From Microcoleus sp. CAWBG506 (GTDB lineage: Bacteria; Cyanobacteriota; Cyanobacteriia; Cyanobacteriales; Microcoleaceae), in the NCBI GenBank assembly GCA_020883125.1, contig JAHREW010000008.1, forward strand, positions 34,794 through 98,793: a stretch of 64,000 nt of DNA, read 5' to 3'. The notes under the pieces were generated by a model. That model worked only from the letters and a program-made list of their open reading frames with translations, was not told where the DNA came from and did not search any database. A program made the position numbers and the translations under genes. Position 1 is the stretch's first letter, and every line of letters begins with the position of its first letter. Positions 1 through 64,000 of the stretch are shown piece by piece.

Positions 1-366
1 TGTCACTCAACGACAATCTAAATAAACCCGCCCTCCCCCACCATAAATCTCGCCCAAATTCAGAATTCATTGGTCATCGCGTGGGGTGGGGGCGGGTTTA
101 TTAATATTTGGGTTTTTCAATTTAAATCTTGGTGAACCCGCCCCTACATTAATCATGAATTATCGCACAAAAATCATCCAAAATCGACCAAATTGTAGGG
201 GCGGGTTCACCCTAATTTATGTCACTCAACGACAATCTAAATAAACCCGCCCTCCCCCACCATAAATCTCGCCCAAATTCAGAATTCATTGGTCATCGCG
301 TGGGGTGGGGGCGGGTTTATTAATATTTGGGTTTTTCAATTTAAATTTTGGTGAACCCGCCCCTAC
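1..366. repeat. Two near-identical 147-bp direct repeats, period 219
   Basis: Bases 1-147 recur almost unchanged at 220-366. Each copy contains CCCGCC...GGCGGG inverted arms and ends in GTGAACCCGCCCCTAC; the 72-bp spacer carries the opposite arm, GTAGGGGCGGGTTCAC. The same GTAGGGGCGGGTTT core is found around 49.75-50.13 kb, so this is a dispersed palindromic family. The whole 399-bp stretch before the kinase gene is this repeat; no gene is seen in it. Confidence 0.9.
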
Positions 367-399
367 GAGTATAATAAATAATCAAAAACCAAAAGTAAA

Positions 400-1761
400 A
401 TGACATCAAAAATCATCCTCACTATCACAGAAGGCAATCTCAAAGGCCAAGAATTCACCTTTGAATCCCGCACCACCTGCATCATCGGCCGCGCTAAAGA
501 CTGCTATCCCAAAATTCCCGACGACGACAAACACCGCACGATTTCCCGCTATCACTGCTTGCTAGATATCAATCCTCCCGACATCCGAGTGCGGGATTTT
601 GGTAGCAAAAATGGTACGTTTGTTAATGGCGAAAAAATTGGTCAGCGAGAAGCACATCAAACTCCCGAAGAAGCGGCAAATATCCAATTCCCAGAATTTG
701 ACTTGCAAGGGGGAGATGAATTTACACTCAGTGATACTTCATTTCGAGTTGGCATTGCCCTTGACCCGGAAATTGCCAAAACTATCCAATCGGAAAGACC
801 CCCGACTATTCCCCAAAATCAACCGAAACTGTGGGAAATGCTGAAAGCTTTTTTGTTAAAAGCTGTCGGTGGTGACAAGAATATCGGAGTTCTAGGCGAT
901 TATGTGTTGCTGAAGGAATTGGGTAAAGGTGGTTTTAGTTTAGTGTATCTGGCAGAACACAAGCGGACAAAAGAACAAATTGCCCTGAAAGTAATGCTGC
1001 CAAAAGTAGCGGCGAATCAGCGGGCTGTTAATTGGTTTTTGCGGGAAGTTGAAAATATGAAATATTTAAAACATCCGAATGTGGTAAGTTTAAAAGAGTC
1101 GGGTTATGCCGATGAAACTTTCTTTTTTACGATGGAATACTGCAATGGTGGCAGTGTTATTGATTTGATGCAAAAACGCGGTATCACGACTTTGCCTGTG
1201 GATGAAGCTGTGGCGATTATTCTGCAAGTTTTAGATGGTTTATCTTACACCCACAATGTAGAAATTCCTAATGTAAAATTGGCTGATGGGAGTTTTGGTA
1301 AAGGACGCGGTTTGATTCACCGGGATTTGAAACCGGGGAATATTTTCCTGGCGAATGTGGGTGGGAAACAAGTTGCGAAAATTGGGGATTATGGCTTAGC
1401 AAAAGCTTTTGATTTGGCGGGATTAAGCGGTCAAACTCTGACGGGAAGTGCGGTGGGGACTCTGGGTTTTATGTCGCGACAGCAGGTGATTGATTTTAAG
1501 TACGCAAAACCGGAGGTTGATGTGTGGGCGGCGGCGGCTTGTTTGTATGCTATGTTGACGGGGTGTTTGCCGCGCAATTTGCAGGGCCAAGATCCGTTTT
1601 TGGCGGTTTTGCAAAGTGATGCTGTTCCAATTTGCGATCGCACTTCGGCAATTCCCAAACCGCTAGCAAAGGTAATCGACTTGGCTTTAATTGACAATCC
1701 TGAAATTTATTATAAAAGTGCGGCGGATTTTAAGCAAGCGCTACTAAATATTATGCCGTAA
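400..1761 (+). CDS. FHA domain-containing serine/threonine protein kinase
   Basis: This is a Hanks-type kinase with an N-terminal phosphothreonine-binding FHA domain (about residues 5-120; GR at 30-31, SRYH at 49-52, NGTFVNG at 71-77). The kinase domain starts near residue 165 with a glycine loop (LGKGGFS, 174-180), ATP lysine in IALKVM (197), catalytic HRDLKPGN (307-314) and DYG instead of DFG (330-332). A basic or polar insert of about 20 residues lies between the YTH and HRD motifs. No transmembrane segment or C-terminal extension is visible, so it is probably cytosolic. FHA-kinase fusions usually bind autophosphorylated or partner phosphothreonines. It stands alone between repeats, so its substrate cannot be deduced. 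Confidence 0.93.
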   Translation: MTSKIILTITEGNLKGQEFTFESRTTCIIGRAKDCYPKIPDDDKHRTISRYHCLLDINPPDIRVRDFGSKNGTFVNGEKIGQREAHQTPEEAANIQFPEFDLQGGDEFTLSDTSFRVGIALDPEIAKTIQSERPPTIPQNQPKLWEMLKAFLLKAVGGDKNIGVLGDYVLLKELGKGGFSLVYLAEHKRTKEQIALKVMLPKVAANQRAVNWFLREVENMKYLKHPNVVSLKESGYADETFFFTMEYCNGGSVIDLMQKRGITTLPVDEAVAIILQVLDGLSYTHNVEIPNVKLADGSFGKGRGLIHRDLKPGNIFLANVGGKQVAKIGDYGLAKAFDLAGLSGQTLTGSAVGTLGFMSRQQVIDFKYAKPEVDVWAAAACLYAMLTGCLPRNLQGQDPFLAVLQSDAVPICDRTSAIPKPLAKVIDLALIDNPEIYYKSAADFKQALLNIMP

Positions 1762-1967
1762 ATTCGGACTTACTCACGGGTAGTCAGAAACCGGGTTTTT
1801 CCCCAAAATTTTTCGTTTGGGCCCGCAGATTCAGCAAAAAACCCGGTTTCTTTGGCTCGATGGCTAACTCTTGTTAGTTCAACTGCAATTCTTGATAAAC
1901 CGATTCATCACCAAAAGAGTCGATCGCAATCTGAGCTTTTGGCATTACCATCAACAGAGATTGTACA
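1762..1967. other. Intergenic stretch with an AGAAACCGGGTTTTT inverted repeat
   Basis: AGAAACCGGGTTTTT at 1786-1800 is answered by AAAAACCCGGTTTCT at 1837-1851, giving a 15-bp stem with a 36-nt loop. It follows the kinase stop by 25 nt and may act as a terminator, but the same element also occurs at 8181-8242, 50151-50212 and 56119-56152, so it is primarily a dispersed repeat. Nothing coding is seen between it and the integrase remnant. Confidence 0.75.
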
Positions 1968-2328
1968 GTGGAGAAATTAGATTATCCCGAATTGGTGCAG
2001 CAAATCCTGAAAATTCGCACCGAAAATCGATCGCCCAACGATACAGAAATTCACTTGATATTTGAGAGATTTTGGCTGATATTTCCTATCTTGCTACTGA
2101 CGGAAAAATTGCTCCTTCCACTCAAAATATTGCGCTTTGGGCACTTTTATTTTTTTATCGTCAAGTGCTAAGGGTCGATTTACCTAATATTAAAAATATT
2201 GAAAGAGCTAGACAAACTCGGCATTTGCCTGTAGTTTTGACCAGTGAAGAAGTGAAAACTCTGTTAAGTAATGATGATTTATACTCATGTATTAAATCGA
2301 GGTGGACGGGGTGTGAAAAGTCCACTTG
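1968..2328 (+). pseudogene. Remnant of an integron-type tyrosine recombinase N-terminus
   Basis: Two frames together read like the N-terminal core-binding domain of IntI/XerC-type integrases. One frame (about 1968-2090) gives a helical segment; a shifted frame (2072-2328) gives STQNIALWALLFFYRQVL and LPVVLTSEEVKTLLS, the hallmark region just before the catalytic domain. The catalytic half with its R-HxxR-Y residues is missing, and a frameshift near 2070-2090 breaks the rest. No attC-like array was noticed nearby. The family call is from recognised motifs; the gene is clearly dead. Confidence 0.7.
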
Positions 2329-2396
2329 ATGGGTGAAATAGAGCCGATCGAACACCCTAGGCGATCGCCAAAATCGAGACATTCATCACAAATTAT

Positions 2397-3947
2397 TCAC
2401 GCTCGAATCAATGTAATCGATCGCCCCATAGGAGTAGTATGAATTTCAGTATTCAACCGTTCTTCTAATTCCGGTGCATTATCTCTGCGATCGAATATCA
2501 CCAACCAACCGGAATCTTGTCCCAATCGTGCCAAATACCCATCCAACTGTTCCAACCCTTTACTCAACGGATCGACTTTCCGAGTCCGCCAAACCTTCAG
2601 TTCAATGCCTAATGTGACTTCACCATAACGCAAACACAAATCCATGCGATCGCGTCCGATCGCATATTCTCTCTCCAACGTTCCCCCACCATTAATCACC
2701 CGATGCAGAAACGCCATCAACACTAAATGCGGTGCAATTTCGGGGTAAGACGCACTTTTGAGTAAGGGATCGCCATGTTGCAACCAAAATTCTAGAAAAG
2801 TTTTGAGTAACGCTTGCGTGTCTAATGTCCCCTGGGCCGTTAACCAACTCGGTGCAATTTGCGGCAATGAAGCCATTGGCGTTACGGTGAGCACGCGGGG
2901 CAAAACTTCGCGATAAATTGGGTTAGCGATCGTCAATCCACCCTGAACATCCATCTTACACAAACCCAAATCGATTAAAAACTGAATATCATCATTGGGG
3001 ATATTGCCCAGTTCCAAACCCGCCAACATCGGCTCGATAATGGCTTTGACTCGATTTTCTCGCAGTCGTTCAGCTAAACTATCCAAATGCGTATCTTGTC
3101 GTTTGATTAGGATTTCTTTAGCTGATAAAAAATGTTCCGGGGTAATTTCTATAGATTCATCTATCACTAATTCTTCGACAATTTCCTTAGCTAAAGCATT
3201 CACCAACCAAGGTTGTCCTTGAGTGAGTTCAAAAGCTAAAGCTACGGCTGACGGTGTAAAAACTTGTCCGGTATCTTCGGTATGTTGCCCGTAGAGTTCT
3301 GCAACTTCTTTTTCATTAAAATCTCTGAGAGTTATCGATCGCACTTTAATATTAAACGGACTGGATGTATTGAGTCGATCGCTGCCACCGGCAGCCACTT
3401 TGTAATCGCGAACATCGCGCAAACCAATTAAACCGACCGACTGAGGAAACGCACGAGGACGAGAGGGATAACCATTGCGTAACTGACGCAAAACCGACAG
3501 CAATACTTCATTTTGGAGCGAATCTATTTCATCAATGAAGATTGCTAAAGGGCGAGGTGAAGTTTGTGCCCATTGCCGCAAGGTTTCTTCAATTCCTTGT
3601 CCCACCTCCATTTCTTGTTTTGGTGGTGGCTGGAGCTCCGGTGGCAAATAGACTCGCGCCTCACTTCGCCAAGAACTTAAGATTGCTGCTTGGGCTTGTT
3701 GTGGATTGTCATTAAAGGGCGAACCTAACTCTACTGAAACAACGATCGCAGTGTACTGTCCGCTATCGGTAAGTTGCTTGGCTAAAGCCAGCATAGCCGT
3801 GGTTTTTCCTACTTGTCGGGGTGCATGGATGACGAAATAGCTGCGTTGAGCGATTAATCGTTCTAAACCAGGTAAGCGCACCGTGGGGGACAGTGCGTAA
3901 TGAATGTCTTCTTGGCACGGGCCTGCGGTATTGAAGTGGCGCGGCAT
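2397..3947 (-). CDS. AAA-like ATPase with C-terminal PD-(D/E)XK-like nuclease domain
   Basis: The protein (516 aa) opens with the RHFNTAGPC segment typical of a cyanobacterial AAA-like family. Walker A is APRQVGKTT (42-50) and Walker B is LAIFIDEIDSL (about 134-144). A winged-helix-like middle follows. The C-terminus (about 425-516) has an E-x(n)-D-x(n)-ELK pattern (RDRMDL then LGIELKVW), consistent with a PD-(D/E)XK nuclease fold, followed by a glutamine-rich helix. Such proteins are found in many copies in filamentous cyanobacteria and are suspected of roles in mobile or defence functions, which is unproven. The gene is isolated on the minus strand beside an integrase relic and an antitoxin relic. 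Confidence 0.8.
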   Translation of the reverse strand: MPRHFNTAGPCQEDIHYALSPTVRLPGLERLIAQRSYFVIHAPRQVGKTTAMLALAKQLTDSGQYTAIVVSVELGSPFNDNPQQAQAAILSSWRSEARVYLPPELQPPPKQEMEVGQGIEETLRQWAQTSPRPLAIFIDEIDSLQNEVLLSVLRQLRNGYPSRPRAFPQSVGLIGLRDVRDYKVAAGGSDRLNTSSPFNIKVRSITLRDFNEKEVAELYGQHTEDTGQVFTPSAVALAFELTQGQPWLVNALAKEIVEELVIDESIEITPEHFLSAKEILIKRQDTHLDSLAERLRENRVKAIIEPMLAGLELGNIPNDDIQFLIDLGLCKMDVQGGLTIANPIYREVLPRVLTVTPMASLPQIAPSWLTAQGTLDTQALLKTFLEFWLQHGDPLLKSASYPEIAPHLVLMAFLHRVINGGGTLEREYAIGRDRMDLCLRYGEVTLGIELKVWRTRKVDPLSKGLEQLDGYLARLGQDSGWLVIFDRRDNAPELEERLNTEIHTTPMGRSITLIRA

Positions 3948-4016
3948 AGGTCAAGTGGGGCGAATGGGGCTGCTCTCAGTTTACTGTACTGTTGTCGGAA
4001 TGTGATTCTGTGGTTG

Positions 4017-4139
4017 TTAAGCGGGGATTTGTTTTGACTCATTGCGATCGAGGAAAATCTCTGGTGGAATCCTTAATTCTCGATCGAGCTTCCGAATCAT
4101 CTCCAAAGTCAGGCAGCGTTTGCGAGATAACGCTCCGCT
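4017..4139 (-). pseudogene. Remnant of a HigA-like HTH antitoxin, C-terminal end
   Basis: On the minus strand, a short open frame ending at TAA 4017-4019 reads LSRKRCLTLEMIRKL followed by RELRIPPEIFL. This matches the pattern seen at the C-terminus of HigA/Xre-type antitoxins (GKRxLSLxMIRxLHxxLGIPAEVL). A stop codon sits just upstream in the same frame, so only the tail survives. No toxin partner is visible. The rest of 3948-4217 shows nothing else coding. Confidence 0.45.
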
Positions 4140-4217
4140 TCACCCACCCGCCGCTAGAATCTTTCATGCTTAACCAACTAACCCAATACGGTCGGTGTGC
4201 AACAGGATTGTTATGTG

Positions 4218-4952
4218 TCAGTTACCTACAAGTTCCATAGGAATTAGAACAGGGTTGCGACTCTTCAGAATTCTCTCAGAGCCCCCAAGACTAAGATTGC
4301 GCTCGGCTTTAATAACTCTAAGTTGCGCCATTTTATGATGATATCGTCGAAACTTATCCTTTAACTCTAGATCGATGATAGTTGTTTGAAACTGTGCATC
4401 CTGATCCATCGACAACATTTCAGGTTTTATTTCAATATCATTAGCGCCTATAAAAGTGTTCACAAGAACCTGAAACGTCAATGGTTTTTTATGGTCAAGA
4501 TGGCTCTCATAGATGGCTATCTTATCGCCAGTAATATCGCATTCAACCTTTCCATGCTGATCGGAAAACTTTTCAAAGAATTTTTCTTTAGTTAGCCGAA
4601 GATCATCTTGGACAGAGGCACGGCAGGCTTCTAAAAACTCCTGGTAAAGAGATTTTCGTTTAGCAGAAATTGCTGTTCGATAAGAAAAATCTGTTTGAGA
4701 GCCATCTGTTCTTTCTATCCAAAAGCAGCTTGTCGGCATATCTGTTCTATCTTTGTACAAACGCTTTACACCACATCCAATTTTTTTATCCGCTTCAGGA
4801 TGGCGTTCCAGAAGAGCTAGCAATGTATCATGATTGTCACCTGTTATGGTTTGACCATTGCGATAGCTATCCAACATATTTTTGAAGTGATCAATAGCAT
4901 CCTTCTGGAATTTGAACTCTATTCCATTTAAAACAATTGATTGCCTTGCCAT
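4218..4952 (-). CDS. DUF3223 (DCL-like) domain protein
   Basis: A 244-aa soluble protein. The N-terminal 90 residues carry the DUF3223 pattern: HPEADKKIGCGVKRLYKDR followed by TSCFWIERTDGSQTDFSY. This fold is known from the plant DCL protein (plastid rRNA maturation) and from many bacterial orphan proteins, some in defence or restriction neighbourhoods. Residues 100-244 are charged and unassigned. No signal peptide or membrane segment is seen. It is monocistronic between remnants of mobile modules, so it may itself be accessory. Its biochemical function is unknown. Confidence 0.75.
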   Translation of the reverse strand: MARQSIVLNGIEFKFQKDAIDHFKNMLDSYRNGQTITGDNHDTLLALLERHPEADKKIGCGVKRLYKDRTDMPTSCFWIERTDGSQTDFSYRTAISAKRKSLYQEFLEACRASVQDDLRLTKEKFFEKFSDQHGKVECDITGDKIAIYESHLDHKKPLTFQVLVNTFIGANDIEIKPEMLSMDQDAQFQTTIIDLELKDKFRRYHHKMAQLRVIKAERNLSLGGSERILKSRNPVLIPMELVGN

Positions 4953-4975
4953 TTAAACTCCGTACCAGTTATCCA

Positions 4976-5319
4976 TGACGTATAACGATTTAGTTCAACT
5001 GCGCGCGGTCGCCTATCAACGCAGCTAACAATCTTAAATTCGCGTCAGTTGCGACGACTAGACTTATCGAAGCACCCCATACGAAAAACATTGAGCTTTG
5101 GCAGATTATTTACCCTGCTCCCGATAAATATCATAATTATATCGCAGTTGCGGTACAATACTGGATATAGTCGAATAATACCGCAGCTTGATGATGTATG
5201 TCAACCGCTTCTTACTCCCGATCGGAATCTCCTTTCCTCGATCGAATTCGCCGCACGATTCGACTCAATCACTGAAGCCGCCGCACTGAAAAAAGATATC
5301 TATATTAGAAGATTTTAGA
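4976..5319 (+). pseudogene. Possible decayed gene of unknown family
   Basis: Three short frames look protein-like in succession: one starting with ATG at 4976 (MTYNDLVQLRAVAYQRS), a shifted frame reading KNIELWQIIYPAPDKYHNY and AVAVQYWI, and a third ending in SSIEFAARFDSITEAA and KKDIY. Each is cut by stops or frameshifts. I do not recognise the family. This may be a degraded gene or chance; it is the only content seen between 4953 and 5365. Confidence 0.25.
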
Positions 5320-5365
5320 TTAGAGAGCATTTAGAGTCGATCGCATACTCTCGGTGATCGGTGTA

Positions 5366-5698
5366 TTATGATAAAGCAAGCAGCGATAAACTCTCATCTT
5401 CATAAAATAACTCGATCGCGTTAAAATCCCGACGTAGCAAATTTTCAACTTGCAATGTCGAACAGTTTCCAAGGCGAAGCCAAATAACTTTTGGTGGATT
5501 CCCAAATACCAAGCTCAGATCGTGCATATCCGCGTCTTTCGAGACAATCATCAAATTATTGTCTTTTGAATAATCCCAAACTATTGGATCGATCGCTACT
5601 TTCATGCCCACATCTCGAACGTGAAGCGAATTTGGGAAAAGATCGCTCAAACGGTTCGGCAACTTGGGCGACAAGTTTTCATCAAAAAGTAATTTTAT
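5366..5698 (-). CDS. DUF5615 PIN-like toxin, apparent ATA start codon
   Basis: The product resembles DUF5615/Mut7-C-like PIN-fold proteins, usually toxins paired with DUF433 antitoxins. The conserved N-terminus reads (I)KLLFDENLSPKLPNRL, containing the first acidic active-site residue, and VSKDADMHD follows further on. The codon where the family has its start Met is ATA (5696-5698, complement), inside the overlap with the antitoxin stop (ATAA). No ATG, GTG or TTG lies upstream before a stop. The next usable start, TTG at 5672-5674, would remove the FDEN acidic residue. The toxin is therefore either made weakly from ATA or silenced. It lies directly downstream of the antitoxin gene. Confidence 0.8.
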   Translation of the reverse strand: MKLLFDENLSPKLPNRLSDLFPNSLHVRDVGMKVAIDPIVWDYSKDNNLMIVSKDADMHDLSLVFGNPPKVIWLRLGNCSTLQVENLLRRDFNAIELFYEDESLSLLALS

Positions 5699-5925
5699 GC
5701 CGATAAGGTCGCAGTCATAAACCGACGCTCGCGGTCAGCAGCATAAGCTATACAGGCTTTTAAATCTTCTCGCGTCAAATCGGGAAAATCATCTAGAATT
5801 TCTGCTTCGGTCATCTCGGAAGCCAGGTACTCAAGCACTTCATAAACCGTAATTCGCAAGCCGCGTACACAAGGCTTACCACCGCGTTTATTTGCTTCGA
5901 TCGTGATGTGGTTTCGGTAGTTCAT
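5695..5925 (-). CDS. DUF433 family antitoxin
   Basis: A 76-aa protein with the DUF433 pattern: ITIEANKRGGKPCVRGLRIT, a VYEVLEYLASEMTEAEIL helix-turn-helix-like section and the FPDLTREDLKACIAYAADRE tail. DUF433 proteins are VapB-like antitoxins that bind DUF5615 PIN toxins and probably repress their own promoter. ATG at 5925 is preferred; a GTG nine bases upstream is possible. Its stop codon overlaps the first codon of the toxin, so the two are translationally coupled. Confidence 0.85.
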   Translation of the reverse strand: MNYRNHITIEANKRGGKPCVRGLRITVYEVLEYLASEMTEAEILDDFPDLTREDLKACIAYAADRERRFMTATLSA

Positions 5926-6094
5926 AAAAAACACTCGGTAATACCATTTTTCTGTGAAGCTGCATAGAATGTATCCTTTACAGGAAAGGATTTCAGGCTT
6001 CCCATTCTGTGCAGCGACCTACAGAATTGCTATAAGTGGGAAACGATCGCCTCTTCAGACATGAAAGGGAAACGATCGACCAAATGCCAAAGTT

Positions 6095-7006
6095 CTACTC
6101 TTCCACCCGATAGCCCAATTCTGCTAAACGAGTGCGGGACTGCCGCCACTTCGGCTGCACCTTGACAAAGAGCTCCAAATATACCTTACCTTCAATTAAC
6201 TTTTGAATCTGTTCGCGGGCTGCGCTGCCGATCGACTTGAGCATACTGCCGCTTTTACCGATTAAAATACCTTTTTGGGAGTCCCGTTCGACGTGAATTG
6301 AAGCGAGAATACGAGTGATTTTCGGTTCTTCTTCCACAACTTCGATCGCGATTGCTACAGAATGCGGCACTTCTTCCCGCGTTTGCAACAAAATCTGTTC
6401 CCGAATCAACTCACCCATGATAAAGCGTTCCGGCTGGTCTGTCACCAAATCCGGCGGATAATAATAAGGCCCAACATCCAAATGTTGGACTAATAATTTT
6501 TGCAGCGACTCGACTCCCTCGCCAGTTAGAGCCGAAAACTTGACGACTGGCCACTCAGGATTGACAATTTGCTCATAAGTGCGATCGATTAACACGGAAT
6601 CCTCCGGTTGTTCGTCCAGCTTATTCATCCCCAGAATCACCGGAACTTTGCAATTGCTGAGAATTTCGATAATATATCGATCGCCCCCGCCGGATTCCAC
6701 CGAGCCATCCACCACAAATAGCACTAAATCGACCGATTGAATCGCCGTTCGAGCATTTTGCACCAAAACCTTACCCAATTGGTGATGAGGCTTGTGAATT
6801 CCCGGAGTATCCACAAAAATTATCTGTGCCTCATCCGTCGTCAAAATACCCCGCAGTCGATTCCGAGTCGTCTGAGAAACCGGTGAAGTAATCGCAATTT
6901 TCTGCCCCACCAACAGATTCATCAGGGTTGACTTCCCCACATTCGGGCGCCCGACAATCGCCACAAACCCCGATTTGTAACCCGCAGGAGCCGCGGGAAC
7001 ACTCAT
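6095..7006 (-). CDS. era: GTPase Era
   Basis: Era is the essential Ras-like GTPase that binds the 3' end of 16S rRNA during 30S subunit maturation. The G1 motif is GRPNVGKST, followed by SQTTRNRLRG (G2), DTPG (G3) and NKLD (G4). The C-terminal KH RNA-binding domain contains GILIGKSGSMLKSIG and ends in WRQSRTRLAELGY. I chose ATG at 7006 because MSVPAAPAGYKSGF matches the usual short cyanobacterial N-terminus; upstream GTG/TTG codons in frame would add about 16 residues. It is monocistronic and complete (303 aa). Confidence 0.96.
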   Translation of the reverse strand: MSVPAAPAGYKSGFVAIVGRPNVGKSTLMNLLVGQKIAITSPVSQTTRNRLRGILTTDEAQIIFVDTPGIHKPHHQLGKVLVQNARTAIQSVDLVLFVVDGSVESGGGDRYIIEILSNCKVPVILGMNKLDEQPEDSVLIDRTYEQIVNPEWPVVKFSALTGEGVESLQKLLVQHLDVGPYYYPPDLVTDQPERFIMGELIREQILLQTREEVPHSVAIAIEVVEEEPKITRILASIHVERDSQKGILIGKSGSMLKSIGSAAREQIQKLIEGKVYLELFVKVQPKWRQSRTRLAELGYRVEE

Positions 7007-7054
7007 AACTTCTGATAAGTCTATAATCTTGCTATCTTCCACTAAAATCACCAA

Positions 7055-7504
7055 TATTCAATCAAGCCCCTTCTCCACCCATTCTCCCCTGAAAATGGTA
7101 AAACGACAATTCGATCGAGAAGGAAACAGCAAGAGCGCAGATTTTCTTGACATCCACAGCATCTCGTCATCTCCCCATCTCGCCATCTCCTCATCCCAAA
7201 GCTTGATATCTGAGACAAAATTTGATAAAGTTCCCACAGGCATCCCTGAAAAATCAATAATTATGCTCAAACCCAGTTCCCCAACCTGTCAAAAATTCAG
7301 ACCAGTAAAAATTTAACTGAACTGAAACCATTTTACAGTTTGTCTGGGAAGGCAGTTTGAAAATTTTTGGGGATGTGTGGTAATCAATTAAGTGGCTGAA
7401 ACTAACACCAAAAACTCATGATTAACAGCTTGTTTTTAATGAGAAACTAAGGTTTGTGGAGTCCACCTAATTAGTGTTCCTATAAAGTTGAGGAGATGAA
7501 TCTA
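7055..7504. other. Intergenic stretch with a GATGRCGAGAT-type short repeat
   Basis: A run of ATCTCCTCATC/ATCTCGTCATC-like decamers lies at about 7160-7198. A minus-strand frame beginning near 7270 (MSIIIDFSGMPVGTL) stays open through the repeats but resembles nothing I know. The distal part should contain the promoter of the following secreted-protein gene. No other structure is seen. Confidence 0.5.
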
Positions 7505-7930
7505 ATGAAATCGAAATTATTTTGGAGTTGCTGCACCGTTTTGGTAGCCAGCTTGCCGATGCCCAGCTTCGCTCAAACCAAACCTGTAGAAGTACGTTTT
7601 GACTATAAAGGCAGCTCGATGAAGTATCAAGTCCTACCGGGCGCAATACCTGACAGAACCTTGCCCCGATCCTTTGATTTTCCAATTATTACCAATGTTG
7701 CTACTGACACTAGCGTCACCAGCGATTATTTAATTACCGATGAGTTTCGCGCCCCAGCGACTCGTCAAGAATACACTTCGGCTCTCAACACCTGGGCAGC
7801 AGCAGTGAAAGAATGCATGGTTAACAAAAAACCCCGCTTGATTCGTGCTAGTACCAAAAATCCAGTTTTGTTTGATGGCAAAGCAGGCACGATTGTGAGA
7901 AACGCTAATAACCGTGCAGTTTGCAAATAA
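7505..7930 (+). CDS. Small secreted protein of unknown function
   Basis: 141 aa with a Sec signal peptide (KSKLFWSCCTVLVASLPMPSFA, cleavage after SFAQ) and a mature domain of about 115 residues with two cysteines. ATG at 7505 is preferred over 7496 because GAGGAG ends nine bases before 7505 but directly abuts 7496. The mature part has a VRFDYKGSSMKYQVLPGAIP section and ends in VRNANNRAVCK. I do not recognise the family. A strong terminator follows, so it is a single-gene unit, presumably periplasmic. Confidence 0.75.
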   Translation: MKSKLFWSCCTVLVASLPMPSFAQTKPVEVRFDYKGSSMKYQVLPGAIPDRTLPRSFDFPIITNVATDTSVTSDYLITDEFRAPATRQEYTSALNTWAAAVKECMVNKKPRLIRASTKNPVLFDGKAGTIVRNANNRAVCK

Positions 7931-7980
7931 TCGAGTAGATTTTGCTTTCTGAAAACCAAAAATCAAGAGCATTCTTGAAC

Positions 7981-8013
7981 AAAAAGAGCAATGGAAAAGC
8001 TATTGCTCTTTTT
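7981..8013 (+). terminator. Rho-independent terminator
   Basis: AAAAAGAGCAAT (7981-7992) pairs with ATTGCTCTTTTT (8002-8013) around a 9-nt loop, with the T-run inside the 3' arm. It lies 50 nt after the secreted-protein stop. Confidence 0.9.
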
Positions 8014-8180
8014 GTTTGCTAAATTTCAATGAATATCAATAGCATCGGAATTAATATTACCCGAAATTAGTCCAAGGCAGTGCCGTTTCCCTATCTGATT
8101 ATTTTGGGGTAGGGACACTCCAAAAGCCGTCTCCGAACTATCATCTCGCTCGTGGAACCTGAATTGATATCAAGGAGGCA

Positions 8181-8242
8181 AAAACCCGGTTTCTTAAGGT
8201 AGTTGTGTCATTTTACGTGGATGCGCCAGAAACCGGGTTTTT
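8181..8242. repeat. ACCGGGTTT inverted repeat overlapping a gene 3' end
   Basis: AAAACCCGGTTTCT (8181-8194) and AGAAACCGGGTTTTT (8228-8242) form the same dispersed hairpin family as at 1786-1851. The right arm lies inside the C-terminal codons of the minus-strand gene ending at 8213. Confidence 0.85.
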
Positions 8243-8530
8243 AGGTTGGTAGTCCGATCGAGTGGCGCAAAATTCATTTGTACTGAGCAAAATTTCGCCG
8301 TAGTCAGGAATCCAAGCCAACCATTTTTCCTCGGAACACTCACACAACAGCCATGCTTCATCAAAGCTGAATGCTGTTGGCGGATTGAATAATTTAACCC
8401 AGGTAGAAGGGGCAAATTTGGGTGTTGGTGCTGCGGGTTGCAATGCCAATTTTTCCCACCAGCTTCCACTTGTGACACTTCCTTGACGAACTTTAGGTAG
8501 CCAAGTACGAATATCGGTTTCTAGTTTCAT
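8213..8530 (-). CDS. Conserved small hypothetical protein
   Basis: 105 aa, soluble, tryptophan-rich (RTWLPKV, SWWEKL, EKWLAWIPDYGEILL). The start is ATG at 8530, preceded by a consensus AGGAGGTG at ideal spacing; a longer frame upstream has no such site. The final residues (PKNPVSGAS) are encoded by a copy of the ACCGGGTTT repeat, so the original C-terminus was probably replaced by repeat sequence. I do not recognise a domain. The acidic-aromatic composition and lack of signal suggest a cytosolic protein. Confidence 0.65.
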   Translation of the reverse strand: MKLETDIRTWLPKVRQGSVTSGSWWEKLALQPAAPTPKFAPSTWVKLFNPPTAFSFDEAWLLCECSEEKWLAWIPDYGEILLSTNEFCATRSDYQPKNPVSGAST

Positions 8531-8700
8531 TTTCACACCTCCTGTTGAGGGATGAGTCTGCACCAGGGCTTGCAACAACGCAGGGCGAAGGCGCAGAAAA
8601 TTGTTTATGTAGTCTATGTTACAGATTTTCTATGGTAAATGTGCATGATTGTAGTAAAACTTTACAGGTCAGAGCCAAAAACCGGAGCAAAACAGGTCTT

Positions 8701-8729
8701 GTAGGGACACGGCAGTGCCGTGTCCCTAC
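8701..8729. repeat. Perfect 14+1+14 palindrome of the ACGGCAGTGCCGT family
   Basis: GTAGGGACACGGCA and TGCCGTGTCCCTAC flank a single G. Related arms occur at 10213-10309 and 63287-63411. It sits 90 nt upstream of the Nudix-like gene. Confidence 0.9.
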
Positions 8730-8817
8730 GGGGATATTGATAGTACCTATAAACCTGCGATCGCCAAGAATCGATTACCATCACAAAAACATCTAATTTT
8801 ATTACAAAAAAGTACGA

Positions 8818-9375
8818 ATGAACACAGTTGTAAAACCCCACTGGAAAACTCTAGACCGATTTATAGAAATCAACTCCGATTGGGTAAAACTAATCGGCGA
8901 ACATCTGGAAACATCCGAAGGGAAAACTCTGGAATATTGGCGGGTAGAAAGGGCAGATTCAGTGGTAATTTTGACAGTTCAAGATGACAAATTGCTATTT
9001 CCAGTACCAATGTATCGCCCCGGTATCGGAGAAGTAACCCTGGATTTTCCCGGTGGTCGCGTACCTGCTGGAGTAACAGCAGCCGATGCAGTTCCAGCTA
9101 TAATCAAAAGGGAATTAGGAGTGTCAGAAAGTGCGATCGCCCGCATCCAACCAATCAACACCACAGGCTGGGCAATCAACAGCTCATTCTCCAATCAAAA
9201 ACTCTACGGCTTTGTAGTAGAATTGCACCCCACAGCCACAGTAAACCCCGAACTCATCGGTGCTGCATATCCTGTAACCCCGGACGGAATTCGCGAGTTG
9301 CTCAAAAAATTAACTTGCCTCCAATGTCGAGCATTATTGCTAGAATGGCAAAACCAAGACGATTTTAGATTTTAG
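8818..9375 (+). CDS. Nudix-fold protein with degenerate Nudix box
   Basis: 185 aa with ADP-ribose-pyrophosphatase-like layout. The position of the Nudix box reads DFPGGRVPAGVTAADAVPA then IIKRELGV, whereas the catalytic consensus is GX5EX7REUXEEXGU. The first glutamate is replaced and the REUXEE core is reduced to KREL, so metal-dependent hydrolysis is doubtful. The flanking strands (ADSVVILTVQDDKLLFPVPM upstream, FVVEL downstream) keep the fold. It could be a binding or regulatory Nudix domain. It ends 67 nt before an osmoprotectant-type ABC gene in the same direction; no functional link is evident. Confidence 0.75.
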   Translation: MNTVVKPHWKTLDRFIEINSDWVKLIGEHLETSEGKTLEYWRVERADSVVILTVQDDKLLFPVPMYRPGIGEVTLDFPGGRVPAGVTAADAVPAIIKRELGVSESAIARIQPINTTGWAINSSFSNQKLYGFVVELHPTATVNPELIGAAYPVTPDGIRELLKKLTCLQCRALLLEWQNQDDFRF

Positions 9376-9442
9376 ATTTTGGATTCTCCCGCGACACTAG
9401 CCGATTGACGATTTATTACAACCAACATCATCGAAACTAATC

Positions 9443-10201
9443 ATGCCTGTCAATAATCGTGAAGTTGCTGTCGAATGCCTCGACGTTACATATCGCCTCA
9501 ACCGCAGACATTTAGTAGACAAACTCAATTTTAAAGTGTATCAAGGAGAAATTTTAGTATTATTGGGACGCAGCGGCAGTGGCAAATCTACCACCATGAA
9601 ATTGATTAACAACTTACTGACACCAACCAGCGGCGAAGTGATTGTCATGGGAAAACCGACAACTCAGTGGAACTCCATTCAACTGCGGCGAAAAATTGGC
9701 TACGTCATTCAAGAAATTGGTTTGTTTCCCCATTTTACCGTTGAGCAAAATGTTGGTTTAGTGCCAAAATTGGAAGGCTGGGAGGGCGATCGCATTCAAT
9801 CTCGCGTCCACCAACTGCTAGAATTAGTCAATCTCGACCCCCAGCACTTCGCCAAACGCTATCCCAGCCAATTATCCGGCGGACAGCGACAGCGAGTAGG
9901 CGTTGCTAGGGCGCTAGCGGCGGACCCTCCCGTGCTATTAATGGATGAACCGTTTGGTGCTTTAGACCCGATTACTCGCCTGGAATTGCAGCGGGAATTC
10001 TATAAATTGCAGCAGCAACTCGGCAAAACTGTGATTTTCGTGACTCATAGTATTCAAGAAGCTTTTTTGTTAGCTTCTAGAATTGGTTTGATGCAAGATG
10101 GACGGTTGGTTGAGTTGGATTCTCCTGATAATTTTATGAAATCTCAGCAACCAGAGGCGATCGCCTTTTTGGAATGTTTGCAATTACCTGGAACTGGATA
10201 A
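9443..10201 (+). CDS. OpuC/ProV-type osmoprotectant ABC transporter ATPase
   Basis: 252 aa ATPase with Walker A GRSGSGKST, Q-loop VIQEIGLFPH, signature LSGGQRQRVGVARAL, Walker B VLLMDEPFGALDP and H-loop VTHSIQEA. FPHFTVEQNV after the Q-loop and ALDP in the D-loop are typical of the glycine-betaine/choline/proline importer subfamily. The C-terminal CBS pair of ProV/OpuCA is absent. It is followed by the matching permease, but no substrate-binding protein gene is in the window. Likely role: energising uptake of a quaternary-amine compatible solute. Confidence 0.88.
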   Translation: MPVNNREVAVECLDVTYRLNRRHLVDKLNFKVYQGEILVLLGRSGSGKSTTMKLINNLLTPTSGEVIVMGKPTTQWNSIQLRRKIGYVIQEIGLFPHFTVEQNVGLVPKLEGWEGDRIQSRVHQLLELVNLDPQHFAKRYPSQLSGGQRQRVGVARALAADPPVLLMDEPFGALDPITRLELQREFYKLQQQLGKTVIFVTHSIQEAFLLASRIGLMQDGRLVELDSPDNFMKSQQPEAIAFLECLQLPGTG

Positions 10202-10212
10202 TTAATAATAAC

Positions 10213-10309
10213 GGCTGTAGGGACACGGCTGTAGGAACACGGCTGTAGGGACACGGCAATGCCGTGTCCGGCAAAGTGGATTAGGACACGGCAATGCCGT
10301 GTCCCTACA
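10213..10309. repeat. Cluster of GGACACGGCAATGCCGTGTCC palindromes
   Basis: Three partial GGCTGTAGGGACAC units are followed by two GACACGGCAATGCCGTGTCC palindromes. The cluster lies between the ATPase and permease genes of one ABC operon and overlaps an upstream extension of the permease frame; it could trim or stabilise the bicistronic mRNA. Confidence 0.85.
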
Positions 10310-10341
10310 GAGAAATGCTCAATTCCAATTACCAAATACCA

Positions 10342-10986
10342 ATGATACAATTTATCAATCGTTATGGCTCAGAAATTCTTCATCGTGCTCTGGAACACTT
10401 ATATTTAGTAACAATTGCCATTGGGGTCGCGATTGCCTTGGGTATTCCCCTCGGTATTTTAATCACGAGAAAACCGCAGTTAAAAAAGACTATTTTGGGT
10501 TTTGCCAATATCATGCAAACAATTCCCAGTTTAGCATTATTTGGCTTACTAATTCCAGTACCCATTATAGGCGGCATAGGCGATCGCACGGCAATCATCG
10601 CCCTGACACTGTATTCCCTACTGCCCATTATCCGCAACACTTACACGGGCATTATCGGCGTCGATCCGGCGATTGTGGCGGCCGGCACAGGCATGGGAAT
10701 GACCGATATGCAACTGTTGTGGCAAGTGGAACTTCCCCTAGCCTTGGGCGTGATTCTGGCGGGCGTCCGAGTTGCTGCGGTAATTGCGATCGGGCTAGCA
10801 ACGATTGCCGCTGCAATTGGTGCCGGCGGTTTGGGAGTGTTTATTTTTCGCGGTGTAGCGACAGTGAATAATCAGTTACTGTTTGCTGGGGCAATTCCGG
10901 CGGCTTTGATGGCGCTAGCTGCTGATTTTGGGTTGGGTTTGATTGAACAACGGCTGTCGAAAAGTGACATGAAAACTATCAATTAA
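10342..10986 (+). CDS. OpuC-type osmoprotectant ABC transporter permease
   Basis: 214 aa inner-membrane permease with about six transmembrane helices and the ABC loop region VAAGTGMGMTDMQLLWQVELP, characteristic of ProW/OpuCB proteins. ATG at 10342 (MIQFINRYGSEI) is preferred since the upstream in-frame ATGs at 10294 and 10315 lie in or next to a palindromic repeat. It forms a transporter with the preceding ATPase. The binding protein must be encoded elsewhere. Confidence 0.88.
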   Translation: MIQFINRYGSEILHRALEHLYLVTIAIGVAIALGIPLGILITRKPQLKKTILGFANIMQTIPSLALFGLLIPVPIIGGIGDRTAIIALTLYSLLPIIRNTYTGIIGVDPAIVAAGTGMGMTDMQLLWQVELPLALGVILAGVRVAAVIAIGLATIAAAIGAGGLGVFIFRGVATVNNQLLFAGAIPAALMALAADFGLGLIEQRLSKSDMKTIN

Positions 10987-11030
10987 GCCAATGTGTCAAG
11001 TTAGGTGAGTGGAGATTTTGCACTCCTTAA

Positions 11031-11225
11031 CTATCGACTACTTTGATTTAAGATTGTTTCAATTTGATTTTGTGCTTGTTCCAGTTCTCGACGTTTCTCA
11101 GCCAGCCAAAGTTTTTGGGCTTCGCATTCTGCTCGATCTTGTCGATCGCGCTTTTCCTGCTGTTCCAATAAATTCTCCCACAGCGCGATCGCCAATAACC
11201 TTAGATACAGCCAACTGTTAGCTAA
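11031..11225 (-). other. In-frame open extension after the DUF2993 stop codon
   Basis: Directly after the TAG of the DUF2993 gene the same frame stays open for 64 codons and ends at TAG 11031-11033. The peptide would be hydrophobic at first (LYLRLLAIALWENLL) and then a highly charged Q/E/R coiled coil (EQQEKRDRQDRAE, RRELEQAQNQIE). No good start codon or ribosome site is seen. It may be the tail of a vanished gene; readthrough is possible but unsupported. Confidence 0.3.
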
Positions 11226-12050
11226 CTAAGGCAAAACTCTAATTCCACCCCGACAAACTATTTCCCCGGTATTCAAAACTAACTCCTCAATTTCAACTTC
11301 TGGTCCAAAATCAATTTTAAAACTATCTAAAATATGATTAGTGGATGATTGTGAAAATTCGATTGCTGGATTTTCTAACATCAATTCGTGACCGCTAACC
11401 ATCCTTAAACCACTCCGCAATACAAAGGGAATTTGCGTACCTTCCTGTCGCAAAATAACAGCAGAAAGCGTCAACAAACCTGCATCAATTACTATTTGCG
11501 AATTTTGTAATCTCAGAGGCTGTTCCCGATCGCCCAGTGGCAGTATTGGCAGCAAAAAATCGCTCAAAGCATCCGCCAGCAAAGGTGCTTTCAGCGACGC
11601 ATTTAGATCGGCTTGAATTAGCCGTAAAACGCCGAATACGGGAAAGGATTCGACAAGGCGGAGTGGTTGACCTTTGATAACTTGACCGAGGTTAACGCGG
11701 ATGCCAGCACCCTCTAGGGCGACGGAGGTTAGATGCAGTCCCTGATAGACAGCACCGCGAGCTGTTGCCGTTACTTTGGGGATCGCACCACTGAAGAGTT
11801 GTCGATCGCTCCCCTCAATTTTCACGCTCAACTCAGACACCTGCTGAACTTGCGATCGCAGCCACAACTGCACCGCCGGAGACAGCACTGCACTGGCGAT
11901 CCGGCTACCTTGACTCTTTGATGGTATCCCCGAACCCTGCGGATGACCGAGATTAGCACTTCCCAGTTCGCCAGTAGGGCCAGATCCATTGTCAAATTCC
12001 CCAGAATTGCGATCGCAAGTCATAAAAGATTTCAGAATATGAACTTTCAT
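11226..12050 (-). CDS. DUF2993 domain-containing protein
   Basis: 274 aa. After a polar N-terminus, residues 45-270 have the alternating beta pattern of DUF2993 (LmeA-like): VKIEGSDRQLFSGAIPKV, ARGAVYQGLHLTSVALEG, VNLGQVIKGQPLRL and SDFLLPILPLGD. Actinobacterial LmeA is a periplasmic phospholipid-binding protein; cyanobacterial members are uncharacterised. No convincing signal peptide is visible at the chosen ATG (12050); MTCDRNSG at 12023 is an alternative. It is monocistronic. Confidence 0.85.
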   Translation of the reverse strand: MKVHILKSFMTCDRNSGEFDNGSGPTGELGSANLGHPQGSGIPSKSQGSRIASAVLSPAVQLWLRSQVQQVSELSVKIEGSDRQLFSGAIPKVTATARGAVYQGLHLTSVALEGAGIRVNLGQVIKGQPLRLVESFPVFGVLRLIQADLNASLKAPLLADALSDFLLPILPLGDREQPLRLQNSQIVIDAGLLTLSAVILRQEGTQIPFVLRSGLRMVSGHELMLENPAIEFSQSSTNHILDSFKIDFGPEVEIEELVLNTGEIVCRGGIRVLP

Positions 12051-12062
12051 ATTCAAACACAA

Positions 12063-12576
12063 AAATTACACCATCCGGGCTGCTTGAGGTGCGGGGATTC
12101 TGGCTGAGGCTCCCCATCGCCGAAAGTAGGGAAAATTGTCCCCCCTAGCTCCCTGGTTGCCAGCGTTCTCATGTAGGGAAGCTCAGACTACCGCAAATTT
12201 AACTATAAAGCTAGTATTTGTTTTAGTGTTAGTTTATAATTGTCTGGTCTAAACCCACACCTTTGTAACCAGCAGTCGATCGAAGGTGCAGGAATTGCGA
12301 TCGAGAGTGAAACTTAGAGTTTTCATACAATCTTCAGGGTTATTGCATGGGGACAATGTGCTGATGTGCCAAGCTTTGTACGGTTTCGCCAACAGTATAA
12401 TTTGTTCCAAATCAGGAAATGAAGTTTACAAAATTTCCGATTTGCGATGTCAGATTCACACAGTCAGCTAGGGCCTAACACATACCAGAGACACCGATTG
12501 CCTAATTGGTCGGGGCTAAATGTATCGAAAGCATCCAAAATAAAACTCTTCCTGTAAAGTAACACTTGTACATAGT
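12063..12576. other. Intergenic stretch without recognised genes
   Basis: About 510 bp with scattered HIP1 sites and an A/T-rich section at 12190-12245 that could hold promoters. No tRNA, known small RNA or convincing open frame was recognised; the frame at 12286-12471 has unlikely composition. Confidence 0.5.
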
Positions 12577-12744
12577 TTGTCTAAATCGTGTCAAGATTTA
12601 GCTGGACTGCTATCCAAGCAACAACTTTACGAAGCTGTCGGCCTAGGAGTCCGTAAACCCCCAAGAAAATTAGGGGTATTGGAAGAGAAAGATTCACCAA
12701 CTTTTAAATCCAAAGTCACACCAGTGTTGATGAGACACGGTTAA
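12577..12744 (+). CDS. Candidate 55-aa small protein
   Basis: A frame starting at TTG 12577 and ending at TAA 12742-12744 has plausible protein composition: SCQDLAGLLSKQQLYEAVGL then GVRKPPRKLGVLEEKD and SKVTPVLMRHG. It stays open upstream to TAA 12541, and no strong ribosome site is seen, so the start is uncertain. It precedes the pseudouridine synthase by 62 nt. I do not recognise the sequence. Confidence 0.35.
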   Translation: MSKSCQDLAGLLSKQQLYEAVGLGVRKPPRKLGVLEEKDSPTFKSKVTPVLMRHG

Positions 12745-12770
12745 TCAATTCAATCTCTCGTATTTTCTTC

Positions 12771-12788
12771 CCCAACTGTTGAGTTGGG
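12771..12788. promoter_or_regulatory. CCCAAC hairpin in the leader of the pseudouridine synthase gene
   Basis: CCCAAC (12771-12776) pairs with GTTGGG (12783-12788) over a 6-nt loop, 18 nt before the ATG. There is no T-tract, so it is not a clear terminator. Confidence 0.45.
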
Positions 12789-12806
12789 CGTTTCCAAACT
12801 CCCGTC

Positions 12807-13601
12807 ATGTCAGATGAAAGGCTACAAAAAATCCTCGCCCAGTGGGGCATCGCCTCTCGCCGTCAAGCTGAACAAATGATGATCGCTCGACGAGTGCGAG
12901 TCAATGGTGAGATCGTGAATTTAGGACAAAAAGCTAATCCAGATATCGATCTGATCGAAGTCGATGGAGTGCCGGTCAAGGCGACAGAACGACCAGCGTC
13001 AGTCTATCTGTTACTTCACAAACCCCCAGGGGTAGTTTCGACTTGCAGCGACCCCAGGGCGCGATCGAAAGTTCTGGACTTGCTACCTCCCAAACTACGT
13101 TCAGGTCAAGGCATCCACCCGGTAGGACGCTTAGATGCAGATTCTACGGGCGCACTGCTACTGACTAATGATGGTAAGCTGACATTTTGTTTGACTCATC
13201 CGCGTCATTCGATATCCAAAACTTATCAGGTTTGGGTGCAGGGACATCCTCCCGAACCGATACTGCAAGCGTGGCGTCAGGGGATCGTGTTAGCCGGCAG
13301 AAAGACTATGCCAGCTCAAGTAGAAGTCCTCGATCGCACTCGCGACCAAACCATGTTGTCGGTTATTTTATCAGAAGGGAGAAATCGGCAAATTCGGCGA
13401 ACCGCCGAGCTGTTAGGATATCCCGTGCTGGGCCTGCATCGCACAGCTATTGGCTCCATTCAGTTGCAGCCACCTTCGGAGCCAATATTGCCAGTAGGCT
13501 GCTACCGACCTCTTACAAATTCTGAAATTATTTTTTTATGGAGTCTAGTCAACCTAACCTCAACCAATGTGCCAGTAAACATCAAGAAGCACAGCCTATG
13601 A
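12807..13601 (+). CDS. RluB/RsuA-family rRNA pseudouridine synthase
   Basis: 264 aa. An S4 RNA-binding domain comes first (RLQKILAQWGIASRRQAEQM), then the synthase domain with the catalytic aspartate in HPVGRLDADSTGALLLTNDG, LTHPRHSISKTYQVWV, and GRNRQIRR near the C-terminus. This is the RluB/RluE/RsuA group, which isomerises specific uridines in rRNA; the exact target cannot be told from sequence. Its stop overlaps the next start as ATGA (13598-13601), so the rodZ-like gene is translationally coupled. Confidence 0.92.
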   Translation: MSDERLQKILAQWGIASRRQAEQMMIARRVRVNGEIVNLGQKANPDIDLIEVDGVPVKATERPASVYLLLHKPPGVVSTCSDPRARSKVLDLLPPKLRSGQGIHPVGRLDADSTGALLLTNDGKLTFCLTHPRHSISKTYQVWVQGHPPEPILQAWRQGIVLAGRKTMPAQVEVLDRTRDQTMLSVILSEGRNRQIRRTAELLGYPVLGLHRTAIGSIQLQPPSEPILPVGCYRPLTNSEIIFLWSLVNLTSTNVPVNIKKHSL

Positions 13602-14473
13602 CAAAGAATTTATTTTTTTTACTTTTCAAAACCACTAAAAAAAAGGTGCCTTCCCAAGAGGCAGAACGCGCCGAAAAGCTAGCAGAAATTGGCGCAAAAC
13701 TCCGCCAGTTCCGGGAACAAGAGTCGATTTGCTTGGACAAAGTAGCTGTGGTGACGATGATTCGGCGGGATCTGCTACAGGCGATCGAGGATGGTCAACT
13801 AGATCGACTTCCCGAACCAGTCTACACTCAAGGTTTGATCAAGCGGTACGCCGGGGTCATGGGTTTGGATGGGGCTGAGTTTGCCGACTTTTTCCCGATC
13901 GAACCAGCACCTCAATCGGTATCCAAGTTATCCTGGCAAAAATGGCCTCAGTTGCGGCCGATGCACTTGTACCTGTTTTACACATTTCTAATTATCTTTT
14001 CTGTCAATAGCTTGTCTCAATTGATGGGTGGTTCCTTAACAGAAAAAAACGAGCTAGTCAAAGAACAACTCGCTCTTCAAGAACAACAAGCCCGTTTAGC
14101 AGCCGATTCCGATCGCCTCGCCAAAAAGCAGAAAGTGGATACTTACACAACTCTACAAGCGGGAACAAAAGAGGGAAATTTAAATAAATCTGGCGATAAA
14201 CCAGTAATGGTTAGCGTCACTTTCAAGGAAGAATCCTGGTTGCAAATTGAAATCGATGGCAAAACCGAGTTTGAGGGAACTTTGCCTTCTGGGACTCAGC
14301 GCACTTGGCAAGCTAAAGACAAATTAGTGGTGGTAGCGGGCAACGCCGGCGGGGTACTAATTGCCTTTAATAACGGACAAGCAGAGCAACTCGGAGACCC
14401 TGGAGTTGTCAAAGAAGTTGTTTTCAAAGCTGACGAACTCAAGCCTTCAGAAAAAGCCAAAAAAGAAGGATAA
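13598..14473 (+). CDS. RodZ-like helix-turn-helix membrane protein (DUF4115)
   Basis: 291 aa from ATG 13598, chosen for the ATGA overlap with the upstream gene; a frame from 13538 would overlap by 64 nt. Order: N-terminal HTH_25 domain (IGAKLRQFREQESICLDKVA, RRDLLQAIEDGQLDRLPEPV, YTQGLIKRYAGVMGLD), one transmembrane helix (HLYLFYTFLIIFSVNSLSQL), a charged coiled coil, and a C-terminal DUF4115 beta domain (SWLQIEIDGKTEFEGTLPSG). RodZ links MreB to the envelope in rod-shaped bacteria. The match is by architecture. Confidence 0.85.
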   Translation: MTKNLFFLLFKTTKKKVPSQEAERAEKLAEIGAKLRQFREQESICLDKVAVVTMIRRDLLQAIEDGQLDRLPEPVYTQGLIKRYAGVMGLDGAEFADFFPIEPAPQSVSKLSWQKWPQLRPMHLYLFYTFLIIFSVNSLSQLMGGSLTEKNELVKEQLALQEQQARLAADSDRLAKKQKVDTYTTLQAGTKEGNLNKSGDKPVMVSVTFKEESWLQIEIDGKTEFEGTLPSGTQRTWQAKDKLVVVAGNAGGVLIAFNNGQAEQLGDPGVVKEVVFKADELKPSEKAKKEG

Positions 14474-14486
14474 TTGGTAATTTGTA

Positions 14487-14564
14487 ATGGGTAATAGTTA
14501 GTTGTTACTTGTTAGTAGTTAAGAGTTTTTCTACTAACAAATAACAACTAATAAATTACCCATT
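14487..14564. terminator. Long dyad between convergent genes
   Basis: AATGGGTAAT (14487-14496) pairs with ATTACCCATT (14555-14564), enclosing GTTAGTAG/CTACTAAC arms (14511-14518 and 14531-14538). It fills the gap between the convergent rodZ-like and malQ genes and probably terminates both. Confidence 0.7.
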
Positions 14565-14565
14565 T

Positions 14566-16074
14566 TTAATTTTTCTTAGGGGAACGCCCGCAGATGTAAG
14601 TCATGGTTTTGAGCCGATCGCGCACTTCCCAATTCAAAGCTTCTGCCCGATATCGCCACCCCCAATTTCCCTCTGCTTTCCCTGGAAAATTCATCCTGGC
14701 ATCTGCACCCAAACCCAACAAGTCTTGAAACGGAACAACTGCCAAATTAGCAATCGAGCTCCAAGCCATGCGGATTAAAGACCAGTGAATCCCTTGGGGT
14801 TCGAGGCAGCCCAAATAACGATAAACATCTTCTCTTTCGTGGTGTTGCAGTTGATTGAACCATCCGACAGTCGTATCGTTGTCGTGAGTCCCGGTGTAGA
14901 CTACACAGTTACGTTCGTAGTTAAAAGGCAAAAAAGGTTCGTGGGGACCTGAGTTAAAAGCAAACTGCAAAATCTTCATTCCCGGAAACTCAAACCGATC
15001 GCGCAAAGCTTCCACTTCAGGAGTAATTACCCCTAAATCCTCAGCGATAATTGGCAGGTTGCCAAACTTCTCGTTAATTACCTCAAACAAAGCTGTTCCC
15101 GGCGCTTGAATCCACTCTCCCTCGATCGCATTTTTTTGGCCGCGCTTAACAGCCCAGTATGCCTCAAATCCTCTAAAGTGGTCTATTCGAGTCACGTCTA
15201 CATAATCAAAAATCGCTTCAAAACGCTGCACCCACCACTGGAAATTATTTGCTTGCAACTCCTCCCAATTGTAGACAGGGTTGCCCCACAATTGACCTGT
15301 ACTGCTGAAGTAATCAGGGGGAACTCCCGCCATTAAAGCTGGTTCTCCCGTGGGTTCATCCAAGCAGAATGTTTCGGGATGAGACCACACATCTGCGCTA
15401 TCGTGAGCTACATAAATTGGAATGTCGCCAATAATTTTAATGTCCCGGAGGTTAGCATAACGTTTCAACTCCGTCCACTGGCGAAAAAACTCAAACTGGA
15501 CGTATTTGTAGTAATAAATCTCAGCATTTAGCTGCTGCCGCCACTTGTCTAGCGCATCGGGTTTTCGATGAGCAATATCTGGTTCCCAATTGTTCCAGCT
15601 AACACCACCAAAAAAATCTTTGAGAGCCATAAATAAGGCATAGTCTTCCAGCCATGATGCTTTGCTTTCGCAAAAAGCCGAAAATTCTCTTTGCTGCACC
15701 GGCGATGCTTTCTCCTTAAAATTTTCCGACGCTTTTTTTAGCAACGGCAATTTCAGCGCCACTGCGCGCTCGAACTCTACATAATCGAGGGGAAATTCGG
15801 GCCAATTAGCCAAGTCTTCATCAGTTACCAATTGCTCGTCTCGCAATATTTCCGGGCTGATCAGCATCGGATTTCCTGCCATTGCTGAATAGCAGGAATA
15901 AGGAGAATTGCCGTATCCTGTCGGGCCCAGTGGCAATATTTGCCAGTATTGCTGGTCGCTTTCTACTAAAAAGTCAATAAAGCGATAGGCTTCTATTCCC
16001 ATGTCGCCTACGCCGAATCGACTGGGAAAGGATGTGGGGTGGACTAGAATACCGCTAGATCTGGGAAAAAGCAT
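14566..16074 (-). CDS. malQ: 4-alpha-glucanotransferase (amylomaltase)
   Basis: 502 aa GH77 enzyme that disproportionates alpha-1,4-glucans, here in glycogen turnover. The conserved catalytic sections are complete: RIDHFRGFEAYWAV (nucleophile Asp), IIAEDLGVITPEVEAL (acid/base Glu) and VYTGTHDNDTTVGW (transition-state Asp). The start MLFPRSSGILVHPTSFPSR is the usual plant/cyanobacterial N-terminus. It is transcribed alone towards the rodZ-like gene. Confidence 0.97.
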   Translation of the reverse strand: MLFPRSSGILVHPTSFPSRFGVGDMGIEAYRFIDFLVESDQQYWQILPLGPTGYGNSPYSCYSAMAGNPMLISPEILRDEQLVTDEDLANWPEFPLDYVEFERAVALKLPLLKKASENFKEKASPVQQREFSAFCESKASWLEDYALFMALKDFFGGVSWNNWEPDIAHRKPDALDKWRQQLNAEIYYYKYVQFEFFRQWTELKRYANLRDIKIIGDIPIYVAHDSADVWSHPETFCLDEPTGEPALMAGVPPDYFSSTGQLWGNPVYNWEELQANNFQWWVQRFEAIFDYVDVTRIDHFRGFEAYWAVKRGQKNAIEGEWIQAPGTALFEVINEKFGNLPIIAEDLGVITPEVEALRDRFEFPGMKILQFAFNSGPHEPFLPFNYERNCVVYTGTHDNDTTVGWFNQLQHHEREDVYRYLGCLEPQGIHWSLIRMAWSSIANLAVVPFQDLLGLGADARMNFPGKAEGNWGWRYRAEALNWEVRDRLKTMTYICGRSPKKN

Positions 16075-16342
16075 AATCTATCTCAAGATATAGGAGTTCA
16101 ACGTTGACAATGTTACCGATCTTCCCTAAAGGTTAAACTTCGGAGTTTTTCGGGTTTTTTTCAGTGAAATTACCTTTGTGATTGTCTCATATTTTGGTGG
16201 GAGTGTGTTTGACCAATAGTTTGATTTTATTTAAGCGATCGCAGCCGCTCGATTCACTTTCCGAGTTCATCAATTCTGTATGGGTTTTTTGAGAAATGAT
16301 TCTAAATTTTGCCAAGGATTTTACAGTAAATAAACATGAATT
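16075..16342. other. Intergenic stretch upstream of malQ
   Basis: Contains the malQ promoter region. A CTTCGGAG hairpin with neighbouring T-runs lies near 16139-16166, and one HIP1 site is present. No gene is seen. Confidence 0.5.
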
Positions 16343-16378
16343 AGCCGACTGTTTTTGTATCTTAAGAAACAGTCGGCT
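16343..16378 (-). terminator. Terminator hairpin of psbY
   Basis: AGCCGACTGTTT (16343-16354) pairs with AAACAGTCGGCT (16367-16378) across a 12-nt loop, 28 nt after the psbY stop. The stem is perfect over 12 bp; the minus-strand 3' flank is A/T-rich but not a pure T-tract. Confidence 0.8.
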
Positions 16379-16405
16379 CTGAAAGTAGCTCTAAAGAAGC
16401 TAAGT

Positions 16406-16531
16406 TTAAGTTTGCTTGTTCAACAAGTTCTGAACTTGTCTCAGAGCAATAGCACCGATGTTGTATACGGCCCAGCCGCCAGCCAACAAGACGGGCATCA
16501 ATACTATTAGTATCCGCAGGTCAAAATCCAT
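16406..16531 (-). CDS. psbY: Photosystem II protein PsbY
   Basis: A 41-aa single-span thylakoid peptide: [20 protein letters not shown], then [17 protein letters not shown] and a polar tail. This matches cyanobacterial PsbY, a low-molecular-mass subunit beside cytochrome b559 in photosystem II. The ribosome site AGGAGG lies 8 bases before the ATG. It has its own terminator downstream. Its leader (16532 to about 16900) is unusually long and contains a structured sequence resembling a transposon end. Confidence 0.93.
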
Positions 16532-16559
16532 TGTTTCTCCTCCTAAAGTTTTTTAACAA

Positions 16560-16800
16560 ATTCTCTTGACACTCCCCAGTCAAGCTAACGCCGGGATTCT
16601 TAAGACTTGGCGGCCTTAATATCCCTATTGCTTGCTGGGGTTTCCGGGCGCAATCCTGTTGCCAAATATGGCGGTCTGCTATCCTAGTGTTGCCACTAGC
16701 TCCTCGGTCGTAACTTTCCCCCTGTCGGGGGGTAGGTTTTAATGTCTTGTACTGACGAGTCCTAGGGGACTTCTCCACAACAGGAAGTCTTGAACAGGCC
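16560..16800 (-). ncRNA. Structured leader resembling an IS200/IS605 right end or omega-RNA scaffold
   Basis: Read on the minus strand, this stretch has several stable hairpins: CCCCCCGACAGGGGG, CTAGTGGCAACACTAG, and at the end AATCCCGGCGTTAGCTTGAC followed by TGGGGAGTGTCAAG. The last part, GAATCCC...GGGGAGTGTCAAG with CTTGAC/GTCAAG pairing, is the pattern I associate with the 3' end of tnpB/IscB-type elements in cyanobacteria, where the guide-RNA scaffold is encoded. No tnpA, tnpB or iscB frame remains. It ends about 29 nt before psbY, so it should be transcribed as part of the psbY leader. Identification is by pattern memory. Confidence 0.45.
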
Positions 16801-16891
16801 GGATACCTATTCGACAATTATGATGACAGAGGTGTATTTGACTACGCCCAAAGACAGGGTTAACATGATTCGGCACGATCGGTAAATCAAG

Positions 16892-16908
16892 GCAGGATTT
16901 ATCCTGCA
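16892..16908. repeat. GCAGGAT/ATCCTGC palindrome in the psbY upstream region
   Basis: A compact inverted repeat, GCAGGAT and ATCCTGC separated by TT (plus strand). It lies upstream of the structured leader and about 50 nt inside an A/T-rich block (16955-16985) that is the likely psbY promoter. The remainder of 16801-17114 shows no gene. Confidence 0.5.
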
Positions 16909-17114
16909 ACTACCTTTGATCCCTAGACTCAAGTCGAGCAGGTTTTCCGGCTATTCTTTATAATCTATTTTTATCTTATTGTGTCACCATTCTTCAGACT
17001 AAACAAGCTAATCTTTGCCACTGAAAGTTCGATCGCCCCCGCCTCGCAGGCCATCTCGCCCAGCGGGCGTGACTGGAAATTGTCGATCGCCTCGCACAGC
17101 AAGACATCCCAAGA

Positions 17115-17873
17115 TCAGGCCATAATTTGTCTAGCGATCCCTTCCACCACCGCAGTTAGGGGATCGTTGGGGTAATGCAAAGCAAAAACTCCCTTACTAG
17201 CCAGCAGCATCATTTTGTCGCTGTGGGGCAGAACTCCTACCACTGGGATCTTGTATATCGTCTCTACTTGCTGCTTCAAATCATCAAAATCCAGGGATTC
17301 TGGGGCTTTATTGATAGTCATCAAGATCTGTGGCACTTCTAATTGTCGGGCCACATCTACCGTCACAGCCGTTCCTTGAAAGTCTTGCTGATCGGGACGC
17401 AGGATCAGCAGCAAAATGTCGGAAATTGTAATACTGAGCAGAGTTTCTTCGTTGAGGCCAGGGTGAGTGTCGATAAATAGGTAATCTAAATCCAGAACCT
17501 CGATCAGCTCTTCAAAACCATCCGTCAGCAATCCTACGTCGTAGCCTTCGCGCAAAACTCGCGCGATTTCCCCTGCTTTAATGCTCGAAGGGATCAGGTA
17601 GAGTTCGCCCTTATTGGCTAATGGTGGCAATAGGGAAGTTACTTTGCAGGCTGTATCGGCGATCGGACATCGACCCCACAGGTAATCATTCAGACAGCGA
17701 TCCATATTGTTTTCAGTGAAACCGAACAATACATGAATCCCAGGGGATTGAATATCGGTGTCTACAATAGCCACCCGATTTCCTTTGCTAGCGATGATAG
17801 ATGCCAGGTTTGCTGTCGTGTTCGATTTGCCAGTTCCACCCCGGTAGGAGTGGACAGAGATGGTTTTGGACAT
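17115..17873 (-). CDS. MinD/ParA-family ATPase
   Basis: 252 aa with the deviant Walker A motif of SIMIBI ATPases, YRGGTGKSNTTANLA, then IVDTDIQSPGIHVLFG (A'), FIDTHPGLNEETL (Walker B) and MTINKAPESLDF. The family forms ATP sandwich dimers that position partners on membranes or nucleoid. It lacks an obvious C-terminal amphipathic MinD helix. It follows the CHASE2 gene by 112 nt in the same direction, which suggests joint action; no parB or minCE gene is near. Confidence 0.85.
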   Translation of the reverse strand: MSKTISVHSYRGGTGKSNTTANLASIIASKGNRVAIVDTDIQSPGIHVLFGFTENNMDRCLNDYLWGRCPIADTACKVTSLLPPLANKGELYLIPSSIKAGEIARVLREGYDVGLLTDGFEELIEVLDLDYLFIDTHPGLNEETLLSITISDILLLILRPDQQDFQGTAVTVDVARQLEVPQILMTINKAPESLDFDDLKQQVETIYKIPVVGVLPHSDKMMLLASKGVFALHYPNDPLTAVVEGIARQIMA

Positions 17874-17985
17874 GGTTTAGTTTGGAGTGTGAGATGAGGA
17901 CGCAAATTACTACTTTCACATCCTGCGCTACCATTCGACCCTTTGACAAGCTATGGCAAAAGGAAGATGGAAGATGCCTGAAGCT

Positions 17986-19848
17986 CTAATAGTCCTGATT
18001 GGTGGGATTTTTGAGCCGATTTTTTGCGGATTTGCGCTGTCGCATTTGTCTGGCTTTGGCTTGCAAATCGCTCAACTCCCCATCGGTTGGAGTTTCCATC
18101 GCCCCGTCAACCAGTGTTTGCTCAACAGTCACAGGGGTTTGGGATTCCTTAGCTGACAAATCGCTCAACTCCGCATCGGTTTGAATTTCGATCGCCCTGT
18201 CAACCAGTGTTTGCTCAACAGTCACAGGGGTTTGGGATTCCTGTTCAGCTTCAGTCAGTGCCCCGCGCTGCTTGTGTTTTTGAGATTTTTGCTTGAAGTG
18301 AGCTAAGTAATCCTGGGGCTGACTTTCAGCGTTTTGAGGTGTCGTCGAAACAGCAGTTATTTTGGGTATTTCTGCGGGTGGAGAAGCAGAAGGAGCAGAG
18401 AGTTCTTTTTTGCTCGCTCTAAGTATATCTTTTTTTTGCTGCAATTCTTTAAAGAACGGAGATTGCGTAATTTCTGCTACTTGCTCATCTTTTTGGGCTT
18501 GGTCTATTTCAATTTTGAAAACTTGTTTTACGCGATCGGTAATTACTTTCCCGTAACCTGATTTATTAAATCTGTCGGCTAATACAATACTGCCACCAGT
18601 GACAACTAAAGCTAAGGCCGGTGTTGCCATCGGCACCCACCCTCCTAACCAAAAAATCCCAAAGCTGGTGATGCAACATACTCCCAGCAGTGCCACAAAG
18701 GTGAGTATCAAGCGCGTAGGGTGAGTTATCCGCCAAGCCAAGGTTCCTCCCACAATTGACCATCCCGAAATCCAGAGGAATTCTAGCCATTCGGGCCAAA
18801 ACCAAAATAAAGGTCGATCGTCTAAAACCGCACTCAAAATTTGGCTAACGACTTGTGCGTGAGTAACTATCCCCGGCATGAATTGGTTTTTATCTTTTCC
18901 CGCACTGTAAGGAGTATAAAAAAAGTCTTTAACAGTTTCTGTGGTGTAACCGATGAGAACTATTTTATCTTTAACCAAGTTCGGGTTAATTTTACCTTCC
19001 AAGACATCTGTTAATTTGACTTGGTTGGCTACTTTACTTCTGGATCTATAGTTAATGAGTATTTGATATCCTCTAAGATCCACATTTTTATATTCTCCGT
19101 CATTTATTTCCAATTTTTTAAACTGCTTTTTACCAAGCCATAAAGATTTGTCTTTCGCGAGTTTTGGGTAAATTTTTTGCGGTTGCAGGTAGCGCAATGC
19201 TAGCTGGAGGTTAAAGGAAAATAAAACTTGGGAATTGTCGTTACAAAGGTGTTTTTCTGTAGTATGATAGTTAGTCTCCATGGCTGGGGGTTTCATAAAT
19301 AATAAAGCCCTGCGCACTAGGCCACCGGAATCTACTCCGAAATCTGCAAATCCAATCCGGTCTTTTGGCATTCCGGGGGGAGGCGGAGTACCGGGACTAT
19401 CCCCAGTACCATCGGTGACTAAACAAACTCCGATCATGCGATCGCTTCTGCGCAAAAATTTAGTTAACTCGTCCCGCCCCTCTCCTTGGGGTACATCTCG
19501 CAGGACATCTAAACCGATGACTCGTGGCTGTAGTTTTTCTAGTTTTTGTAAGATTTCAGTTATTTTGCGATCGGATATGGGCCACTCTTTAAGCCTCTGA
19601 ATGTCTGATTCGGTAATTCCGACAATTAGCAAGCGCGAGTCTGGACTCTCGTCAGGGCGCCACCTCACCATTTGGTCGTAAGCGGCTAACTCTACTGATT
19701 CGAGTATTCCAAGCTGTCTAGCCCCAATTAAAGACAACGTTACGGCTGCGCTAGCTATTAGTACAGACCTCGCAAATGTTACCGAAGGTTTATAAAACTT
19801 ACTCAATGGGGTTGTTACCGATCGAATTTGGTTAAATATATTACTCAT
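17986..19848 (-). CDS. CHASE2 domain membrane protein with repeat-bearing cytoplasmic tail
   Basis: 620 aa. After a first transmembrane helix (about 27-47) comes an extracytoplasmic CHASE2 sensor domain (about 50-345; MVRWRPDESPDSRLLIVGIT, DSGGLVRRALLFM, KDKIVLIGYT, MPGIVTHAQVVSQIL). Three more helices follow (about 350-430). Instead of a kinase, cyclase or CHAT output domain, the C-terminal ~190 residues are charged and apparently disordered, with two 31-residue repeats beginning ESQTPVTVEQTLVD. CHASE2 domains sense unknown ligands. The downstream MinD-like ATPase is a candidate partner. The start MSNIFNQIRSVT is the only good ATG. Confidence 0.85.
   Translation of the reverse strand: MSNIFNQIRSVTTPLSKFYKPSVTFARSVLIASAAVTLSLIGARQLGILESVELAAYDQMVRWRPDESPDSRLLIVGITESDIQRLKEWPISDRKITEILQKLEKLQPRVIGLDVLRDVPQGEGRDELTKFLRRSDRMIGVCLVTDGTGDSPGTPPPPGMPKDRIGFADFGVDSGGLVRRALLFMKPPAMETNYHTTEKHLCNDNSQVLFSFNLQLALRYLQPQKIYPKLAKDKSLWLGKKQFKKLEINDGEYKNVDLRGYQILINYRSRSKVANQVKLTDVLEGKINPNLVKDKIVLIGYTTETVKDFFYTPYSAGKDKNQFMPGIVTHAQVVSQILSAVLDDRPLFWFWPEWLEFLWISGWSIVGGTLAWRITHPTRLILTFVALLGVCCITSFGIFWLGGWVPMATPALALVVTGGSIVLADRFNKSGYGKVITDRVKQVFKIEIDQAQKDEQVAEITQSPFFKELQQKKDILRASKKELSAPSASPPAEIPKITAVSTTPQNAESQPQDYLAHFKQKSQKHKQRGALTEAEQESQTPVTVEQTLVDRAIEIQTDAELSDLSAKESQTPVTVEQTLVDGAMETPTDGELSDLQAKARQMRQRKSAKNRLKNPTNQDY
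18056..18241. repeat. 93-bp tandem duplication inside the CHASE2 gene
   Basis: Two adjacent 93-bp units (18056-18148 and 18149-18241) encode the two 31-residue repeats of the cytoplasmic tail. Their distal halves, around CAGTGTTTGCTCAACAGTCA, are identical, which implies a recent in-frame duplication. Confidence 0.85.
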
Positions 19849-20181
19849 GGTCCCTGAATAAAGGTTTGAGTCGTTTGTGGAGTAGCAGTTTGTAGGCGCT
19901 TGCCTTAACCCTCGACAGTCTCTATCTTAGAACAGTCCGAAGATTCCGCAACTTTGTCAAAATTTTTTACCGTTTTTAGCTTTCAGTCTCCGTAATAATC
20001 CTTACGACTTCGACAACTCGATGTTTGGGCTGCTAAGAATACACTTGCCGATCGCATTAATTAATGCTATGGATATGTCAAGGTTAAAAATGTGTATCTA
20101 CAGCGAGTCTAGTTGCTCAAAAAAAAATCTCGCAAACAGACAATTTCTGTGTTTGCAATATTATACTCAAAGGTACAAAAA
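19849..20181. other. Divergent promoter region between CHASE2 and DUF928 genes
   Basis: About 330 bp serving both the minus-strand CHASE2 operon and the plus-strand DUF928 genes. It is A/T-rich near 20040-20100. I see no clear operator; an upstream in-frame extension of the DUF928 frame (from 20113) covers part of it but looks non-coding. Confidence 0.55.
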
Positions 20182-20919
20182 ATGAAACGTTTTTTACATA
20201 TTGCTACGGTTTCGGTGGCTTTATCTGCGATCGCAGCCACTCTCCCCGCTATACCCACACCAGTGCGGGCCCAATCTCAACCAATTCTTCTGAGTCAGAG
20301 TCTTAACTTCCAGCCTCCCGATGTCACAGCCCCAGCCAACCGACAAGGGGGGACACATCGTGGTAATGGTGAATGTCCGGCGGGCTTATCCATTACTCCT
20401 TTAGTACCCATTAGTAATATTGGTTTAACACTCACAGATTCACCTACATTTTTTGTTTATGTCCCTCAAACTGAGGCCAAAATAGAATTCACATTGCTGA
20501 CAGAAAAGGAAGACGAATTAGTCTACGAAAAAAGCTTCAAAGTTGACAAGCCAGGGATTGTGGGCGTGAAGGTTCCCCCCGGAGACCCAGAAAAGTCTGT
20601 GCAAGTAGGTAAGCGTTATGTCTGGTCATTTTCCATGATTTGTGATGCTCAAGACCGAGCGGCGGATTTAGTAGTAAAAGGCTGGGTAGAACGAGTAGAA
20701 AAAGAAGCCAATATCCAGAACAGTTTAAAAAAAACAGACCCGATGACAAGAGTCAACTTTTACGCCGAAAATGGGATTTGGTATGAGACACTCACGACTC
20801 TTGCCGAACTGCGCCGCCAGAAACCAGCAGATTCAGTTTTGACAGCAGAGTGGAATAAATTGTTGCACTCCCAAGGACTTGATTCCGTAGCCACTCAACC
20901 TCTGGTTGAATCTCTTTAA
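20182..20919 (+). CDS. DUF928 secreted protein, copy 1
   Basis: 245 aa. ATG at 20182 gives a typical Sec signal peptide (KRFLHIATVSVALSAIAATL, cleavage after VRAQ). The mature part begins with a FQPPDVTAPANRQGGTHRG segment, then a beta-sandwich-like domain with SPTFFVYVP, YEKSFKVDKPGIVGVKVPP and VWSFSMICDAQDRAADLVV, and a helical end (NGIWYETLTTLAELRRQKP). DUF928 is found almost only in cyanobacteria, often beside CHASE2 or CHAT proteins; its function is unknown. The next gene is a paralogue. Confidence 0.88.
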   Translation: MKRFLHIATVSVALSAIAATLPAIPTPVRAQSQPILLSQSLNFQPPDVTAPANRQGGTHRGNGECPAGLSITPLVPISNIGLTLTDSPTFFVYVPQTEAKIEFTLLTEKEDELVYEKSFKVDKPGIVGVKVPPGDPEKSVQVGKRYVWSFSMICDAQDRAADLVVKGWVERVEKEANIQNSLKKTDPMTRVNFYAENGIWYETLTTLAELRRQKPADSVLTAEWNKLLHSQGLDSVATQPLVESL

Positions 20920-21031
20920 TTTTTGCTCGATTGTGTCAAGATTGAGATGGTTGTAGTGTTAATCAGAAGTTTCAACTCCTGGTTAACCCTACAAAAATGC
21001 CATACCACACTTCTACAATTTAGTCAAAGTA

Positions 21032-21781
21032 ATGAAAAGTTTTCTGCATCTTACTAATGTTTATACTAGGTCCCTGGCTCTAGGGGCGATATCAGCTATT
21101 ATTTCTAGTCTACCAGCACCATTGCTAGCTGAGTCTACCGCAATGCAACTGAGCCAGAATATTAATTTCCAGCCCCCAGATGTCGAAGCTCCCAACAATC
21201 GCCAAGGTGGAACCCATCGAGGGGATGCGTGTCAAAAAGAATTATCGATTATTCCCTTAATCCCAGACACCAATTTTGGTTTAACCCTAGCAGCCTCGCC
21301 AACATTTTTGGCTTACGTTTCTGGGCCTGGTACTGAAGTGGAGTTTACTTTGCAAACAGAAGATGAAAAAGCAACGGAAATTTACAAAACTACCTTCAAA
21401 GTTGACAAGCCAGGGATTGTTGAGGTAACTATTCCGACTACTGATAATCCTCAGAAAACTCTTCAGGTAGGTCAGCGATATCAGTGGTCCTTTGCGGTGA
21501 TTTGCAACTCACAAGATAGAGCGGGAGATTATTTTGTCAACGGTTCTGTGCAGCGGATTGAACCTCAGCCAAGCCTCAAAACCGATTTAGCGACTCCAGA
21601 CCCGATCGCTAGAGTGAGCGTTTACGCTAAGAATGGGATTTGGTACGAAACAGTAGCTAATCTCGCCCAATTACGCCGTCAGGCTCCTGATGATGCCAAG
21701 CTGACAGCAGAGTGGAGTCAATTATTGCAGTCTCAAAAACTAGATGCAGTGATGAGTCAACCCCTAGTTCAATCTTTCTAA
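21032..21781 (+). CDS. DUF928 secreted protein, copy 2
   Basis: 249 aa paralogue of the preceding gene, 112 nt downstream. The same layout is kept: signal peptide ending LLAES, FQPPDVEAPNNRQGGTHRG, FKVDKPGIVEVTIP, WSFAVICNSQDRAGDYFVNG and NGIWYETVANLAQLRRQAP. Two cysteines are conserved in both copies, consistent with a disulphide in the periplasm. The pair arose by tandem duplication followed by moderate divergence and is probably co-transcribed. Confidence 0.88.
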   Translation: MKSFLHLTNVYTRSLALGAISAIISSLPAPLLAESTAMQLSQNINFQPPDVEAPNNRQGGTHRGDACQKELSIIPLIPDTNFGLTLAASPTFLAYVSGPGTEVEFTLQTEDEKATEIYKTTFKVDKPGIVEVTIPTTDNPQKTLQVGQRYQWSFAVICNSQDRAGDYFVNGSVQRIEPQPSLKTDLATPDPIARVSVYAKNGIWYETVANLAQLRRQAPDDAKLTAEWSQLLQSQKLDAVMSQPLVQSF

Positions 21782-21818
21782 TAATCAATCCTGACAACAC
21801 ACAACTGACAGCTTACTA

Positions 21819-22613
21819 ATGAATAATCAGTTTCCCACAATTCTAGCTCTGGATTTTGACGGCGTGATTTGCGACGGATTAATCGAATATTTTCAAACAG
21901 CTTGGCGCACCTATTGTCAAATCTGGAAGCCAGATCAAACAGCCCCAGATCCCGATTTAGCTTCCAGTTTTTATAGAGTGCGTCCAGCCATTGAAACAGG
22001 TTGGGAAATGCCCCTGCTGATTCGCGCACTGCTGACAGGAATTACGGAACAGCAAATATTGCTAGACTGGCCAAACATTGTACCACATTTGATGTCGGAA
22101 AATGATTTAAAAGCTGCATCAGTTGGGGCTATGTTAGATGGATTGCGGGATAATTGGATTGCCGAAGATTTGCCGGGATGGCTTTCTTTGCACCGTTTTT
22201 ATCCAGGAGTAGCAGAAAGTTTATGCAGATTGCAGGATACTTCGGTCAAAGTGGCAATAGTTACGACAAAGGAAGGTCGCTTTGTGAGAGAACTTTTGCA
22301 GTTAGCAGGTGTACAAATACCGTCCGAATTAATTTATGGCAAGGAATATAACAAGCCAAAACATCAAATTTTGCGGGAATTTTTGGCAGCATCTGGCGAA
22401 AACACTACTATTTGGTTTGTGGAAGACAGGTTGAAAACTTTGCTCTCGGTGAAACAACAGCCTGATTTATCAGATGTGAAGTTATTTTTAGCTGATTGGG
22501 GTTACAATACTTTGGCTGAACGGGAATCAGTAGCTCAAAATCCACCAGTTCAATTGTTGTCTCTATCCCAGTTTGCCGCAGATTTTTCCCATTGGCTCCC
22601 GGAGGAAACATGA
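21819..22613 (+). CDS. HAD-superfamily phosphatase
   Basis: 264 aa. Motif I is LALDFDGVICDGL with the nucleophile and general-acid Asp, motif II is in VAIVTTKEGRF, motif III lysine in YGKEYNKPKHQIL, and motif IV FVEDRLKTLLSV. The cap between motifs I and II is helical (C1 type), like phosphoglycolate phosphatases. Substrate is unassigned. It lies 37 nt behind the DUF928 pair and could be read through from it. Confidence 0.85.
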   Translation: MNNQFPTILALDFDGVICDGLIEYFQTAWRTYCQIWKPDQTAPDPDLASSFYRVRPAIETGWEMPLLIRALLTGITEQQILLDWPNIVPHLMSENDLKAASVGAMLDGLRDNWIAEDLPGWLSLHRFYPGVAESLCRLQDTSVKVAIVTTKEGRFVRELLQLAGVQIPSELIYGKEYNKPKHQILREFLAASGENTTIWFVEDRLKTLLSVKQQPDLSDVKLFLADWGYNTLAERESVAQNPPVQLLSLSQFAADFSHWLPEET

Positions 22614-22636
22614 TGTTATGTAGTAATGAGTAAAAA

Positions 22637-22786
22637 AACTACAACCAACAACCAACAACCAACAACTAACAACCAACAACCAACAACAAATAACAAATAA
22701 CCAATAACAAATAACCAATAACCAATAACCAATAACCAATAACCAATAACAAATAACCAATAACAAATGTTAGATTTAATAAAAGC
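22637..22786. repeat. AACCAACA / AACCAATA tandem low-complexity array
   Basis: About 150 bp of CAACCAA- and CCAATAA-type units, period mostly 7, running into the first bases of the nurA gene leader. Comparable heptamer arrays occur at 34636-34672 and 48971-49110 in this window. Confidence 0.85.
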
Positions 22787-23984
22787 AGCAAAAGCAATGC
22801 AGGGAATGAGCCAACATTTAACTGTGGAGGCTCTGGCGGCTCGCCAGCGTTTAGAAGTGGCTCAGAATTTGTTACAAAAAGCCGCAGCGAGACAGGAAGA
22901 ATTGGTACAATTACAAGAGAGTTGGCGCGATCGCACTTTATTTAATTCTGCCACACCGATCGAGTCCTTGTCCGATCGCACTTATATCCCAACTCCCCCC
23001 ACAGCCCATACAGTCTTTGCAACAGACGGCTCACAAATTTCACCAAACCATCACGAAATAGCCTACTGCTACCTGCTAAACATAGGCACTGTCATGCTCC
23101 ACTACGGGCAAAGTCGCCACCCAGTTTTAAACAGTGTACCAGAAGTTTTTTACAAACCAGAAGACTTATATATTTCCCGACAGTGGGGAATTAGAACAGA
23201 AGAATGGATGGGATATCGGCGGGCAGTTTCCGAAGCCATCTTCCTAGCAGAAATGGGTGAAAATTGGGCGAAAATTAATAACCACAAATTGCCAGCACCA
23301 GCTTTAGCAATGGTAGACGGTTCCCTGATTTATTGGTTTTTAGAACCCTTACCCACCGATGCCCGCGATTTAATTTTGCAGCCCATCTTAGCAGCATGGG
23401 ACAAGTTGCGTTTAGCAGGAATTCCCCTACTAGGATATCTGAGTGCTTCTCGCAGCAGCGACAGCTTATCTTTTTTACGATTTCAAGCTTGCACCCACGA
23501 AGTACCCGACTGCATAACAAATTGCCCCAATGTCGGATTTGCGGCCACACTTTCCTACGCTGAAAAAGCACCTTGTCAAGTATTTGAACCCTTGCGAGAT
23601 GTCATTTTATGGGCCACAATCTTATCACCGGGAGAAAGAAGTCCTTTCTGGAAATCCCAAGCGAGAATTTTAGATTTGTACGGCTTGAATTCTGTCTATT
23701 TTTGTTACGTTCATGTAGGGACAGAAATTGCTAGAATTGAAGTACCGGAATGGGTAGTAGAAGATTCAGCCCAGCTAGATTTAGCCTTGGGAATGATGCT
23801 AGCTCAGGTACGCAAAGGCGGCGGCTATCCAGTCACCTTAGCAGAAGCCCACAATCAAGCTGTGGTGAAAGGAGGAGATAGAGGTCGATTTTTCGCTTTA
23901 TTGGAGCAAGAAATGATTAAAGCAGGTTTACAAAATGTCGGAATTTCTTACAAGGAAACACGAAAACGTGGCAGCATTGCTTGA
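22767..23984 (+). CDS. NurA-domain nuclease
   Basis: 405 aa. The NurA pattern is clear: TVFATDGSQISPNHHEIAYC (first catalytic Asp), a long helical part, AMVDGSLIYWFLEPL (second acidic motif), PLLGYLSASRSSDSL, ILDLYGLNSVYFCYVHVG and ending GGGYPVTLAEAHNQAVVKGG. Archaeal NurA is a 5'-3' nuclease working with the HerA helicase in double-strand-break end resection. No herA homologue is adjacent. The N-terminal 70 residues are a coiled coil. The ATG lies inside a tandem repeat region, with no clear ribosome site. Confidence 0.85.
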   Translation: MLDLIKAAKAMQGMSQHLTVEALAARQRLEVAQNLLQKAAARQEELVQLQESWRDRTLFNSATPIESLSDRTYIPTPPTAHTVFATDGSQISPNHHEIAYCYLLNIGTVMLHYGQSRHPVLNSVPEVFYKPEDLYISRQWGIRTEEWMGYRRAVSEAIFLAEMGENWAKINNHKLPAPALAMVDGSLIYWFLEPLPTDARDLILQPILAAWDKLRLAGIPLLGYLSASRSSDSLSFLRFQACTHEVPDCITNCPNVGFAATLSYAEKAPCQVFEPLRDVILWATILSPGERSPFWKSQARILDLYGLNSVYFCYVHVGTEIARIEVPEWVVEDSAQLDLALGMMLAQVRKGGGYPVTLAEAHNQAVVKGGDRGRFFALLEQEMIKAGLQNVGISYKETRKRGSIA

Positions 23985-24050
23985 AATATACAGATTGTTT
24001 TATAGCCTTAGCAATCCCAACTATAATTAAATAAGAGTTAAAAATGTTAT

Positions 24051-24269
24051 ATGCCCCTAGAATTAATTATTTTAATTGCCTCATTACTTGTATCTTGGTT
24101 AGTATTTAATTGGGCCGTGAAAGTATTGAAGGCTAGCATCGGGACGGCGATTGCTTTGGCCGTAATTGTGCTGACGATGCAGTTAATGTTTGGCATCGGA
24201 CCCAATCAATTATTTCAGTACATAATTCACCTGCCAGAAACGCTTTGGAAAACAATTTCTGGCAAGTAA
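24051..24269 (+). CDS. Small two-helix membrane protein
   Basis: 72 aa with two transmembrane segments (LELIILIASLLVSWLVFNW and IGTAIALAVIVLTMQLMFGI) and a short amphipathic C-terminus (PNQLFQYIIHLPETLWKTIS). It looks like a conserved cyanobacterial small membrane protein; function unknown. It follows nurA by 66 nt in the same direction. Confidence 0.7.
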   Translation: MPLELIILIASLLVSWLVFNWAVKVLKASIGTAIALAVIVLTMQLMFGIGPNQLFQYIIHLPETLWKTISGK

Positions 24270-24379
24270 ATTGAACTGTCTAAGTTGAAAAATGGGCGGT
24301 TAAAACTGCGACTATAAAAACTAAGTCTGTCTAGGCGGACTAAGAAATAAGGGAAGATTTTTGCTGTTTCCTTCCAATA

Positions 24380-26404
24380 TTAACTTCCTAGCATTTGCAA
24401 CTTATACAAGCTGGCATACAACCCTTCTTGTTGCAACAATTCCTCATGGCTACCAGACTCTATTAATTGGCCGCGTTTGAGCACTAAAATGCGATCGACA
24501 TTTCGGATAGTCGAGAGTCGGTGAGCAATAATTATCGCCGTTCTTTCCGCCATCAAACGCTCTAGAGCTTCTTGAATCAAAGATTCTGTACCCACATCCA
24601 AACTAGCAGTTGCTTCATCTAGAACTAAAATACTGGGATTGCGAATAGCCGCACGAGCAAAGGCTAATAACTGCTTTTGTCCCCCAGAAAGATTTGTACC
24701 TCGCTCCCGCAATTGCGTATCATAACCTTGTGGCAATTGTTCAATTAAACCAGCAACATTTGTCTTTTCTGCTGCTGCTTGAATTTCCTCGATCGAGTAA
24801 TTTTCACCCAGACTAATATTGCTTTTCACATCCCCAGCAAATAAAAATCCATCTTGGATGATCACCCCTATGTGTCGCCGCAATTCTGCTTGAGGCAAAT
24901 CCCGAATATCGACATGATTAATTAAAATACGTCCTTTAGTGGGTTCATAAAGGCGACACAATAGACGGATAATCGAACTTTTCCCAGCACCTGTGGGCCC
25001 AACTAATGCTACTTTTTCCCCAGATTTGATTGTGAAATTCAGGTTTTGTAGCACATATTCGTCTTCTTTGTAAGCAAACCACACATTGTCAAATTGGATT
25101 TCTCCCGATTCACCATCCGGCGATTGAAGATTTTTTCCATCATTTGTTAAGAAGGAAGTGGGCGGGGTGACTTGGAATAGACGATATTCCGAAGTGGGCG
25201 GATTTTGAGGATTATCCTCGCTCAATTCTGGCTGGAATGGAGACAAATTATAACCAATTGCGTCTGGATGTCCCGTTATCACCAGCGGTGAATAATATTC
25301 TGTTTTTCCTTGTTTGCTATTCCCTCTTCCTACTTCTGGCTTCTGTTGGATACTTGGATCTTTAATTTCGATGGGTTCGTTGAGAATATCGCTAATCCGT
25401 TCAACAGCAGTAAATCCTGCTTGAATAGCGGTAAATTTTTCTGCAAATTGCCGCAGGGGATCGAAAAGACGCTGAGCAAACAAAATGAATGCAGAGAGAG
25501 TTCCAAAATTAATTGTACCTCCCAGAAGGCTTTTACCGCCCATCCACAAAACTGCTGCGATCGCCACTAAAGCAATCCATTCTAATGTCGCAGATACGGC
25601 TGAGTCGTAAAAGATTGTTTCATCAATTGCCTTAATGTAGCGTTTATTAGTTACACGAAACAATTGTGAATTGAATTTTTCACGACGAAATAGCTGTACT
25701 ACACCAATACCAGTCAAGTTTTCTTGCAGTTGTGCGTTGAGATCGGAAAGTTCTTCTCTAGTCTTGTAATTGGCGATCCGATATTTATACTGAAAATAAA
25801 CTATGAGTGCGGTAATTGGAATCATGATTAATACCAACATTAAAGCTAATTGCCACTGCATGGTAAACATGAATACGGCAATTACTAATATTGAAAATAA
25901 ATCGCTGATAATCCCGATCGCCCCAGAAGAAAAAACTTCCCCCAAAGCCTCGACATCACTGGTGAGACGAGTCATCAGTTTACCTACAGGAGTGCGATCG
26001 AAAAATCTCACTGCTAGGGAAGTGACATGGGCGAACAAATCATTTCTAATATCAGTAGTAATTATTTGCCCTACCTTCGTGACTAAATAGCCTTGAACAG
26101 ATTGCAGTGCCAGCCGAAATGTGATAGTTAGCATCAGCATAACTGCCAGAAGATTTAATCCAGCAGACAAAGGCATTCCCCGCAGAAATTCGTAGGTAGG
26201 TTCAGCTCGAATTAGCGAAATTGCCTGCCCGATCAAGACAGGTTGAACCGCGCCGGATACTGCTAGCGGTACTAATAGGACGATCGAAATAATTAACAAG
26301 CGTTTGCTGCGCCCTGCGTAAGTTGCCAACCTCATGAATAACCGCCAATCTGTTTCGCGGCGGGGTTGGTTTTTGGTATCTGCTACTGGAGAAGAAACAG
26401 TCAT
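24380..26404 (-). CDS. ABC exporter, fused permease-ATPase (MdlB/MsbA-like)
   Basis: 674 aa half-transporter. Residues 20-340 hold six transmembrane helices and the coupling helices of a type IV exporter; residues 430-674 form the ATPase with Walker A GPTGAGKSS, Q-loop IQDGFLFAGDVKSNI, signature NLSGGQKQLLAFARA, Walker B ILVLDEATASLD and H-loop IIIAHRLSTI. Between them is an unusual polar linker of about 90 residues (GRGNSKQGKTEYYSP, SEDNPQNPPTSEYRLF), longer than in the family. Substrate cannot be deduced; a homodimer or a partner elsewhere is needed. Confidence 0.9.
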   Translation of the reverse strand: MTVSSPVADTKNQPRRETDWRLFMRLATYAGRSKRLLIISIVLLVPLAVSGAVQPVLIGQAISLIRAEPTYEFLRGMPLSAGLNLLAVMLMLTITFRLALQSVQGYLVTKVGQIITTDIRNDLFAHVTSLAVRFFDRTPVGKLMTRLTSDVEALGEVFSSGAIGIISDLFSILVIAVFMFTMQWQLALMLVLIMIPITALIVYFQYKYRIANYKTREELSDLNAQLQENLTGIGVVQLFRREKFNSQLFRVTNKRYIKAIDETIFYDSAVSATLEWIALVAIAAVLWMGGKSLLGGTINFGTLSAFILFAQRLFDPLRQFAEKFTAIQAGFTAVERISDILNEPIEIKDPSIQQKPEVGRGNSKQGKTEYYSPLVITGHPDAIGYNLSPFQPELSEDNPQNPPTSEYRLFQVTPPTSFLTNDGKNLQSPDGESGEIQFDNVWFAYKEDEYVLQNLNFTIKSGEKVALVGPTGAGKSSIIRLLCRLYEPTKGRILINHVDIRDLPQAELRRHIGVIIQDGFLFAGDVKSNISLGENYSIEEIQAAAEKTNVAGLIEQLPQGYDTQLRERGTNLSGGQKQLLAFARAAIRNPSILVLDEATASLDVGTESLIQEALERLMAERTAIIIAHRLSTIRNVDRILVLKRGQLIESGSHEELLQQEGLYASLYKLQMLGS

Positions 26405-26646
26405 TCGATTTTAGATTTTATAGGAAAAATGTGAGATGGCAGAAGCGATGCTACTACTATATGTTATCATAGTAGCAAATAGAATCATTTAAATTATCAA
26501 TTTCTCTATTCATAATAGTTATTCATCTCTCTTCACAGTCTCTCTGCGTACTCTGCGTACTCTGTGGTTAAAAAATTCCAAATTAGGAAACCGATGTAGT
26601 ATATTATTCTAGAGGGCGATCGCAATATCTTCAGGAGTAAAAGTCT
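26405..26646. other. Divergent promoter region with a CTCTGCGTACTCTGCGT repeat
   Basis: Between two divergent genes. The stretch 26537-26572 belongs to the cyanobacterial GCAGAG/CACAGAG repeat family that also occurs at 29592-29620, 38012-38040 and 56245-56280. A CAGGAG ribosome site for the VWA gene lies at its end. Confidence 0.6.
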
Positions 26647-28734
26647 ATGCGTAAACTTTTGTTGCAAATAGTGGTATTAAGTCCAGTAATTTTAACTTTT
26701 TACTCCATCGCTTCCCAAAGTACGATCGCCCAAGAAATCGATCGCCAAACCAACGCACCAACTGCCACCAATGTTTCTCAAGCAGCAGAAATTACACCGA
26801 ATAGCTGGGCTTTCCAAGCACTACTATCCTTAGCAAAACGCTACAGTTGTCCGATTGTCCCTTCACTTGGTACTACTTTAGGCGATCGACCTTTAAAACG
26901 CTCGGATTTTGCGCTAAGTTTAAATAGTTGTTTGGAAAAAGTCGATCGGGCGATCGCCACAGGTACACCCACAGTCAGCCCCGAAGATTTAGCCACAGTG
27001 CAACGTTTGCGATCGGAATTTGCCTCAGACTTAGCATCAATCAGTCCTTTACCAAAAGCAACACTTGATCCTAAGCCCCAAAATCACCCACTTTCAGAGC
27101 CAGCTAGTGGAATTGTTGTAGCGCCACCTTCTCCAGAAACAATTCCCCGCCGACAAGCAGCAATTCAAGATTCTACTCCTTTATCTAACAATCGTCCTTC
27201 TGGCAATTTTACAGGCACTGATAGATTAAGAAGTAGAAATTTTGAGGGCATGAATCCGCCAGCACCTAGAATATCATCTCCGGCAAATCTGCCTGCACCA
27301 GAATTCGATCGCGAAGGATACAACCGCATTTACGAAAACTCTTATCAGCGGGCTAGCAACAACCCACTGTCAACCTTTGGCATCGATGTCGATACAGCAT
27401 CCTACAGCAATGTGCGACGCTTTATCAATAGCGGTGTGATGCCACCAAAAGATGCAGTGCGCTTGGAAGAACTAATTAATTACTTTACCTACGACTATCC
27501 ACAGCCAAAAGGCGATCGACCTTTTTCAATAAATACAGAAGTAGCCAATGCACCCTGGAATCCCCAACACAAATTAGTCCACATTGGCTTACAAGGAAAA
27601 AGCATTTCTACCAAAGATTTACCACCGAACAATCTCGTATTTCTGATCGATGTTTCCGGTTCCATGAATTCCCCAGACAAATTGCCGCTACTCAAAGCAT
27701 CTTTAAAATATCTCGTCAGCGAATTGAGAGCCAAAGATAGCGTTACAATCGTAGTCTACGCCGGAGCCGCCGGATTAGTTTTGCCCCCAACACCAGGAAA
27801 CCAAAAAGAAAAGATCTTAGATTCCCTCGATAAGTTACAAGCAGGCGGCTCTACCGCAGGCGGGGCGGGCATTCAACTTGCCTATAAAGTTGCCAAAGAA
27901 AACTTTATCAAACAAGGAAACAACCGCGTTATTCTGGCAACAGACGGCGATTTTAATGTCGGCACTTCCAGCGATGGGGAACTGGTGCGCCTGATAGAAG
28001 AAAAGCGAGAGCAAGGATTTTTTCTAAGCGTCTTGGGATTGGGCACAGGTAATTTGCAAGATGCCAAAATGGAACAGCTAGCCGATAAAGGTAACGGCAA
28101 TTACGCTTATATCGATAGTTTATTAGAAGCCAAAAAAGTATTAGTCACTCAAATGGGAGGCACGCTATTTACCATCGCCAAAGATGTTAAAATTCAAGTA
28201 GAATTCAATCCAGCAAAAGTTCAAGCTTACCGTCTAGTTGGCTACGAAAATCGAGTTTTGCAAAATCAAGATTTTAATGACGACAAAAAAGATGCGGGTG
28301 AATTAGGTGCAGGACATTCGGTAACGGCAATTTACGAAATTATTCCGGTTGGTGTAGCCAGCGATGTCAAATTACCCGAAGTCGATCCATTAAAATATCA
28401 ACCAAACCCAGCCACTCAGTCTGCATCTCAAACTGATGAATTGATGCAAGTCAAATTCCGTTATAAAAAACCTAACGAGACAGTCAGCCAGTTAATTACC
28501 CAGTCAGTAATTGACAAACCTGTTAAATTGGAAAATACCTCTGCTAACTTCAGGTTTGCTGCTGCTGTAGCTGCTTTTGGGATGGTTTTGAGAGATTCTG
28601 AATACAAGGGAACAGCCAATTTTGATGAAGTATTGAGGCTGGCAAATCAGGCCAAAGGTGAAGACAAAGAAGGCTACCGTGCAGATTTTCTCCGTTTAGT
28701 TGAAAGCTGCAAGACGCTAGCAGCAAAAAACTGA
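26647..28734 (+). CDS. Secreted VWA-domain protein (YfbK-like) with N-terminal SLH-like segment
   Basis: 695 aa. Signal peptide (RKLLLQIVVLSPVILTFYSI), then a single SLH-like segment (ITPNSWAFQALLSLAKRYSC, DRPLKRSDFALSLNSCLEKV) of the type found in cyanobacterial porins. A proline-rich linker leads to the vWF_A N-terminal domain (STFGIDVDTASYSNVRRFI), a VWA domain with intact MIDAS (VFLIDVSGSMNS, then T and D in ILATDGDFNVG) and a C-terminal DUF3520 domain. Probably a periplasmic or outer-envelope metal-dependent adhesion or assembly factor. Ribosome site CAGGAGTAAAA supports the start. Confidence 0.9.
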   Translation: MRKLLLQIVVLSPVILTFYSIASQSTIAQEIDRQTNAPTATNVSQAAEITPNSWAFQALLSLAKRYSCPIVPSLGTTLGDRPLKRSDFALSLNSCLEKVDRAIATGTPTVSPEDLATVQRLRSEFASDLASISPLPKATLDPKPQNHPLSEPASGIVVAPPSPETIPRRQAAIQDSTPLSNNRPSGNFTGTDRLRSRNFEGMNPPAPRISSPANLPAPEFDREGYNRIYENSYQRASNNPLSTFGIDVDTASYSNVRRFINSGVMPPKDAVRLEELINYFTYDYPQPKGDRPFSINTEVANAPWNPQHKLVHIGLQGKSISTKDLPPNNLVFLIDVSGSMNSPDKLPLLKASLKYLVSELRAKDSVTIVVYAGAAGLVLPPTPGNQKEKILDSLDKLQAGGSTAGGAGIQLAYKVAKENFIKQGNNRVILATDGDFNVGTSSDGELVRLIEEKREQGFFLSVLGLGTGNLQDAKMEQLADKGNGNYAYIDSLLEAKKVLVTQMGGTLFTIAKDVKIQVEFNPAKVQAYRLVGYENRVLQNQDFNDDKKDAGELGAGHSVTAIYEIIPVGVASDVKLPEVDPLKYQPNPATQSASQTDELMQVKFRYKKPNETVSQLITQSVIDKPVKLENTSANFRFAAAVAAFGMVLRDSEYKGTANFDEVLRLANQAKGEDKEGYRADFLRLVESCKTLAAKN

Positions 28735-28749
28735 TGGTACTTCCTGAAA

Positions 28750-29550
28750 TTACTTAGTGGCTACCACAGCCAAATTCCAAGCCAACCGTTTCATCAAAGG
28801 CAACTTCTTTAAAAAACCATCCAACCCTTCTAACCGAGAATATTCGGGTTTTAATCTCTCTTGTTCAATAATAATCTTCTTCCAATAACGCTCCTCATTG
28901 GGATGCACTTTTTCGATTAAATAAAAACGTAAAAAAATCCAAAGCGATGTCAACCAAAATGTATCGTAAGCCGTCTCGGAAAACAAAGACTTGACAAATT
29001 TCACAATATTAATATCCAAAGGAGTTTCATCCTCAGTGCGCACCTCAGTCGCCATCCTGCGGTAAACATTAATCACCGGATTGTGCTTCATCGGGTCCCA
29101 AAAACAAGCTTTTCCACCGGGTTTCAACACGCGGTGCATTTCCCGAATCGCTTTTTCGGGTTCCGGTATATGGTGCAGTAAATTAGAAGCGTAAACAATA
29201 TCAAAACTATTATCTGGGAAATCTAGCGCCATGGCATTTACCGTGCAACCTTCGATTTTGACACCGTTTGTCTCTGCTAATTTCAGAGCAACTTCTACCA
29301 TGCCCTGAGAATAGTCCGCCGCCGTACACAGCGCGCCTTTTTTTGCAAAATAAACGCTATTTTCTCCTGCACCACAGCCTAAATCTAGGAGGCGTTTGCC
29401 CGTGATATCGCCCATTTGTTGAACGATGAATCTATTTTCTGGGGCTGTACAAGCTTCAAAGTAATCGTTGACGCGGATGCCGTCTACGTCGATTGTGGAT
29501 GCCCAAGCATCGTGGAATTGTCGCTCTTTTTGTAAGGTTTCTTCTTGCAT
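28750..29550 (-). CDS. Class I SAM-dependent methyltransferase
   Basis: 266 aa, Methyltransf_11-like: motif I LLDLGCGAGENSVYFAKKGA, motif II ADYSQGMVEVA, IVYASNLLHHIPEPEKAI and LKPGGKACFWDP. The C-terminal 90 residues are basic and hydrophobic (FWLTSLWIFLRFYLIEKVHP), suggesting membrane association and a lipid or quinone-like acceptor; this is inference. It converges with the VWA gene, leaving 15 bp between stops. Confidence 0.88.
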   Translation of the reverse strand: MQEETLQKERQFHDAWASTIDVDGIRVNDYFEACTAPENRFIVQQMGDITGKRLLDLGCGAGENSVYFAKKGALCTAADYSQGMVEVALKLAETNGVKIEGCTVNAMALDFPDNSFDIVYASNLLHHIPEPEKAIREMHRVLKPGGKACFWDPMKHNPVINVYRRMATEVRTEDETPLDINIVKFVKSLFSETAYDTFWLTSLWIFLRFYLIEKVHPNEERYWKKIIIEQERLKPEYSRLEGLDGFLKKLPLMKRLAWNLAVVATK

Positions 29551-29768
29551 ATTATGGAATCTTAATTAGTTGCATGGGAATGATTTAACCGCAGAGAACA
29601 CAGAGAACACAGAGTCCGAGAATAGAGAGATGAATAATTCAGATGCTACCGGATTTTATCTAACTCGCTGCCAACAACATTTTCGCTGATTTTTGGGTAA
29701 TTTTACAGCAGTAGGGCGAGCAATGCCCGCCCTACAAATTAACTGAAAATTGGTAAATAATTGCCAAT
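29551..29768. other. Intergenic region with two dispersed repeats
   Basis: Holds an ACCGCAGAGAACACAGAGAA copy (29589-29618) and a GTAGGGCGAGCAATGCCCGCC palindrome (29711-29737). Promoter of the methyltransferase presumably lies here. Confidence 0.6.
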
Positions 29769-31391
29769 TTATGACTGCGCGACTGTTACAACTTTCGATG
29801 TCTTAGCAGCAGTAGATTCCTGCTGCAATACTCCGTAAAGGCGATTTAAGGCGCTGATGTAAGCTTCGGCGGAGGCTACAATAATGTCTGTATTGGCTGA
29901 GTGGCCGGAAAATACTTGGCCTTGGTGACGCAAGCGAATTGTGACTTCGCCGATCGCATCAATTCCCGCTGTCACCGATTGTACCGAAAACTCAATCAAC
30001 TCATTGGGGAGATTTACCACTCGGTTAATTGCCCTGTAAATTGCATCTACTGGGCCAGTGCCGATCGCCGCATCAGTCAATTCTTCCCCCGTCGGAGTCC
30101 GCACGGTGACTGTGGCTGTGGGACGAGATTTGTCGCCACAAGAAACCTGCACCAATTCTAACCGGAAAAGTTCCGGTGCTTGATGGACTTCGTTGTTGGC
30201 GATCGCCTCCAAGTCCCAATCAGTAATCTCTTTTTTCTTGTCAGCTAAATCCTTAAATTTGACAAAAGCCTTATTTAGCTCATCATCACCCATTTCAAAA
30301 CCCAACTCTTTCAAGCGACTGTGAAAAGCGTGACGCCCCGACAATTTGCCCAGTACGATTTGATTTTCAGTTAAGCCGATGGATTCAGCGTCCATAATCT
30401 CGTAAGTCCGCTTATTTTTCAGCACCCCGTCTTGGTGAATTCCCGACTCGTGAGCGAAGGCATTTGCCCCTACAATCGCCTTATTTGGCTGCACCAACAT
30501 CCCCGTCAAAGTAGAAACTAAGCGCGATGTTTTGTAAATTTGGCGCGAGTCAATATTGGTCAGTGGCTCCTCAGATTCGGCTGGTCTACCCAAAAATGGA
30601 TTAAAGTATTGACGGCGGACGTGCAAAGCCATCACTAACTCTTCCAGAGCCGCATTTCCTGCTCGTTCGCCAATGCCATTAATCGTGCATTCCAACTGTC
30701 TTGCACCATTTTTCACTGCTTCCAAAAAGTTAGCAACTGCTAGTCCTAAATCATTGTGACCGTGGACTGAAATAATTGCGCGATCGATATTCGGGACATT
30801 TTCTTTAATTCCCCGAATCAAAGCACCATACTCGCTAGGAGTTGTGTAGCCGACTGTATCGGGAATATTAACAGTAGTTGCCCCGGCGGCGATCGCCCGT
30901 TCCAGCACCTGATACAAAAACTCTGGATCTGAACGACAAGCATCTTCCGGCGAAAACTCCACATCTTCGACAAAAGACTTAGCATAAGCCACCATTTCTG
31001 GCACAATTTCCAGCACTTCATCCCGCGTCTTTTTCAGTTTATATTCCAAGTGAATATCAGACGTAGCCAGAAACGTATGAATTCGGGCATTGGCGGCTGG
31101 CTTCAGAGCTTCGGCTGCTGTTTTGATGTCTGGCTTTCTTGCTCTGGCTAAGCCACAAATTGTCGGCCCATTTTCCGTGCCAACAGCTCTGGCTATTTTT
31201 TGAACTGCCTCAAAATCGCCTGGGCTGGTGAAAGGGAAACCTGCTTCGATGATGTCTACACCCAATCTGGCTAACTGACGGGCGATCGTCAGTTTTTCCT
31301 CCACATTCAGAGATGCGCCAGGAGATTGTTCTCCGTCGCGCAAAGTCGTATCAAAAATCAGAATCCGGTCTTGATTTTGTTGAGTGTTCAT
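29769..31391 (-). CDS. leuA: 2-isopropylmalate synthase
   Basis: First committed enzyme of leucine synthesis, condensing acetyl-CoA with 2-oxoisovalerate. 540 aa from ATG 31391 (a TTG three codons upstream is possible). Catalytic TIM barrel motifs [41 protein letters not shown] (metal ligands) and [15 protein letters not shown] are intact. The C-terminal LeuA regulatory domain (about 395-510), which mediates leucine feedback inhibition, is present. Transcribed alone. Confidence 0.97.
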
Positions 31392-31486
31392 AGTTCTCAA
31401 AAAGTGTCTATTGAATTTTACTTGTGCACCGATTTGGGCAATTAGTCCTTCGTCACGATTCTCTTTTCTTATACCTCCAGTCCCTC

Positions 31487-31586
31487 ACTAATAACTACTA
31501 ACTAATAACTACTAACTAATAACTACTAACTAATAACTACTAACTAATAACTACTAACTAATAACTACTAACTACTAACTAATAAT
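31487..31586. repeat. 14-bp tandem repeat array, ACTAATAACTACTA
   Basis: Six exact copies of ACTAATAACTACTA (31487-31570) and a degenerate tail that runs into the stop region of the NYN gene ending at 31579. Confidence 0.93.
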
Positions 31587-32100
31587 CCATTTTTTCGATA
31601 TGTTCCCTAATTTCATTTAAGTCTATATACCTATCTGTGGCATTTCGGAGTTCTCTAGCAATCATGCCTTCGGTTGATACCACAGTAATATGAGTATTTT
31701 TCGAGCGCAGTAGCTCGATCGCTCGCTCAAAATCCCCATCCCCGCTAAACAGCACCACCTGGTCATATTGATCCACCGTATTAAACATATCAACCACAAT
31801 TTCTATGTCTAAATTAGCCTTTTGAGAATATCGACCAGAAGCATCATCGTAATATTCCTTAAGAATCTTAGTACGCACCGTGTAACCCAGACTGATTAAA
31901 GCATCTCGAAACCCCCTTTGATCTTGCGGGTCTTTCAGACCTGTATACCAAAAAGCATTAATCAAGATTACATTCGGCTGCGAAGTTTTGAAATATTCGA
32001 GCACCCTACGGGGATCAAAAAACCAACCGTTCTTTTGTTGAGCGTAGAACATATTGTTCCCGTCCACAAAAATAGAAAGGCGGTTCATTAAGTTTGTCAT
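31579..32100 (-). CDS. NYN domain (LabA/DUF88-like) protein
   Basis: 173 aa. NYN/PIN-like ribonuclease fold: RLSIFVDGNNMFYAQ (first Asp), a central NLDIEIVVDMFN (second acidic site) and VVLFSGDGDFERAIELLRSK (third), then VSTEGMIARELRNATDRYIDL. In Synechococcus elongatus LabA-family proteins affect clock-controlled gene expression; whether this copy does is unknown. An alternative start at 32088 lacks the first four residues. Its last codons border the 14-bp tandem array. Confidence 0.87.
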   Translation of the reverse strand: MTNLMNRLSIFVDGNNMFYAQQKNGWFFDPRRVLEYFKTSQPNVILINAFWYTGLKDPQDQRGFRDALISLGYTVRTKILKEYYDDASGRYSQKANLDIEIVVDMFNTVDQYDQVVLFSGDGDFERAIELLRSKNTHITVVSTEGMIARELRNATDRYIDLNEIREHIEKMDY

Positions 32101-32467
32101 AGAACTTAGACCTAATAATTGTAGAAAGAAATTAATCTAAATATCACATTTTAGCAATATGGAGCTAACTGAGGCAATAGATTAAACTTCAGAAAACTCT
32201 ATCTCCCCAGTATTTCATATTTTAGGCTCTACCGCCAGAGGGCCTTTTTAAAAGCTCCCATAATTGAGCCATCCTTCCCAAAAACCAGACATCTATCAAC
32301 TAAGCCGGCGGCTTCGGTGTCAAGGTTAATGGGGGTTCTAACGACTGACTACAGCCCCACCGCCGGAGTGGCATAGCGCAGCGCCTTGGCAACACCTTTT
32401 CCGTTACAAATGTTAGAAAAAGTCTTGCTGTTAATCAACCCCCTCATTTTATAGCAGCCCACCCAGC
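32101..32467. other. Intergenic stretch without a recognised gene
   Basis: Contains GGCGGCTTCGGTGTC- and CACCGCCGGAGTGGC-like GC-rich pieces (32310-32390) that may be eroded transposon or structured-RNA sequence, and CTACCGCCAGAGGGCCTTTTT (32230-32250), a possible weak terminator. No open frame is convincing. Confidence 0.4.
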
Positions 32468-33118
32468 TTAAGCTTTTTTGCTTTCTAGTGCCCAGCGAGC
32501 TAACTCTGTCCGGTTGTGGAGACCGGTTTTGCCTAGCATATTGCTGACGTGGCTTTCTATAGTTCGCTGGCTGACTTTCATCTCCTCTGCGATTTGGCGG
32601 TTTGCCATACCTTGCGCTAGCAACTGTACCACCTTTAACTCGGTGGGAGTCAATTCGACATTGCGCCGCGCTTTAATTTTGAGCCCGCTGTCAATACCTT
32701 CATTGCGGTGTCGAATCAAGCGGGATGCAGCTTTCAAAGAAGATTCTACTTGAGCTACCAGTTCTTCGGGTTCAAAAGGTTTAACTATATAGACATCAGC
32801 CCCCGTGCTCAAGCCTTTTACTCGGTCTGAGCTTTGACCTTTAGCAGACAAGAATAGAACAGGAATCCAGTTAGTGCGAGGGTCTTCTCTGATGTGCTTG
32901 ACTAAAGTGTACCCATCCATTTCCGGCATCATCACATCGCAGATGATCAAGTCGGGAACTTCTTGTTCGAGTTTTTCCAGAGCGTGTCTGCCGTTTTCTG
33001 CTGTAATGACGTTATAACCCCGAAACTCTAAGTAATCCTTGACTAGCAAGATCAAGTTGGGGTCGTCGTCAACCAGCATCAGCCGTTTTTGCTCTCCTGA
33101 ACTATTTTCCTTTGTCAT
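32468..33118 (-). CDS. NarL/LuxR-type response regulator
   Basis: 216 aa two-component regulator: receiver domain with acidic pocket LMLVDDDP, phosphoacceptor in LIICDVMMPEMDGY, and KPFEPEEL lysine; C-terminal LuxR-type HTH (LTPTELKVVQLLAQGMANRQ, SQRTIESHVSNMLGKTG). The interdomain linker is basic. No histidine kinase is adjacent. Cyanobacterial NarL-type regulators include the heat-responsive Rre1/Ycf29 group, and groESL lies 1.2 kb away, but I cannot assign this protein to that group. It is preceded by a strong GC hairpin 59 nt before the start. Confidence 0.92.
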   Translation of the reverse strand: MTKENSSGEQKRLMLVDDDPNLILLVKDYLEFRGYNVITAENGRHALEKLEQEVPDLIICDVMMPEMDGYTLVKHIREDPRTNWIPVLFLSAKGQSSDRVKGLSTGADVYIVKPFEPEELVAQVESSLKAASRLIRHRNEGIDSGLKIKARRNVELTPTELKVVQLLAQGMANRQIAEEMKVSQRTIESHVSNMLGKTGLHNRTELARWALESKKA

Positions 33119-33176
33119 GTTAATTCCCGCTAAAGTATTCCGCTGGCTTGCTTGTTTTCACTCCGGTGTTTCCGGG

Positions 33177-33212
33177 CCGTCCTCCCTTACCCCCAGTGGG
33201 GGTGGAGGACGG
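33177..33212. promoter_or_regulatory. Two-tier GC hairpin in the response-regulator leader
   Basis: CCGTCCTCC (33177-33185) pairs with GGAGGACGG (33204-33212), and inside it ACCCCCA pairs with the GGGGGT run (33189-33203). It lies 59 nt upstream of the start codon on the coding strand with no T-tract on either side, so an attenuating or stabilising leader element is more likely than a terminator. Confidence 0.5.
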
Positions 33213-33646
33213 TGATTGGGTGAAGGCATTGCGGTGAGGGGAAAGCGGGGCGGGTATTACCGCTTCCGAACCTGTGGTTGATGCCCGTTTGTGAATGTCT
33301 TGCGACCAGGAACGGAGCCAAAACCTGTGGTGGGCGATCCTGTAACGATCGACCTTAATTGATTGCAGACTGTCTGGGAGAGCCTTAGTTATATTTAATC
33401 TCGATCGGTTTAATTGCAGGTTGATGCCCCGGTTTTAAATGATACTTCTGATATAGAGAGATTTAAGCAGAATCCCTACTTACGTGTTTAACTTTTTCTA
33501 GTGTAGTTTGGCAAATTGCTTACTGCCTAGCACGGAGAAACTTTTCGGGCAAACTCACGCTGCTTTGAGCTGTCACAGGTGCGATCGACTCGACACTGAA
33601 CGGTCATCAGATTCTCACCCTTAAATTTAACATTTAAACGCTACAA
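33213..33646. other. Intergenic stretch without a recognised gene
   Basis: About 430 bp containing GC-rich irregular inverted pieces and the 3' region of the 2Fe-2S gene. I see no tRNA cloverleaf and no credible open frame. Confidence 0.5.
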
Positions 33647-34072
33647 TTAAGGGTTTTGCTCCGTCAGAGTTGTTACTGGCAAAGGTTGAGTCAAGAAAGC
33701 GTATTCTTGAACCACCTTGGAGTTGAGGAGATGTTCCTGAATAATTCTCTCGATCGCCGCGGGCGTAACGTCGCGATACCAAACTCCGTCTGGATAGACT
33801 ACCATGATTGGCCCTTGAGTACAAACTCGCAGGCAATTGGCTTTGGTACGAAAGATGCAGGTAGGCCGTGAGACACTGGGCCGATCCCATCCCAATTCTT
33901 GCAAGCGTTTTTTGAGGTAATTCCATGATTCGAGACTGGCGGCGCGATCGCAGCACTTGGGTACGGTTTGGTCGGCACAGATAAAAATATGTCGCTCTAT
34001 GTGAGCCAGTCCCAGGTTTTCAACACACACCCTCAAGTCTTGAGAGCAAGATTCATCCTGATTTTCTGACAT
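33647..34072 (-). CDS. Thioredoxin-like (2Fe-2S) ferredoxin-domain protein
   Basis: 141 aa. The fold and four-cysteine pattern are those of the thioredoxin-like 2Fe-2S family: [14 protein letters not shown] (first ligand pair), [20 protein letters not shown] (second pair), then [20 protein letters not shown]. Such proteins resemble the NuoE/HoxE cluster domain and small Shethna-type ferredoxins. No hydrogenase or NDH gene is next to it, so its redox partner is unknown. Monocistronic, divergent from groES. Confidence 0.85.
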
Positions 34073-34154
34073 CTGAATTCCTTGGTAAATAGATTTTAAA
34101 TTTTACCTCACTCCCCCACTCTCCCCCACTTTCCGACTCTCCCACTCCTTCTGG

Positions 34155-34170
34155 GTTCGGGAACCCGTAC
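34155..34170 (+). promoter_or_regulatory. K-box upstream of groESL
   Basis: GTTCGG-GAAC-CCGTAC fits the reported cyanobacterial K-box GTTCGG-NNAN-CCNNAC at every fixed position. It lies 12 nt upstream of the predicted -35 element and is associated with light and heat induction of groE genes. Confidence 0.8.
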
Positions 34171-34181
34171 AGACACGCAAG

Positions 34182-34210
34182 TTGCGATCGCCCTTAACTA
34201 GAGCTAAATT
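34182..34210 (+). promoter_or_regulatory. Predicted sigma-70-type promoter of groESL
   Basis: TTGCGA (34182-34187), 17-bp spacer, TAAATT (34205-34210). The -10 element abuts the CIRCE operator, as expected for HrcA repression. Confidence 0.65.
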
Positions 34211-34235
34211 AGCACTCAGGAGTCGAGAGTGCTAA
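34209..34235 (+). promoter_or_regulatory. CIRCE operator (HrcA binding site)
   Basis: TTAGCACTC-N9-GAGTGCTAA, an exact match to the CIRCE consensus, 87 nt before the groES start. It predicts HrcA-mediated heat-shock repression. Confidence 0.97.
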
Positions 34236-34321
34236 TATGTCAGTTGTAAGTAGTCGGCTGTTGCTTTGACAGTGACTCCTGACCACTGACTGACGACAAT
34301 CTGTAATCTGGAGATTTATTT

Positions 34322-34633
34322 ATGGCAGCAGTATCACTGAGTGTTTCTACCGTTAAACCACTAGGCGAGCGCGTGTTCGTGAAAGTAAGCGCTAGCGAAG
34401 AAAAAACCGCCGGCGGCATCCTTCTACCTGACACAGCCAAAGAAAAGCCCCAAGTAGGGGAAGTCGCGGCAGTGGGCCCCGGCAAACGCAATGACGACGG
34501 TCAGCGCGTGGAAATGGAAGTCAAAGTCGGTGACAAAGTTCTCTACTCGAAGTATGCCGGCACCGACATCAAACTCGGCACCGACGAATACGTCTTGTTG
34601 GCCGAAAAAGACATTCTGGCGATCGTTAACTAA
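34322..34633 (+). CDS. groS: Co-chaperonin GroES
   Basis: 103 aa heptameric lid of the chaperonin. Shows the mobile loop ([19 protein letters not shown]) and [33 protein letters not shown] and [13 protein letters not shown]. It is the first gene of the CIRCE/K-box controlled operon; groEL follows after 144 nt that contain a TTAGTCA heptamer array. Confidence 0.98.
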
Positions 34634-34635
34634 TT

Positions 34636-34672
34636 AATCATTAGTCATTAGTCATTAGTCATCAGTCATTAG
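34636..34672. repeat. TTAGTCA heptamer array inside the groESL operon
   Basis: Five TTAGTCA/TCAGTCA-like units directly after the groES stop, the same heptamer that makes up the array at 48971. Confidence 0.85.
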
Positions 34673-34777
34673 TTCGATCGCCCATAACGCAAAAAAACTA
34701 ATGACACAGGACAAAGGACTGATATCAATGACCGCCTACAAAATCGCAAATCTCAAACCCAAAACCCCAAAAAAACT

Positions 34778-36418
34778 ATGGCTAAGCGTATAATCTACAA
34801 CGAAAATGCACGTCGCGCCCTCGAACGCGGTATGGACATTCTCGCCGAAGCAGTCGCTGTTACCCTCGGCCCCAAAGGTCGTAACGTGGTTCTCGAAAAG
34901 AAATTCGGAGCTCCTCAAATCGTCAATGACGGCGTTACCATCGCCAAAGAAATCGAACTAGAAGACCATGTAGAAAATACAGGCGTTGCTCTAATTCGTC
35001 AAGCCGCCTCCAAAACCAACGACGCAGCAGGCGACGGCACCACAACTGCTACCGTTCTGGCCCACGCAATGGTCAAAGAAGGCCTGCGGAACGTAGCTGC
35101 TGGTGCAAATGCGATCGCCCTCAAACGTGGTGTTGACAAAGCAACCACCTTTTTGGTAGAAAAGATTGCCGAACACGCCAAACAAGTAGAAGATTCTAAA
35201 GCGATCGCTCAAGTCGGCTCCATCTCCGCCGGCAACGACGACGAAGTTGGCCAAATGATTGCCAACGCCATGGACAAAGTGGGCAAAGAAGGCGTGATTT
35301 CCCTTGAAGAAGGCAAATCCATGACCACCGAACTCGAAATCACCGAAGGGATGCGCTTCGACAAAGGCTACATTTCGCCTTACTTCGTCACCGACACCGA
35401 ACGGATGGAAGCGGTGCTCGACAACCCCTTCATCTTGCTGACAGACAAAAAAATCGGCATGGTACAAGACTTAGTACCAGTGCTCGAACAAGTAGCACGT
35501 TCTGGAAGCCCGCTGCTGATCATTGCAGAAGACATTGAGAAAGAAGCTCTAGCTACCCTCGTTGTCAACAAACTGCGCGGTGTGCTCAATGTAACTGCTG
35601 TCAAAGCACCTGGTTTTGGCGATCGACGCAAAGCCATGTTAGAAGATATCGCCGTTTTGACCGGCGGTCAACTAATCACCGAAGACGCCGGTTTGAAACT
35701 AGAAAACACCAAACTGGACATGATCGGCAAAGCTCGCCGCATCACAATCACCAAAGACAGCACCACAATTGTTGCCGAAGGTAACGAAGTCGCTGTGAAA
35801 TCTCGCTGCGAACAAATTCGCCGTCAAATGGACGAAACCGAATCTTCCTACGACAAAGAAAAACTGCAAGAACGCTTGGCCAAATTGGCTGGTGGCGTTG
35901 CAGTCATCAAAGTTGGCGCTGCGACTGAAACCGAAATGAAGGATCGCAAACTGCGTTTAGAAGATGCGATCAACGCCACCAAAGCTGCTGTGGAAGAAGG
36001 CATCGTTCCTGGTGGTGGTACAACCTTGGCTCACCTGACTCCTCAATTAGAAGAGTGGGCTAACAGCACTCTGAAGGGCGAAGAATTGACCGGTGCATTG
36101 ATTGTGGCACGGGCTCTGGCTGCTCCTCTGAAGCGGATTGCTGAAAATGCTGGTTTGAACGGCGCTGTGATTGCTGAGCGCGTCAAAGAAAAGCCATTTA
36201 ACGTTGGTTTCAACGCAGCGACAAACGAATTTGTCGATATGTTTGAAGCTGGTATCGTTGACCCTGCGAAGGTGACTCGTTCTGCTCTGCAAAATGCCGC
36301 ATCTATTGCCGGCATGGTGCTGACAACCGAGTGCATCGTTGTTGACAAGCCCGAACCAAAGGATGGCGCTGCTGCTGGTGCTGGCGGCGGCATGGGTGGC
36401 GGCGACTTCGATTATTAA
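34778..36418 (+). CDS. groL: Chaperonin GroEL (operon copy, GroEL1 type)
   Basis: 546 aa ATP-driven folding chamber subunit. ATP site [10 protein letters not shown], apical domain and intermediate hinges are complete, and the GGM-rich C-terminus ([16 protein letters not shown]) is kept. Cyanobacteria usually have a second, monocistronic groEL2; linkage to groES marks this as the groEL1 type. A long minus-strand open frame over the gene is a codon-bias shadow. Confidence 0.98.
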
Positions 36419-36433
36419 TCGATAGTTTGATGG

Positions 36434-36459
36434 GGCGGGCTTTAGGGCTCGCCTTTTTT
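36434..36459 (+). terminator. Terminator of the groESL operon
   Basis: GGCGGGC (36434-36440) pairs with the GCTCGCC arm ending at 36453, followed by TTTTTT. It begins 16 nt after the groEL stop. Confidence 0.88.
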
Positions 36460-36561
36460 CTATACCAATTTTCTCAAATTACGATTAAGTTGTGGGTGAA
36501 GTAGTTAATATTTATGGCATACTATTTAGTAGCGCTTGTTTAAATTCTGCTGCACTTTTAT

Positions 36562-36754
36562 AACCCACATTCCGCACCCTCAACTGTCACAATCGGTTTT
36601 TACTTACTTTTCTCCATAGATCAAGCTATAAATTATACTTTTATACCGTATTTTGATTGATATAAATTTTAGGAGAGGCATAATTTATCACTTGAAAAAT
36701 CGATTGTTCTGAGTAATTATACTGTGTGACACCCTAGGGTGCGGAATGTGGGTT
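36562..36754. mobile_element. 193-bp MITE-like element with 30-bp terminal inverted repeats
   Basis: The left end (36562-36591) and the right end (36725-36754) are inverted copies matching at 26 of 30 bases, beginning AACCCACATTCCGCACCCT and ending TGTCACA inward. The 130-bp interior is A/T-rich with no open frame. The element ends 17 bp before the stop of a truncated minus-strand gene. The parent transposase family is not identified and no target duplication is obvious. Confidence 0.85.
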
Positions 36755-36770
36755 CAAAGGTTTGAGTTAC

Positions 36771-37343
36771 TTATTTTTCCCGGTACAAATCTGAACCTTC
36801 CTCAGCAGCAAAATCCTGGCGCTTTTGGGCCACTTTATGCCGTTCCACCAAACCCAGCGGCACATAAACATCATCAATTTGATGGTTGCCAAAAGTTAGC
36901 TGATTGCTACTCAGTCGCTGCTGTTCTTTCTCGTCTAAAATCTGCTGACAAATACTCTGCCAATCAATCGGTTGATAAACAATGCGGCTCTTTTCAACTA
37001 TCTCCTCCAGCCAAGCGTGCATCTCTTGAGTTGTGCTGTCAATTCTGGTTAAGGTTTGCCCGGTAAAAATCTGAAAAAATTTGTCGTTTTCCTTGATTTC
37101 CTGAGCAAAGTATGCTGATAATAAATCAAATAATTCTTGCTCTAACTTAGTTTTGTAGGGTGCGACATCGCAATTTTCTAGGCCGACTGCCAGCAGTTTT
37201 TGCTTGAGTTTTTCAACCAGATGCTGCTTTAACTCATCTGTCGCAGTCAGCAGCAATTCAATCTCATCTAAACCTGCAATGGGAATCCCAGACGGGACTG
37301 TTTCTTTGTTAACTTGTTCTAATTCTAATTTGAGCTTTTCGAG
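36771..37343 (-). pseudogene. N-terminal fragment of a larger protein, truncated beside a MITE
   Basis: The open frame (161 aa from the first candidate start at 37256, open back to TAG 37344-37346) is a helical protein: LLLTATDELKQHLVEKLKQK, FDLLSAYFAQEIKENDKF, WQSICQQILDEKEQQRL and YVPLGLVERHKVAQKRQDF. The VYVPLGLVER section near the end reminds me of the N-terminal regions of cyanobacterial NACHT/NB-ARC STAND proteins, just before the ATPase; this is a weak memory. No ATPase domain follows; the frame stops 17 bp from the 193-bp MITE, so the rest was probably lost on insertion or deletion. Confidence 0.5.
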
Positions 37344-37430
37344 CTAAGGAGCGGCCTCTAATGGATCTTTCAGAGATTCAATTAATTCTTCTTGATAGCT
37401 GATACTTCTAGACATCATCTCTACTTTCAT
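37344..37430 (-). pseudogene. Truncated antitoxin of the RelE/HigB-type module
   Basis: ATG at 37430 opens MKVEMMSRSISYQEELIESL and KDPLEAAP, then TAG at 37344-37346. The SISYQEELIESLKDPLEAAxY section is the N-terminus of a common small HTH antidote family; an antitoxin of that family at 62900-63217 has the matching TRSYHEYLISSLKNPESAAGY. Only 28 codons remain, and after the stop the frame runs on into the truncated gene ending at 36771. It overlaps the 3' end of the toxin gene, as in intact modules. Confidence 0.6.
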
Positions 37431-37746
37431 AATCCCTCCAATATTTTATTGCTCTGCGGATGTCGGGTTCTTGAGTGCTTTTATCTCCGCTACATAGAAG
37501 AAGTACAATTGTTAGTCCTATTTGTCCAAAGTAAATCCGATAGCCAGAGCCATAGTCTATTCTCAATTCGCAGATTCCTTCTCCCACAAAGTTACAGTCA
37601 CCTAAATTACCGAGCCTGACTTGGTTGAGCTTAGCCCGTATTTTAGCTTTAGCTCTGCTATCTCGCAACGCATCCTGCCACTCTGAGAAAGGAATTTTCC
37701 CATCTGCTGTTTAGTAATTTTGAATGTCTCTCGGTTGTACTTCCAT
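37408..37746 (-). pseudogene. RelE/HigB-type toxin gene with a nonsense codon
   Basis: From ATG 37746 the frame reads MEVQPRDIQNY, a TAA at 37711-37713, then TADGKIPFSEWQDALRDSRA and the rest of a complete toxin (IRAKLNQVRLGNLGDC, ELRIDYGSGYRIYFGQ, LLLCSGDKSTQ, YWRDYE). The stop replaces what is normally Gln (CAA to TAA, one transition). Everything after it is intact, so inactivation looks recent; restart at an internal TTG would lose the N-terminal strand. It is transcribed ahead of the truncated antitoxin. Confidence 0.75.
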
Positions 37747-37775
37747 TATGCCTGATACAAAATAGTTTGTGGCTT

Positions 37776-37982
37776 TTAAAACACTTCATCCTCGATGCCG
37801 AGCCACCATTCCCCTAGATTCATTAAATCTTTGTGAATGTCGGTAAGTTCTGTAACATATTCTTCAGCAGAAATTTCCGATCGCCTTTCTTGCAGTTTTT
37901 TGAGGCGCAGTTGCACTAACAGCCAAGGTTTGGAACTCCCATCTGTGGCTTCGATATATTTTGCTACATCTTTGCTATTCAT
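37776..37982 (-). CDS. Small conserved hypothetical protein
   Basis: 68 aa, helical and acidic: NSKDVAKYIEATDGSSKPWL, LRLKKLQERRSEISAEEYVT and the end MNLGEWWLGIEDEVF. The conserved GEWWLGIEDEVF tail suggests a real family, seen with small accessory modules. No function is known. It precedes the decayed toxin gene by 29 nt in the same direction. Confidence 0.55.
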   Translation of the reverse strand: MNSKDVAKYIEATDGSSKPWLLVQLRLKKLQERRSEISAEEYVTELTDIHKDLMNLGEWWLGIEDEVF

Positions 37983-38011
37983 GATTCTTTTTTAGATTGG
38001 ATTTTTTTTAC

Positions 38012-38176
38012 CGCAGAGAGCGCAGAGAACGCAGAGGAAGAGAAGAGTGAAAGATGAATAATTATGATGCCAACTGATTTAATATTATACGACTTTTGAA
38101 ACCAATTCAAAAGCTCTCATGTTCCCCAGTCGGTTGAAACCGACTTGAGCTTTGAGCCAGGGGTTTAAACCCCTGG
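38012..38176. repeat. GCAGAG repeat and two perfect palindromes
   Basis: An ACCGCAGAGAGCGCAGAGAA copy at 38012-38040 is followed by GTCGGTTGAAACCGAC (38129-38144) and CCAGGGGTTTAAACCCCTGG (38157-38176, perfect 20-bp palindrome). The latter continues as CGGACTCG, like the ends of the elements at 39622-39818 and 43808-43941. Confidence 0.85.
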
Positions 38177-38206
38177 CGGACTCGTGGACTCGCAGCCAAA
38201 CAGTCT

Positions 38207-39529
38207 TTACCTGTAATCGGAAGTCTGAATGCTATTCAATTTCGCCGCATATTTCATGCCGTATTCTGGGCGGCAGAAGCGATCGATCTGTGACTCGAAA
38301 AACGCTCGATTTGCTTTCAAATGCTTCGGATTTGGGTCGTCCAAAGGATATAACAGCGCAGTCCGCAACGCTTGAAATACTGCGGAAGTTACACAATACA
38401 TCGATCGCTGAAATGTCACCCCAATTTGATTGAGAATATCATCCTCGCCACGACAGCGCTGTTTGTAGAAATCCAGCAAGTAAGGCGGCAAGAAATGCAG
38501 CATATCTTGGGCTAGCAAAGTCGGCGGAATTCCTGCCGTACCTACGGGGAATTTGTCTGCATAAAGCACTCCGTAGTGAAAGTCTTTTTGATCGTCGGGA
38601 ACTTCCCTAGCTTGGGCGTTGTAAGATTTAGTACCTCGGAACGGCGAAGTGCGGTAAAATACAGCTTCCACGTAAGGTAATGCTGCTTCGTAAAGCCAAG
38701 TGAAACCCTTAGATTTAGGGATGATTTCGTAGGTTTCGCCGTCGATTTGGACGTGGTGATAAATGGGCCTTCCGGCGATCGCAAATATCCCATTTACCAG
38801 GAAGTTCATCGCTTCCGGGACAGTGGTAACTTTCCCTTCATCGTAAAGATCCGAAACTTCAAAAAACACCGGCGCCATTACTTCCCAGAATAAACCGAGA
38901 TTGCTGTAATAAGACATTTGGCGGCATTGTTCTAAAAACATTTCGGGAAATGCTGCATGAAGTCCCAGCATGAACGGGTCTTTTTTGAAGTAAGCTTTAA
39001 TGGCGCGATCGGCATTAGCTTTATATTCGTCACTATCCAAATAAGGATCGAATTGATTGGTTGGGACGTACAAGCCCCGATGCCACAGCATGGATCTCAT
39101 GCACTCTTCGGCAAATTCCATGTTAATGCGATCGTGCCACAAATGGTGAAACAGTCGCGGTAGTTTACCAGTTTCTCCCTTTTCCATGAACTCCAAAAGT
39201 TCAGGGTGAACGCTTCCTGTCCCCCGCCAGATTCGCAAGTCAGCACCGTCACCTGCATAGTGATTTTGCAAGTCTAAATACTCTTGGGGTAAGAAGTATT
39301 TAAAGAAAGGAAGCGGGTGTAAAAAGACTCGTTCAGCGATGTAAAGCAAATCCCGCCAATAGAAGTCCATCGGGACTGCATAAGCTTTCCAAATAGCGAT
39401 GATTTGCATCAGATTTTCCGGCGTATCTGGAATCATCGCGCCACCAGCTTCTAGCCGATGAATTACATCTGCAAATTCGTGCTTGGAAGGAGGTAGTTTA
39501 GTTGCAGGTTTATTAGGAGTTTGTACCAT
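38207..39529 (-). CDS. NDH-1 CO2 hydration protein (Chp/Cup family)
   Basis: 440 aa. ChpX/ChpY (CupA/CupB) proteins attach to special NDH-1 complexes at the thylakoid membrane and hydrate CO2 to bicarbonate during CO2 uptake. Family marks include FYWRDLLYIAERVFLHPLPF, FKYFLPQEYLDLQNHYAGD, HPELLEFMEKGETGKLPRLF and MLHFLPPYLLDFYKQRCRGE. It ends the operon ndhF-ndhD-chp. No cupS gene follows, which argues for the constitutive NdhF4/NdhD4/CupB system rather than the low-CO2-induced NdhF3/NdhD3/CupA; this needs phylogeny. Confidence 0.9.
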   Translation of the reverse strand: MVQTPNKPATKLPPSKHEFADVIHRLEAGGAMIPDTPENLMQIIAIWKAYAVPMDFYWRDLLYIAERVFLHPLPFFKYFLPQEYLDLQNHYAGDGADLRIWRGTGSVHPELLEFMEKGETGKLPRLFHHLWHDRINMEFAEECMRSMLWHRGLYVPTNQFDPYLDSDEYKANADRAIKAYFKKDPFMLGLHAAFPEMFLEQCRQMSYYSNLGLFWEVMAPVFFEVSDLYDEGKVTTVPEAMNFLVNGIFAIAGRPIYHHVQIDGETYEIIPKSKGFTWLYEAALPYVEAVFYRTSPFRGTKSYNAQAREVPDDQKDFHYGVLYADKFPVGTAGIPPTLLAQDMLHFLPPYLLDFYKQRCRGEDDILNQIGVTFQRSMYCVTSAVFQALRTALLYPLDDPNPKHLKANRAFFESQIDRFCRPEYGMKYAAKLNSIQTSDYR

Positions 39530-39621
39530 TGTTTCTTCCTTAGTTTGAGTGAATTTTAATGTTTATCTACTTCCAGGATCTGCCTATTGGTGATAAATTA
39601 ACGTAAAACCGATATTCCGGC

Positions 39622-39818
39622 AGTCCGGCAGGGGTTTCAACCCCTGCCGATGGAGCGAAAGTCCTCGCTATGAGGACTGGAAAACTGATTAGACATCTTC
39701 TAAAAAGATAGCCAAGAACAGGCAGGATGCCTGTTCCACAATAATTATGGGAGATGTCTATTAGTCCTCATAGCGAGGACTTTTGCTATTAGACAGGGAA
39801 TTCATTCCCTGGCGGACT
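39622..39818. repeat. Composite palindromic repeat carrying a nested MITE
   Basis: Outer arms AGTCCGGCAGGGGTTTCAAC and GGGAATTCATTCCCTGGCGG bound inner GTCCTCGCTATGAGGAC and GTCCTCATAGCGAGGAC palindromes, and the 71-bp MITE (39690-39760) sits in the middle. The element at 43808-43941 is the same without MITE. Its right edge encodes the last codons of ndhD (stop at 39802-39804). Confidence 0.85.
39690..39760. mobile_element. 71-bp MITE, copy A
   Basis: Ends TAGACATCT and AGATGTCTA are inverted; the interior contains GAACAGGCAGGATGCCTGTTC. The empty counterpart at 43808-43941 shows insertion at a TA. Confidence 0.88.
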
Positions 39819-41352
39819 TCGTTTGTGTATACGCGATTTCAATCGCCGAGTTTTCTAGGGAATAACTAATAGCTACTTGAGCATTTCTGTCAGCCGGAAG
39901 AGTAGCAACGATCGCATTTGTAGTCGATTCACTCCACTTGAGCAACCAACCAGGCTGAATTCCTAAAACAAAAATGATACCAGCCAAAACCAGCGCTGGC
40001 ATATTTTCGCCAAAGGTAACAGGAGGGTAGTAAGCCGTGGCGTTATCCAACTTCCCAAAACAGGTGCGATTGAGCAAAATCACAAAGTAAACGGCTGTTA
40101 AACCAGAAGCTAAAATGCACAGTAAAGTAGGAATTGGAAAGATGGAAAAACTGCCCTGAAATACTAAAAATTCGGCAATAAAACCCACCAAACCAGGAAT
40201 ACCAGCACTTGCCATCCCGCCCAAAACTAACAGCGAACTTGCCGTGGGTAAACCCCGCATCGGGTTCATCAAGCCGTTGAGCACGTCCAAATCCCGCGTG
40301 CCGACTTTGGTTTCGATGATACCTACTAAATAAAATAGCAAAGCTAAAATCAAACCGTGGCTTACCATTTGCCCGACTGCGCCGATTAATGCTAGCTTCG
40401 TGCCGGCGGCGCAAGCAACGAGGATGTATCCCATATGTCCGATCGAACTATAGGCTACCATGCGCTTGATGTCTCTTTGGGCGATCGCACTCAAAGCGCC
40501 ATACATCACGCTCACCGTGCCAATAATCGCTAAACCAGGAGCAATAATTGTCCAAGTTTCCGGGAACAACTGCAAGCAGAACCTAACTAAACCGTAAGTT
40601 CCCAACTTCGCCAAAATACCGCCCAACAGAATTGCTGTGGCTGGGGAAGCTTCCACGTAAGCATCCGGTAGCCAAGTGTGTAGTGGCACCAAGGGAATTT
40701 TAATTCCAAACCCAATCAGCAGAATTGTTAACAGTATCAACTGCACTTTTAAGGGAAATTCTTGAGTATTAATGGCGCTGTAATCGAAGTTTAAAGAACC
40801 GCTCAACCAAGCAATACCCAAAAATGCTCCCAGCACCAAAAGTCCCGAAATGGCGGTATATATTAGAAACTTCATTGCAGCATATTCTCGCTGCTTGCCG
40901 CCCCAAATTGCAATCAACAGATAAAAAGGAATTAGTTCTATTTCGTAAAACAGCAGAAACAGCAGCAAATTTTGAGACATTAAAGCTCCAGCAATACCCG
41001 CATTGATTAGCAAAATCAAAGCGTAGTAAAGCTGGGGGCGTTCCATATTTTCCCCAGTCCCAAAAATGACTAATAGCGTCAGTAATGCGCTTAAAACTAG
41101 CAGTGGCAAAGACAAGCCATCAATGCCCAAGTTGTAGCTTAAACCTAATTGAGGAATCCAAGGCAAGTATTCTTGAAATTGCAGTCCCGAATTGGCTTGA
41201 TCGAATTGAGTCAGCAGCCAGAGATTCAAGAGGAAAACAGCAGCAGCAAAAGCAGAAGCTATTGAGCGCAGACGCATTCCATTTATATTTCCGGGCAAGA
41301 ACCCGACTACCGCAGCGCCCAACGCGGGCAACCAGAGCAAGGCACTAAGCAT
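39802..41352 (-). CDS. ndhD: NAD(P)H dehydrogenase subunit NdhD (CO2-uptake type)
   Basis: 516 aa antiporter-like thylakoid membrane subunit with about 14 helices. Conserved charged sites are seen in FYEIELIPFYLLIAIWGG, KIPLVPLHTWLPDAYVEASP and IAQRDIKRMVAYSSIGHMGY. Position between ndhF and the CO2 hydration protein marks it as NdhD3 or NdhD4. The ATG start MLSALLWLPALGA is standard. Its last residues (SARE) lie in a dispersed repeat, so the C-terminus was fixed by repeat insertion. Confidence 0.94.
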   Translation of the reverse strand: MLSALLWLPALGAAVVGFLPGNINGMRLRSIASAFAAAVFLLNLWLLTQFDQANSGLQFQEYLPWIPQLGLSYNLGIDGLSLPLLVLSALLTLLVIFGTGENMERPQLYYALILLINAGIAGALMSQNLLLFLLFYEIELIPFYLLIAIWGGKQREYAAMKFLIYTAISGLLVLGAFLGIAWLSGSLNFDYSAINTQEFPLKVQLILLTILLIGFGIKIPLVPLHTWLPDAYVEASPATAILLGGILAKLGTYGLVRFCLQLFPETWTIIAPGLAIIGTVSVMYGALSAIAQRDIKRMVAYSSIGHMGYILVACAAGTKLALIGAVGQMVSHGLILALLFYLVGIIETKVGTRDLDVLNGLMNPMRGLPTASSLLVLGGMASAGIPGLVGFIAEFLVFQGSFSIFPIPTLLCILASGLTAVYFVILLNRTCFGKLDNATAYYPPVTFGENMPALVLAGIIFVLGIQPGWLLKWSESTTNAIVATLPADRNAQVAISYSLENSAIEIAYTQTKSARE

Positions 41353-41443
41353 AATTTAAACGGTTGATGGTTGAGAGTTGACAGTTGACGTTTGATGGTT
41401 AACAGTGGAGAGTGGAGAGTGAGTCAAAACTTAAAACTATTGT

Positions 41444-43297
41444 TTAGCCCACAATCAGCGACAGGCGAACTAGCAGCGGCCAGCTTACAATTAGTCCCAA
41501 TAGTGCAACTCCGAACAGAATTGTTAGGGCATAAAACTGAGTTTGACCGTTAACGTTGTACTTGAGACTTTGCCCGCCAAAAACCGTTGCTAAACCGATT
41601 AGATTTACGAATCCATCAACCAAATTGCGATCGACCCAAGAGATAATTTGTGCCACTAAACCGACGGCAAAGATCACAGTGACGCGGTAAAGTTGGGCCG
41701 TGTAAAAGTCGTAAGCAAAAAAATCTTGCAGGGATTCAGAACCAATTCGCACTGGTTTTTCCCATTTCTCATTCAGGTAAACAAATGATCCCGTACCAAT
41801 GCCGATCGCCGTGGACACAACTAACAATCCAGTTGCGGTATAATTCAAACTTGCCGGTAATAACTGCCACGCAGCAAGCAAGTGCGGAACGTGCAAAGTA
41901 AAGCCCATTAAAATCATCATCGGCAAGATGAAAGGCCAGTGAACTTCTGGCGAACGTTCAGTCATTTGCTTTGGTTTGCCACCAAAAACTAAACCGAAGA
42001 CGCGCACCAAGCCAAAAGCAGTGACACCGTTGACAAACAAAACTATTCCTAACAGCAAAGGGTGAGTTTCCCAAAGCCCAGATGCTAATTCTGATAAAGT
42101 CCAGAAACAGCCAAACGGTGGAAGTCCCACCAATCCAGCGCTACCGACAATAAACGATATTGCCGATATCGGACGTTTTCCCCACAAACCGCCAAGAGAT
42201 CGGACATCCTGAGTGATGCTGTTCCAAACTACCGAACCAATACTCATTACCAGCAAGCCCATTGCCAAAGAGTAAGCAAATACTAATGTCAGGGCTGTGT
42301 CGGTTTGTCCCGTGCCGACGGCGATAAATACTAAGCCCATGTATGAGCTAACTATATAGGAAAGCGTGCGCTTGATGTCAATTTGGGCGATCGCAATTAA
42401 GGAAGCACCAACCGCCGTCGCAGCACCTACAATAATAGTTGCCTTCAGTCCGATCGGCGACAAAGCAATCACCGGCTGCAACTTAATCAAAATCCAAGCA
42501 CCGGTTTCCACAACTACGGTATTCCGCAAAATCGTTGCCGGCAGAGGGCCCTCCATCGCCTCATCCAGCCACAGGTGCAAGGGAAACTGAGCGCACTTAC
42601 CCATCGGGCCGGCAATCAAAGCTAAGGCCAACAACGTCGCTACAGTGGGGTCTAGGTGTGCAGTCTGGGCCCATACAGCCAACTCGTCAAAATTCCAAGT
42701 TCCAGCCAGCGGCAGAATGGCGACTACTCCCATCAGCAGGAATAAGTCTCCTACCCGCTTGGTTAAGAAAGCGTCGCGAGCTCCCGTCACCACCAAAGAC
42801 TGATTGAACCACAGCCCGACTAGCAGGTAGGTGCCCAAAGTGAGAACTTCCAAAATCATGTAACTGAAAAACAAGGAATTGCAGAGCACTAAGCCACACA
42901 TCCCCGCTTCAAACAGCCCCATCAGGGAAAAGAACCTAGCCCAGCCCCAGTCCATTTCCATGTAACCGAAAGCATAAATCTGGGCCAGCAAGTTCAATCC
43001 GGTAATCAAAACTGTCGCCCCGACGGTGACACTAGAGATTTCCACGGGAATGGTTAAGTCTAAACCTGCGACATTCAGCCAGGGAATAAACTGGTGTTGC
43101 GCCGGTTGGTTCCAGATAGCTGTGAGGGCGATGACGCCGTGTACGAAAGCAAGGAATGTGAATATGGCATTAAGATAACCGGATGGTCTTGGCCCCGTGC
43201 GGCGGGTGACAGCCGGAAACCACAGCATCGACAAAACTCCGCCGATAAGTGGATAGCAAGGTATAAACCAAACGGTCTGGAGTAGGATTTGAGCCAT
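41444..43297 (-). CDS. ndhF: NAD(P)H dehydrogenase subunit NdhF (CO2-uptake type)
   Basis: 617 aa from ATG 43297 (a GTG two codons upstream is less likely). It has about 16 helices and is the distal proton-pumping subunit. Motifs include FFSYMILEVLTLGTYLLVGL, KRVGDLFLLMGVVAILPLAG, GKCAQFPLHLWLDEAMEGP and IAQIDIKRTLSYIVSSYMGL. It is shorter than respiratory NdhF1 and fits the F3/F4 group. First gene of the three-gene operon; ndhD starts 91 nt downstream. Confidence 0.94.
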   Translation of the reverse strand: MAQILLQTVWFIPCYPLIGGVLSMLWFPAVTRRTGPRPSGYLNAIFTFLAFVHGVIALTAIWNQPAQHQFIPWLNVAGLDLTIPVEISSVTVGATVLITGLNLLAQIYAFGYMEMDWGWARFFSLMGLFEAGMCGLVLCNSLFFSYMILEVLTLGTYLLVGLWFNQSLVVTGARDAFLTKRVGDLFLLMGVVAILPLAGTWNFDELAVWAQTAHLDPTVATLLALALIAGPMGKCAQFPLHLWLDEAMEGPLPATILRNTVVVETGAWILIKLQPVIALSPIGLKATIIVGAATAVGASLIAIAQIDIKRTLSYIVSSYMGLVFIAVGTGQTDTALTLVFAYSLAMGLLVMSIGSVVWNSITQDVRSLGGLWGKRPISAISFIVGSAGLVGLPPFGCFWTLSELASGLWETHPLLLGIVLFVNGVTAFGLVRVFGLVFGGKPKQMTERSPEVHWPFILPMMILMGFTLHVPHLLAAWQLLPASLNYTATGLLVVSTAIGIGTGSFVYLNEKWEKPVRIGSESLQDFFAYDFYTAQLYRVTVIFAVGLVAQIISWVDRNLVDGFVNLIGLATVFGGQSLKYNVNGQTQFYALTILFGVALLGLIVSWPLLVRLSLIVG

Positions 43298-43807
43298 TGG
43301 CACTACCTAAAAAAGTTACAAAAATTTAAAAATCTGAGAATTATTCCGATCGCGCTGACTACAGTATGGGAAAGCCAGAATTCAGAAGTAGAGGCAGTTT
43401 TTGCGTCAGTCTTCTAGTTACTGGTTGTCTTGAGACTAGGCGCTTCAGAATAGACTTATTAATTTTATATTAAGTATTGCGTTAAATTTTCATATTTCTG
43501 ATTCAGCATATCTATATTCCCAAATAAACTGCTCTTATAGGTATTTATAGAACCCATTTGACATCTTTGAGGCGGCAAGCCTGATAATCATCAGCCTCAT
43601 CAAACACAGATTAACGTTCCTGTGGTGTAGGGATGAAGCTTTCGAGGGAACAATCGCTCAGAAAAACCAGATTTTTGATGTCCAAATGCTTCATCCGACC
43701 CAGGATGGGCGATTTAAAAGATCTCAAATGGGTTCTATAGAATTGTAGGGAACACTCCAAGAACTCATAGGTGTCAACTTAACCTGTGAGTTCGCCAGTC
43801 CTCTCGC
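43298..43807. other. Upstream region of the ndhF operon
   Basis: About 510 bp with the expected promoter. I saw no clear CcmR/NdhR operator. The second half (43560-43740) has CATTTGAGATC...GATCTCAAATG-like distant inverted words and no open frame. Confidence 0.5.
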
Positions 43808-43941
43808 CAGTCCGCCAGTCCGCCAGGGAATCAATTCCCTGTCTAATAGCGAAAGTCCTCTAAAAGAGGACTAATGAGTTTTTCAGTCCTCTTTTAGAGG
43901 ACTTTCTTCTTTGAGGCTGGGGTTTCAACCCTTCCCGGACT
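43808..43941. repeat. Composite palindromic repeat, empty version
   Basis: Reverse-oriented relative of 39622-39818: CCGCCAGGGAATCAATTCCC, GTCCTCTAAAAGAGGAC twice, and GGGGTTTCAACCCTTCCCGG. The inner palindromes are joined by AGTTTTTCAG/TAATGAG without the MITE, so it represents the pre-insertion state. Confidence 0.85.
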
Positions 43942-44025
43942 ATCGGTTGTACCTTAAGTTCACACTCAAGCGGCTCTTGGAGTGTCCCTACCTCTGCTGA
44001 CCTGAAAAGTGTATGCTCTAAAATA

Positions 44026-44967
44026 TTAAAACCCCTCGATTTCCCAAGCGGATTCGGGCAGTTTCGCTCTTAGCTGTCCCATAGCCCTTGACCTAACATT
44101 CACTAGACCGATCGGCGTATTGAACAAATCTACCAGATCCGAAGAGCCGATCGCGCTTTTGATCGCAGCAACCGGCAATTCCTTCAACAGCCACCTCGCC
44201 AGCCGATAACAATATTCCTGTGTTGTCAATTCTCGCATCAAATCGACACCGTGGAGTTCGTGCAAATATTTATTAGATTCGCCGTACCGATACCATTGAC
44301 TTTGTAACTGCTTTATTGTATAACGGTGGCGGTGTCGGACGATCGCACTTTCGACAAAATCCAACTTATAGGATGTTTCCCGCAAAATCCGCCAGCATAA
44401 ATCCGCATCGCCACCACTCGTAAGGTAGGGGCGAAATAAACCGACTGTTTTTAAAACAAGCTTGCGTACAGCTAAATTGGCAGTTTGGCCGTAAGCACAA
44501 AAAGGGTGAGCGAGTGTATGTTTTTGAGATAAAGTATTTTGGCGATCGGCGTGTTGTTCTAAAATATTTTTACCAGGTAATGCGAGTATTTCCCCGGCGG
44601 AAAGCGCGATTTCTGGATTGACAAAAGGCTGAACTAAATTTTCCAACCAGTCAGATTCCGGGCGACAGTCTGCATCGGTAAAAGCAATGATTTCACCTTT
44701 CGAGTTGTGAATTCCTTGGTTGCGGGCGGCGTAGGAACTTTGAATCTGGTTTTCAGTGAGGTGGCGAATGGTTATGCGATCGAACTTAGCTGTTGTTTCG
44801 AGGATGCTTGAAGTGCGATCGCGACTGTTGTTGTCTACTAATATATATTCTACTTTGTCTGGTGGATAAATTTGCGATCGCAAGCACTCAATTAACTGCG
44901 GCAAATCCCTCTCACCGTTATAAATTGGCACAACCACCGAAACTTCCGGTAAAAACATTTTAATCAT
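44026..44967 (-). CDS. Family 2 glycosyltransferase
   Basis: 313 aa GT-A enzyme: EVSVVVPIYNGERDLPQLIE, YILVDNNSRDRTSSIL, and the DxD-type IIAFTDADCRPESDWLENLV; DADLCWRILRETSYKLDFVE and VRHRHRYTIKQLQSQWYRYG follow. No transmembrane helices are seen; a C-terminal basic helical part may bind the membrane. Sugar donor and product are unknown. Upstream of it lies repeat copy B rather than another sugar gene. Confidence 0.87.
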   Translation of the reverse strand: MIKMFLPEVSVVVPIYNGERDLPQLIECLRSQIYPPDKVEYILVDNNSRDRTSSILETTAKFDRITIRHLTENQIQSSYAARNQGIHNSKGEIIAFTDADCRPESDWLENLVQPFVNPEIALSAGEILALPGKNILEQHADRQNTLSQKHTLAHPFCAYGQTANLAVRKLVLKTVGLFRPYLTSGGDADLCWRILRETSYKLDFVESAIVRHRHRYTIKQLQSQWYRYGESNKYLHELHGVDLMRELTTQEYCYRLARWLLKELPVAAIKSAIGSSDLVDLFNTPIGLVNVRSRAMGQLRAKLPESAWEIEGF

Positions 44968-45286
44968 TCAAAACAACTCTTCCTTCGCGCTCTTCGCGTC
45001 TTCGCGGTTCGTTCAAATAATTAAAAAGCGTTATTAAGTTCCATTAGACATCTCCCAAAAAGCGAGTCTTGAACAGGCAGGATGCCTGTTCCACAATAAT
45101 TATGGGAGATGTCTATTGCATTAACTGGGGATATCAATTCTCAAAATTATAACTTATGAGCCTTAAACGGGCAAGATGCCCATTCCACAACTACCTTTGA
45201 ATTCTTGTGGAACAGGCATCTTGCCTGTTATTGACAGTAGACAATATCTCTTACATCCCCTGTGAAATCCCTGATAAAATCTGCTG
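44968..45286. other. Intergenic region with MITE copy B and a related palindrome
   Basis: Contains the 71-bp MITE 45045-45115 and, at 45170-45232, GGGCAAGATGCCCATTCCAC with GTGGAACAGGCATCTTGCCTG, resembling the MITE interior. No gene seen. Confidence 0.7.
45045..45115. mobile_element. 71-bp MITE, copy B
   Basis: TAGACATCTCCC...GGGAGATGTCTA with interior GAACAGGCAGGATGCCTGTTC; almost identical to copy A and exactly the same length. Confidence 0.9.
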
Positions 45287-46402
45287 TTAACTGTTGCCCG
45301 TCAACAAAACAATCATTAACACCAGGAGCGCGTTAGTCAAATAAAATATACCTACAACCTGAGTTTCTAACCAGCCAGACAACTCTAAATGATGGTGCAG
45401 AGGAGCCATTTTTAACAGACGCTTCCCGATGCCATCGGGCCCTTTTGTAGCCTTGTAATAACTGACTTGAGCTATGACTGACAGCGTTTCTACCAAGAAA
45501 ATGATGCTGATGATTAATAATATCCAAAGGCTATTAGTTAATAAAGCTACCGCAGCCAAAGCACCTCCCAAGGCCAAGGCACCTGTATCGCCCATAAACA
45601 CGCGGGCTGGATTGCGATTGTGAGCTAGAAAACCCAAACAACTACCGCTGATGCAGGCGCAAAATATCATTAATTCTGGTGAATTTGAAGCTACAGATGC
45701 ACCTAATCCCAAAAGTGCGATCGCCCCCAAACCACCCATCAATCCGTCAACGCCGTCCGTAAGATTAGTAGCATTGCTTTCAGCAACCAGCACAAAACCC
45801 GCCAGCGGCCAAAACAGCAAACCTAAAGGCAATACTATCCCAAATGGCAAAGCAATATTTGTAGAAATAGTTGGATTATGTAACATCAGCCACAGACAAA
45901 ATAGAGCAGCAAAACCCACTTGCAAAGCCAATTTCATCCGAGGTGAGATACCTTTATTCGACTTGCGACGCAGAATTTGCCAGTCATCTAACCAGCCGAT
46001 AAAACCGTAACCTAAAGTGAGAGCGGAAACTGCCACTACATCAGAGTTAAACCTAGACCAAAGTACGGCTACAGCGACTCCTACAGGCACAAAAAATATG
46101 CCTCCCATTGTCGGTGTTCCTGCTTTTTTCAAGTGTGCTTGAGGGCCGTCCTCGCGGATTATTTGTCCGGCTTTTAGTTTTTGAAGTAAAGGTACAACTA
46201 CATAACCCAAACCGGATGCGCACACAGCACAAACAACTAGCGGCATAAATAGGGATGTAGGTGAATTAAAAATTCTACCCGCGGCCAAATCTAAACCGAT
46301 AGATGCAATGCCGAGCCCCAAACTCAGCAGCAGGAATAAATTCCTGCCTGTAAGTTTTAAAGGCATACTCAAAGAAACTTTCTCATCCAAAAAGTTATCC
46401 AT
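45287..46402 (-). CDS. mraY: Phospho-N-acetylmuramoyl-pentapeptide-transferase
   Basis: Integral membrane enzyme that makes lipid I in peptidoglycan synthesis. ATG at 46402 has GAGGAG at good spacing and gives 371 aa; a GTG/ATG frame upstream to 46468 lacks support. Motifs: EDGPQAHLKKAGTPTMGG, DDWQILRRKSNKGI, ESNATNLTDGVDGLMGGL and RVFMGDTGALALGG with catalytic aspartates, and HHHLELSGW near the end. About ten helices. Unlike in many bacteria it is outside a dcw cluster. Confidence 0.97.
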   Translation of the reverse strand: MDNFLDEKVSLSMPLKLTGRNLFLLLSLGLGIASIGLDLAAGRIFNSPTSLFMPLVVCAVCASGLGYVVVPLLQKLKAGQIIREDGPQAHLKKAGTPTMGGIFFVPVGVAVAVLWSRFNSDVVAVSALTLGYGFIGWLDDWQILRRKSNKGISPRMKLALQVGFAALFCLWLMLHNPTISTNIALPFGIVLPLGLLFWPLAGFVLVAESNATNLTDGVDGLMGGLGAIALLGLGASVASNSPELMIFCACISGSCLGFLAHNRNPARVFMGDTGALALGGALAAVALLTNSLWILLIISIIFLVETLSVIAQVSYYKATKGPDGIGKRLLKMAPLHHHLELSGWLETQVVGIFYLTNALLVLMIVLLTGNS

Positions 46403-46540
46403 AAAACTCCTCACCACACACCATTTGATCACAAGAAAATTGACATTTTGGTAATTTGGGTATGGCATTGACTATCGGGGAAGTTATGACTTTTTTTCTT
46501 CCCTGTTACTAGCTAAGTCCTGCACCCTATTAGTCGGTAT

Positions 46541-46612
46541 TAGACCTCTCCCGTAATTATTGTGGAACCAGCCCTCCAGCTTGTTCTTGACTTTATTTTT
46601 AGGAGATGTCTA
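46541..46612. mobile_element. 72-bp MITE, copy C
   Basis: TAGACCTCTCCC...GGAGATGTCTA, in opposite orientation to copies A and B with respect to the AATAATTATG word, and more diverged inside. It ends 7 bp before the stop codon of the DUF3134 gene. Confidence 0.8.
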
Positions 46613-46619
46613 TTAGTCG

Positions 46620-46859
46620 TTAGTCATCGCCAGCAGCCACATCGTCATCAACTTCGTCGTCTAAGTCATCATAGGGGTTGTCGTCAACTGCCATCAATTC
46701 TGAGATTTCTTCTTCGTGTAGATAGTCCGGTTCTTGAACATCCCTTGCTAACAGGCGATTGGTAGATTCCAGCCAATCTAACAGAGAAGATTGCTGTTTT
46801 AATGGAATTACATCAGCAGGTAGATGGCGGGGTATTTGACGCAGAGATGGGTTGTACAT
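46620..46859 (-). CDS. DUF3134 domain protein
   Basis: 79 aa cyanobacterium-specific protein: MYNPSLRQIPRHLPADVIPL, SSLLDWLESTNRLLARD and an acidic tail (EEISELMAVDDNPYDDLDDE). Function unknown; it is strongly conserved in cyanobacteria. The acidic tail ends right beside MITE copy C. Confidence 0.88.
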   Translation of the reverse strand: MYNPSLRQIPRHLPADVIPLKQQSSLLDWLESTNRLLARDVQEPDYLHEEEISELMAVDDNPYDDLDDEVDDDVAAGDD

Positions 46860-47311
46860 AATTCTCGGTTTTTAAACACAAATACTCGATCGAATTGAGG
46901 TAATTTGCTTGCGTGACCACTACTTTGATGTAGCCTTGGAAATCGGGTATTTAGCAGAGCTAAAGCATTATACCACAGGCTCCTTTTGGTTCCGGATCTA
47001 GGTACGATGGCCTATGGTTAAGGCGATCTTACCCAGACTTGCGCGCTAGATTAGCACAAAATCCGCTCCGAGTCATCATCTTTTTGCAGTAATATTTTAG
47101 TTTGAAACCAGATTTTGGCACTTCCCCTCGGATATATTCGGATATATTCGGATAGATGGCGATCGACCATTGAATCGACCCCATCCACTCTACACATCCA
47201 ATCTCAAAAGCTCAAACTCTTTGAGAGTAAAGCTTTTATCGCTTCTGGGTTATTAAAGATTTCCCGAAGTGAATATCTCTACAACTTGCATCAAGGACAA
47301 GAAATCCCAGA
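46860..47311. other. Divergent intergenic region
   Basis: Promoter region between DUF3134 and the glycosyltransferase. TCGGATATAT occurs twice in tandem with a third partial unit at 47127-47156. No gene is convincing. Confidence 0.5.
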
Positions 47312-48988
47312 ATGGACATAACAGCAGCAGTTTTATACACCAAGGATGGCTACGACACAGGCGGCAAAAGGCTTCTAGGGCGTCATTCCGCCGGAGAAGG
47401 ATTTCTCAAAAGCTTAGTCCAACACGGCACTGCGGACTCTCTCTACTGTTGCGCCGACAGCGAAGCAACATTTCAAGAGTTTTGTACCCGCATTCAGCCC
47501 TGGCTGTCCCAACCTCGGAAAGTCCGATGGATTCAGAAAGAGCGACCCGATTTGCTATCTGCACCTGGTACAATTTACCGACCCGATCCAGCCCTTTCAG
47601 ACATGGTTTGGGGACGTCGATTTGTCAATCAGCGGGCCTACAGCGTTTGCGGCGTTACCCACACGATCGCTACTAAGTATGTCATGGATGCGATCGGAAA
47701 TTTAGTCACAGCACCAGTACAACCTTGGGACGCCCTCATCTGCACCTCTGCCGCCGTCAAACACACCGTCGAACAAGTAATGACTAGCTGGGGCGAGTAC
47801 CTAGCACAGCGTACAGGCGGTAAACCCGAAATTTTGGTCAAATTGCCAGTTATTCCCCTAGGAGTCGATTGCAGCGCCTTTGCACAAGGCGTGGATGCAC
47901 TCAATAGTCGCCATCAACAGCGCCAAGAACTCGGAATTTGTGCCGACGATCTAGTCGTATTATTTGTCGGGAGATTAACCTTTTCCGCAAAAGCTCATCC
48001 GGTACCAATGTACATGGCCCTGGAAGGCGCAGCGCAACAAACCAAGACTAAAATTCACTTAATCCAAGCCGGTTGGATCGAAGATCCGAGAGAAGAACCC
48101 GACTTTAAAAACAGCGCCAAAGTATTTTGTCCCTCAGTAAATACTATTTTTTTAGACGGAAGAAAGCCAGAAATTAGAGTCAATATTTGGTCGGCTGCCG
48201 ATATTTTTATTTCGCTTTCCGACAACATTCAAGAAACCTTTGGGCTGACCCCCATTGAAGCGATGGCGAATGGATTGCCTTGTATAGTCTCGGATTGGAA
48301 CGGATACAAAGAATCAGTCCGCCATGAAATAGATGGTTTCAGAATTCCCACACTGATACCACCACCGGAATCTTGTTTAGACTTAGCCATAAATTATCTA
48401 GATGATAGTTTAAATTGGCCCACTTACATGGGTCACACTTCCCTAGCCACAGCAGTTGACATCGATGCTTGCACTCGCGCTTTGTGCCAATTAATTGCAG
48501 ACAGCGAATTGAGAAAGCGGATGGGGGAAAATGCCCGACAAAGAGCCAGGGAAGTTTATGATTGGAAAGTGGTAATTGCGGCTTACGAACAGTTGTGGCG
48601 AGAATTGGCAGAAATTCGCCTTCTTGCACCGGAATCTGCCCCTGTAAAACCAGGAATGCCACCTTATCCCCTGGGTGACGATCCATTTCGGGTGTTAAGC
48701 CATTATTCGACTCGAACTTTAAACAATGAGATGATGCTGAGTCTGGGTAAAATAGCCACACCGGAACTTTTGAAGCAGTTACAAACCATTTGGTTTACCA
48801 GTTTTGGTCAAGACAGGAGAATTTCTGTTAGCATTCAGATGGAGATATTGGAGACAATTAAGCAAGAAGGTGCTGTCAGCGTGGGAGAAGCGATCGCACG
48901 CTATGTTAAAAACGAGCAAGAATTAGCAGACTTATATCGGACTCTGCTCTATTTTGTGAAGTTTGGCATCTTAGTCATTAGTCATTAG
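47312..48988 (+). CDS. Family 4 glycosyltransferase with C-terminal helical extension
   Basis: 558 aa GT-B enzyme. The N-terminal domain covers about 1-200; the donor-binding domain shows VVLFVGRLTFSAKAHP, IWSAADIFISLSDNIQETFG and TPIEAMANGLPCIVSDWNGY (E-x7-E-type donor site). Residues 440-558 form a helical tail (LSHYSTRTLNNEMMLSLGKI, VSIQMEILETIKQEGA) that standard GT4 enzymes lack. The last residues LVISH and the stop codon are supplied by the first unit of a TTAGTCA array. Product unknown; no polysaccharide cluster adjoins. Confidence 0.87.
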   Translation: MDITAAVLYTKDGYDTGGKRLLGRHSAGEGFLKSLVQHGTADSLYCCADSEATFQEFCTRIQPWLSQPRKVRWIQKERPDLLSAPGTIYRPDPALSDMVWGRRFVNQRAYSVCGVTHTIATKYVMDAIGNLVTAPVQPWDALICTSAAVKHTVEQVMTSWGEYLAQRTGGKPEILVKLPVIPLGVDCSAFAQGVDALNSRHQQRQELGICADDLVVLFVGRLTFSAKAHPVPMYMALEGAAQQTKTKIHLIQAGWIEDPREEPDFKNSAKVFCPSVNTIFLDGRKPEIRVNIWSAADIFISLSDNIQETFGLTPIEAMANGLPCIVSDWNGYKESVRHEIDGFRIPTLIPPPESCLDLAINYLDDSLNWPTYMGHTSLATAVDIDACTRALCQLIADSELRKRMGENARQRAREVYDWKVVIAAYEQLWRELAEIRLLAPESAPVKPGMPPYPLGDDPFRVLSHYSTRTLNNEMMLSLGKIATPELLKQLQTIWFTSFGQDRRISVSIQMEILETIKQEGAVSVGEAIARYVKNEQELADLYRTLLYFVKFGILVISH

Positions 48989-49110
48989 TCATTAGTCATT
49001 AGTCATTAGTCATTAGTCATTAGTCATTAGTCATTAGTCATTAGTTATTAGTTATTAGTTATTAGTTATTAGTTATTAGTTATTGGTTATTTGTTATTGG
49101 TTATTGGTTA
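48971..49110. repeat. Heptamer tandem array TTAGTCA / TTAGTTA / TTGGTTA
   Basis: About twenty 7-bp units, first TTAGTCA then TTAGTTA and finally TTGGTTA/TTTGTTA. It starts inside the glycosyltransferase gene and gives its stop. It resembles the STRR heptanucleotide arrays known in cyanobacteria. Confidence 0.93.
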
Positions 49111-49159
49111 TTAGTGATTGGTAGCAGCGAACAACAGTCAACACTCAACAAATAAAATC

Positions 49160-49744
49160 ATGATTGGAAAATCTGGACTATTAGAAATAATTGCGGGTAA
49201 GAATCGTGGTTTGCTGGCGACGGCTAGCGACAAACAGGCGATTTTAAGTGCGATCGCCTCTTTGGAAGATTTCAACCCCACACCGCGCCCTGTGGAAGCC
49301 ACAGATCTGTTAAATGGGGATTGGCGGTTATTATACACCACCAGCAGCGCACTGCTGAATCTAGACGGTTTTCCCTTGTTAAAACTGGGTCAAATTTATC
49401 AATGTATCCGAGTTAAAGAATCTAAAATTTATAACATTGCCGAACTTTATGGCTTGCCTTATTTGGAAGGAATAGTTAGCGTAGCGGCAAAATTTGAAGC
49501 AACTTCAGAATGTCGAGTACAAGTAAAATTTGAGCGGTCAATTTTAGGTTTACGCAGCTTGATTGGCTATGAATCTCCGGTTAAGTTTATCAATGAGATT
49601 GAGTCGGGTAAAAAGTTCACTGCTGTAGATTCCGGGCTGGATGCACGGGAACAGCAGGGATGGCTGGATATTACTTATTTGGATAGCGATTTGCGGATTG
49701 GGCGCGGGAATGAAGGAAGTGTTTTTGTGTTGACAAAAGAGTGA
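49160..49744 (+). CDS. PAP/fibrillin family protein
   Basis: 194 aa from ATG 49160; the open frame from 49118 begins within repeat-derived sequence. Fibrillin (plastoglobulin-like) pattern: KSGLLEIIAGKNRGLLA, ATDLLNGDWRLLYTTSSALL, LKLGQIYQCI, and RQ-like end LDITYLDSDLRIGRGNEGSV. These lipocalin-like proteins bind lipids in thylakoids and plastoglobules and are linked to photoprotection. Monocistronic. Confidence 0.9.
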   Translation: MIGKSGLLEIIAGKNRGLLATASDKQAILSAIASLEDFNPTPRPVEATDLLNGDWRLLYTTSSALLNLDGFPLLKLGQIYQCIRVKESKIYNIAELYGLPYLEGIVSVAAKFEATSECRVQVKFERSILGLRSLIGYESPVKFINEIESGKKFTAVDSGLDAREQQGWLDITYLDSDLRIGRGNEGSVFVLTKE

Positions 49745-49754
49745 TTTATTATTG

Positions 49755-50127
49755 GCTGTAGGGGCGGGTTTTACCAACCATCATCGCCTCAAACTAACAA
49801 TCTCAAAAACCCGCCCCGGCCCAATTGCTTCATAAACAGACCCCTACAGGTAGATGGGGATTTGCCGTTGGGTGGGGGCGGGTTTAAAAGATGATCTATT
49901 TTAGACAATTATTGTCGGTAAAACCCGCCCCTACTTATATAATAAATTTGAGCCGTTGGGTGGGGGCGGGTTTAAAAGATGATCTATTTTAGACAATTAT
50001 TGTCGGTAAAACCCGCCCCTACTTATATAATAAATTTGAGCCGTTGGGTGGGGGCGGGTTTAAAGGATGATCTATTTTAGACAATTATTGTCGGTAAAAC
50101 CCGCCCCTACTTATATAATAAATTCGA
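49755..50127. repeat. Three 88-bp tandem repeats plus flanking GGGGCGGGTTT arms
   Basis: Units start at 49864, 49952 and 50040 with period exactly 88. Each holds GGGGGCGGGTTTAAA and, 37 nt on, AAAACCCGCCCCTAC, so each can fold as a hairpin. One more arm pair (GTAGGGGCGGGTTT and AAACCCGCCCC) precedes at 49757-49818. The core matches the element at 1-366. No gene is seen in 49745-50277. Confidence 0.93.
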
Positions 50128-50150
50128 TCGACACCCGATCAAAATCAAAC

Positions 50151-50212
50151 AAACCGGGTTTTTTGCGGTTTTTGCGGGCTGTAACGAGTATTTTCGCAAA
50201 AACCCGGTTTCT
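50151..50212. repeat. AAACCGGGTTTTT inverted repeat
   Basis: AAACCGGGTTTTTT (50151-50164) and AAAAACCCGGTTTCT near 50198-50212; third copy of the ACCGGGTTT hairpin family. Confidence 0.85.
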
Positions 50213-50277
50213 GGGCATCCAGCAGATAAATATCAACTTCAGTTACGATTAAAATATCCTTAATTCACTTTTGAATC

Positions 50278-50946
50278 ATGACTTACACAACTCCAAAATT
50301 CATCGTGTCTCAAGTGGGTGAAATTCCCCAATGGCAAGCCGCGACATGGGAAGATTATGTAGCTGCTTGTGAAGATCAATCTTTGGACGCAGCCAGAATA
50401 TTTTTTTATGAAGGATTTCTTTGGATAGACATGGGTAACGAAGGGCCTCAGCACGCCAGATTTAATGATTTGTTTACCATCATATTTTTCCTGTGGTTTA
50501 CGACCAAATTAGGACAAAATTTTGATTCTCTCAGTGGTTGTGTAATTGAAAAGTCTCAATTGGGATCTGCTGCGCCAGATAAAGTTTTATACATCGGTGG
50601 AGATTTCCACAAATGCCAAAAAGGGGAACCGCGCCGAATCAATTTGAATCAGTCGCGAGTTCCCGATTTAGTCGGGGAAATTTCTGATACTACTTTGACG
50701 AGCGATTTGGAACAAAAGAAGCGCTTGTATGCTGCTTTGGGAATTCCTGAATATTGGGTAGTAGATATTCAAGGCGAGAGAGTTTTGGCATTTCGATTGA
50801 ACGAGAATGGTAACTATCAGGAGTGTGAATTTTCCGGGGCGCTTGAGGGTTTACCAATTGCGTTGCTATCGGAGACTTTGAAAATGTTGACTCAGGGAAA
50901 TGGGACGGCGGCGATGTGGTTTGCTCAACAAATTGGGAATTTGTAA
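50278..50946 (+). CDS. Uma2 family PD-(D/E)XK protein
   Basis: 222 aa. The Uma2 signature is present: SRVPDLVGEISDTTLTSDLE (catalytic D and E), KKRLYAALGIPEYWVVDIQG, and an N-terminal SLDAARIFFYEGFLWIDMG. The family is hugely expanded in cyanobacteria and predicted to be a restriction-endonuclease-like nuclease; biological role unknown. Standalone, framed by repeats. Confidence 0.88.
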   Translation: MTYTTPKFIVSQVGEIPQWQAATWEDYVAACEDQSLDAARIFFYEGFLWIDMGNEGPQHARFNDLFTIIFFLWFTTKLGQNFDSLSGCVIEKSQLGSAAPDKVLYIGGDFHKCQKGEPRRINLNQSRVPDLVGEISDTTLTSDLEQKKRLYAALGIPEYWVVDIQGERVLAFRLNENGNYQECEFSGALEGLPIALLSETLKMLTQGNGTAAMWFAQQIGNL

Positions 50947-51134
50947 ATGGGGGTGGGGAAAAGTGCGATCGCTCTAAATCTTTCTCAATTTTTTACCCAA
51001 TTATTGATAGAACCATCAGGGGCATAAACAGTTACACATTTTCCGGATAAATCTATATAATAACGTATTATCATGCTAATAGAAAAGAGAAAGTATAATT
51101 ATTATAAATATCCTAGCTAAAGTCACAATAAAAA

Positions 51135-51950
51135 ATGTTCCGACTCTCCCAATCCCAACTCAAAATCATCCAAGAATGCCCCCGAAAATTCCAGCACAGC
51201 TACCTAGAACTCCTCGCCACCCACACATCCCCAGAGCACCAAGAAAAACTCGCATGGGGTAGCCGATTTCACCTCTTGATGCAGCAGCGCGAACTAGGAT
51301 TGCCCCTGGCATTCATCACCGAACAAGAAACAGAAATGGAACGCTGTATTACAGCTTTTATCCATAGCGCCCCCGAACTTTTTACCCCGTCAGAAAAGGA
51401 TGACAAAACCTTCCGCCAAGCGGAACATCCCCGTACCTTCATTTTTCAAGATTACCTATTTACCGTCATCTACGATTTGCTAATAGCAGAACCAAACCAA
51501 GCTCAAATTCTCGACTGGAAAACCTATCCCCGTCCTCAAGAATTCCACTGGATTTCTCAAAGTTGGCAAACTCGACTCTATTTATATGTATTAGTAGAAA
51601 CCAGCGATTATTCCCCGGAACAAGTTTCTATGACATATTGGTTTGTCCAATTGCAAGGAGAAGAACCGCCACAAAGCCTCACATTTCCTTATAGTCAAAT
51701 AGAACACGATCGCACAAAACAAGATTTAACCAACCAGTTGCACCAGCTTAGCCAGTGGCGAGAGGAATATGCCCGCTCCGGTGAATTTTTACCCCAAGTA
51801 CACATCAATTCCCATGTCTGTAATTCCTGTCAATTCGCCCCTCGTTGCAACCGGACAAAAGACACCAAAGCTTCCTTAGCCAATTTTGTTGTAGAACCTC
51901 CGACGGATTGGCTACCAAATATTGCTATAATCGATGAAATAAGTATTTAA
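51135..51950 (+). CDS. PD-(D/E)XK nuclease with Cas4/AddB-type 4Fe-4S cysteines
   Basis: 271 aa. N-terminus FRLSQSQLKIIQECPRKFQH carries the first cluster cysteine; the C-terminus HVCNSCQFAPRCNR has the other three. Between are WGSRFHLLMQ, YLFTVIYDLLIAE (acidic) and AQILDWKTYPRP (D-x-K). This is the RecB/Cas4-like exonuclease fold with an iron-sulphur staple. No cas genes, CRISPR array or addAB genes are near, so it is an orphan DNA-processing nuclease. Confidence 0.88.
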   Translation: MFRLSQSQLKIIQECPRKFQHSYLELLATHTSPEHQEKLAWGSRFHLLMQQRELGLPLAFITEQETEMERCITAFIHSAPELFTPSEKDDKTFRQAEHPRTFIFQDYLFTVIYDLLIAEPNQAQILDWKTYPRPQEFHWISQSWQTRLYLYVLVETSDYSPEQVSMTYWFVQLQGEEPPQSLTFPYSQIEHDRTKQDLTNQLHQLSQWREEYARSGEFLPQVHINSHVCNSCQFAPRCNRTKDTKASLANFVVEPPTDWLPNIAIIDEISI

Positions 51951-52049
51951 CAGGACTGACGCCACGTAATTTTGTAGTGCTGCATCAACGCGATCGCACT
52001 TAGGCGATCGCACCCAAAAATTGACGCTTAAACCCCATTTAATGTTCCC

Positions 52050-53723
52050 ATGAAAATTGCACCAAATCCCATCGCCATTCCGCAACGCCAGCGACGCTTT
52101 TTAAGTGCAGTAACTGCCGTTTTAACCTGTAGCTTCATCTGCCCAATCCTGGGAGAAATCATTGAAAATAAACCAGCAGTTGCCCAATCCTCAGCCTATT
52201 GCCAATTTTCAAAAGAACAAGTAAATGAAAAAGAAGATTTGCGTCGGGCGGCCCTCTCAGGAAAACCGGAATCTCAGCAGGCATATTTTAGTGCATTAAA
52301 CAAACACGCGCGGGAAATAGCCGAATGTCGCCAAAAAAATTGGCCCCAAACTCAAGCGGTTTGGCTACGCTTGTATCCCTGCGATGTCCGGGCGGGAGAA
52401 CTCGATCGCGTATTAGATAAAGTTGTGAATAAAGGCTACAATCAAGTCTATATCGAAGTATTTTACGATGGTCAAGTGCTACTTCCCGTCGCTGATAATC
52501 CTACGACTTGGCCTTCTGTTTTGAGAAATAGTGGCTACGAGAAATCCGATTTATTAGAAAATGCGATCGCCAAGGGAAAACAGCGAGGTTTAAAAGTGTA
52601 TGCTTGGCTATTTACCATGAACTTTGGCTATACCTACGCTCAGCGTGAAGACAGACAGCAAGCACTGGCAAAAAACGGTCTAAATCAGACAAGTTTAACC
52701 GTAGTTCAAGACGCAGGAATTAACGATGACTTCGGAGAAGTTCCGGGAAATCAAGCCTTTGTCGATCCCTACAGCCCCCAAGCGCGGCAAGACTATTCAT
52801 TGTTAGTAAATCAAGTGCTCAAACGTCGCCCCCAAGGAATGTTATTTGACTACATTCGTTATTTGCGAGGCGTTGGCCCTGCTTCCGTTGTCACTAAAGT
52901 CAAAGATTTGTGGATTTATGGCCCAGCATCCCAGCAAGTTTTATTGCAGCGTGCTAACAATCAACAAGGGCGAGATTTAATCCAGCGATACTTGACAAAA
53001 GGATTTATTAATGTTAGTGATGTTCAAGCAGTAGTCAAACAATATCCAACCGAAAAAGAACCTCTTTGGCAGGGGCGAATTCCGCAACCGATAGCAACAC
53101 CAACTCCCACACCAACTCCCCCTCCTAAAAAAGCCAACTCTAGGGGACTGACTGCTGCAAAAGTTCCCGATAATGGTAAACCAAACGTTCCGAATCCCAC
53201 ACCAAAACCCACACCAAAACCCACACCAACACCAAAACTGCCTGACACTGGTACTCTGCAAAAAGACCTCTGGAAACTGAGTGTTGCTCACGCAGTCCAA
53301 GGAGTTTTAGAATTTTTGGGGATGGCGATTCAACCCGCCCAAAGGATGGGAATACCTGTAGGAGCCGTATTTTTTCCGAATGGGAATCAAACTATAAATC
53401 TAGGAGGATTTGATTCGAGATTGCAGCCTTGGGACAGGTTTCCGGCTTCTGTGGAATTTCACGCGATGTCCTATGGCAATTGTGGGGATGTAAGCTGTAT
53501 TGTACCCCAGGTGCAGCGAACTGTGAGTTTAGCACCTCCGGGAGCAAAAATTATTCCGGCGATCGCTGGTGATTGGGGAAAATCCCTGAAAAATCGGCCT
53601 TCTTTGGAAGTTCAAATGCAGGCAATTCGCTCTGCTACACCGCAAATTAATGCAGTGAGTCATTTCTCTTTTGGATGGCAAGAACCGGAGGATGAAAGGG
53701 CACGACAAACTTGTCGGTTGTAG
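52050..53723 (+). CDS. Family 10-like glycosyl hydrolase (GHL10), secreted
   Basis: 557 aa. A signal or anchor helix (FLSAVTAVLTCSFICPILGE) leads to a GHL10/DUF187-type TIM barrel: QAVWLRLYPCDVRAGELDRV, KGYNQVYIEVFYDGQVLLPV, RGLKVYAWLFTMNFGYTYA, GMLFDYIRYLRG. A proline-threonine linker (PTPTPTPPPKK and TPKPTPKPTPTPK) splits the barrel before VEFHAMSYGNCGDVSC. Probably acts on envelope or sheath polysaccharide; substrate unknown. Confidence 0.85.
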   Translation: MKIAPNPIAIPQRQRRFLSAVTAVLTCSFICPILGEIIENKPAVAQSSAYCQFSKEQVNEKEDLRRAALSGKPESQQAYFSALNKHAREIAECRQKNWPQTQAVWLRLYPCDVRAGELDRVLDKVVNKGYNQVYIEVFYDGQVLLPVADNPTTWPSVLRNSGYEKSDLLENAIAKGKQRGLKVYAWLFTMNFGYTYAQREDRQQALAKNGLNQTSLTVVQDAGINDDFGEVPGNQAFVDPYSPQARQDYSLLVNQVLKRRPQGMLFDYIRYLRGVGPASVVTKVKDLWIYGPASQQVLLQRANNQQGRDLIQRYLTKGFINVSDVQAVVKQYPTEKEPLWQGRIPQPIATPTPTPTPPPKKANSRGLTAAKVPDNGKPNVPNPTPKPTPKPTPTPKLPDTGTLQKDLWKLSVAHAVQGVLEFLGMAIQPAQRMGIPVGAVFFPNGNQTINLGGFDSRLQPWDRFPASVEFHAMSYGNCGDVSCIVPQVQRTVSLAPPGAKIIPAIAGDWGKSLKNRPSLEVQMQAIRSATPQINAVSHFSFGWQEPEDERARQTCRL

Positions 53724-54138
53724 GGGAATAATATGGGAGCATCCCGATTTTGTAGGGGCGAAGTATGACCGTAAATCTTTCCTTTTAACCAATAACTTAT
53801 CTGCGGTCATGCTTCGCCCGTAACGATATATTTGCAAAATCTAAATGAGTCGTAAATATTTTGACCCCACCCCAACCCTCCCCTTACTAAGGGGAGGGAG
53901 TAAGAAATTCAGAAATGATTTAGGATTGCTATATTTGCAAATTCGAGATGCTCCAAATTATATCAAATCTCGATCTAAAATCCGGTATAAAATCTAGAGG
54001 GTTATCCCTTTGAGGAGTCGGGAGAAAGTGAACCTACTATTAACAAATAATCGTATTTCATCTGCGTTCATCTGCGGTTAAAAATCCCAATCATGCTAAA
54101 CTAATTCATAAAAATAAAAACTTTTATCTATTATCATC
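53724..54138. repeat. GCATGACCGC and CCCTCCCC palindromic repeats
   Basis: TGTAGGGGCGAAGTATGACC and GGTCATGCTTCGCCCGTAAC (53751-53824) form one inverted element also seen at 56165-56215 and 56345-56450. CCCTCCCCTTACTAAGGGGAGGG (53876-53898) is a separate palindrome. No gene in this stretch. Confidence 0.82.
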
Positions 54139-54762
54139 ATGCAAAAACTACAAGCAAGAGATATCAACCTCCGTTATTTAATCGACAATTTCGGTTTACA
54201 GCGAGTTCGGAATCTAGAATTTTTCCGAGAATGGCAAGAAAACTTGCCCGAAGTAACAGACTCAGAGAAACAATTGCTCGATCGCATCCAAAACATATAC
54301 TACAACCTCGTAGATACCCCGCCTGTATTGGAAAATGCAGTCAAGCTAACAATCATCAGTCCCATTTTGTTTATTGCCGGTCTCTATGAGTCTCCTTTTC
54401 AAGTCAAAGCCGAAAAGTCCATCGCCATTCAAGAAGAAGACGAAGGCAGAATCATCGAAGGCAGAATAGATATCTTAATTATGAAAGCAAACTTGTGGGT
54501 GACAGTAATTGAATCCAAACAACTTGCTTTTTCCACAGACGAAGCACTGGCTCAACTCCTGACATATATGCTGGCAGATCCCAATCGCGAAACTCCTACT
54601 TTTGGTATGATTTCCACAGGTGCTAACTTCAGTTTTGTCAAATTAGTCAGAGGCGAAACTTCGCAATATGCGCGATCGGCTGAATTTGTGATTTCCAATC
54701 CAGGCAATGAATTGTACCGCGTTTTGCAGATTTTAAAACACCTGAGTAAACTTCCAGACTAG
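54139..54762 (+). CDS. HsdR-N-like restriction-endonuclease-fold protein
   Basis: 207 aa. Middle section EGRIDILIMKANLWVTVIES then KQLAF gives the D-x(n)-E-x-K site of type I restriction HsdR N-terminal nucleases, and ALAQLLTYMLADPNRETPTF follows as in that family. No helicase domain, specificity or methylase gene is present, so it is not a functional restriction system. It belongs to a common cyanobacterial orphan family. Confidence 0.78.
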   Translation: MQKLQARDINLRYLIDNFGLQRVRNLEFFREWQENLPEVTDSEKQLLDRIQNIYYNLVDTPPVLENAVKLTIISPILFIAGLYESPFQVKAEKSIAIQEEDEGRIIEGRIDILIMKANLWVTVIESKQLAFSTDEALAQLLTYMLADPNRETPTFGMISTGANFSFVKLVRGETSQYARSAEFVISNPGNELYRVLQILKHLSKLPD

Positions 54763-54835
54763 CTAAAAAAACCATTTTGAGTTATCTTTCAAAACAGACA
54801 ATATCTAATATCTCAAATTTCCAACTGGTGCGAGT

Positions 54836-56113
54836 ATGATCAATTACTGGATAATCGGCGCTTTCGCAATAGCTTCTGTCTGTTGCGCAGAAATCATCCG
54901 AGACTTTTATCATGTCGTATCCCACTATTGGCCGCCACTGTACAAGCTACACGCTTGGCACCACCGCGTTTTTCGCCCGAATTTGACTCCCGTCAGCGAG
55001 ACAATCTACAAGCAAGCACACTGGCGTCACGATGTACCGGAAGCTGCGTCTATGATGGTTTTGGGCTTGTTGCTGTGGGTGGCGGCTTATTTCTGGATGC
55101 CGGAATATCACTGGGGCGCAGCTGCGGGTTGTGTTTATACTTTAGGCTTTTTGTTGAGTGCGATCGCCCGTGGTTGCGGTATTAAGGGTGCTGATGAATT
55201 AACCGACATCACCCATCAACCGGGAGACTTCCTCACTCCGCCGGGAAATTGGTTGGTGAATAAACCTTACCATTGGCGGCATCATTTCGATAATCAAAAT
55301 GCTTACTATTGTGGTACTTTCACCTTAATCGATCAACTTATGGGGACTGCACTTTCTCTCAAAGGCAAAACGGTAGCCGTCACGGGGGCATCGGGAACTT
55401 TAGGAAATTTGCTGTTAAAATATCTTCACCAAGCTGGTGCAAAAGTTATCGCCCTCACATCGGGAAATCAAACAATTACTGTGAATATTGATGGCAAAGA
55501 TTTGCCTGTGAAAACCATAAGTTGGCAAATAGGTCAAGAGGCAGACTTAGCAGAATTGTTAGAAAAAGTCGATATTCTTGTGATTAATCACGGCATTAAT
55601 GTACAGGGTTCGAGAAGCCCAGAGGCGATCGCCAATTCCTACGAAATCAACACTTTTTCCGCGTGGCGGCTGATGGAACTTTTTCTGCTAACGGTGCGCA
55701 CTAACGAAAATATAGCCAACAAAGAAGTTTGGGTCAACACCTCGGAAGCCGAAGTCATTCCGGCTGTCAGTCCCCTCTACGAGCTCAGCAAGCGGGCTTT
55801 GGGAGACTTGGTAACTCTGCGGCGACTGGATGCACCTTGTATTGTTCGTAAACTAATTTTAGGGCCGTTTAAAAGTAAGTTAAATCCGATCGGCATTATG
55901 TCGCCAGATTGGGTAGCGCAGCAAATTGTCAAACAAGCTAAAGCCGATGCCCGCAATATCATCGTGACAATTAATCCTTTGACATTGATACTCTTTCCTG
56001 TCAAAGAGTTTTTGGTTTCTTTGTATTTCCAAATTTTCAGCCGCCAGGTAATTTCCGAGGGCAAAGAAGCGATGACACCGGAAAAATTTACCGTGGGTAC
56101 AAAGATTAATTGA
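54836..56113 (+). CDS. Bifunctional sterol desaturase / short-chain dehydrogenase
   Basis: 425 aa fusion. Residues 1-180 have fatty-acid-hydroxylase-type membrane helices with histidine clusters HAWHHRVF, HWRHD and HWRHHFDN for a di-iron site. Residues about 180-400 are a Rossmann SDR: VAVTGASGTLGNLLLKYLHQ, DILVINHGINVQGSRSPE and YELSKRALG with Tyr-x3-Lys. The fusion is known as a family in cyanobacteria; hydroxylation or desaturation followed by oxidoreduction of a lipid or terpenoid is likely, substrate unknown. Confidence 0.88.
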   Translation: MINYWIIGAFAIASVCCAEIIRDFYHVVSHYWPPLYKLHAWHHRVFRPNLTPVSETIYKQAHWRHDVPEAASMMVLGLLLWVAAYFWMPEYHWGAAAGCVYTLGFLLSAIARGCGIKGADELTDITHQPGDFLTPPGNWLVNKPYHWRHHFDNQNAYYCGTFTLIDQLMGTALSLKGKTVAVTGASGTLGNLLLKYLHQAGAKVIALTSGNQTITVNIDGKDLPVKTISWQIGQEADLAELLEKVDILVINHGINVQGSRSPEAIANSYEINTFSAWRLMELFLLTVRTNENIANKEVWVNTSEAEVIPAVSPLYELSKRALGDLVTLRRLDAPCIVRKLILGPFKSKLNPIGIMSPDWVAQQIVKQAKADARNIIVTINPLTLILFPVKEFLVSLYFQIFSRQVISEGKEAMTPEKFTVGTKIN

Positions 56114-56528
56114 CCAACAAAAAACCCGGATTTTTAGCAAAACCGGGTTTCTCCAACTGAATCAAACGGGAGCATCCCGATTTTGTATAGGCGAAGCCTG
56201 ACGGCAGACAATTTATATCGTTGACCGTTGCATCGGAATGATTTAACCACAGAGAACACAGAGAACACAGAGAGATCGGAGAGAAATGAATACAGGACGA
56301 TGTTAACGGAATTGATATTATTAGCTCGCGCCAGAGATTTACAGCGAGAGCATCCCAATTTTGCAGGGCGAAGCATGACCGCAGATAATTTATGAGTTAA
56401 AAGCAGAGATTTACAGCGGTCATGCTTCGCCCCTACGGATATATTTGCAAAAATGGGATGCTCCCTTTATAGCGGTCATGCTTTGACCCTAGGAATATAC
56501 TTGCAAAATAGAGATGCACTCAATCAAA
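56114..56528. repeat. Cluster of four dispersed repeat types
   Basis: In order: ACCGGGTTT inverted repeat (56119-56152), GGGAGCATCCCGATTTTGTA element (56168-56215), ACCACAGAGAACACAGAGAA copy (56246-56270), and two further GCATGACCGC elements (56345-56450, 56455-56520). No gene. This is the densest repeat pile-up in the window. Confidence 0.82.
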
Positions 56529-57128
56529 CTAATTACTTACCTCAGACATTTCAATGACGCGGCCATCATAATCTTTTACCAAAAAGTTTAGTGGTTTTTC
56601 CCGGCGAATTTTATATTTAATGCCACGAGTTTGGACTCTCATCAATAGCTGATCCAAACATTCGCGATCGAAACAAACGTGACGCTGGCGATTTTTTTCC
56701 CCCGCCAGAGCACCGCTAATTACGTGCAATTGGGTATTTTTCATTAACTGATACCACAAACCCTCGGAAGTCGCCATGGTTTGACTGTTAGTCCCCCTGC
56801 CGACATTGGGCGACAAATATAGTGGATCGATACCAGTTGTGCCCAAGGTTTGCTCGTAATTGTAGTAGTAGTGCAGCGGCACCTCTGCTACTGGTAGATC
56901 TAACATTCCCTCGTAGAATTGTCGAGCTTGCCCCAGATCTGATACCATCACGGTGTGTACCTTGGGTGCACTGGTGAGAAACATCCACATCGCCCCTGCA
57001 TAGGCTGCTAGCAGCATCACCATAATGCCTTGAGTTGAAAACAAGCTGTCTAGGGGCAGCGATGGCAAGAAAGAACTTAAGTGCAAAGGGTGAAGTGCCA
57101 GGGTAATAATACTAACTGCTAGAGTCAT
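56529..57128 (-). CDS. VOC/glyoxalase-fold protein with membrane anchor
   Basis: 199 aa. Two N-terminal hydrophobic stretches (AVSIITLALHPLHLSSFLPS, GIMVMLLAAYAGAMWMFLT) precede a VOC-type domain: VHTVMVSDLGQARQFYEGML, LWYQLMKNTQLHVISGA, RHVCFDRECLDQLLMRV and VKDYDGRVIEMSEVS. Metal-ligand residues His and Glu are present at the usual strands. Function unknown; anchoring to a membrane is unusual for the family. Confidence 0.8.
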   Translation of the reverse strand: MTLAVSIITLALHPLHLSSFLPSLPLDSLFSTQGIMVMLLAAYAGAMWMFLTSAPKVHTVMVSDLGQARQFYEGMLDLPVAEVPLHYYYNYEQTLGTTGIDPLYLSPNVGRGTNSQTMATSEGLWYQLMKNTQLHVISGALAGEKNRQRHVCFDRECLDQLLMRVQTRGIKYKIRREKPLNFLVKDYDGRVIEMSEVSN

Positions 57129-57182
57129 GAATTATAAGAAAGGGTAAACAACGAAATTTATCAGAAAATTGGGTTTAAAACT

Positions 57183-57202
57183 CCGTCCTGATAGCAGGAC
57201 GG
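57183..57202 (+). terminator. CCGTCCT hairpin with T-run
   Basis: CCGTCCT (57183-57189) and AGGACGG (57196-57202) around GATAGC, followed by CTTTTT. It lies upstream of the minus-strand VOC gene and no plus-strand gene ends near, so it may be an isolated insulator or relic. Confidence 0.5.
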
Positions 57203-57280
57203 CTTTTTCCCCGAAAGTGCATAGTCCCAAATCCTATTGTTGGTAACAACACTCGCAGTCGCCCGCGAGGCTTAAACTAT

Positions 57281-57357
57281 TAGAGAGATCCCAAACAGCC
57301 TGTTAAGAACAGGTCTGATGACCTGACGGGTTCGACAATAATTATGGGAGAAGTCTA
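57281..57357. mobile_element. 77-bp diverged MITE, copy D
   Basis: TAGAGAGATCCC...TATGGGAGAAGTCTA with AACAGGTCTGATGACCTGAC inside. Same flanks (AT before, TTA after) as copies A-C but longer and more eroded. Confidence 0.65.
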
Positions 57358-57406
57358 TTAGGTTAGCCATATATGTTAGCAAAAACTAGCCGTTAGGGTC
57401 TGCGTG

Positions 57407-57808
57407 ATGAAAGTCTTTGTCTACGGTACTCTCAAACCCGGTGAATGCAACTACCTCCGCTATTGCGAAGGAAAGGTTGTGTCTGCTTTTCCGGCGATCG
57501 CCCGCGGTCAGCTTTTTGCCTTGCCCGCAGGCTATCCGGCCATGATTTCTGGGGAAGGAAGAGTCTACGGTTTCCTCCTGTGTTTCGGCGACTCCGCTAT
57601 TTTGCCAGATTTAGACGGACTTGAAGAATACGATCCTGAACGCCAACCCGCACAAAACGAATATCAGCGACAGGAAATCGAAATATTCGATCTCAACTCC
57701 CAATCTTTAGGTACTGCTTGGGCTTACTTGATGTTACCCGATCGCCTTCGTTCTCTCAGAGGCATCTTCCTGCCTGATGGGACCTGGAAAAATAGGCTGT
57801 ATCTCTGA
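57407..57808 (+). CDS. Gamma-glutamylcyclotransferase-like protein
   Basis: 133 aa from ATG 57407 (a GTG directly upstream is in frame). The GGCT/AIG2 substrate loop KVFVYGTLKPGECNYLRY is intact and the catalytic Glu lies in LDGLEEYDPE. Known relatives cyclise gamma-glutamyl peptides in glutathione turnover or handle gamma-glutamylamines. Monocistronic. Confidence 0.88.
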   Translation: MKVFVYGTLKPGECNYLRYCEGKVVSAFPAIARGQLFALPAGYPAMISGEGRVYGFLLCFGDSAILPDLDGLEEYDPERQPAQNEYQRQEIEIFDLNSQSLGTAWAYLMLPDRLRSLRGIFLPDGTWKNRLYL

Positions 57809-57988
57809 TTTGGTATTTTGAGGCTGTGGGGGCGTTGAAAGCCTTCTTTTTGGTTTATTGAGTGTTGACTTTTAGCTGTATTTTATAATTCTGATGGTAG
57901 CAGATTTGATCTAATATCAATTCCGGTTGCACCGTCAGGTGATGTTGACAGTTGACTGTTGACAATCAATCGGTTTCTGCCGACTTGA

Positions 57989-59428
57989 CTAATCTGGATA
58001 AGTCGATCGCTTTTTGATGCTGGTTTTGTTGATTATATATTCTCTGATTACTGGCTCGATCGTAAAGTGCGATCGCCCATTTTGTTTTACTGTTTCAACT
58101 AATGACCGTCGTCCTAAAGATTGCATGACTTTCAAGAGTTCTGGCGGTGATAGTTGCAGGTTTTCTGGTATTTTTGAGATGTCGGCTGGTTCGGGGGTAG
58201 TTGCTAGCCATGCGATAACTTGTTGTTCAGATGCAGATAGGCGATCGCACTTTTGATGCAGCAGAGATTCTAAGTCACCTAAAAATAGGGTATTATAGGA
58301 GAGAAACTCGGAAACGCTGCCGCCGAATAAATCTTGAATCATAGTTGCAACTATATTTAACCATAGGGGATTGCCTCGGTAAAGGTCAATCAGTTGTGAC
58401 CATTTCTCCTCTTCAGCTAATCTTTTTTCTCTGAATATTTCCGCTGCTTCCGCGCCCAAACCGTTGAGTTGCAGCGATTTACAGGGGCGGTTTTCGCCTT
58501 CTAGGGCGGCAATTTCTCTGGGTTTTTCCCAACTGAGGAGAATTAAGCAACTGTTGTGCGATGATTCTGCTAGTTGTTTGAAGAATGTGCCGTAATTTTG
58601 ATAGCCTGGTTGGTAGTGGCCTGCGAGTTGTCCGCTGGTGAAGATGGTTTGGATATCATCGAGGATTAGGAGACAGCGGGATAAACGCAAATGCTCTAGT
58701 AGGGGCAATCCCCCCGTGGTTGCCCTTTCTTCGGCGGAGGGGGCGGGCACGGGGGCACCGCCCCTACAAAGGAATTGAATTAAGTTTGTTTGCAGGGTTT
58801 GCAGGGGTGGTGAATTGCGGAGGCTGCGGTAAATAATATAATCGAATTCGTATTGAATTTGTGGGATTAGTTGGAGAGTTAGGGCGGTTTTGCCAATGCC
58901 GGATAAGCCGTATATGGCGATGAGGCGGGTGCGGTTTTCCAAAATCCACTGTTTGAGGGTGGTGAGTTCGGATGTGCGGTTATAGAATAGGTTGGGTTCT
59001 GGTGCGTCGGATAAGTCTAAATGCAGTTTTGGTTCAGAATTGCTTGTTTTTTCGTTAAATTTATCCTTGTCTTGCGCTTCAGATTGTGAGACTTCTGGAG
59101 AATAAAAAGTATCTGCGGAGATGTTACGAATATGGATGCAGCCATTCCCCACAAGTGAGACATGGGAAACTTGTAAATTTTCCAGTTTAGCTCTAAAATT
59201 GGCTTTGCATATTTGTTCCTCACCTAATGCAACTGATAGAAGTTTCCACAATTTGAAGCCAACTTCTTTAACATATTTTTCTGAACGGTGGTGTTCCTGT
59301 GCAATTTCTTTATATTTTTGATTGTCCCAAGCGCCGCGCAGTATAGCTTTTTGCAGACTATCTAAGTGTTTTCCCGTAGTAGTTAAAGCTAGATTGTCAG
59401 TAAATTTTAAGGCTTCTTCAACGTCCAT
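57989..59428 (-). CDS. vMAP-type HTH / NB-ARC ATPase with in-frame repeat insert
   Basis: 479 aa. An N-terminal vMAP-type HTH domain (EALKFTDNLALTTTGKHLDS, KYKEIAQEHHRSEKYVKEVG) is followed by an NB-ARC STAND ATPase: P-loop AIYGLSGIGKTALTLQ, Walker B CLLILDDIQTIF, LIDLYRGNPLWLNIVA and a winged helix (LSASEQQVIAWLATTPEPAD). No WD40/TPR sensor follows. Residues about 221-243 are encoded by a GTAGGGGC...GCCCCTAC palindromic repeat (58699-58767, 69 bp) inserted in frame within the ATPase. STAND proteins of this layout act as signalling switches, sometimes in defence or death pathways. Confidence 0.87.
   Translation of the reverse strand: MDVEEALKFTDNLALTTTGKHLDSLQKAILRGAWDNQKYKEIAQEHHRSEKYVKEVGFKLWKLLSVALGEEQICKANFRAKLENLQVSHVSLVGNGCIHIRNISADTFYSPEVSQSEAQDKDKFNEKTSNSEPKLHLDLSDAPEPNLFYNRTSELTTLKQWILENRTRLIAIYGLSGIGKTALTLQLIPQIQYEFDYIIYRSLRNSPPLQTLQTNLIQFLCRGGAPVPAPSAEERATTGGLPLLEHLRLSRCLLILDDIQTIFTSGQLAGHYQPGYQNYGTFFKQLAESSHNSCLILLSWEKPREIAALEGENRPCKSLQLNGLGAEAAEIFREKRLAEEEKWSQLIDLYRGNPLWLNIVATMIQDLFGGSVSEFLSYNTLFLGDLESLLHQKCDRLSASEQQVIAWLATTPEPADISKIPENLQLSPPELLKVMQSLGRRSLVETVKQNGRSHFTIEPVIREYIINKTSIKKRSTYPD
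58699..58767. repeat. 69-bp palindromic repeat inside a coding region
   Basis: GTAGGGGCAATCCCCCC at one end and GGGGGCACCGCCCCTAC at the other; the length is a multiple of three, keeping the NB-ARC frame open. Confidence 0.85.
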
Positions 59429-59472
59429 TGGTCAGTCAGATGCAAGGGGTTGACCTAATTATAGCGCAACTT

Positions 59473-59566
59473 TATATGACTTTTTCAAGCTTAACCAGCT
59501 AAATATGACTTTTTCTGACCTAGCTATTAAGATAAGTTCCCTACTAAATATGGCTTTATATGGCTT
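59473..59566 (-). promoter_or_regulatory. Iterated ATATGACTTTTTC / ATATGGCTT motifs upstream of the NB-ARC gene
   Basis: TATATGACTTTTTC (59473-59486) and AATATGACTTTTTC (59502-59515) are followed by AATATGGCTT (59547-59556) and TATATGGCTT (59557-59566). They lie 45-140 nt upstream of the NB-ARC start and could be iterons for a regulator, perhaps the protein's own HTH domain. Confidence 0.45.
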
Positions 59567-59619
59567 GACAAGCTTTAGTATCTAAGGAAAAATTTATAAT
59601 AAGTATACACCAAAAGGTA

Positions 59620-60063
59620 ATGAAACTAATGCACGGCTTAAAAATGGGTTTGTTGTTTGTTGGTTTCATATCAAGTTTTTCTTTCGCTTCAATCGCACGA
59701 GCGGGAGAGCGATGGCCTGAGCCTGAAAAGCCTGGTAACTGTCCGGTAAATAGTGTTTGCGATCGATATGATACCCGTTTCAAACCAGATAATGCCTGGG
59801 GAATAGGTGGGTTTTATGTAAATCTGACAACTGAACGCTCTTCTGCTACTATTACATGGACAGCGAGGAAATGCGATGGTAATGAAATTAGTGGGTCGAA
59901 AAATATTTCAAGGGGTTCTACAGGTCAAAACTATATTGACTTTCCTAACAAGATTCCCTTTACACAAGGGGTTTGCTCTTTTAGTTATAGTGTAGTGAAT
60001 CCCAAAAATGAGGATGGGGGGAATCGCGTTGATTTCTTGATGAACTACGATGTAGATTACTAA
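59620..60063 (+). CDS. Small secreted protein of unknown family
   Basis: 147 aa. Signal peptide KMGLLFVGFISSFSFASIAR with cleavage near ARAGE; the mature part has four cysteines (NCPVNSVCDRYDT, ARKCDGNEISGS, GVCSFSYSVVN) and looks like an all-beta domain. No recognised motif. Base composition is slightly more A/T-rich than neighbours. Probably periplasmic or extracellular; divergent from the NB-ARC gene. Confidence 0.7.
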   Translation: MKLMHGLKMGLLFVGFISSFSFASIARAGERWPEPEKPGNCPVNSVCDRYDTRFKPDNAWGIGGFYVNLTTERSSATITWTARKCDGNEISGSKNISRGSTGQNYIDFPNKIPFTQGVCSFSYSVVNPKNEDGGNRVDFLMNYDVDY

Positions 60064-60118
60064 CTAAGATAAGTGGGAAATAGAGTATTAAAAACTCCTC
60101 TCCCTATTTTCTGAAAAA

Positions 60119-60240
60119 GGGCGATCGCCCTTCCTCTCCCTATTTTCTGAAAAAGCGCGATCGTCCTTCCCTATTGCACCTCATTTCCAAGCCCGATCGC
60201 CCCTCATTTTCCAACTGTTAAAAAAGCGCGATCGCCCTCA
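60119..60240. repeat. GCGATCGCCCTTCCTCTCCC repeat cluster
   Basis: Four related units built from GCGATCGCCCTTCCTCTCCC and TTTTCTGAAAAAGCGCGATCG. Single units recur at 61429-61500, 62108-62145 and 62816-62880, separating the small genes of this island. Confidence 0.85.
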
Positions 60241-60257
60241 CGCAGTAAAAGCAAAAA

Positions 60258-60569
60258 CTACCGCTGATACAAAGAACGAGCAAACTCTAATACTTCCTGT
60301 TTAATCGGTTCCGACAAACGATTAATTATCGCATCCAGTCGCTCTGATGTTGACAGCCAGCTTTTAGTATTAGCCTTCCAGACAACAATAAATTGCTCCT
60401 CAGATAGCGCACACAAAGCTAAAGTTTCTCCTTCATCATTAGTAAACTCTACCTCACAGGTATTATCCGGGTAGCACTCCACTATTGCCCCTCTATCTCC
60501 CAATGAGAGATTATTTTCCGGCAAATTTACTAGCAGTTCAATTATGTCAAACAGTTCTGGTTTGTGCAT
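60258..60569 (-). CDS. DUF4926 protein with DUF2281-like tail (module 1)
   Basis: 103 aa from ATG 60569, which overlaps the DUF6883 stop as TGATG with AGGAG just upstream. DUF4926 domain: LFDIIELLVNLPENNLSLGD, RGAIVECYPDNTCEVEFTND, TLALCALSEEQFIVVW. The tail SERLDAIINRLSEPIKQEVL then EFARSL resembles DUF2281, found in small antitoxin-like proteins. The tight coupling to DUF6883 suggests the two products act together. Confidence 0.85.
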   Translation of the reverse strand: MHKPELFDIIELLVNLPENNLSLGDRGAIVECYPDNTCEVEFTNDEGETLALCALSEEQFIVVWKANTKSWLSTSERLDAIINRLSEPIKQEVLEFARSLYQR

Positions 60570-60913
60570 CACCGTCTCCTAACATATAAAGTTGTCAATC
60601 TAGCTCGATCGCTCTCTGGTGCTACTACCCAACCAGTGCGAACAATTTCTCGCTGCCCTTGGACACCAAGAATGTCTATATCTACTCGATAATGTTGACC
60701 GTGTTCGTCAGTCCGGCGTAAAATAGCCTCACAATCTAGTGCTTGCCCCTCTATCTGTTGTAGCAATAACTCATAGTTATCTGTAGTGAAGCCGAGATGA
60801 AGCTGGAACATCAAAGCTTTATCTCTACCTAGCGGGTTATCTGGGCTGAGGGCATACTCAGTTAGCTTTCGTGGATCGATAACGACATTGCTGACAATAT
60901 CTGCCAGTTTCAT
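60569..60913 (-). CDS. DUF6883 protein (module 1)
   Basis: 114 aa, soluble. DUF6883-like pattern: VIDPRKLTEYALSPDNPLGR, KALMFQLHLGFTTDNYELLL, DEHGQHYRVDIDILGVQGQR then EIVRTGW and LTTLYV. The same skeleton (K-T-E-Y, GxxKA, LGF, G-Y-V-D/E, VRTxW) recurs in the gene at 62228. Biochemical role unknown. Its gene starts by ATGA overlap with a small upstream frame and ends by TGATG overlap with DUF4926. Confidence 0.82.
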   Translation of the reverse strand: MKLADIVSNVVIDPRKLTEYALSPDNPLGRDKALMFQLHLGFTTDNYELLLQQIEGQALDCEAILRRTDEHGQHYRVDIDILGVQGQREIVRTGWVVAPESDRARLTTLYVRRR

Positions 60914-61080
60914 TTTGCCTCCCCCGATTCATAAATCCTCAAAAAAGTCCTAGAAAAACCAGCTTCATCAGCAGTTTCAACCAGATTTTTTAGATAATTA
61001 TTTATTTCTTCATCTCCACAGTCAAAACCCTCTCTCTGGAAATTAGGAAAACTTTTTAAAGTACAAAATCTCCATCCCAC
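60910..61080 (-). CDS. Candidate 56-aa small protein overlapping DUF6883
   Basis: From GTG 61080 the frame reads VGWRFCTLKSFPNFQREGFD, CGDEEINNYLKNLVETADEA and GFSRTFLRIYESGEAK, ending in TGA within an ATGA overlap with the DUF6883 gene. Composition is protein-like. FDCGDEEINNYL recalls the N-terminal motif of GNAT-type toxins, but no acetyltransferase core follows, so that may be chance. It also overlaps the end of the preceding membrane-protein gene. Confidence 0.45.
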   Translation of the reverse strand: MGWRFCTLKSFPNFQREGFDCGDEEINNYLKNLVETADEAGFSRTFLRIYESGEAK

Positions 61081-61346
61081 GATTCACTCCTGTCATATTT
61101 ACTTTTAAATTCAGCAACAGTCAATTTCAATTCTTCTGATGCTGGCGACGGATTGTCCCACAAATTTTCTGAGCCGCCCCGATCCCGCTCTGTTTTTTCA
61201 GGTAAAGATTGAGGTTGATAGTTCACAACTAAACCTTCTGGCAATAGGCGGTATTCGCGCTGTAAAATTAGAAAAATCAGCACGAATTGTAATATAATAA
61301 CTATGGTTAACAGCAGAGTTTCCATTTTGAGTGTCAGGAATTCCAT
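61056..61346 (-). CDS. Small single-span membrane protein
   Basis: 96 aa with one N-terminal transmembrane helix (LLLTIVIILQFVLIFLILQR) and a polar cytoplasmic or lumenal tail ending AEFKSKYDRSESWDGDFVL. An ATG seven codons in (61325) is an alternative start. Function unknown. It is upstream of the DUF6883-DUF4926 couple and may be co-transcribed. Confidence 0.6.
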   Translation of the reverse strand: MEFLTLKMETLLLTIVIILQFVLIFLILQREYRLLPEGLVVNYQPQSLPEKTERDRGGSENLWDNPSPASEELKLTVAEFKSKYDRSESWDGDFVL

Positions 61347-61515
61347 CTTTGCGATCGATACTCATATTTCATAATATAGCATAATTCCTCCTGACAAGAT
61401 AGAAATCAAGTCATGCACGAGACGGAAATGCGATCGCCCTTCCTCTCCCAATTTTCTGACAAAGCGCGTGAAGCGCAGCTATCCCGTAGGGAATCGCCCT
61501 TTCAATATAAATCAT

Positions 61516-61785
61516 TCAAGCTAACTCCGACACACTCAGCCGCCCTTCTACGGGTTCATACTCATCCTCTAAAAGCCAATACTGTGCCTCATCATAACTC
61601 TTACTAGAAAACACAACTTTATAACCCTCAGCCGGATCGTAGATCCGACAATTGCCCTCAGCATCACTTAGTAACAAAAGCAGATAAGGCGGTGAAAGAT
61701 TTGGATCGATCCATACTTCTGTAAACTCCCAGTTATTCTTCACTAAATCGGCTTTGAGGCGTAACGTGGTATCGGTTTTCTGCAT
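61516..61785 (-). CDS. Small hypothetical protein downstream of DUF6972
   Basis: 89 aa if started at ATG 61785, overlapping DUF6972 by 53 nt; a GTG at 61743 would give 75 aa beginning (V)KNNWEFTEVWID with an 11-nt overlap and may be the true start. Other parts: PPYLLLLLSDAEGNCRIYDP, FSSKSYDEAQYWLLEDEYEP. Compact, acidic, no known domain. Its coupling to DUF6972 suggests a pair. Confidence 0.6.
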   Translation of the reverse strand: MQKTDTTLRLKADLVKNNWEFTEVWIDPNLSPPYLLLLLSDAEGNCRIYDPAEGYKVVFSSKSYDEAQYWLLEDEYEPVEGRLSVSELA

Positions 61786-62071
61786 CAACTTTTATCTCTC
61801 CGTAATAAAGTAAAAGACGGCTACCGTCCGGGTCAACTCTATAACCAATTGATTCAGCAAAAAACATACCATAACGCTCGTAGCCCCGAATCGTATTTGT
61901 AAATTCTCCCTCTTCTATTATGACTTGAACTACCTGATTCATCGTAGCCTCATGGTTGAAAATATGAGCAGCACGTCCTTTATTCAGCAGTCTTCTCATT
62001 TGTGGCGTGTCTGGCAAGTGTTTAGCAATGTGCCTGCTGTCAAGGGTAATTTGCCGATTAATTCCACTCAT
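61733..62071 (-). CDS. DUF6972 family protein
   Basis: 112 aa from ATG 62071. The characteristic HIFNHEATMNQVVQVIIEEG, IRGYERYGMFFAESIGYRVD and LLYYGEIKVDAENRYHVTP sections match the DUF6972 pattern of cyanobacterial small proteins that often sit at the C-terminus of toxin-like or intein-less modules. Function unknown; partner is probably the overlapping downstream gene. Confidence 0.72.
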   Translation of the reverse strand: MSGINRQITLDSRHIAKHLPDTPQMRRLLNKGRAAHIFNHEATMNQVVQVIIEEGEFTNTIRGYERYGMFFAESIGYRVDPDGSRLLLYYGEIKVDAENRYHVTPQSRFSEE

Positions 62072-62227
62072 CAATTAATTGTTAAGCATACAAGTATGAT
62101 TAAATCACGCGATCGCCCTTTCTCTCCCAACTTTCTGAAAAAGTACGCCCCTGCTTGACCCATCACCTCAAATCTGGTTAGTATAGAAGAAGTAAGACTT
62201 GGAGAGACTTCTTGAAACTGCCAAACT

Positions 62228-62548
62228 ATGAAAGAGCAGTCATTCCTCAGAAAAAAAATTACTGAATATCTGCTCTCACTCACCCATCGCGACGGGAAAA
62301 GCAAAGCAAAATTTTTTTTGCGGTTTGGCTTTTCAGTCGATGATTGGGAAGTCATGGCAACTGCCTTGCTGCGTCATGCCGCTGACCATGAATTAGCTAA
62401 AATTGAAGAATCTCCTTTTGGGACTCGGTACGTTGTTGAAGGAGAAATGCTAGCAGCAGATGGCAGAACACCCTTTGTGCGTTCTGTTTGGTTTATTGAA
62501 ACCGGAGGCGACACTCCCAGGCTAGTAAGTGCCTATCCACCTGATTAA
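62228..62548 (+). CDS. DUF6883 protein (module 2)
   Basis: 106 aa: LRKKITEYLLSLTHRDGKSK, AKFFLRFGFSVDDWEVMATA, GTRYVVEGEMLAADGRTPFV then RSVWFIETG and LVSAYP. It shares the family skeleton with 60569-60913 but is distant, so the two modules are not recent duplicates. It lies 8 nt upstream of a DUF4926 gene, as in module 1, and is divergent from DUF6972. Confidence 0.82.
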   Translation: MKEQSFLRKKITEYLLSLTHRDGKSKAKFFLRFGFSVDDWEVMATALLRHAADHELAKIEESPFGTRYVVEGEMLAADGRTPFVRSVWFIETGGDTPRLVSAYPPD

Positions 62549-62556
62549 AAAAGAAA

Positions 62557-62781
62557 ATGATTGAAGAACTTGACAGCGTTGTTTTAACAACTGATATCCC
62601 CGAAAAAAACCTAAGCCAAGGCGATATTGGCACTGTAGTTTTAGTACATCAAGGTGGCGTAGGATATGAAGTAGAATTTGTTACCTTGACGGGAAAAACA
62701 GTAGCTATTATCTCACTTTTTCGTTCACAAGTCCGACTCATAGGTGACAGAGAAATTGCTCACGCCCGAATGCTAGCTTAA
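62557..62781 (+). CDS. DUF4926 protein (module 2)
   Basis: 74 aa: ELDSVVLTTDIPEKNLSQGD, IGTVVLVHQGGVGYEVEFVT, GKTVAIISLFRSQVRLI. This is a bare DUF4926 domain, SH3-like in pattern, without the DUF2281-like tail of module 1. The 8-nt gap to the DUF6883 gene implies co-translation. Confidence 0.85.
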   Translation: MIEELDSVVLTTDIPEKNLSQGDIGTVVLVHQGGVGYEVEFVTLTGKTVAIISLFRSQVRLIGDREIAHARMLA

Positions 62782-62899
62782 ACGTTATCTAACCGGAAAG
62801 CTGTTTTTATGGAAATGCGATCGCCCCTCACATCCAACTTTTAAAAAAAGCGCGTGTAGCCAGCCGCAGGTATCCCCCCTAAATCCTTTATTAATTAAC

Positions 62900-63217
62900 C
62901 TATTTTACTGCGACAGCTAATTGCAACCCCAATTCATTTAGTAGAGTTATCAAAGCATAAATTTCTTCACCCCCACTCTCAGACAACATCCGATCTAGTT
63001 TCTCATAAATAAATTTAGCTCCCGGTGATAACTTATTCATCTGTAAATAAGCATCCACCACATCTTTAAGTCCTGCTCGCAGCAATTCAGGTTCGGGGCC
63101 TTCTGACTCCAATTCCAACATGGCCTCGATATAGCCAGCAGCACTTTCGGGGTTTTTTAGAGAAGAAATCAAGTATTCGTGGTAGCTTCTAGTTGTTGGC
63201 ACTTTGAGTTCTTTCAT
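62900..63217 (-). CDS. HTH antitoxin of a RelE/HigB-type module, partner lost
   Basis: 105 aa. TTRSYHEYLISSLKNPESAA and GYIEAMLELESEG are the N-terminal pattern of small antidote proteins; GPEPELLRAGLKDVVDAYLQ then KFIYEKLDRMLSESGGEEIY continues as a helical domain. Its start overlaps a 31-codon stub of a toxin gene (stop 63189-63191). The antitoxin frame is intact, so it may persist as an orphan regulator or as protection against related toxins. Confidence 0.75.
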   Translation of the reverse strand: MKELKVPTTRSYHEYLISSLKNPESAAGYIEAMLELESEGPEPELLRAGLKDVVDAYLQMNKLSPGAKFIYEKLDRMLSESGGEEIYALITLLNELGLQLAVAVK

Positions 63218-63284
63218 AATCTCTCCAGTATTTTTTAGCTTGGCTAATATCTTGTTTGAGTTTATAGCGAATTTTTAAGCGATC
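63189..63284 (-). pseudogene. C-terminal stub of a RelE/HigB-type toxin
   Basis: The frame DRLKIRYKLKQDISQAKKYW then RDYERTQ ends at TAG 63189-63191 inside the antitoxin gene. KQDISQAKKYWRDYE corresponds to the C-terminus of the toxin at 37408 (EPDIRRAIKYWRDYE). Everything upstream is replaced by ACGGCATTGC repeats (63287-63411). Confidence 0.65.
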
Positions 63285-63286
63285 GA

Positions 63287-63411
63287 GGACACGGCATTGC
63301 TACCCCAAAATAATCCATCGACAGGTTAATTGTAGGGAAACGGCACTGCCGTATCCTAATTTCGGGATACGGCAGTGCCGTTTCCTGATTTATGGCAGTG
63401 CCGTTTCCTAA
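63287..63411. repeat. ACGGCAGTGCCGT repeat cluster
   Basis: Arms AGGACACGGCATTGC, AGGGAAACGGCACTGCCGT, GGGATACGGCAGTGCCGTTT and GGCAGTGCCGTTTCC follow each other. The cluster abuts both the toxin stub and the ilvB 3' end. Confidence 0.88.
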
Positions 63412-63419
63412 TTTCTAGC

Positions 63420-64000
63420 TTACAAATGGCAACTCATATCGCCAGATTGTTGACTGAAACGCGCGTTTTCCCGGTAGTCAACCGGACAGTCAATCACGCA
63501 AGGTACATCTTGGGCCAGGGCTTCTTTCAAAATCGGAATTAAATCCGTTGCAGCCTCGACTCGATAGCCTTTTAAACCCATACTTTCGGCAAATTTCACA
63601 AAGTCGGGATTGCCAAATTTGATGAAATCGGAATGACCAAAATGATCTTCCTGCTTCCATTCAATCAAACCATAACCGCCATCATTAAAGATGAGCGTCA
63701 CAAAATTAGTACCGACTCGCAAAGCAGTTTCTAACTCCTGACAATTCATCATGAAACCGCCGTCTCCCGTGGCTGCTACCACTTTGCGATCGGGATAAAC
63801 CAGTTTGGCGGCCAACGCGCCCGGAATCGCAATTCCCATCGCCGCAAAGCCGTTGGAAATTAAACAGGTATTTGGGCGATCGCAATGATAATTCCGCGCG
63901 ATCCACATTTTATGAGCACCCACATCAGATATTACAATATCATCAGGTCCCATCACCTGCCGCAAATCGTAAATCAATTTTTGGGGTTTAATCGGGAAAC
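63420..64000 (-). CDS. ilvB: Acetolactate synthase large subunit, C-terminal part (cut by window edge)
   Basis: The last 193 codons are present and the gene continues beyond position 64000. The C-terminal thiamine-diphosphate domain is complete: DIVISDVGAHKMWIARNYHC, NGFAAMGIAIPGALAAKLVY, the TPP/Mg motif ATGDGGFMMNCQELETALR through FNDGGYGLIEWKQ, and a VDYREN end. The enzyme condenses pyruvate to acetolactate or acetohydroxybutyrate in branched-chain amino acid synthesis. The small subunit is not in view. Confidence 0.93.
   Translation of the reverse strand, partial: FPIKPQKLIYDLRQVMGPDDIVISDVGAHKMWIARNYHCDRPNTCLISNGFAAMGIAIPGALAAKLVYPDRKVVAATGDGGFMMNCQELETALRVGTNFVTLIFNDGGYGLIEWKQEDHFGHSDFIKFGNPDFVKFAESMGLKGYRVEAATDLIPILKEALAQDVPCVIDCPVDYRENARFSQQSGDMSCHL

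Follow-up and report, generated by a model that had tools for sequence, protein, structure and literature searches.

Each of the two DUF6883-DUF4926 gene pairs that lie within 2.5 kb of one another in the window (the whole 64,000-nt stretch of Microcoleus DNA that was analyzed) is best read as a toxin-antitoxin (toxin-immunity) module in which DUF6883, a predicted ribonuclease of the BECR superfamily and most likely a tRNase, is blocked by DUF4926; we put the probability of this reading at roughly 0.84. In such a module the DUF6883 protein, most likely a tRNase of the colicin D/CdiA-CT Kp342 type, would be toxic through cleavage of RNA (tRNA) and would stop translation, and the DUF4926 protein, a small SH3-like barrel made from the overlapping or abutting gene, would bind, block, and so neutralize it. 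The reading draws on the conserved pairing of the two genes, the co-divergence of their products, the predicted folds, the position of DUF6883 at the C-termini of a hemagglutinin and a capsid protein, and the fact that DUF6883 breaks more often than its partner.

A sequence-only reading of this DNA had described two pairs in the order DUF6883 then DUF4926 on opposite strands, and Pfam bears this out for both (60258-60913, minus strand, and 62228-62781, plus strand), all four genes scoring above the curated cut-offs for DUF6883 (PF21814; 27 bits) and DUF4926 (PF16277; 29.1 bits). In module 1, the DUF6883 gene for the predicted BECR-fold RNase toxin (60569..60913, minus strand; 114 aa; 128 bits) ends in a TGATG, as had been noted, in which its TGA stop and the ATG of the predicted antitoxin gene have the A at 60569 in common. 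That DUF4926 gene (60258..60569, minus strand; 82.3 bits) encodes 103 aa from the ATG, and an alternative GTG start at 60572 is likewise open. In module 2, a DUF6883 ORF of 106 aa (62228..62548, plus strand; 142.9 bits over profile positions 12-109) is separated by the 8-nt gap already reported from the gene of a 74-aa predicted antitoxin (62557..62781, plus strand; DUF4926, 71.8 bits), which has no DUF2281 tail. Each window pair, as two small adjacent same-strand genes that overlap or nearly do so and are conserved together, has the layout of type II-like toxin-antitoxin systems. The DUF2281-like tail proposed for module 1 fared less evenly: two C-terminal helices are predicted there, but the Pfam score lies below threshold (21.1 vs 26.5 bits), and DUF2281 is annotated in 5 of the 82 homologs found. 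Because the modules share 30% identity in DUF6883 and 31% in DUF4926, they are, as had been argued, too diverged for a fresh duplication, and a recent duplication is ruled out.

The genome (6.03 Mb in 81 contigs) carries a third DUF6883-DUF4926 pair on another contig (G000:C21), with a stop within DUF6883. Judged from their sequences, the three copies look to be in different states. Module 1 as a whole, including its DUF6883, is apparently intact: K16, Y20, K32, R92, R105, and T108 are present, with N at the usual H26. The module 2 DUF6883 retains K, Y, H, and S/T candidates for catalytic residues, and its initial residues are unlike those of the 12 closest relatives listed (alignment P0001-P0012), which have a common starting stretch. 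Read by eye, its 5′ end appears to lie in another frame, so that the listed ORF would begin at an internal ATG; this altered N-terminus may be a mutation or an assembly error. Intact relatives exist, and Microcoleus sp. K1-B6, at 95% identity, is among the closest named ones. The toxin gene thus looks whole in module 1, 5′-altered in module 2, and interrupted in the third copy. By rough arithmetic, random placement of three modules would bring two of them within 2.5 kb of each other in about 1 of 400 genomes, and the clustering of the two window pairs therefore exceeds chance.

Pairing of the two families extends far beyond this genome. Among 386 genomes of the phylum, DUF6883 occurs in 94 and DUF4926 in 99, with both families in 89, DUF6883 only in 5, DUF4926 only in 10, and neither in 282 (tallied by eye; Fisher p = 5e-69); in 14 control genomes the families were found in 1 and 2, respectively. 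At least 83 of the 150 DUF6883 matches listed in the phylum survey have DUF4926 next, including all of the best 50, and none of these 150 shows the reverse order, DUF4926 then DUF6883. Complete lists for 16 genomes place a same-strand DUF4926 downstream within 250 nt of 59 of 63 over-cutoff DUF6883 genes. A wider genome scan confirmed 115 DUF6883 places, and the best 80 of these, which by record title span cyanobacteria, Chloroflexi, Planctomycetota, Nitrospirae, Gemmatimonadota, Verrucomicrobia, SAR324, and others, have the pair in the same order at 77 loci; at the remaining 3, a DUF4926-like domain lies 274 nt away (two loci) or on the upstream gene (one locus). The commonest overlap of paired genes is 4 nt. 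These figures (59/63; 77/80; p = 5e-69) rule out chance adjacency and support the toxin-antitoxin or effector-immunity character that had been proposed from the arrangement of the genes. Moreover, DUF6883 distances track those of the partners (r = 0.887 for 110 distinct pairs, equaled in 0 of 2000 permutations; r = 0.920 for 37 pairs from the phylum survey), shared genome ancestry contributing to both correlations.

The consistency of gene order claimed earlier holds for 3 of 3 pairs in this genome and for the 77 of 80 loci, but not for a survey centered on Betaproteobacteria. In 398 genomes from the phylum of G386 (the record of L190 is a Betaproteobacteria MAG), DUF6883 is rare, being present in 7 genomes with 13 matches, 12 of them over cut-off; DUF6883 precedes DUF4926 in 5 of the 12, and a DUF4926-like domain, in several cases a weak match, comes first in 7. 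Short DUF4926-like ORFs precede DUF6883 at L229, L230, and L231, where no restriction gene was found among the 6 neighbors scanned. Thirteen of 25 plasmid records with DUF6883 were examined, H10, which is without annotation, being left out of the classification: DUF6883 is followed by DUF4926 in 5 (H1, H3, H11, H18, H25) and preceded by it in 1 (H2), stands after a type III restriction gene in 2 (H8, H9), and lies inside a longer protein in 4 (H7, H12, H15, H17). Phages are disfavored as the main source of the modules: the module 1 DUF6883 has no match in 50,697 phage records (E up to 0.01), and viral contigs gave just 3 DUF6883 loci, two with the usual pair (L240, L241) and one (L242) with a weak DUF4926-like ORF overlapping the DUF6883 ORF. 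A supposed natural DUF6883-DUF4926 fusion at L174 was rejected, since on reading the DUF6883 end has left the frame. Elsewhere, one open frame (G109:C1:1678501-1678710) directly after a ParE-like toxin gene joins the first half of DUF4926 to part of DUF6883, looking in its sequence as if two modules had recombined.

The sequence-only reading had not said which gene is the toxin; DUF6883 is indicated by its predicted fold, by its occurrence in long proteins, and by one-sided decay. Its predicted secondary structure, N-terminal helices followed by a four-stranded sheet, superposes on known BECR members, so that the modeled fold is that of the BECR RNase-toxin superfamily, and the nearest structure is a contact-dependent inhibition (CDI) toxin, CdiA-CT Kp342 (PDB 6CP9). 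K16, Y20, and T/S108 are conserved in the family. Relative to the catalytic Lys, Tyr, Thr, His, and Arg set of the ColD/CdiA-CT Kp342 type, the K, R, and T of DUF6883 are placed by alignment ends only, and H26 is the residue replaced by N in module 1. DUF6883 terminates long proteins at L104 and L105. On a Rhizobium leguminosarum plasmid it is the final domain of a hemagglutinin with hemagglutinin repeats, directly followed by an unannotated ORF whose best Pfam match is DUF4926 at only 14.0 bits, and on an Anoxybacillus plasmid, within a phage-like region (L105:1915-3351), it ends a Phage_Mu_F minor capsid protein, after which comes a small gene with no DUF4926 match in Pfam.

Decay falls unevenly on the two genes. 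In the 16 genomes, stops interrupt 9 of 69 DUF6883 matches vs 0 of 52 paired over-cutoff DUF4926 genes (and 4 of 35 orphan DUF4926 genes); among the 80 loci, DUF6883 is split between frames at 7 and DUF4926 at 0. All 16 of the 16 breaks in paired modules are thus on the DUF6883 side, with a p near 0.001 if breaks fell by length, a rough figure that includes assembly errors and leaves out orphans. DUF4926 has no DUF6883 in front in 35 of 87 cases in these genomes, and a C-terminal DUF6883 remnant persists before 3 of the 35. The genes upstream of such orphans vary: 6 of 10 scanned have a Pfam match (HicB-like, CopG-like below cut-off, DUF2283, XisI, DUF2442, ParE), and no single alternative partner was established among the 10.

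DUF4926 is predicted to form a five-stranded SH3-like barrel, to which module 1 adds two helices, the DUF2281-like tail (pLDDT 92.7). Its structural matches are generic SH3/KOW/Tudor-like barrels, and the fold alone therefore leaves its role unnamed; the CdiI of 6CP9 is absent from the fold matches listed, an absence that carries no weight. Profile scans found no DNA-binding family in the DUF4926 proteins, the predicted model consisting only of the SH3-like barrel and the helical tail. Some antitoxins have no DNA-binding domain.

Between modules 1 and 2 lies a further gene couple, a DUF6972 gene (61733..62074, minus strand; 113 aa; Pfam 164 bits) overlapping an ORF of no known family (61516..61788, minus strand; up to 90 aa), which on sequence grounds are the predicted toxin and antidote of a third such module. 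DUF6972 has 20 matches in 11 of the 16 genomes searched, and 19 of the 20 loci have a homolog of the partner alongside; one gene accounts for two of the matches, in pieces. Partial coverage of the DUF6972 profile was seen for 9 of the 20 matches (8 genes), and in 7 of these 8 genes the partner aligns over most of its length (a measure of alignment length, not of open frame). This pairing and frequent truncation resemble the DUF6883-DUF4926 signature, which suggests three toxin-antidote-like modules in 2.5 kb. His and Lys residues of DUF6972 are invariant in 10 sequences; profile comparison gave no support for kinship with DUF6883 (hhalign probability 0.3%). In another genus of the family (genome G129, locus L193), a module-1-type DUF4926 without DUF6883, a complete module-2 pair, and a DUF6972 pair occur together.

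Three further genes complete a defense-like island around the modules. The N-terminal remnant of a GNAT acetyltransferase (60910..61080, minus strand; 56 aa), with a 4-nt overlap with the module 1 start, matches phrog_1758 (acetyltransferase; E = 2.3e-5) through residues 15-48 at profile positions 22-55 of 184. Outside the module 2 pair and adjoining it is a HigA/HI1420-like repressor or antidote of 105 aa (62900..63217, minus strand; phrog_4268 transcriptional repressor, E = 2.2e-7; TIGR02684 13.7 bits, under the cut-off of 53.7); at L174, a small gene at 4600-4962 after the DUF6883-DUF4926 modules resembles this HigA-like gene by eye. The third, 0.8 kb from module 1, encodes a 479-aa protein (57989-59428, minus strand) with ATPase_2, NB-ARC, and NACHT matches, possibly a STAND defense NTPase. 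The three window modules together encode six proteins, none of which matches a PADLOC model at E up to 1.

The NB-ARC/NACHT protein bears on a different account of the pairs, namely that they are guard modules in which DUF4926 acts as a sensor of some host or phage component and frees the DUF6883 nuclease once another defense fails. Restriction systems elsewhere also fit this account: in three lineages, a restriction subunit closes with a DUF4926-like domain, and the gene of that subunit adjoins or overlaps a DUF6883 gene downstream. At L228 the subunit is a type I HsdR, encoded after an N6 methylase and a specificity subunit (DUF4926 at 32.5 bits, above the cut-off); at L182 it is a type III Res (37.5 bits, likewise above the cut-off); and in Rhizobiaceae (L234, L235, and L111) it belongs to a type III Mod-Res system, with weak matches of 9.6 to 10.4 bits under a custom profile. 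L235 comes from a plasmid-bearing rhizobial symbiont. A 726-aa ORF with a DUF4926-like end at L232 was not counted as a fusion: its final 79 residues and the 78-aa gene annotated at L236 match at 67%, and the ORF is probably a short gene extended too far. These fusions come from few loci, however, L228 and L182 being one locus each and the Rhizobiaceae matches weak, and no restriction gene was found beside the window pairs among the window ORFs scanned, the closest candidate being a 207-aa ORF 5.5 kb off (54139-54759, plus strand), possibly a restriction-related remnant, whose HSDR_N match is weak (20.5 bits; cut-off 25.1). On balance we consider guard modules a somewhat unlikely explanation of the window pairs.

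We also think it unlikely that secreted polymorphic toxins (CDI/FHA-type or phage-head-borne) account for the pairs as loose toxin-immunity cassettes of theirs, retained for spare parts or to protect against neighbors instead of acting as intracellular toxin-antitoxin systems. The hemagglutinin and Phage_Mu_F proteins that end in DUF6883, the CDI toxin as closest structure, and the commonness of lone DUF4926 (35/87), as expected of immunity genes, all fit such cassettes; the overlapping two-gene layout is, however, typical of stand-alone modules, and no DUF6883 open frame exceeds 288 aa among the 150 matches listed from the 386 genomes, so that secreted carriers are unseen there. That DUF6883-DUF4926 is a non-toxic two-protein unit, such as an RNA-binding regulator, linked simply by complex formation, is very improbable: DUF6883 toxicity is a property we infer, and SH3/KOW-like barrels do occur among fold matches in ribosomal and transcription proteins, but a tRNase-toxin fold with agreement in catalytic residues, the presence of DUF6883 at the C-termini of a hemagglutinin and a phage head protein, a patchy distribution (94/386 genomes), and one-sided decay would all be unusual for a regulator. 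The toxin-antitoxin reading can tentatively be widened into one in which DUF4926 serves as a portable antitoxin domain against a DUF6883 tRNase, the two being put to three uses: in stand-alone pairs, as payload of a secreted toxin or phage head protein, and in a restriction-fused tripwire that would free the tRNase upon phage inhibition or loss of the enzyme. We hold this wider scheme to be possible, at odds below even. If true, it would describe a new, modular, PrrC-like back-up defense with the antitoxin physically part of the immune enzyme.

No published function was found for DUF6883, DUF4926, or DUF6972 under these names in open-licence PMC full text, where DUF4926 receives a passing mention on a cyanophage contig. 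Toxin and antidote roles would put names to genes in about a quarter of the sampled genomes of the phylum (94/386) and in many other phyla. Among known systems, the nearest in structure is the CdiA-CT/CdiI couple of Klebsiella pneumoniae 342 (PDB 6CP9), in which a BECR tRNase toxin is paired with an immunity protein. In contrast to that toxin, the window DUF6883 proteins stand alone at 106-114 aa and are not the secreted end of a CdiA, and thus differ from CDI and polymorphic toxins, which form the C-terminus of a large exported protein; a search for a sequence-level match between DUF6883 and CdiA-CT Kp342 found none. The fold match to type II toxins of the RelE, HigB, and BrnT kinds is weaker than that to the CDI toxin, and the predicted antidote of DUF6883 differs from theirs as an SH3-like barrel without a recognized DNA-binding domain. 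The restriction-linked relatives invite comparison with PrrC, which is described as an anticodon nuclease silenced by the linked type Ic restriction enzyme EcoprrI (PMC2610378; PMC3506569) and as composed of ABC NTPase and HEPN-type nuclease domains (PMC3506569). Linkage of the nuclease gene to a restriction-modification system was not found for the window pairs among the ORFs scanned and is seen at L182, L228, and L234/L235/L111. As in PrrC-EcoprrI, these few relatives have a predicted tRNase gene directly after a restriction subunit; unlike in PrrC, their nuclease stands on its own as a BECR protein, and the restriction subunit closes with an antitoxin-like domain. A passage of the 2012 paper remarks that immunity systems seem to be without typical antitoxins (PMC3506569); the antitoxin-like domain on restriction subunits contrasts with that remark and makes the question testable.
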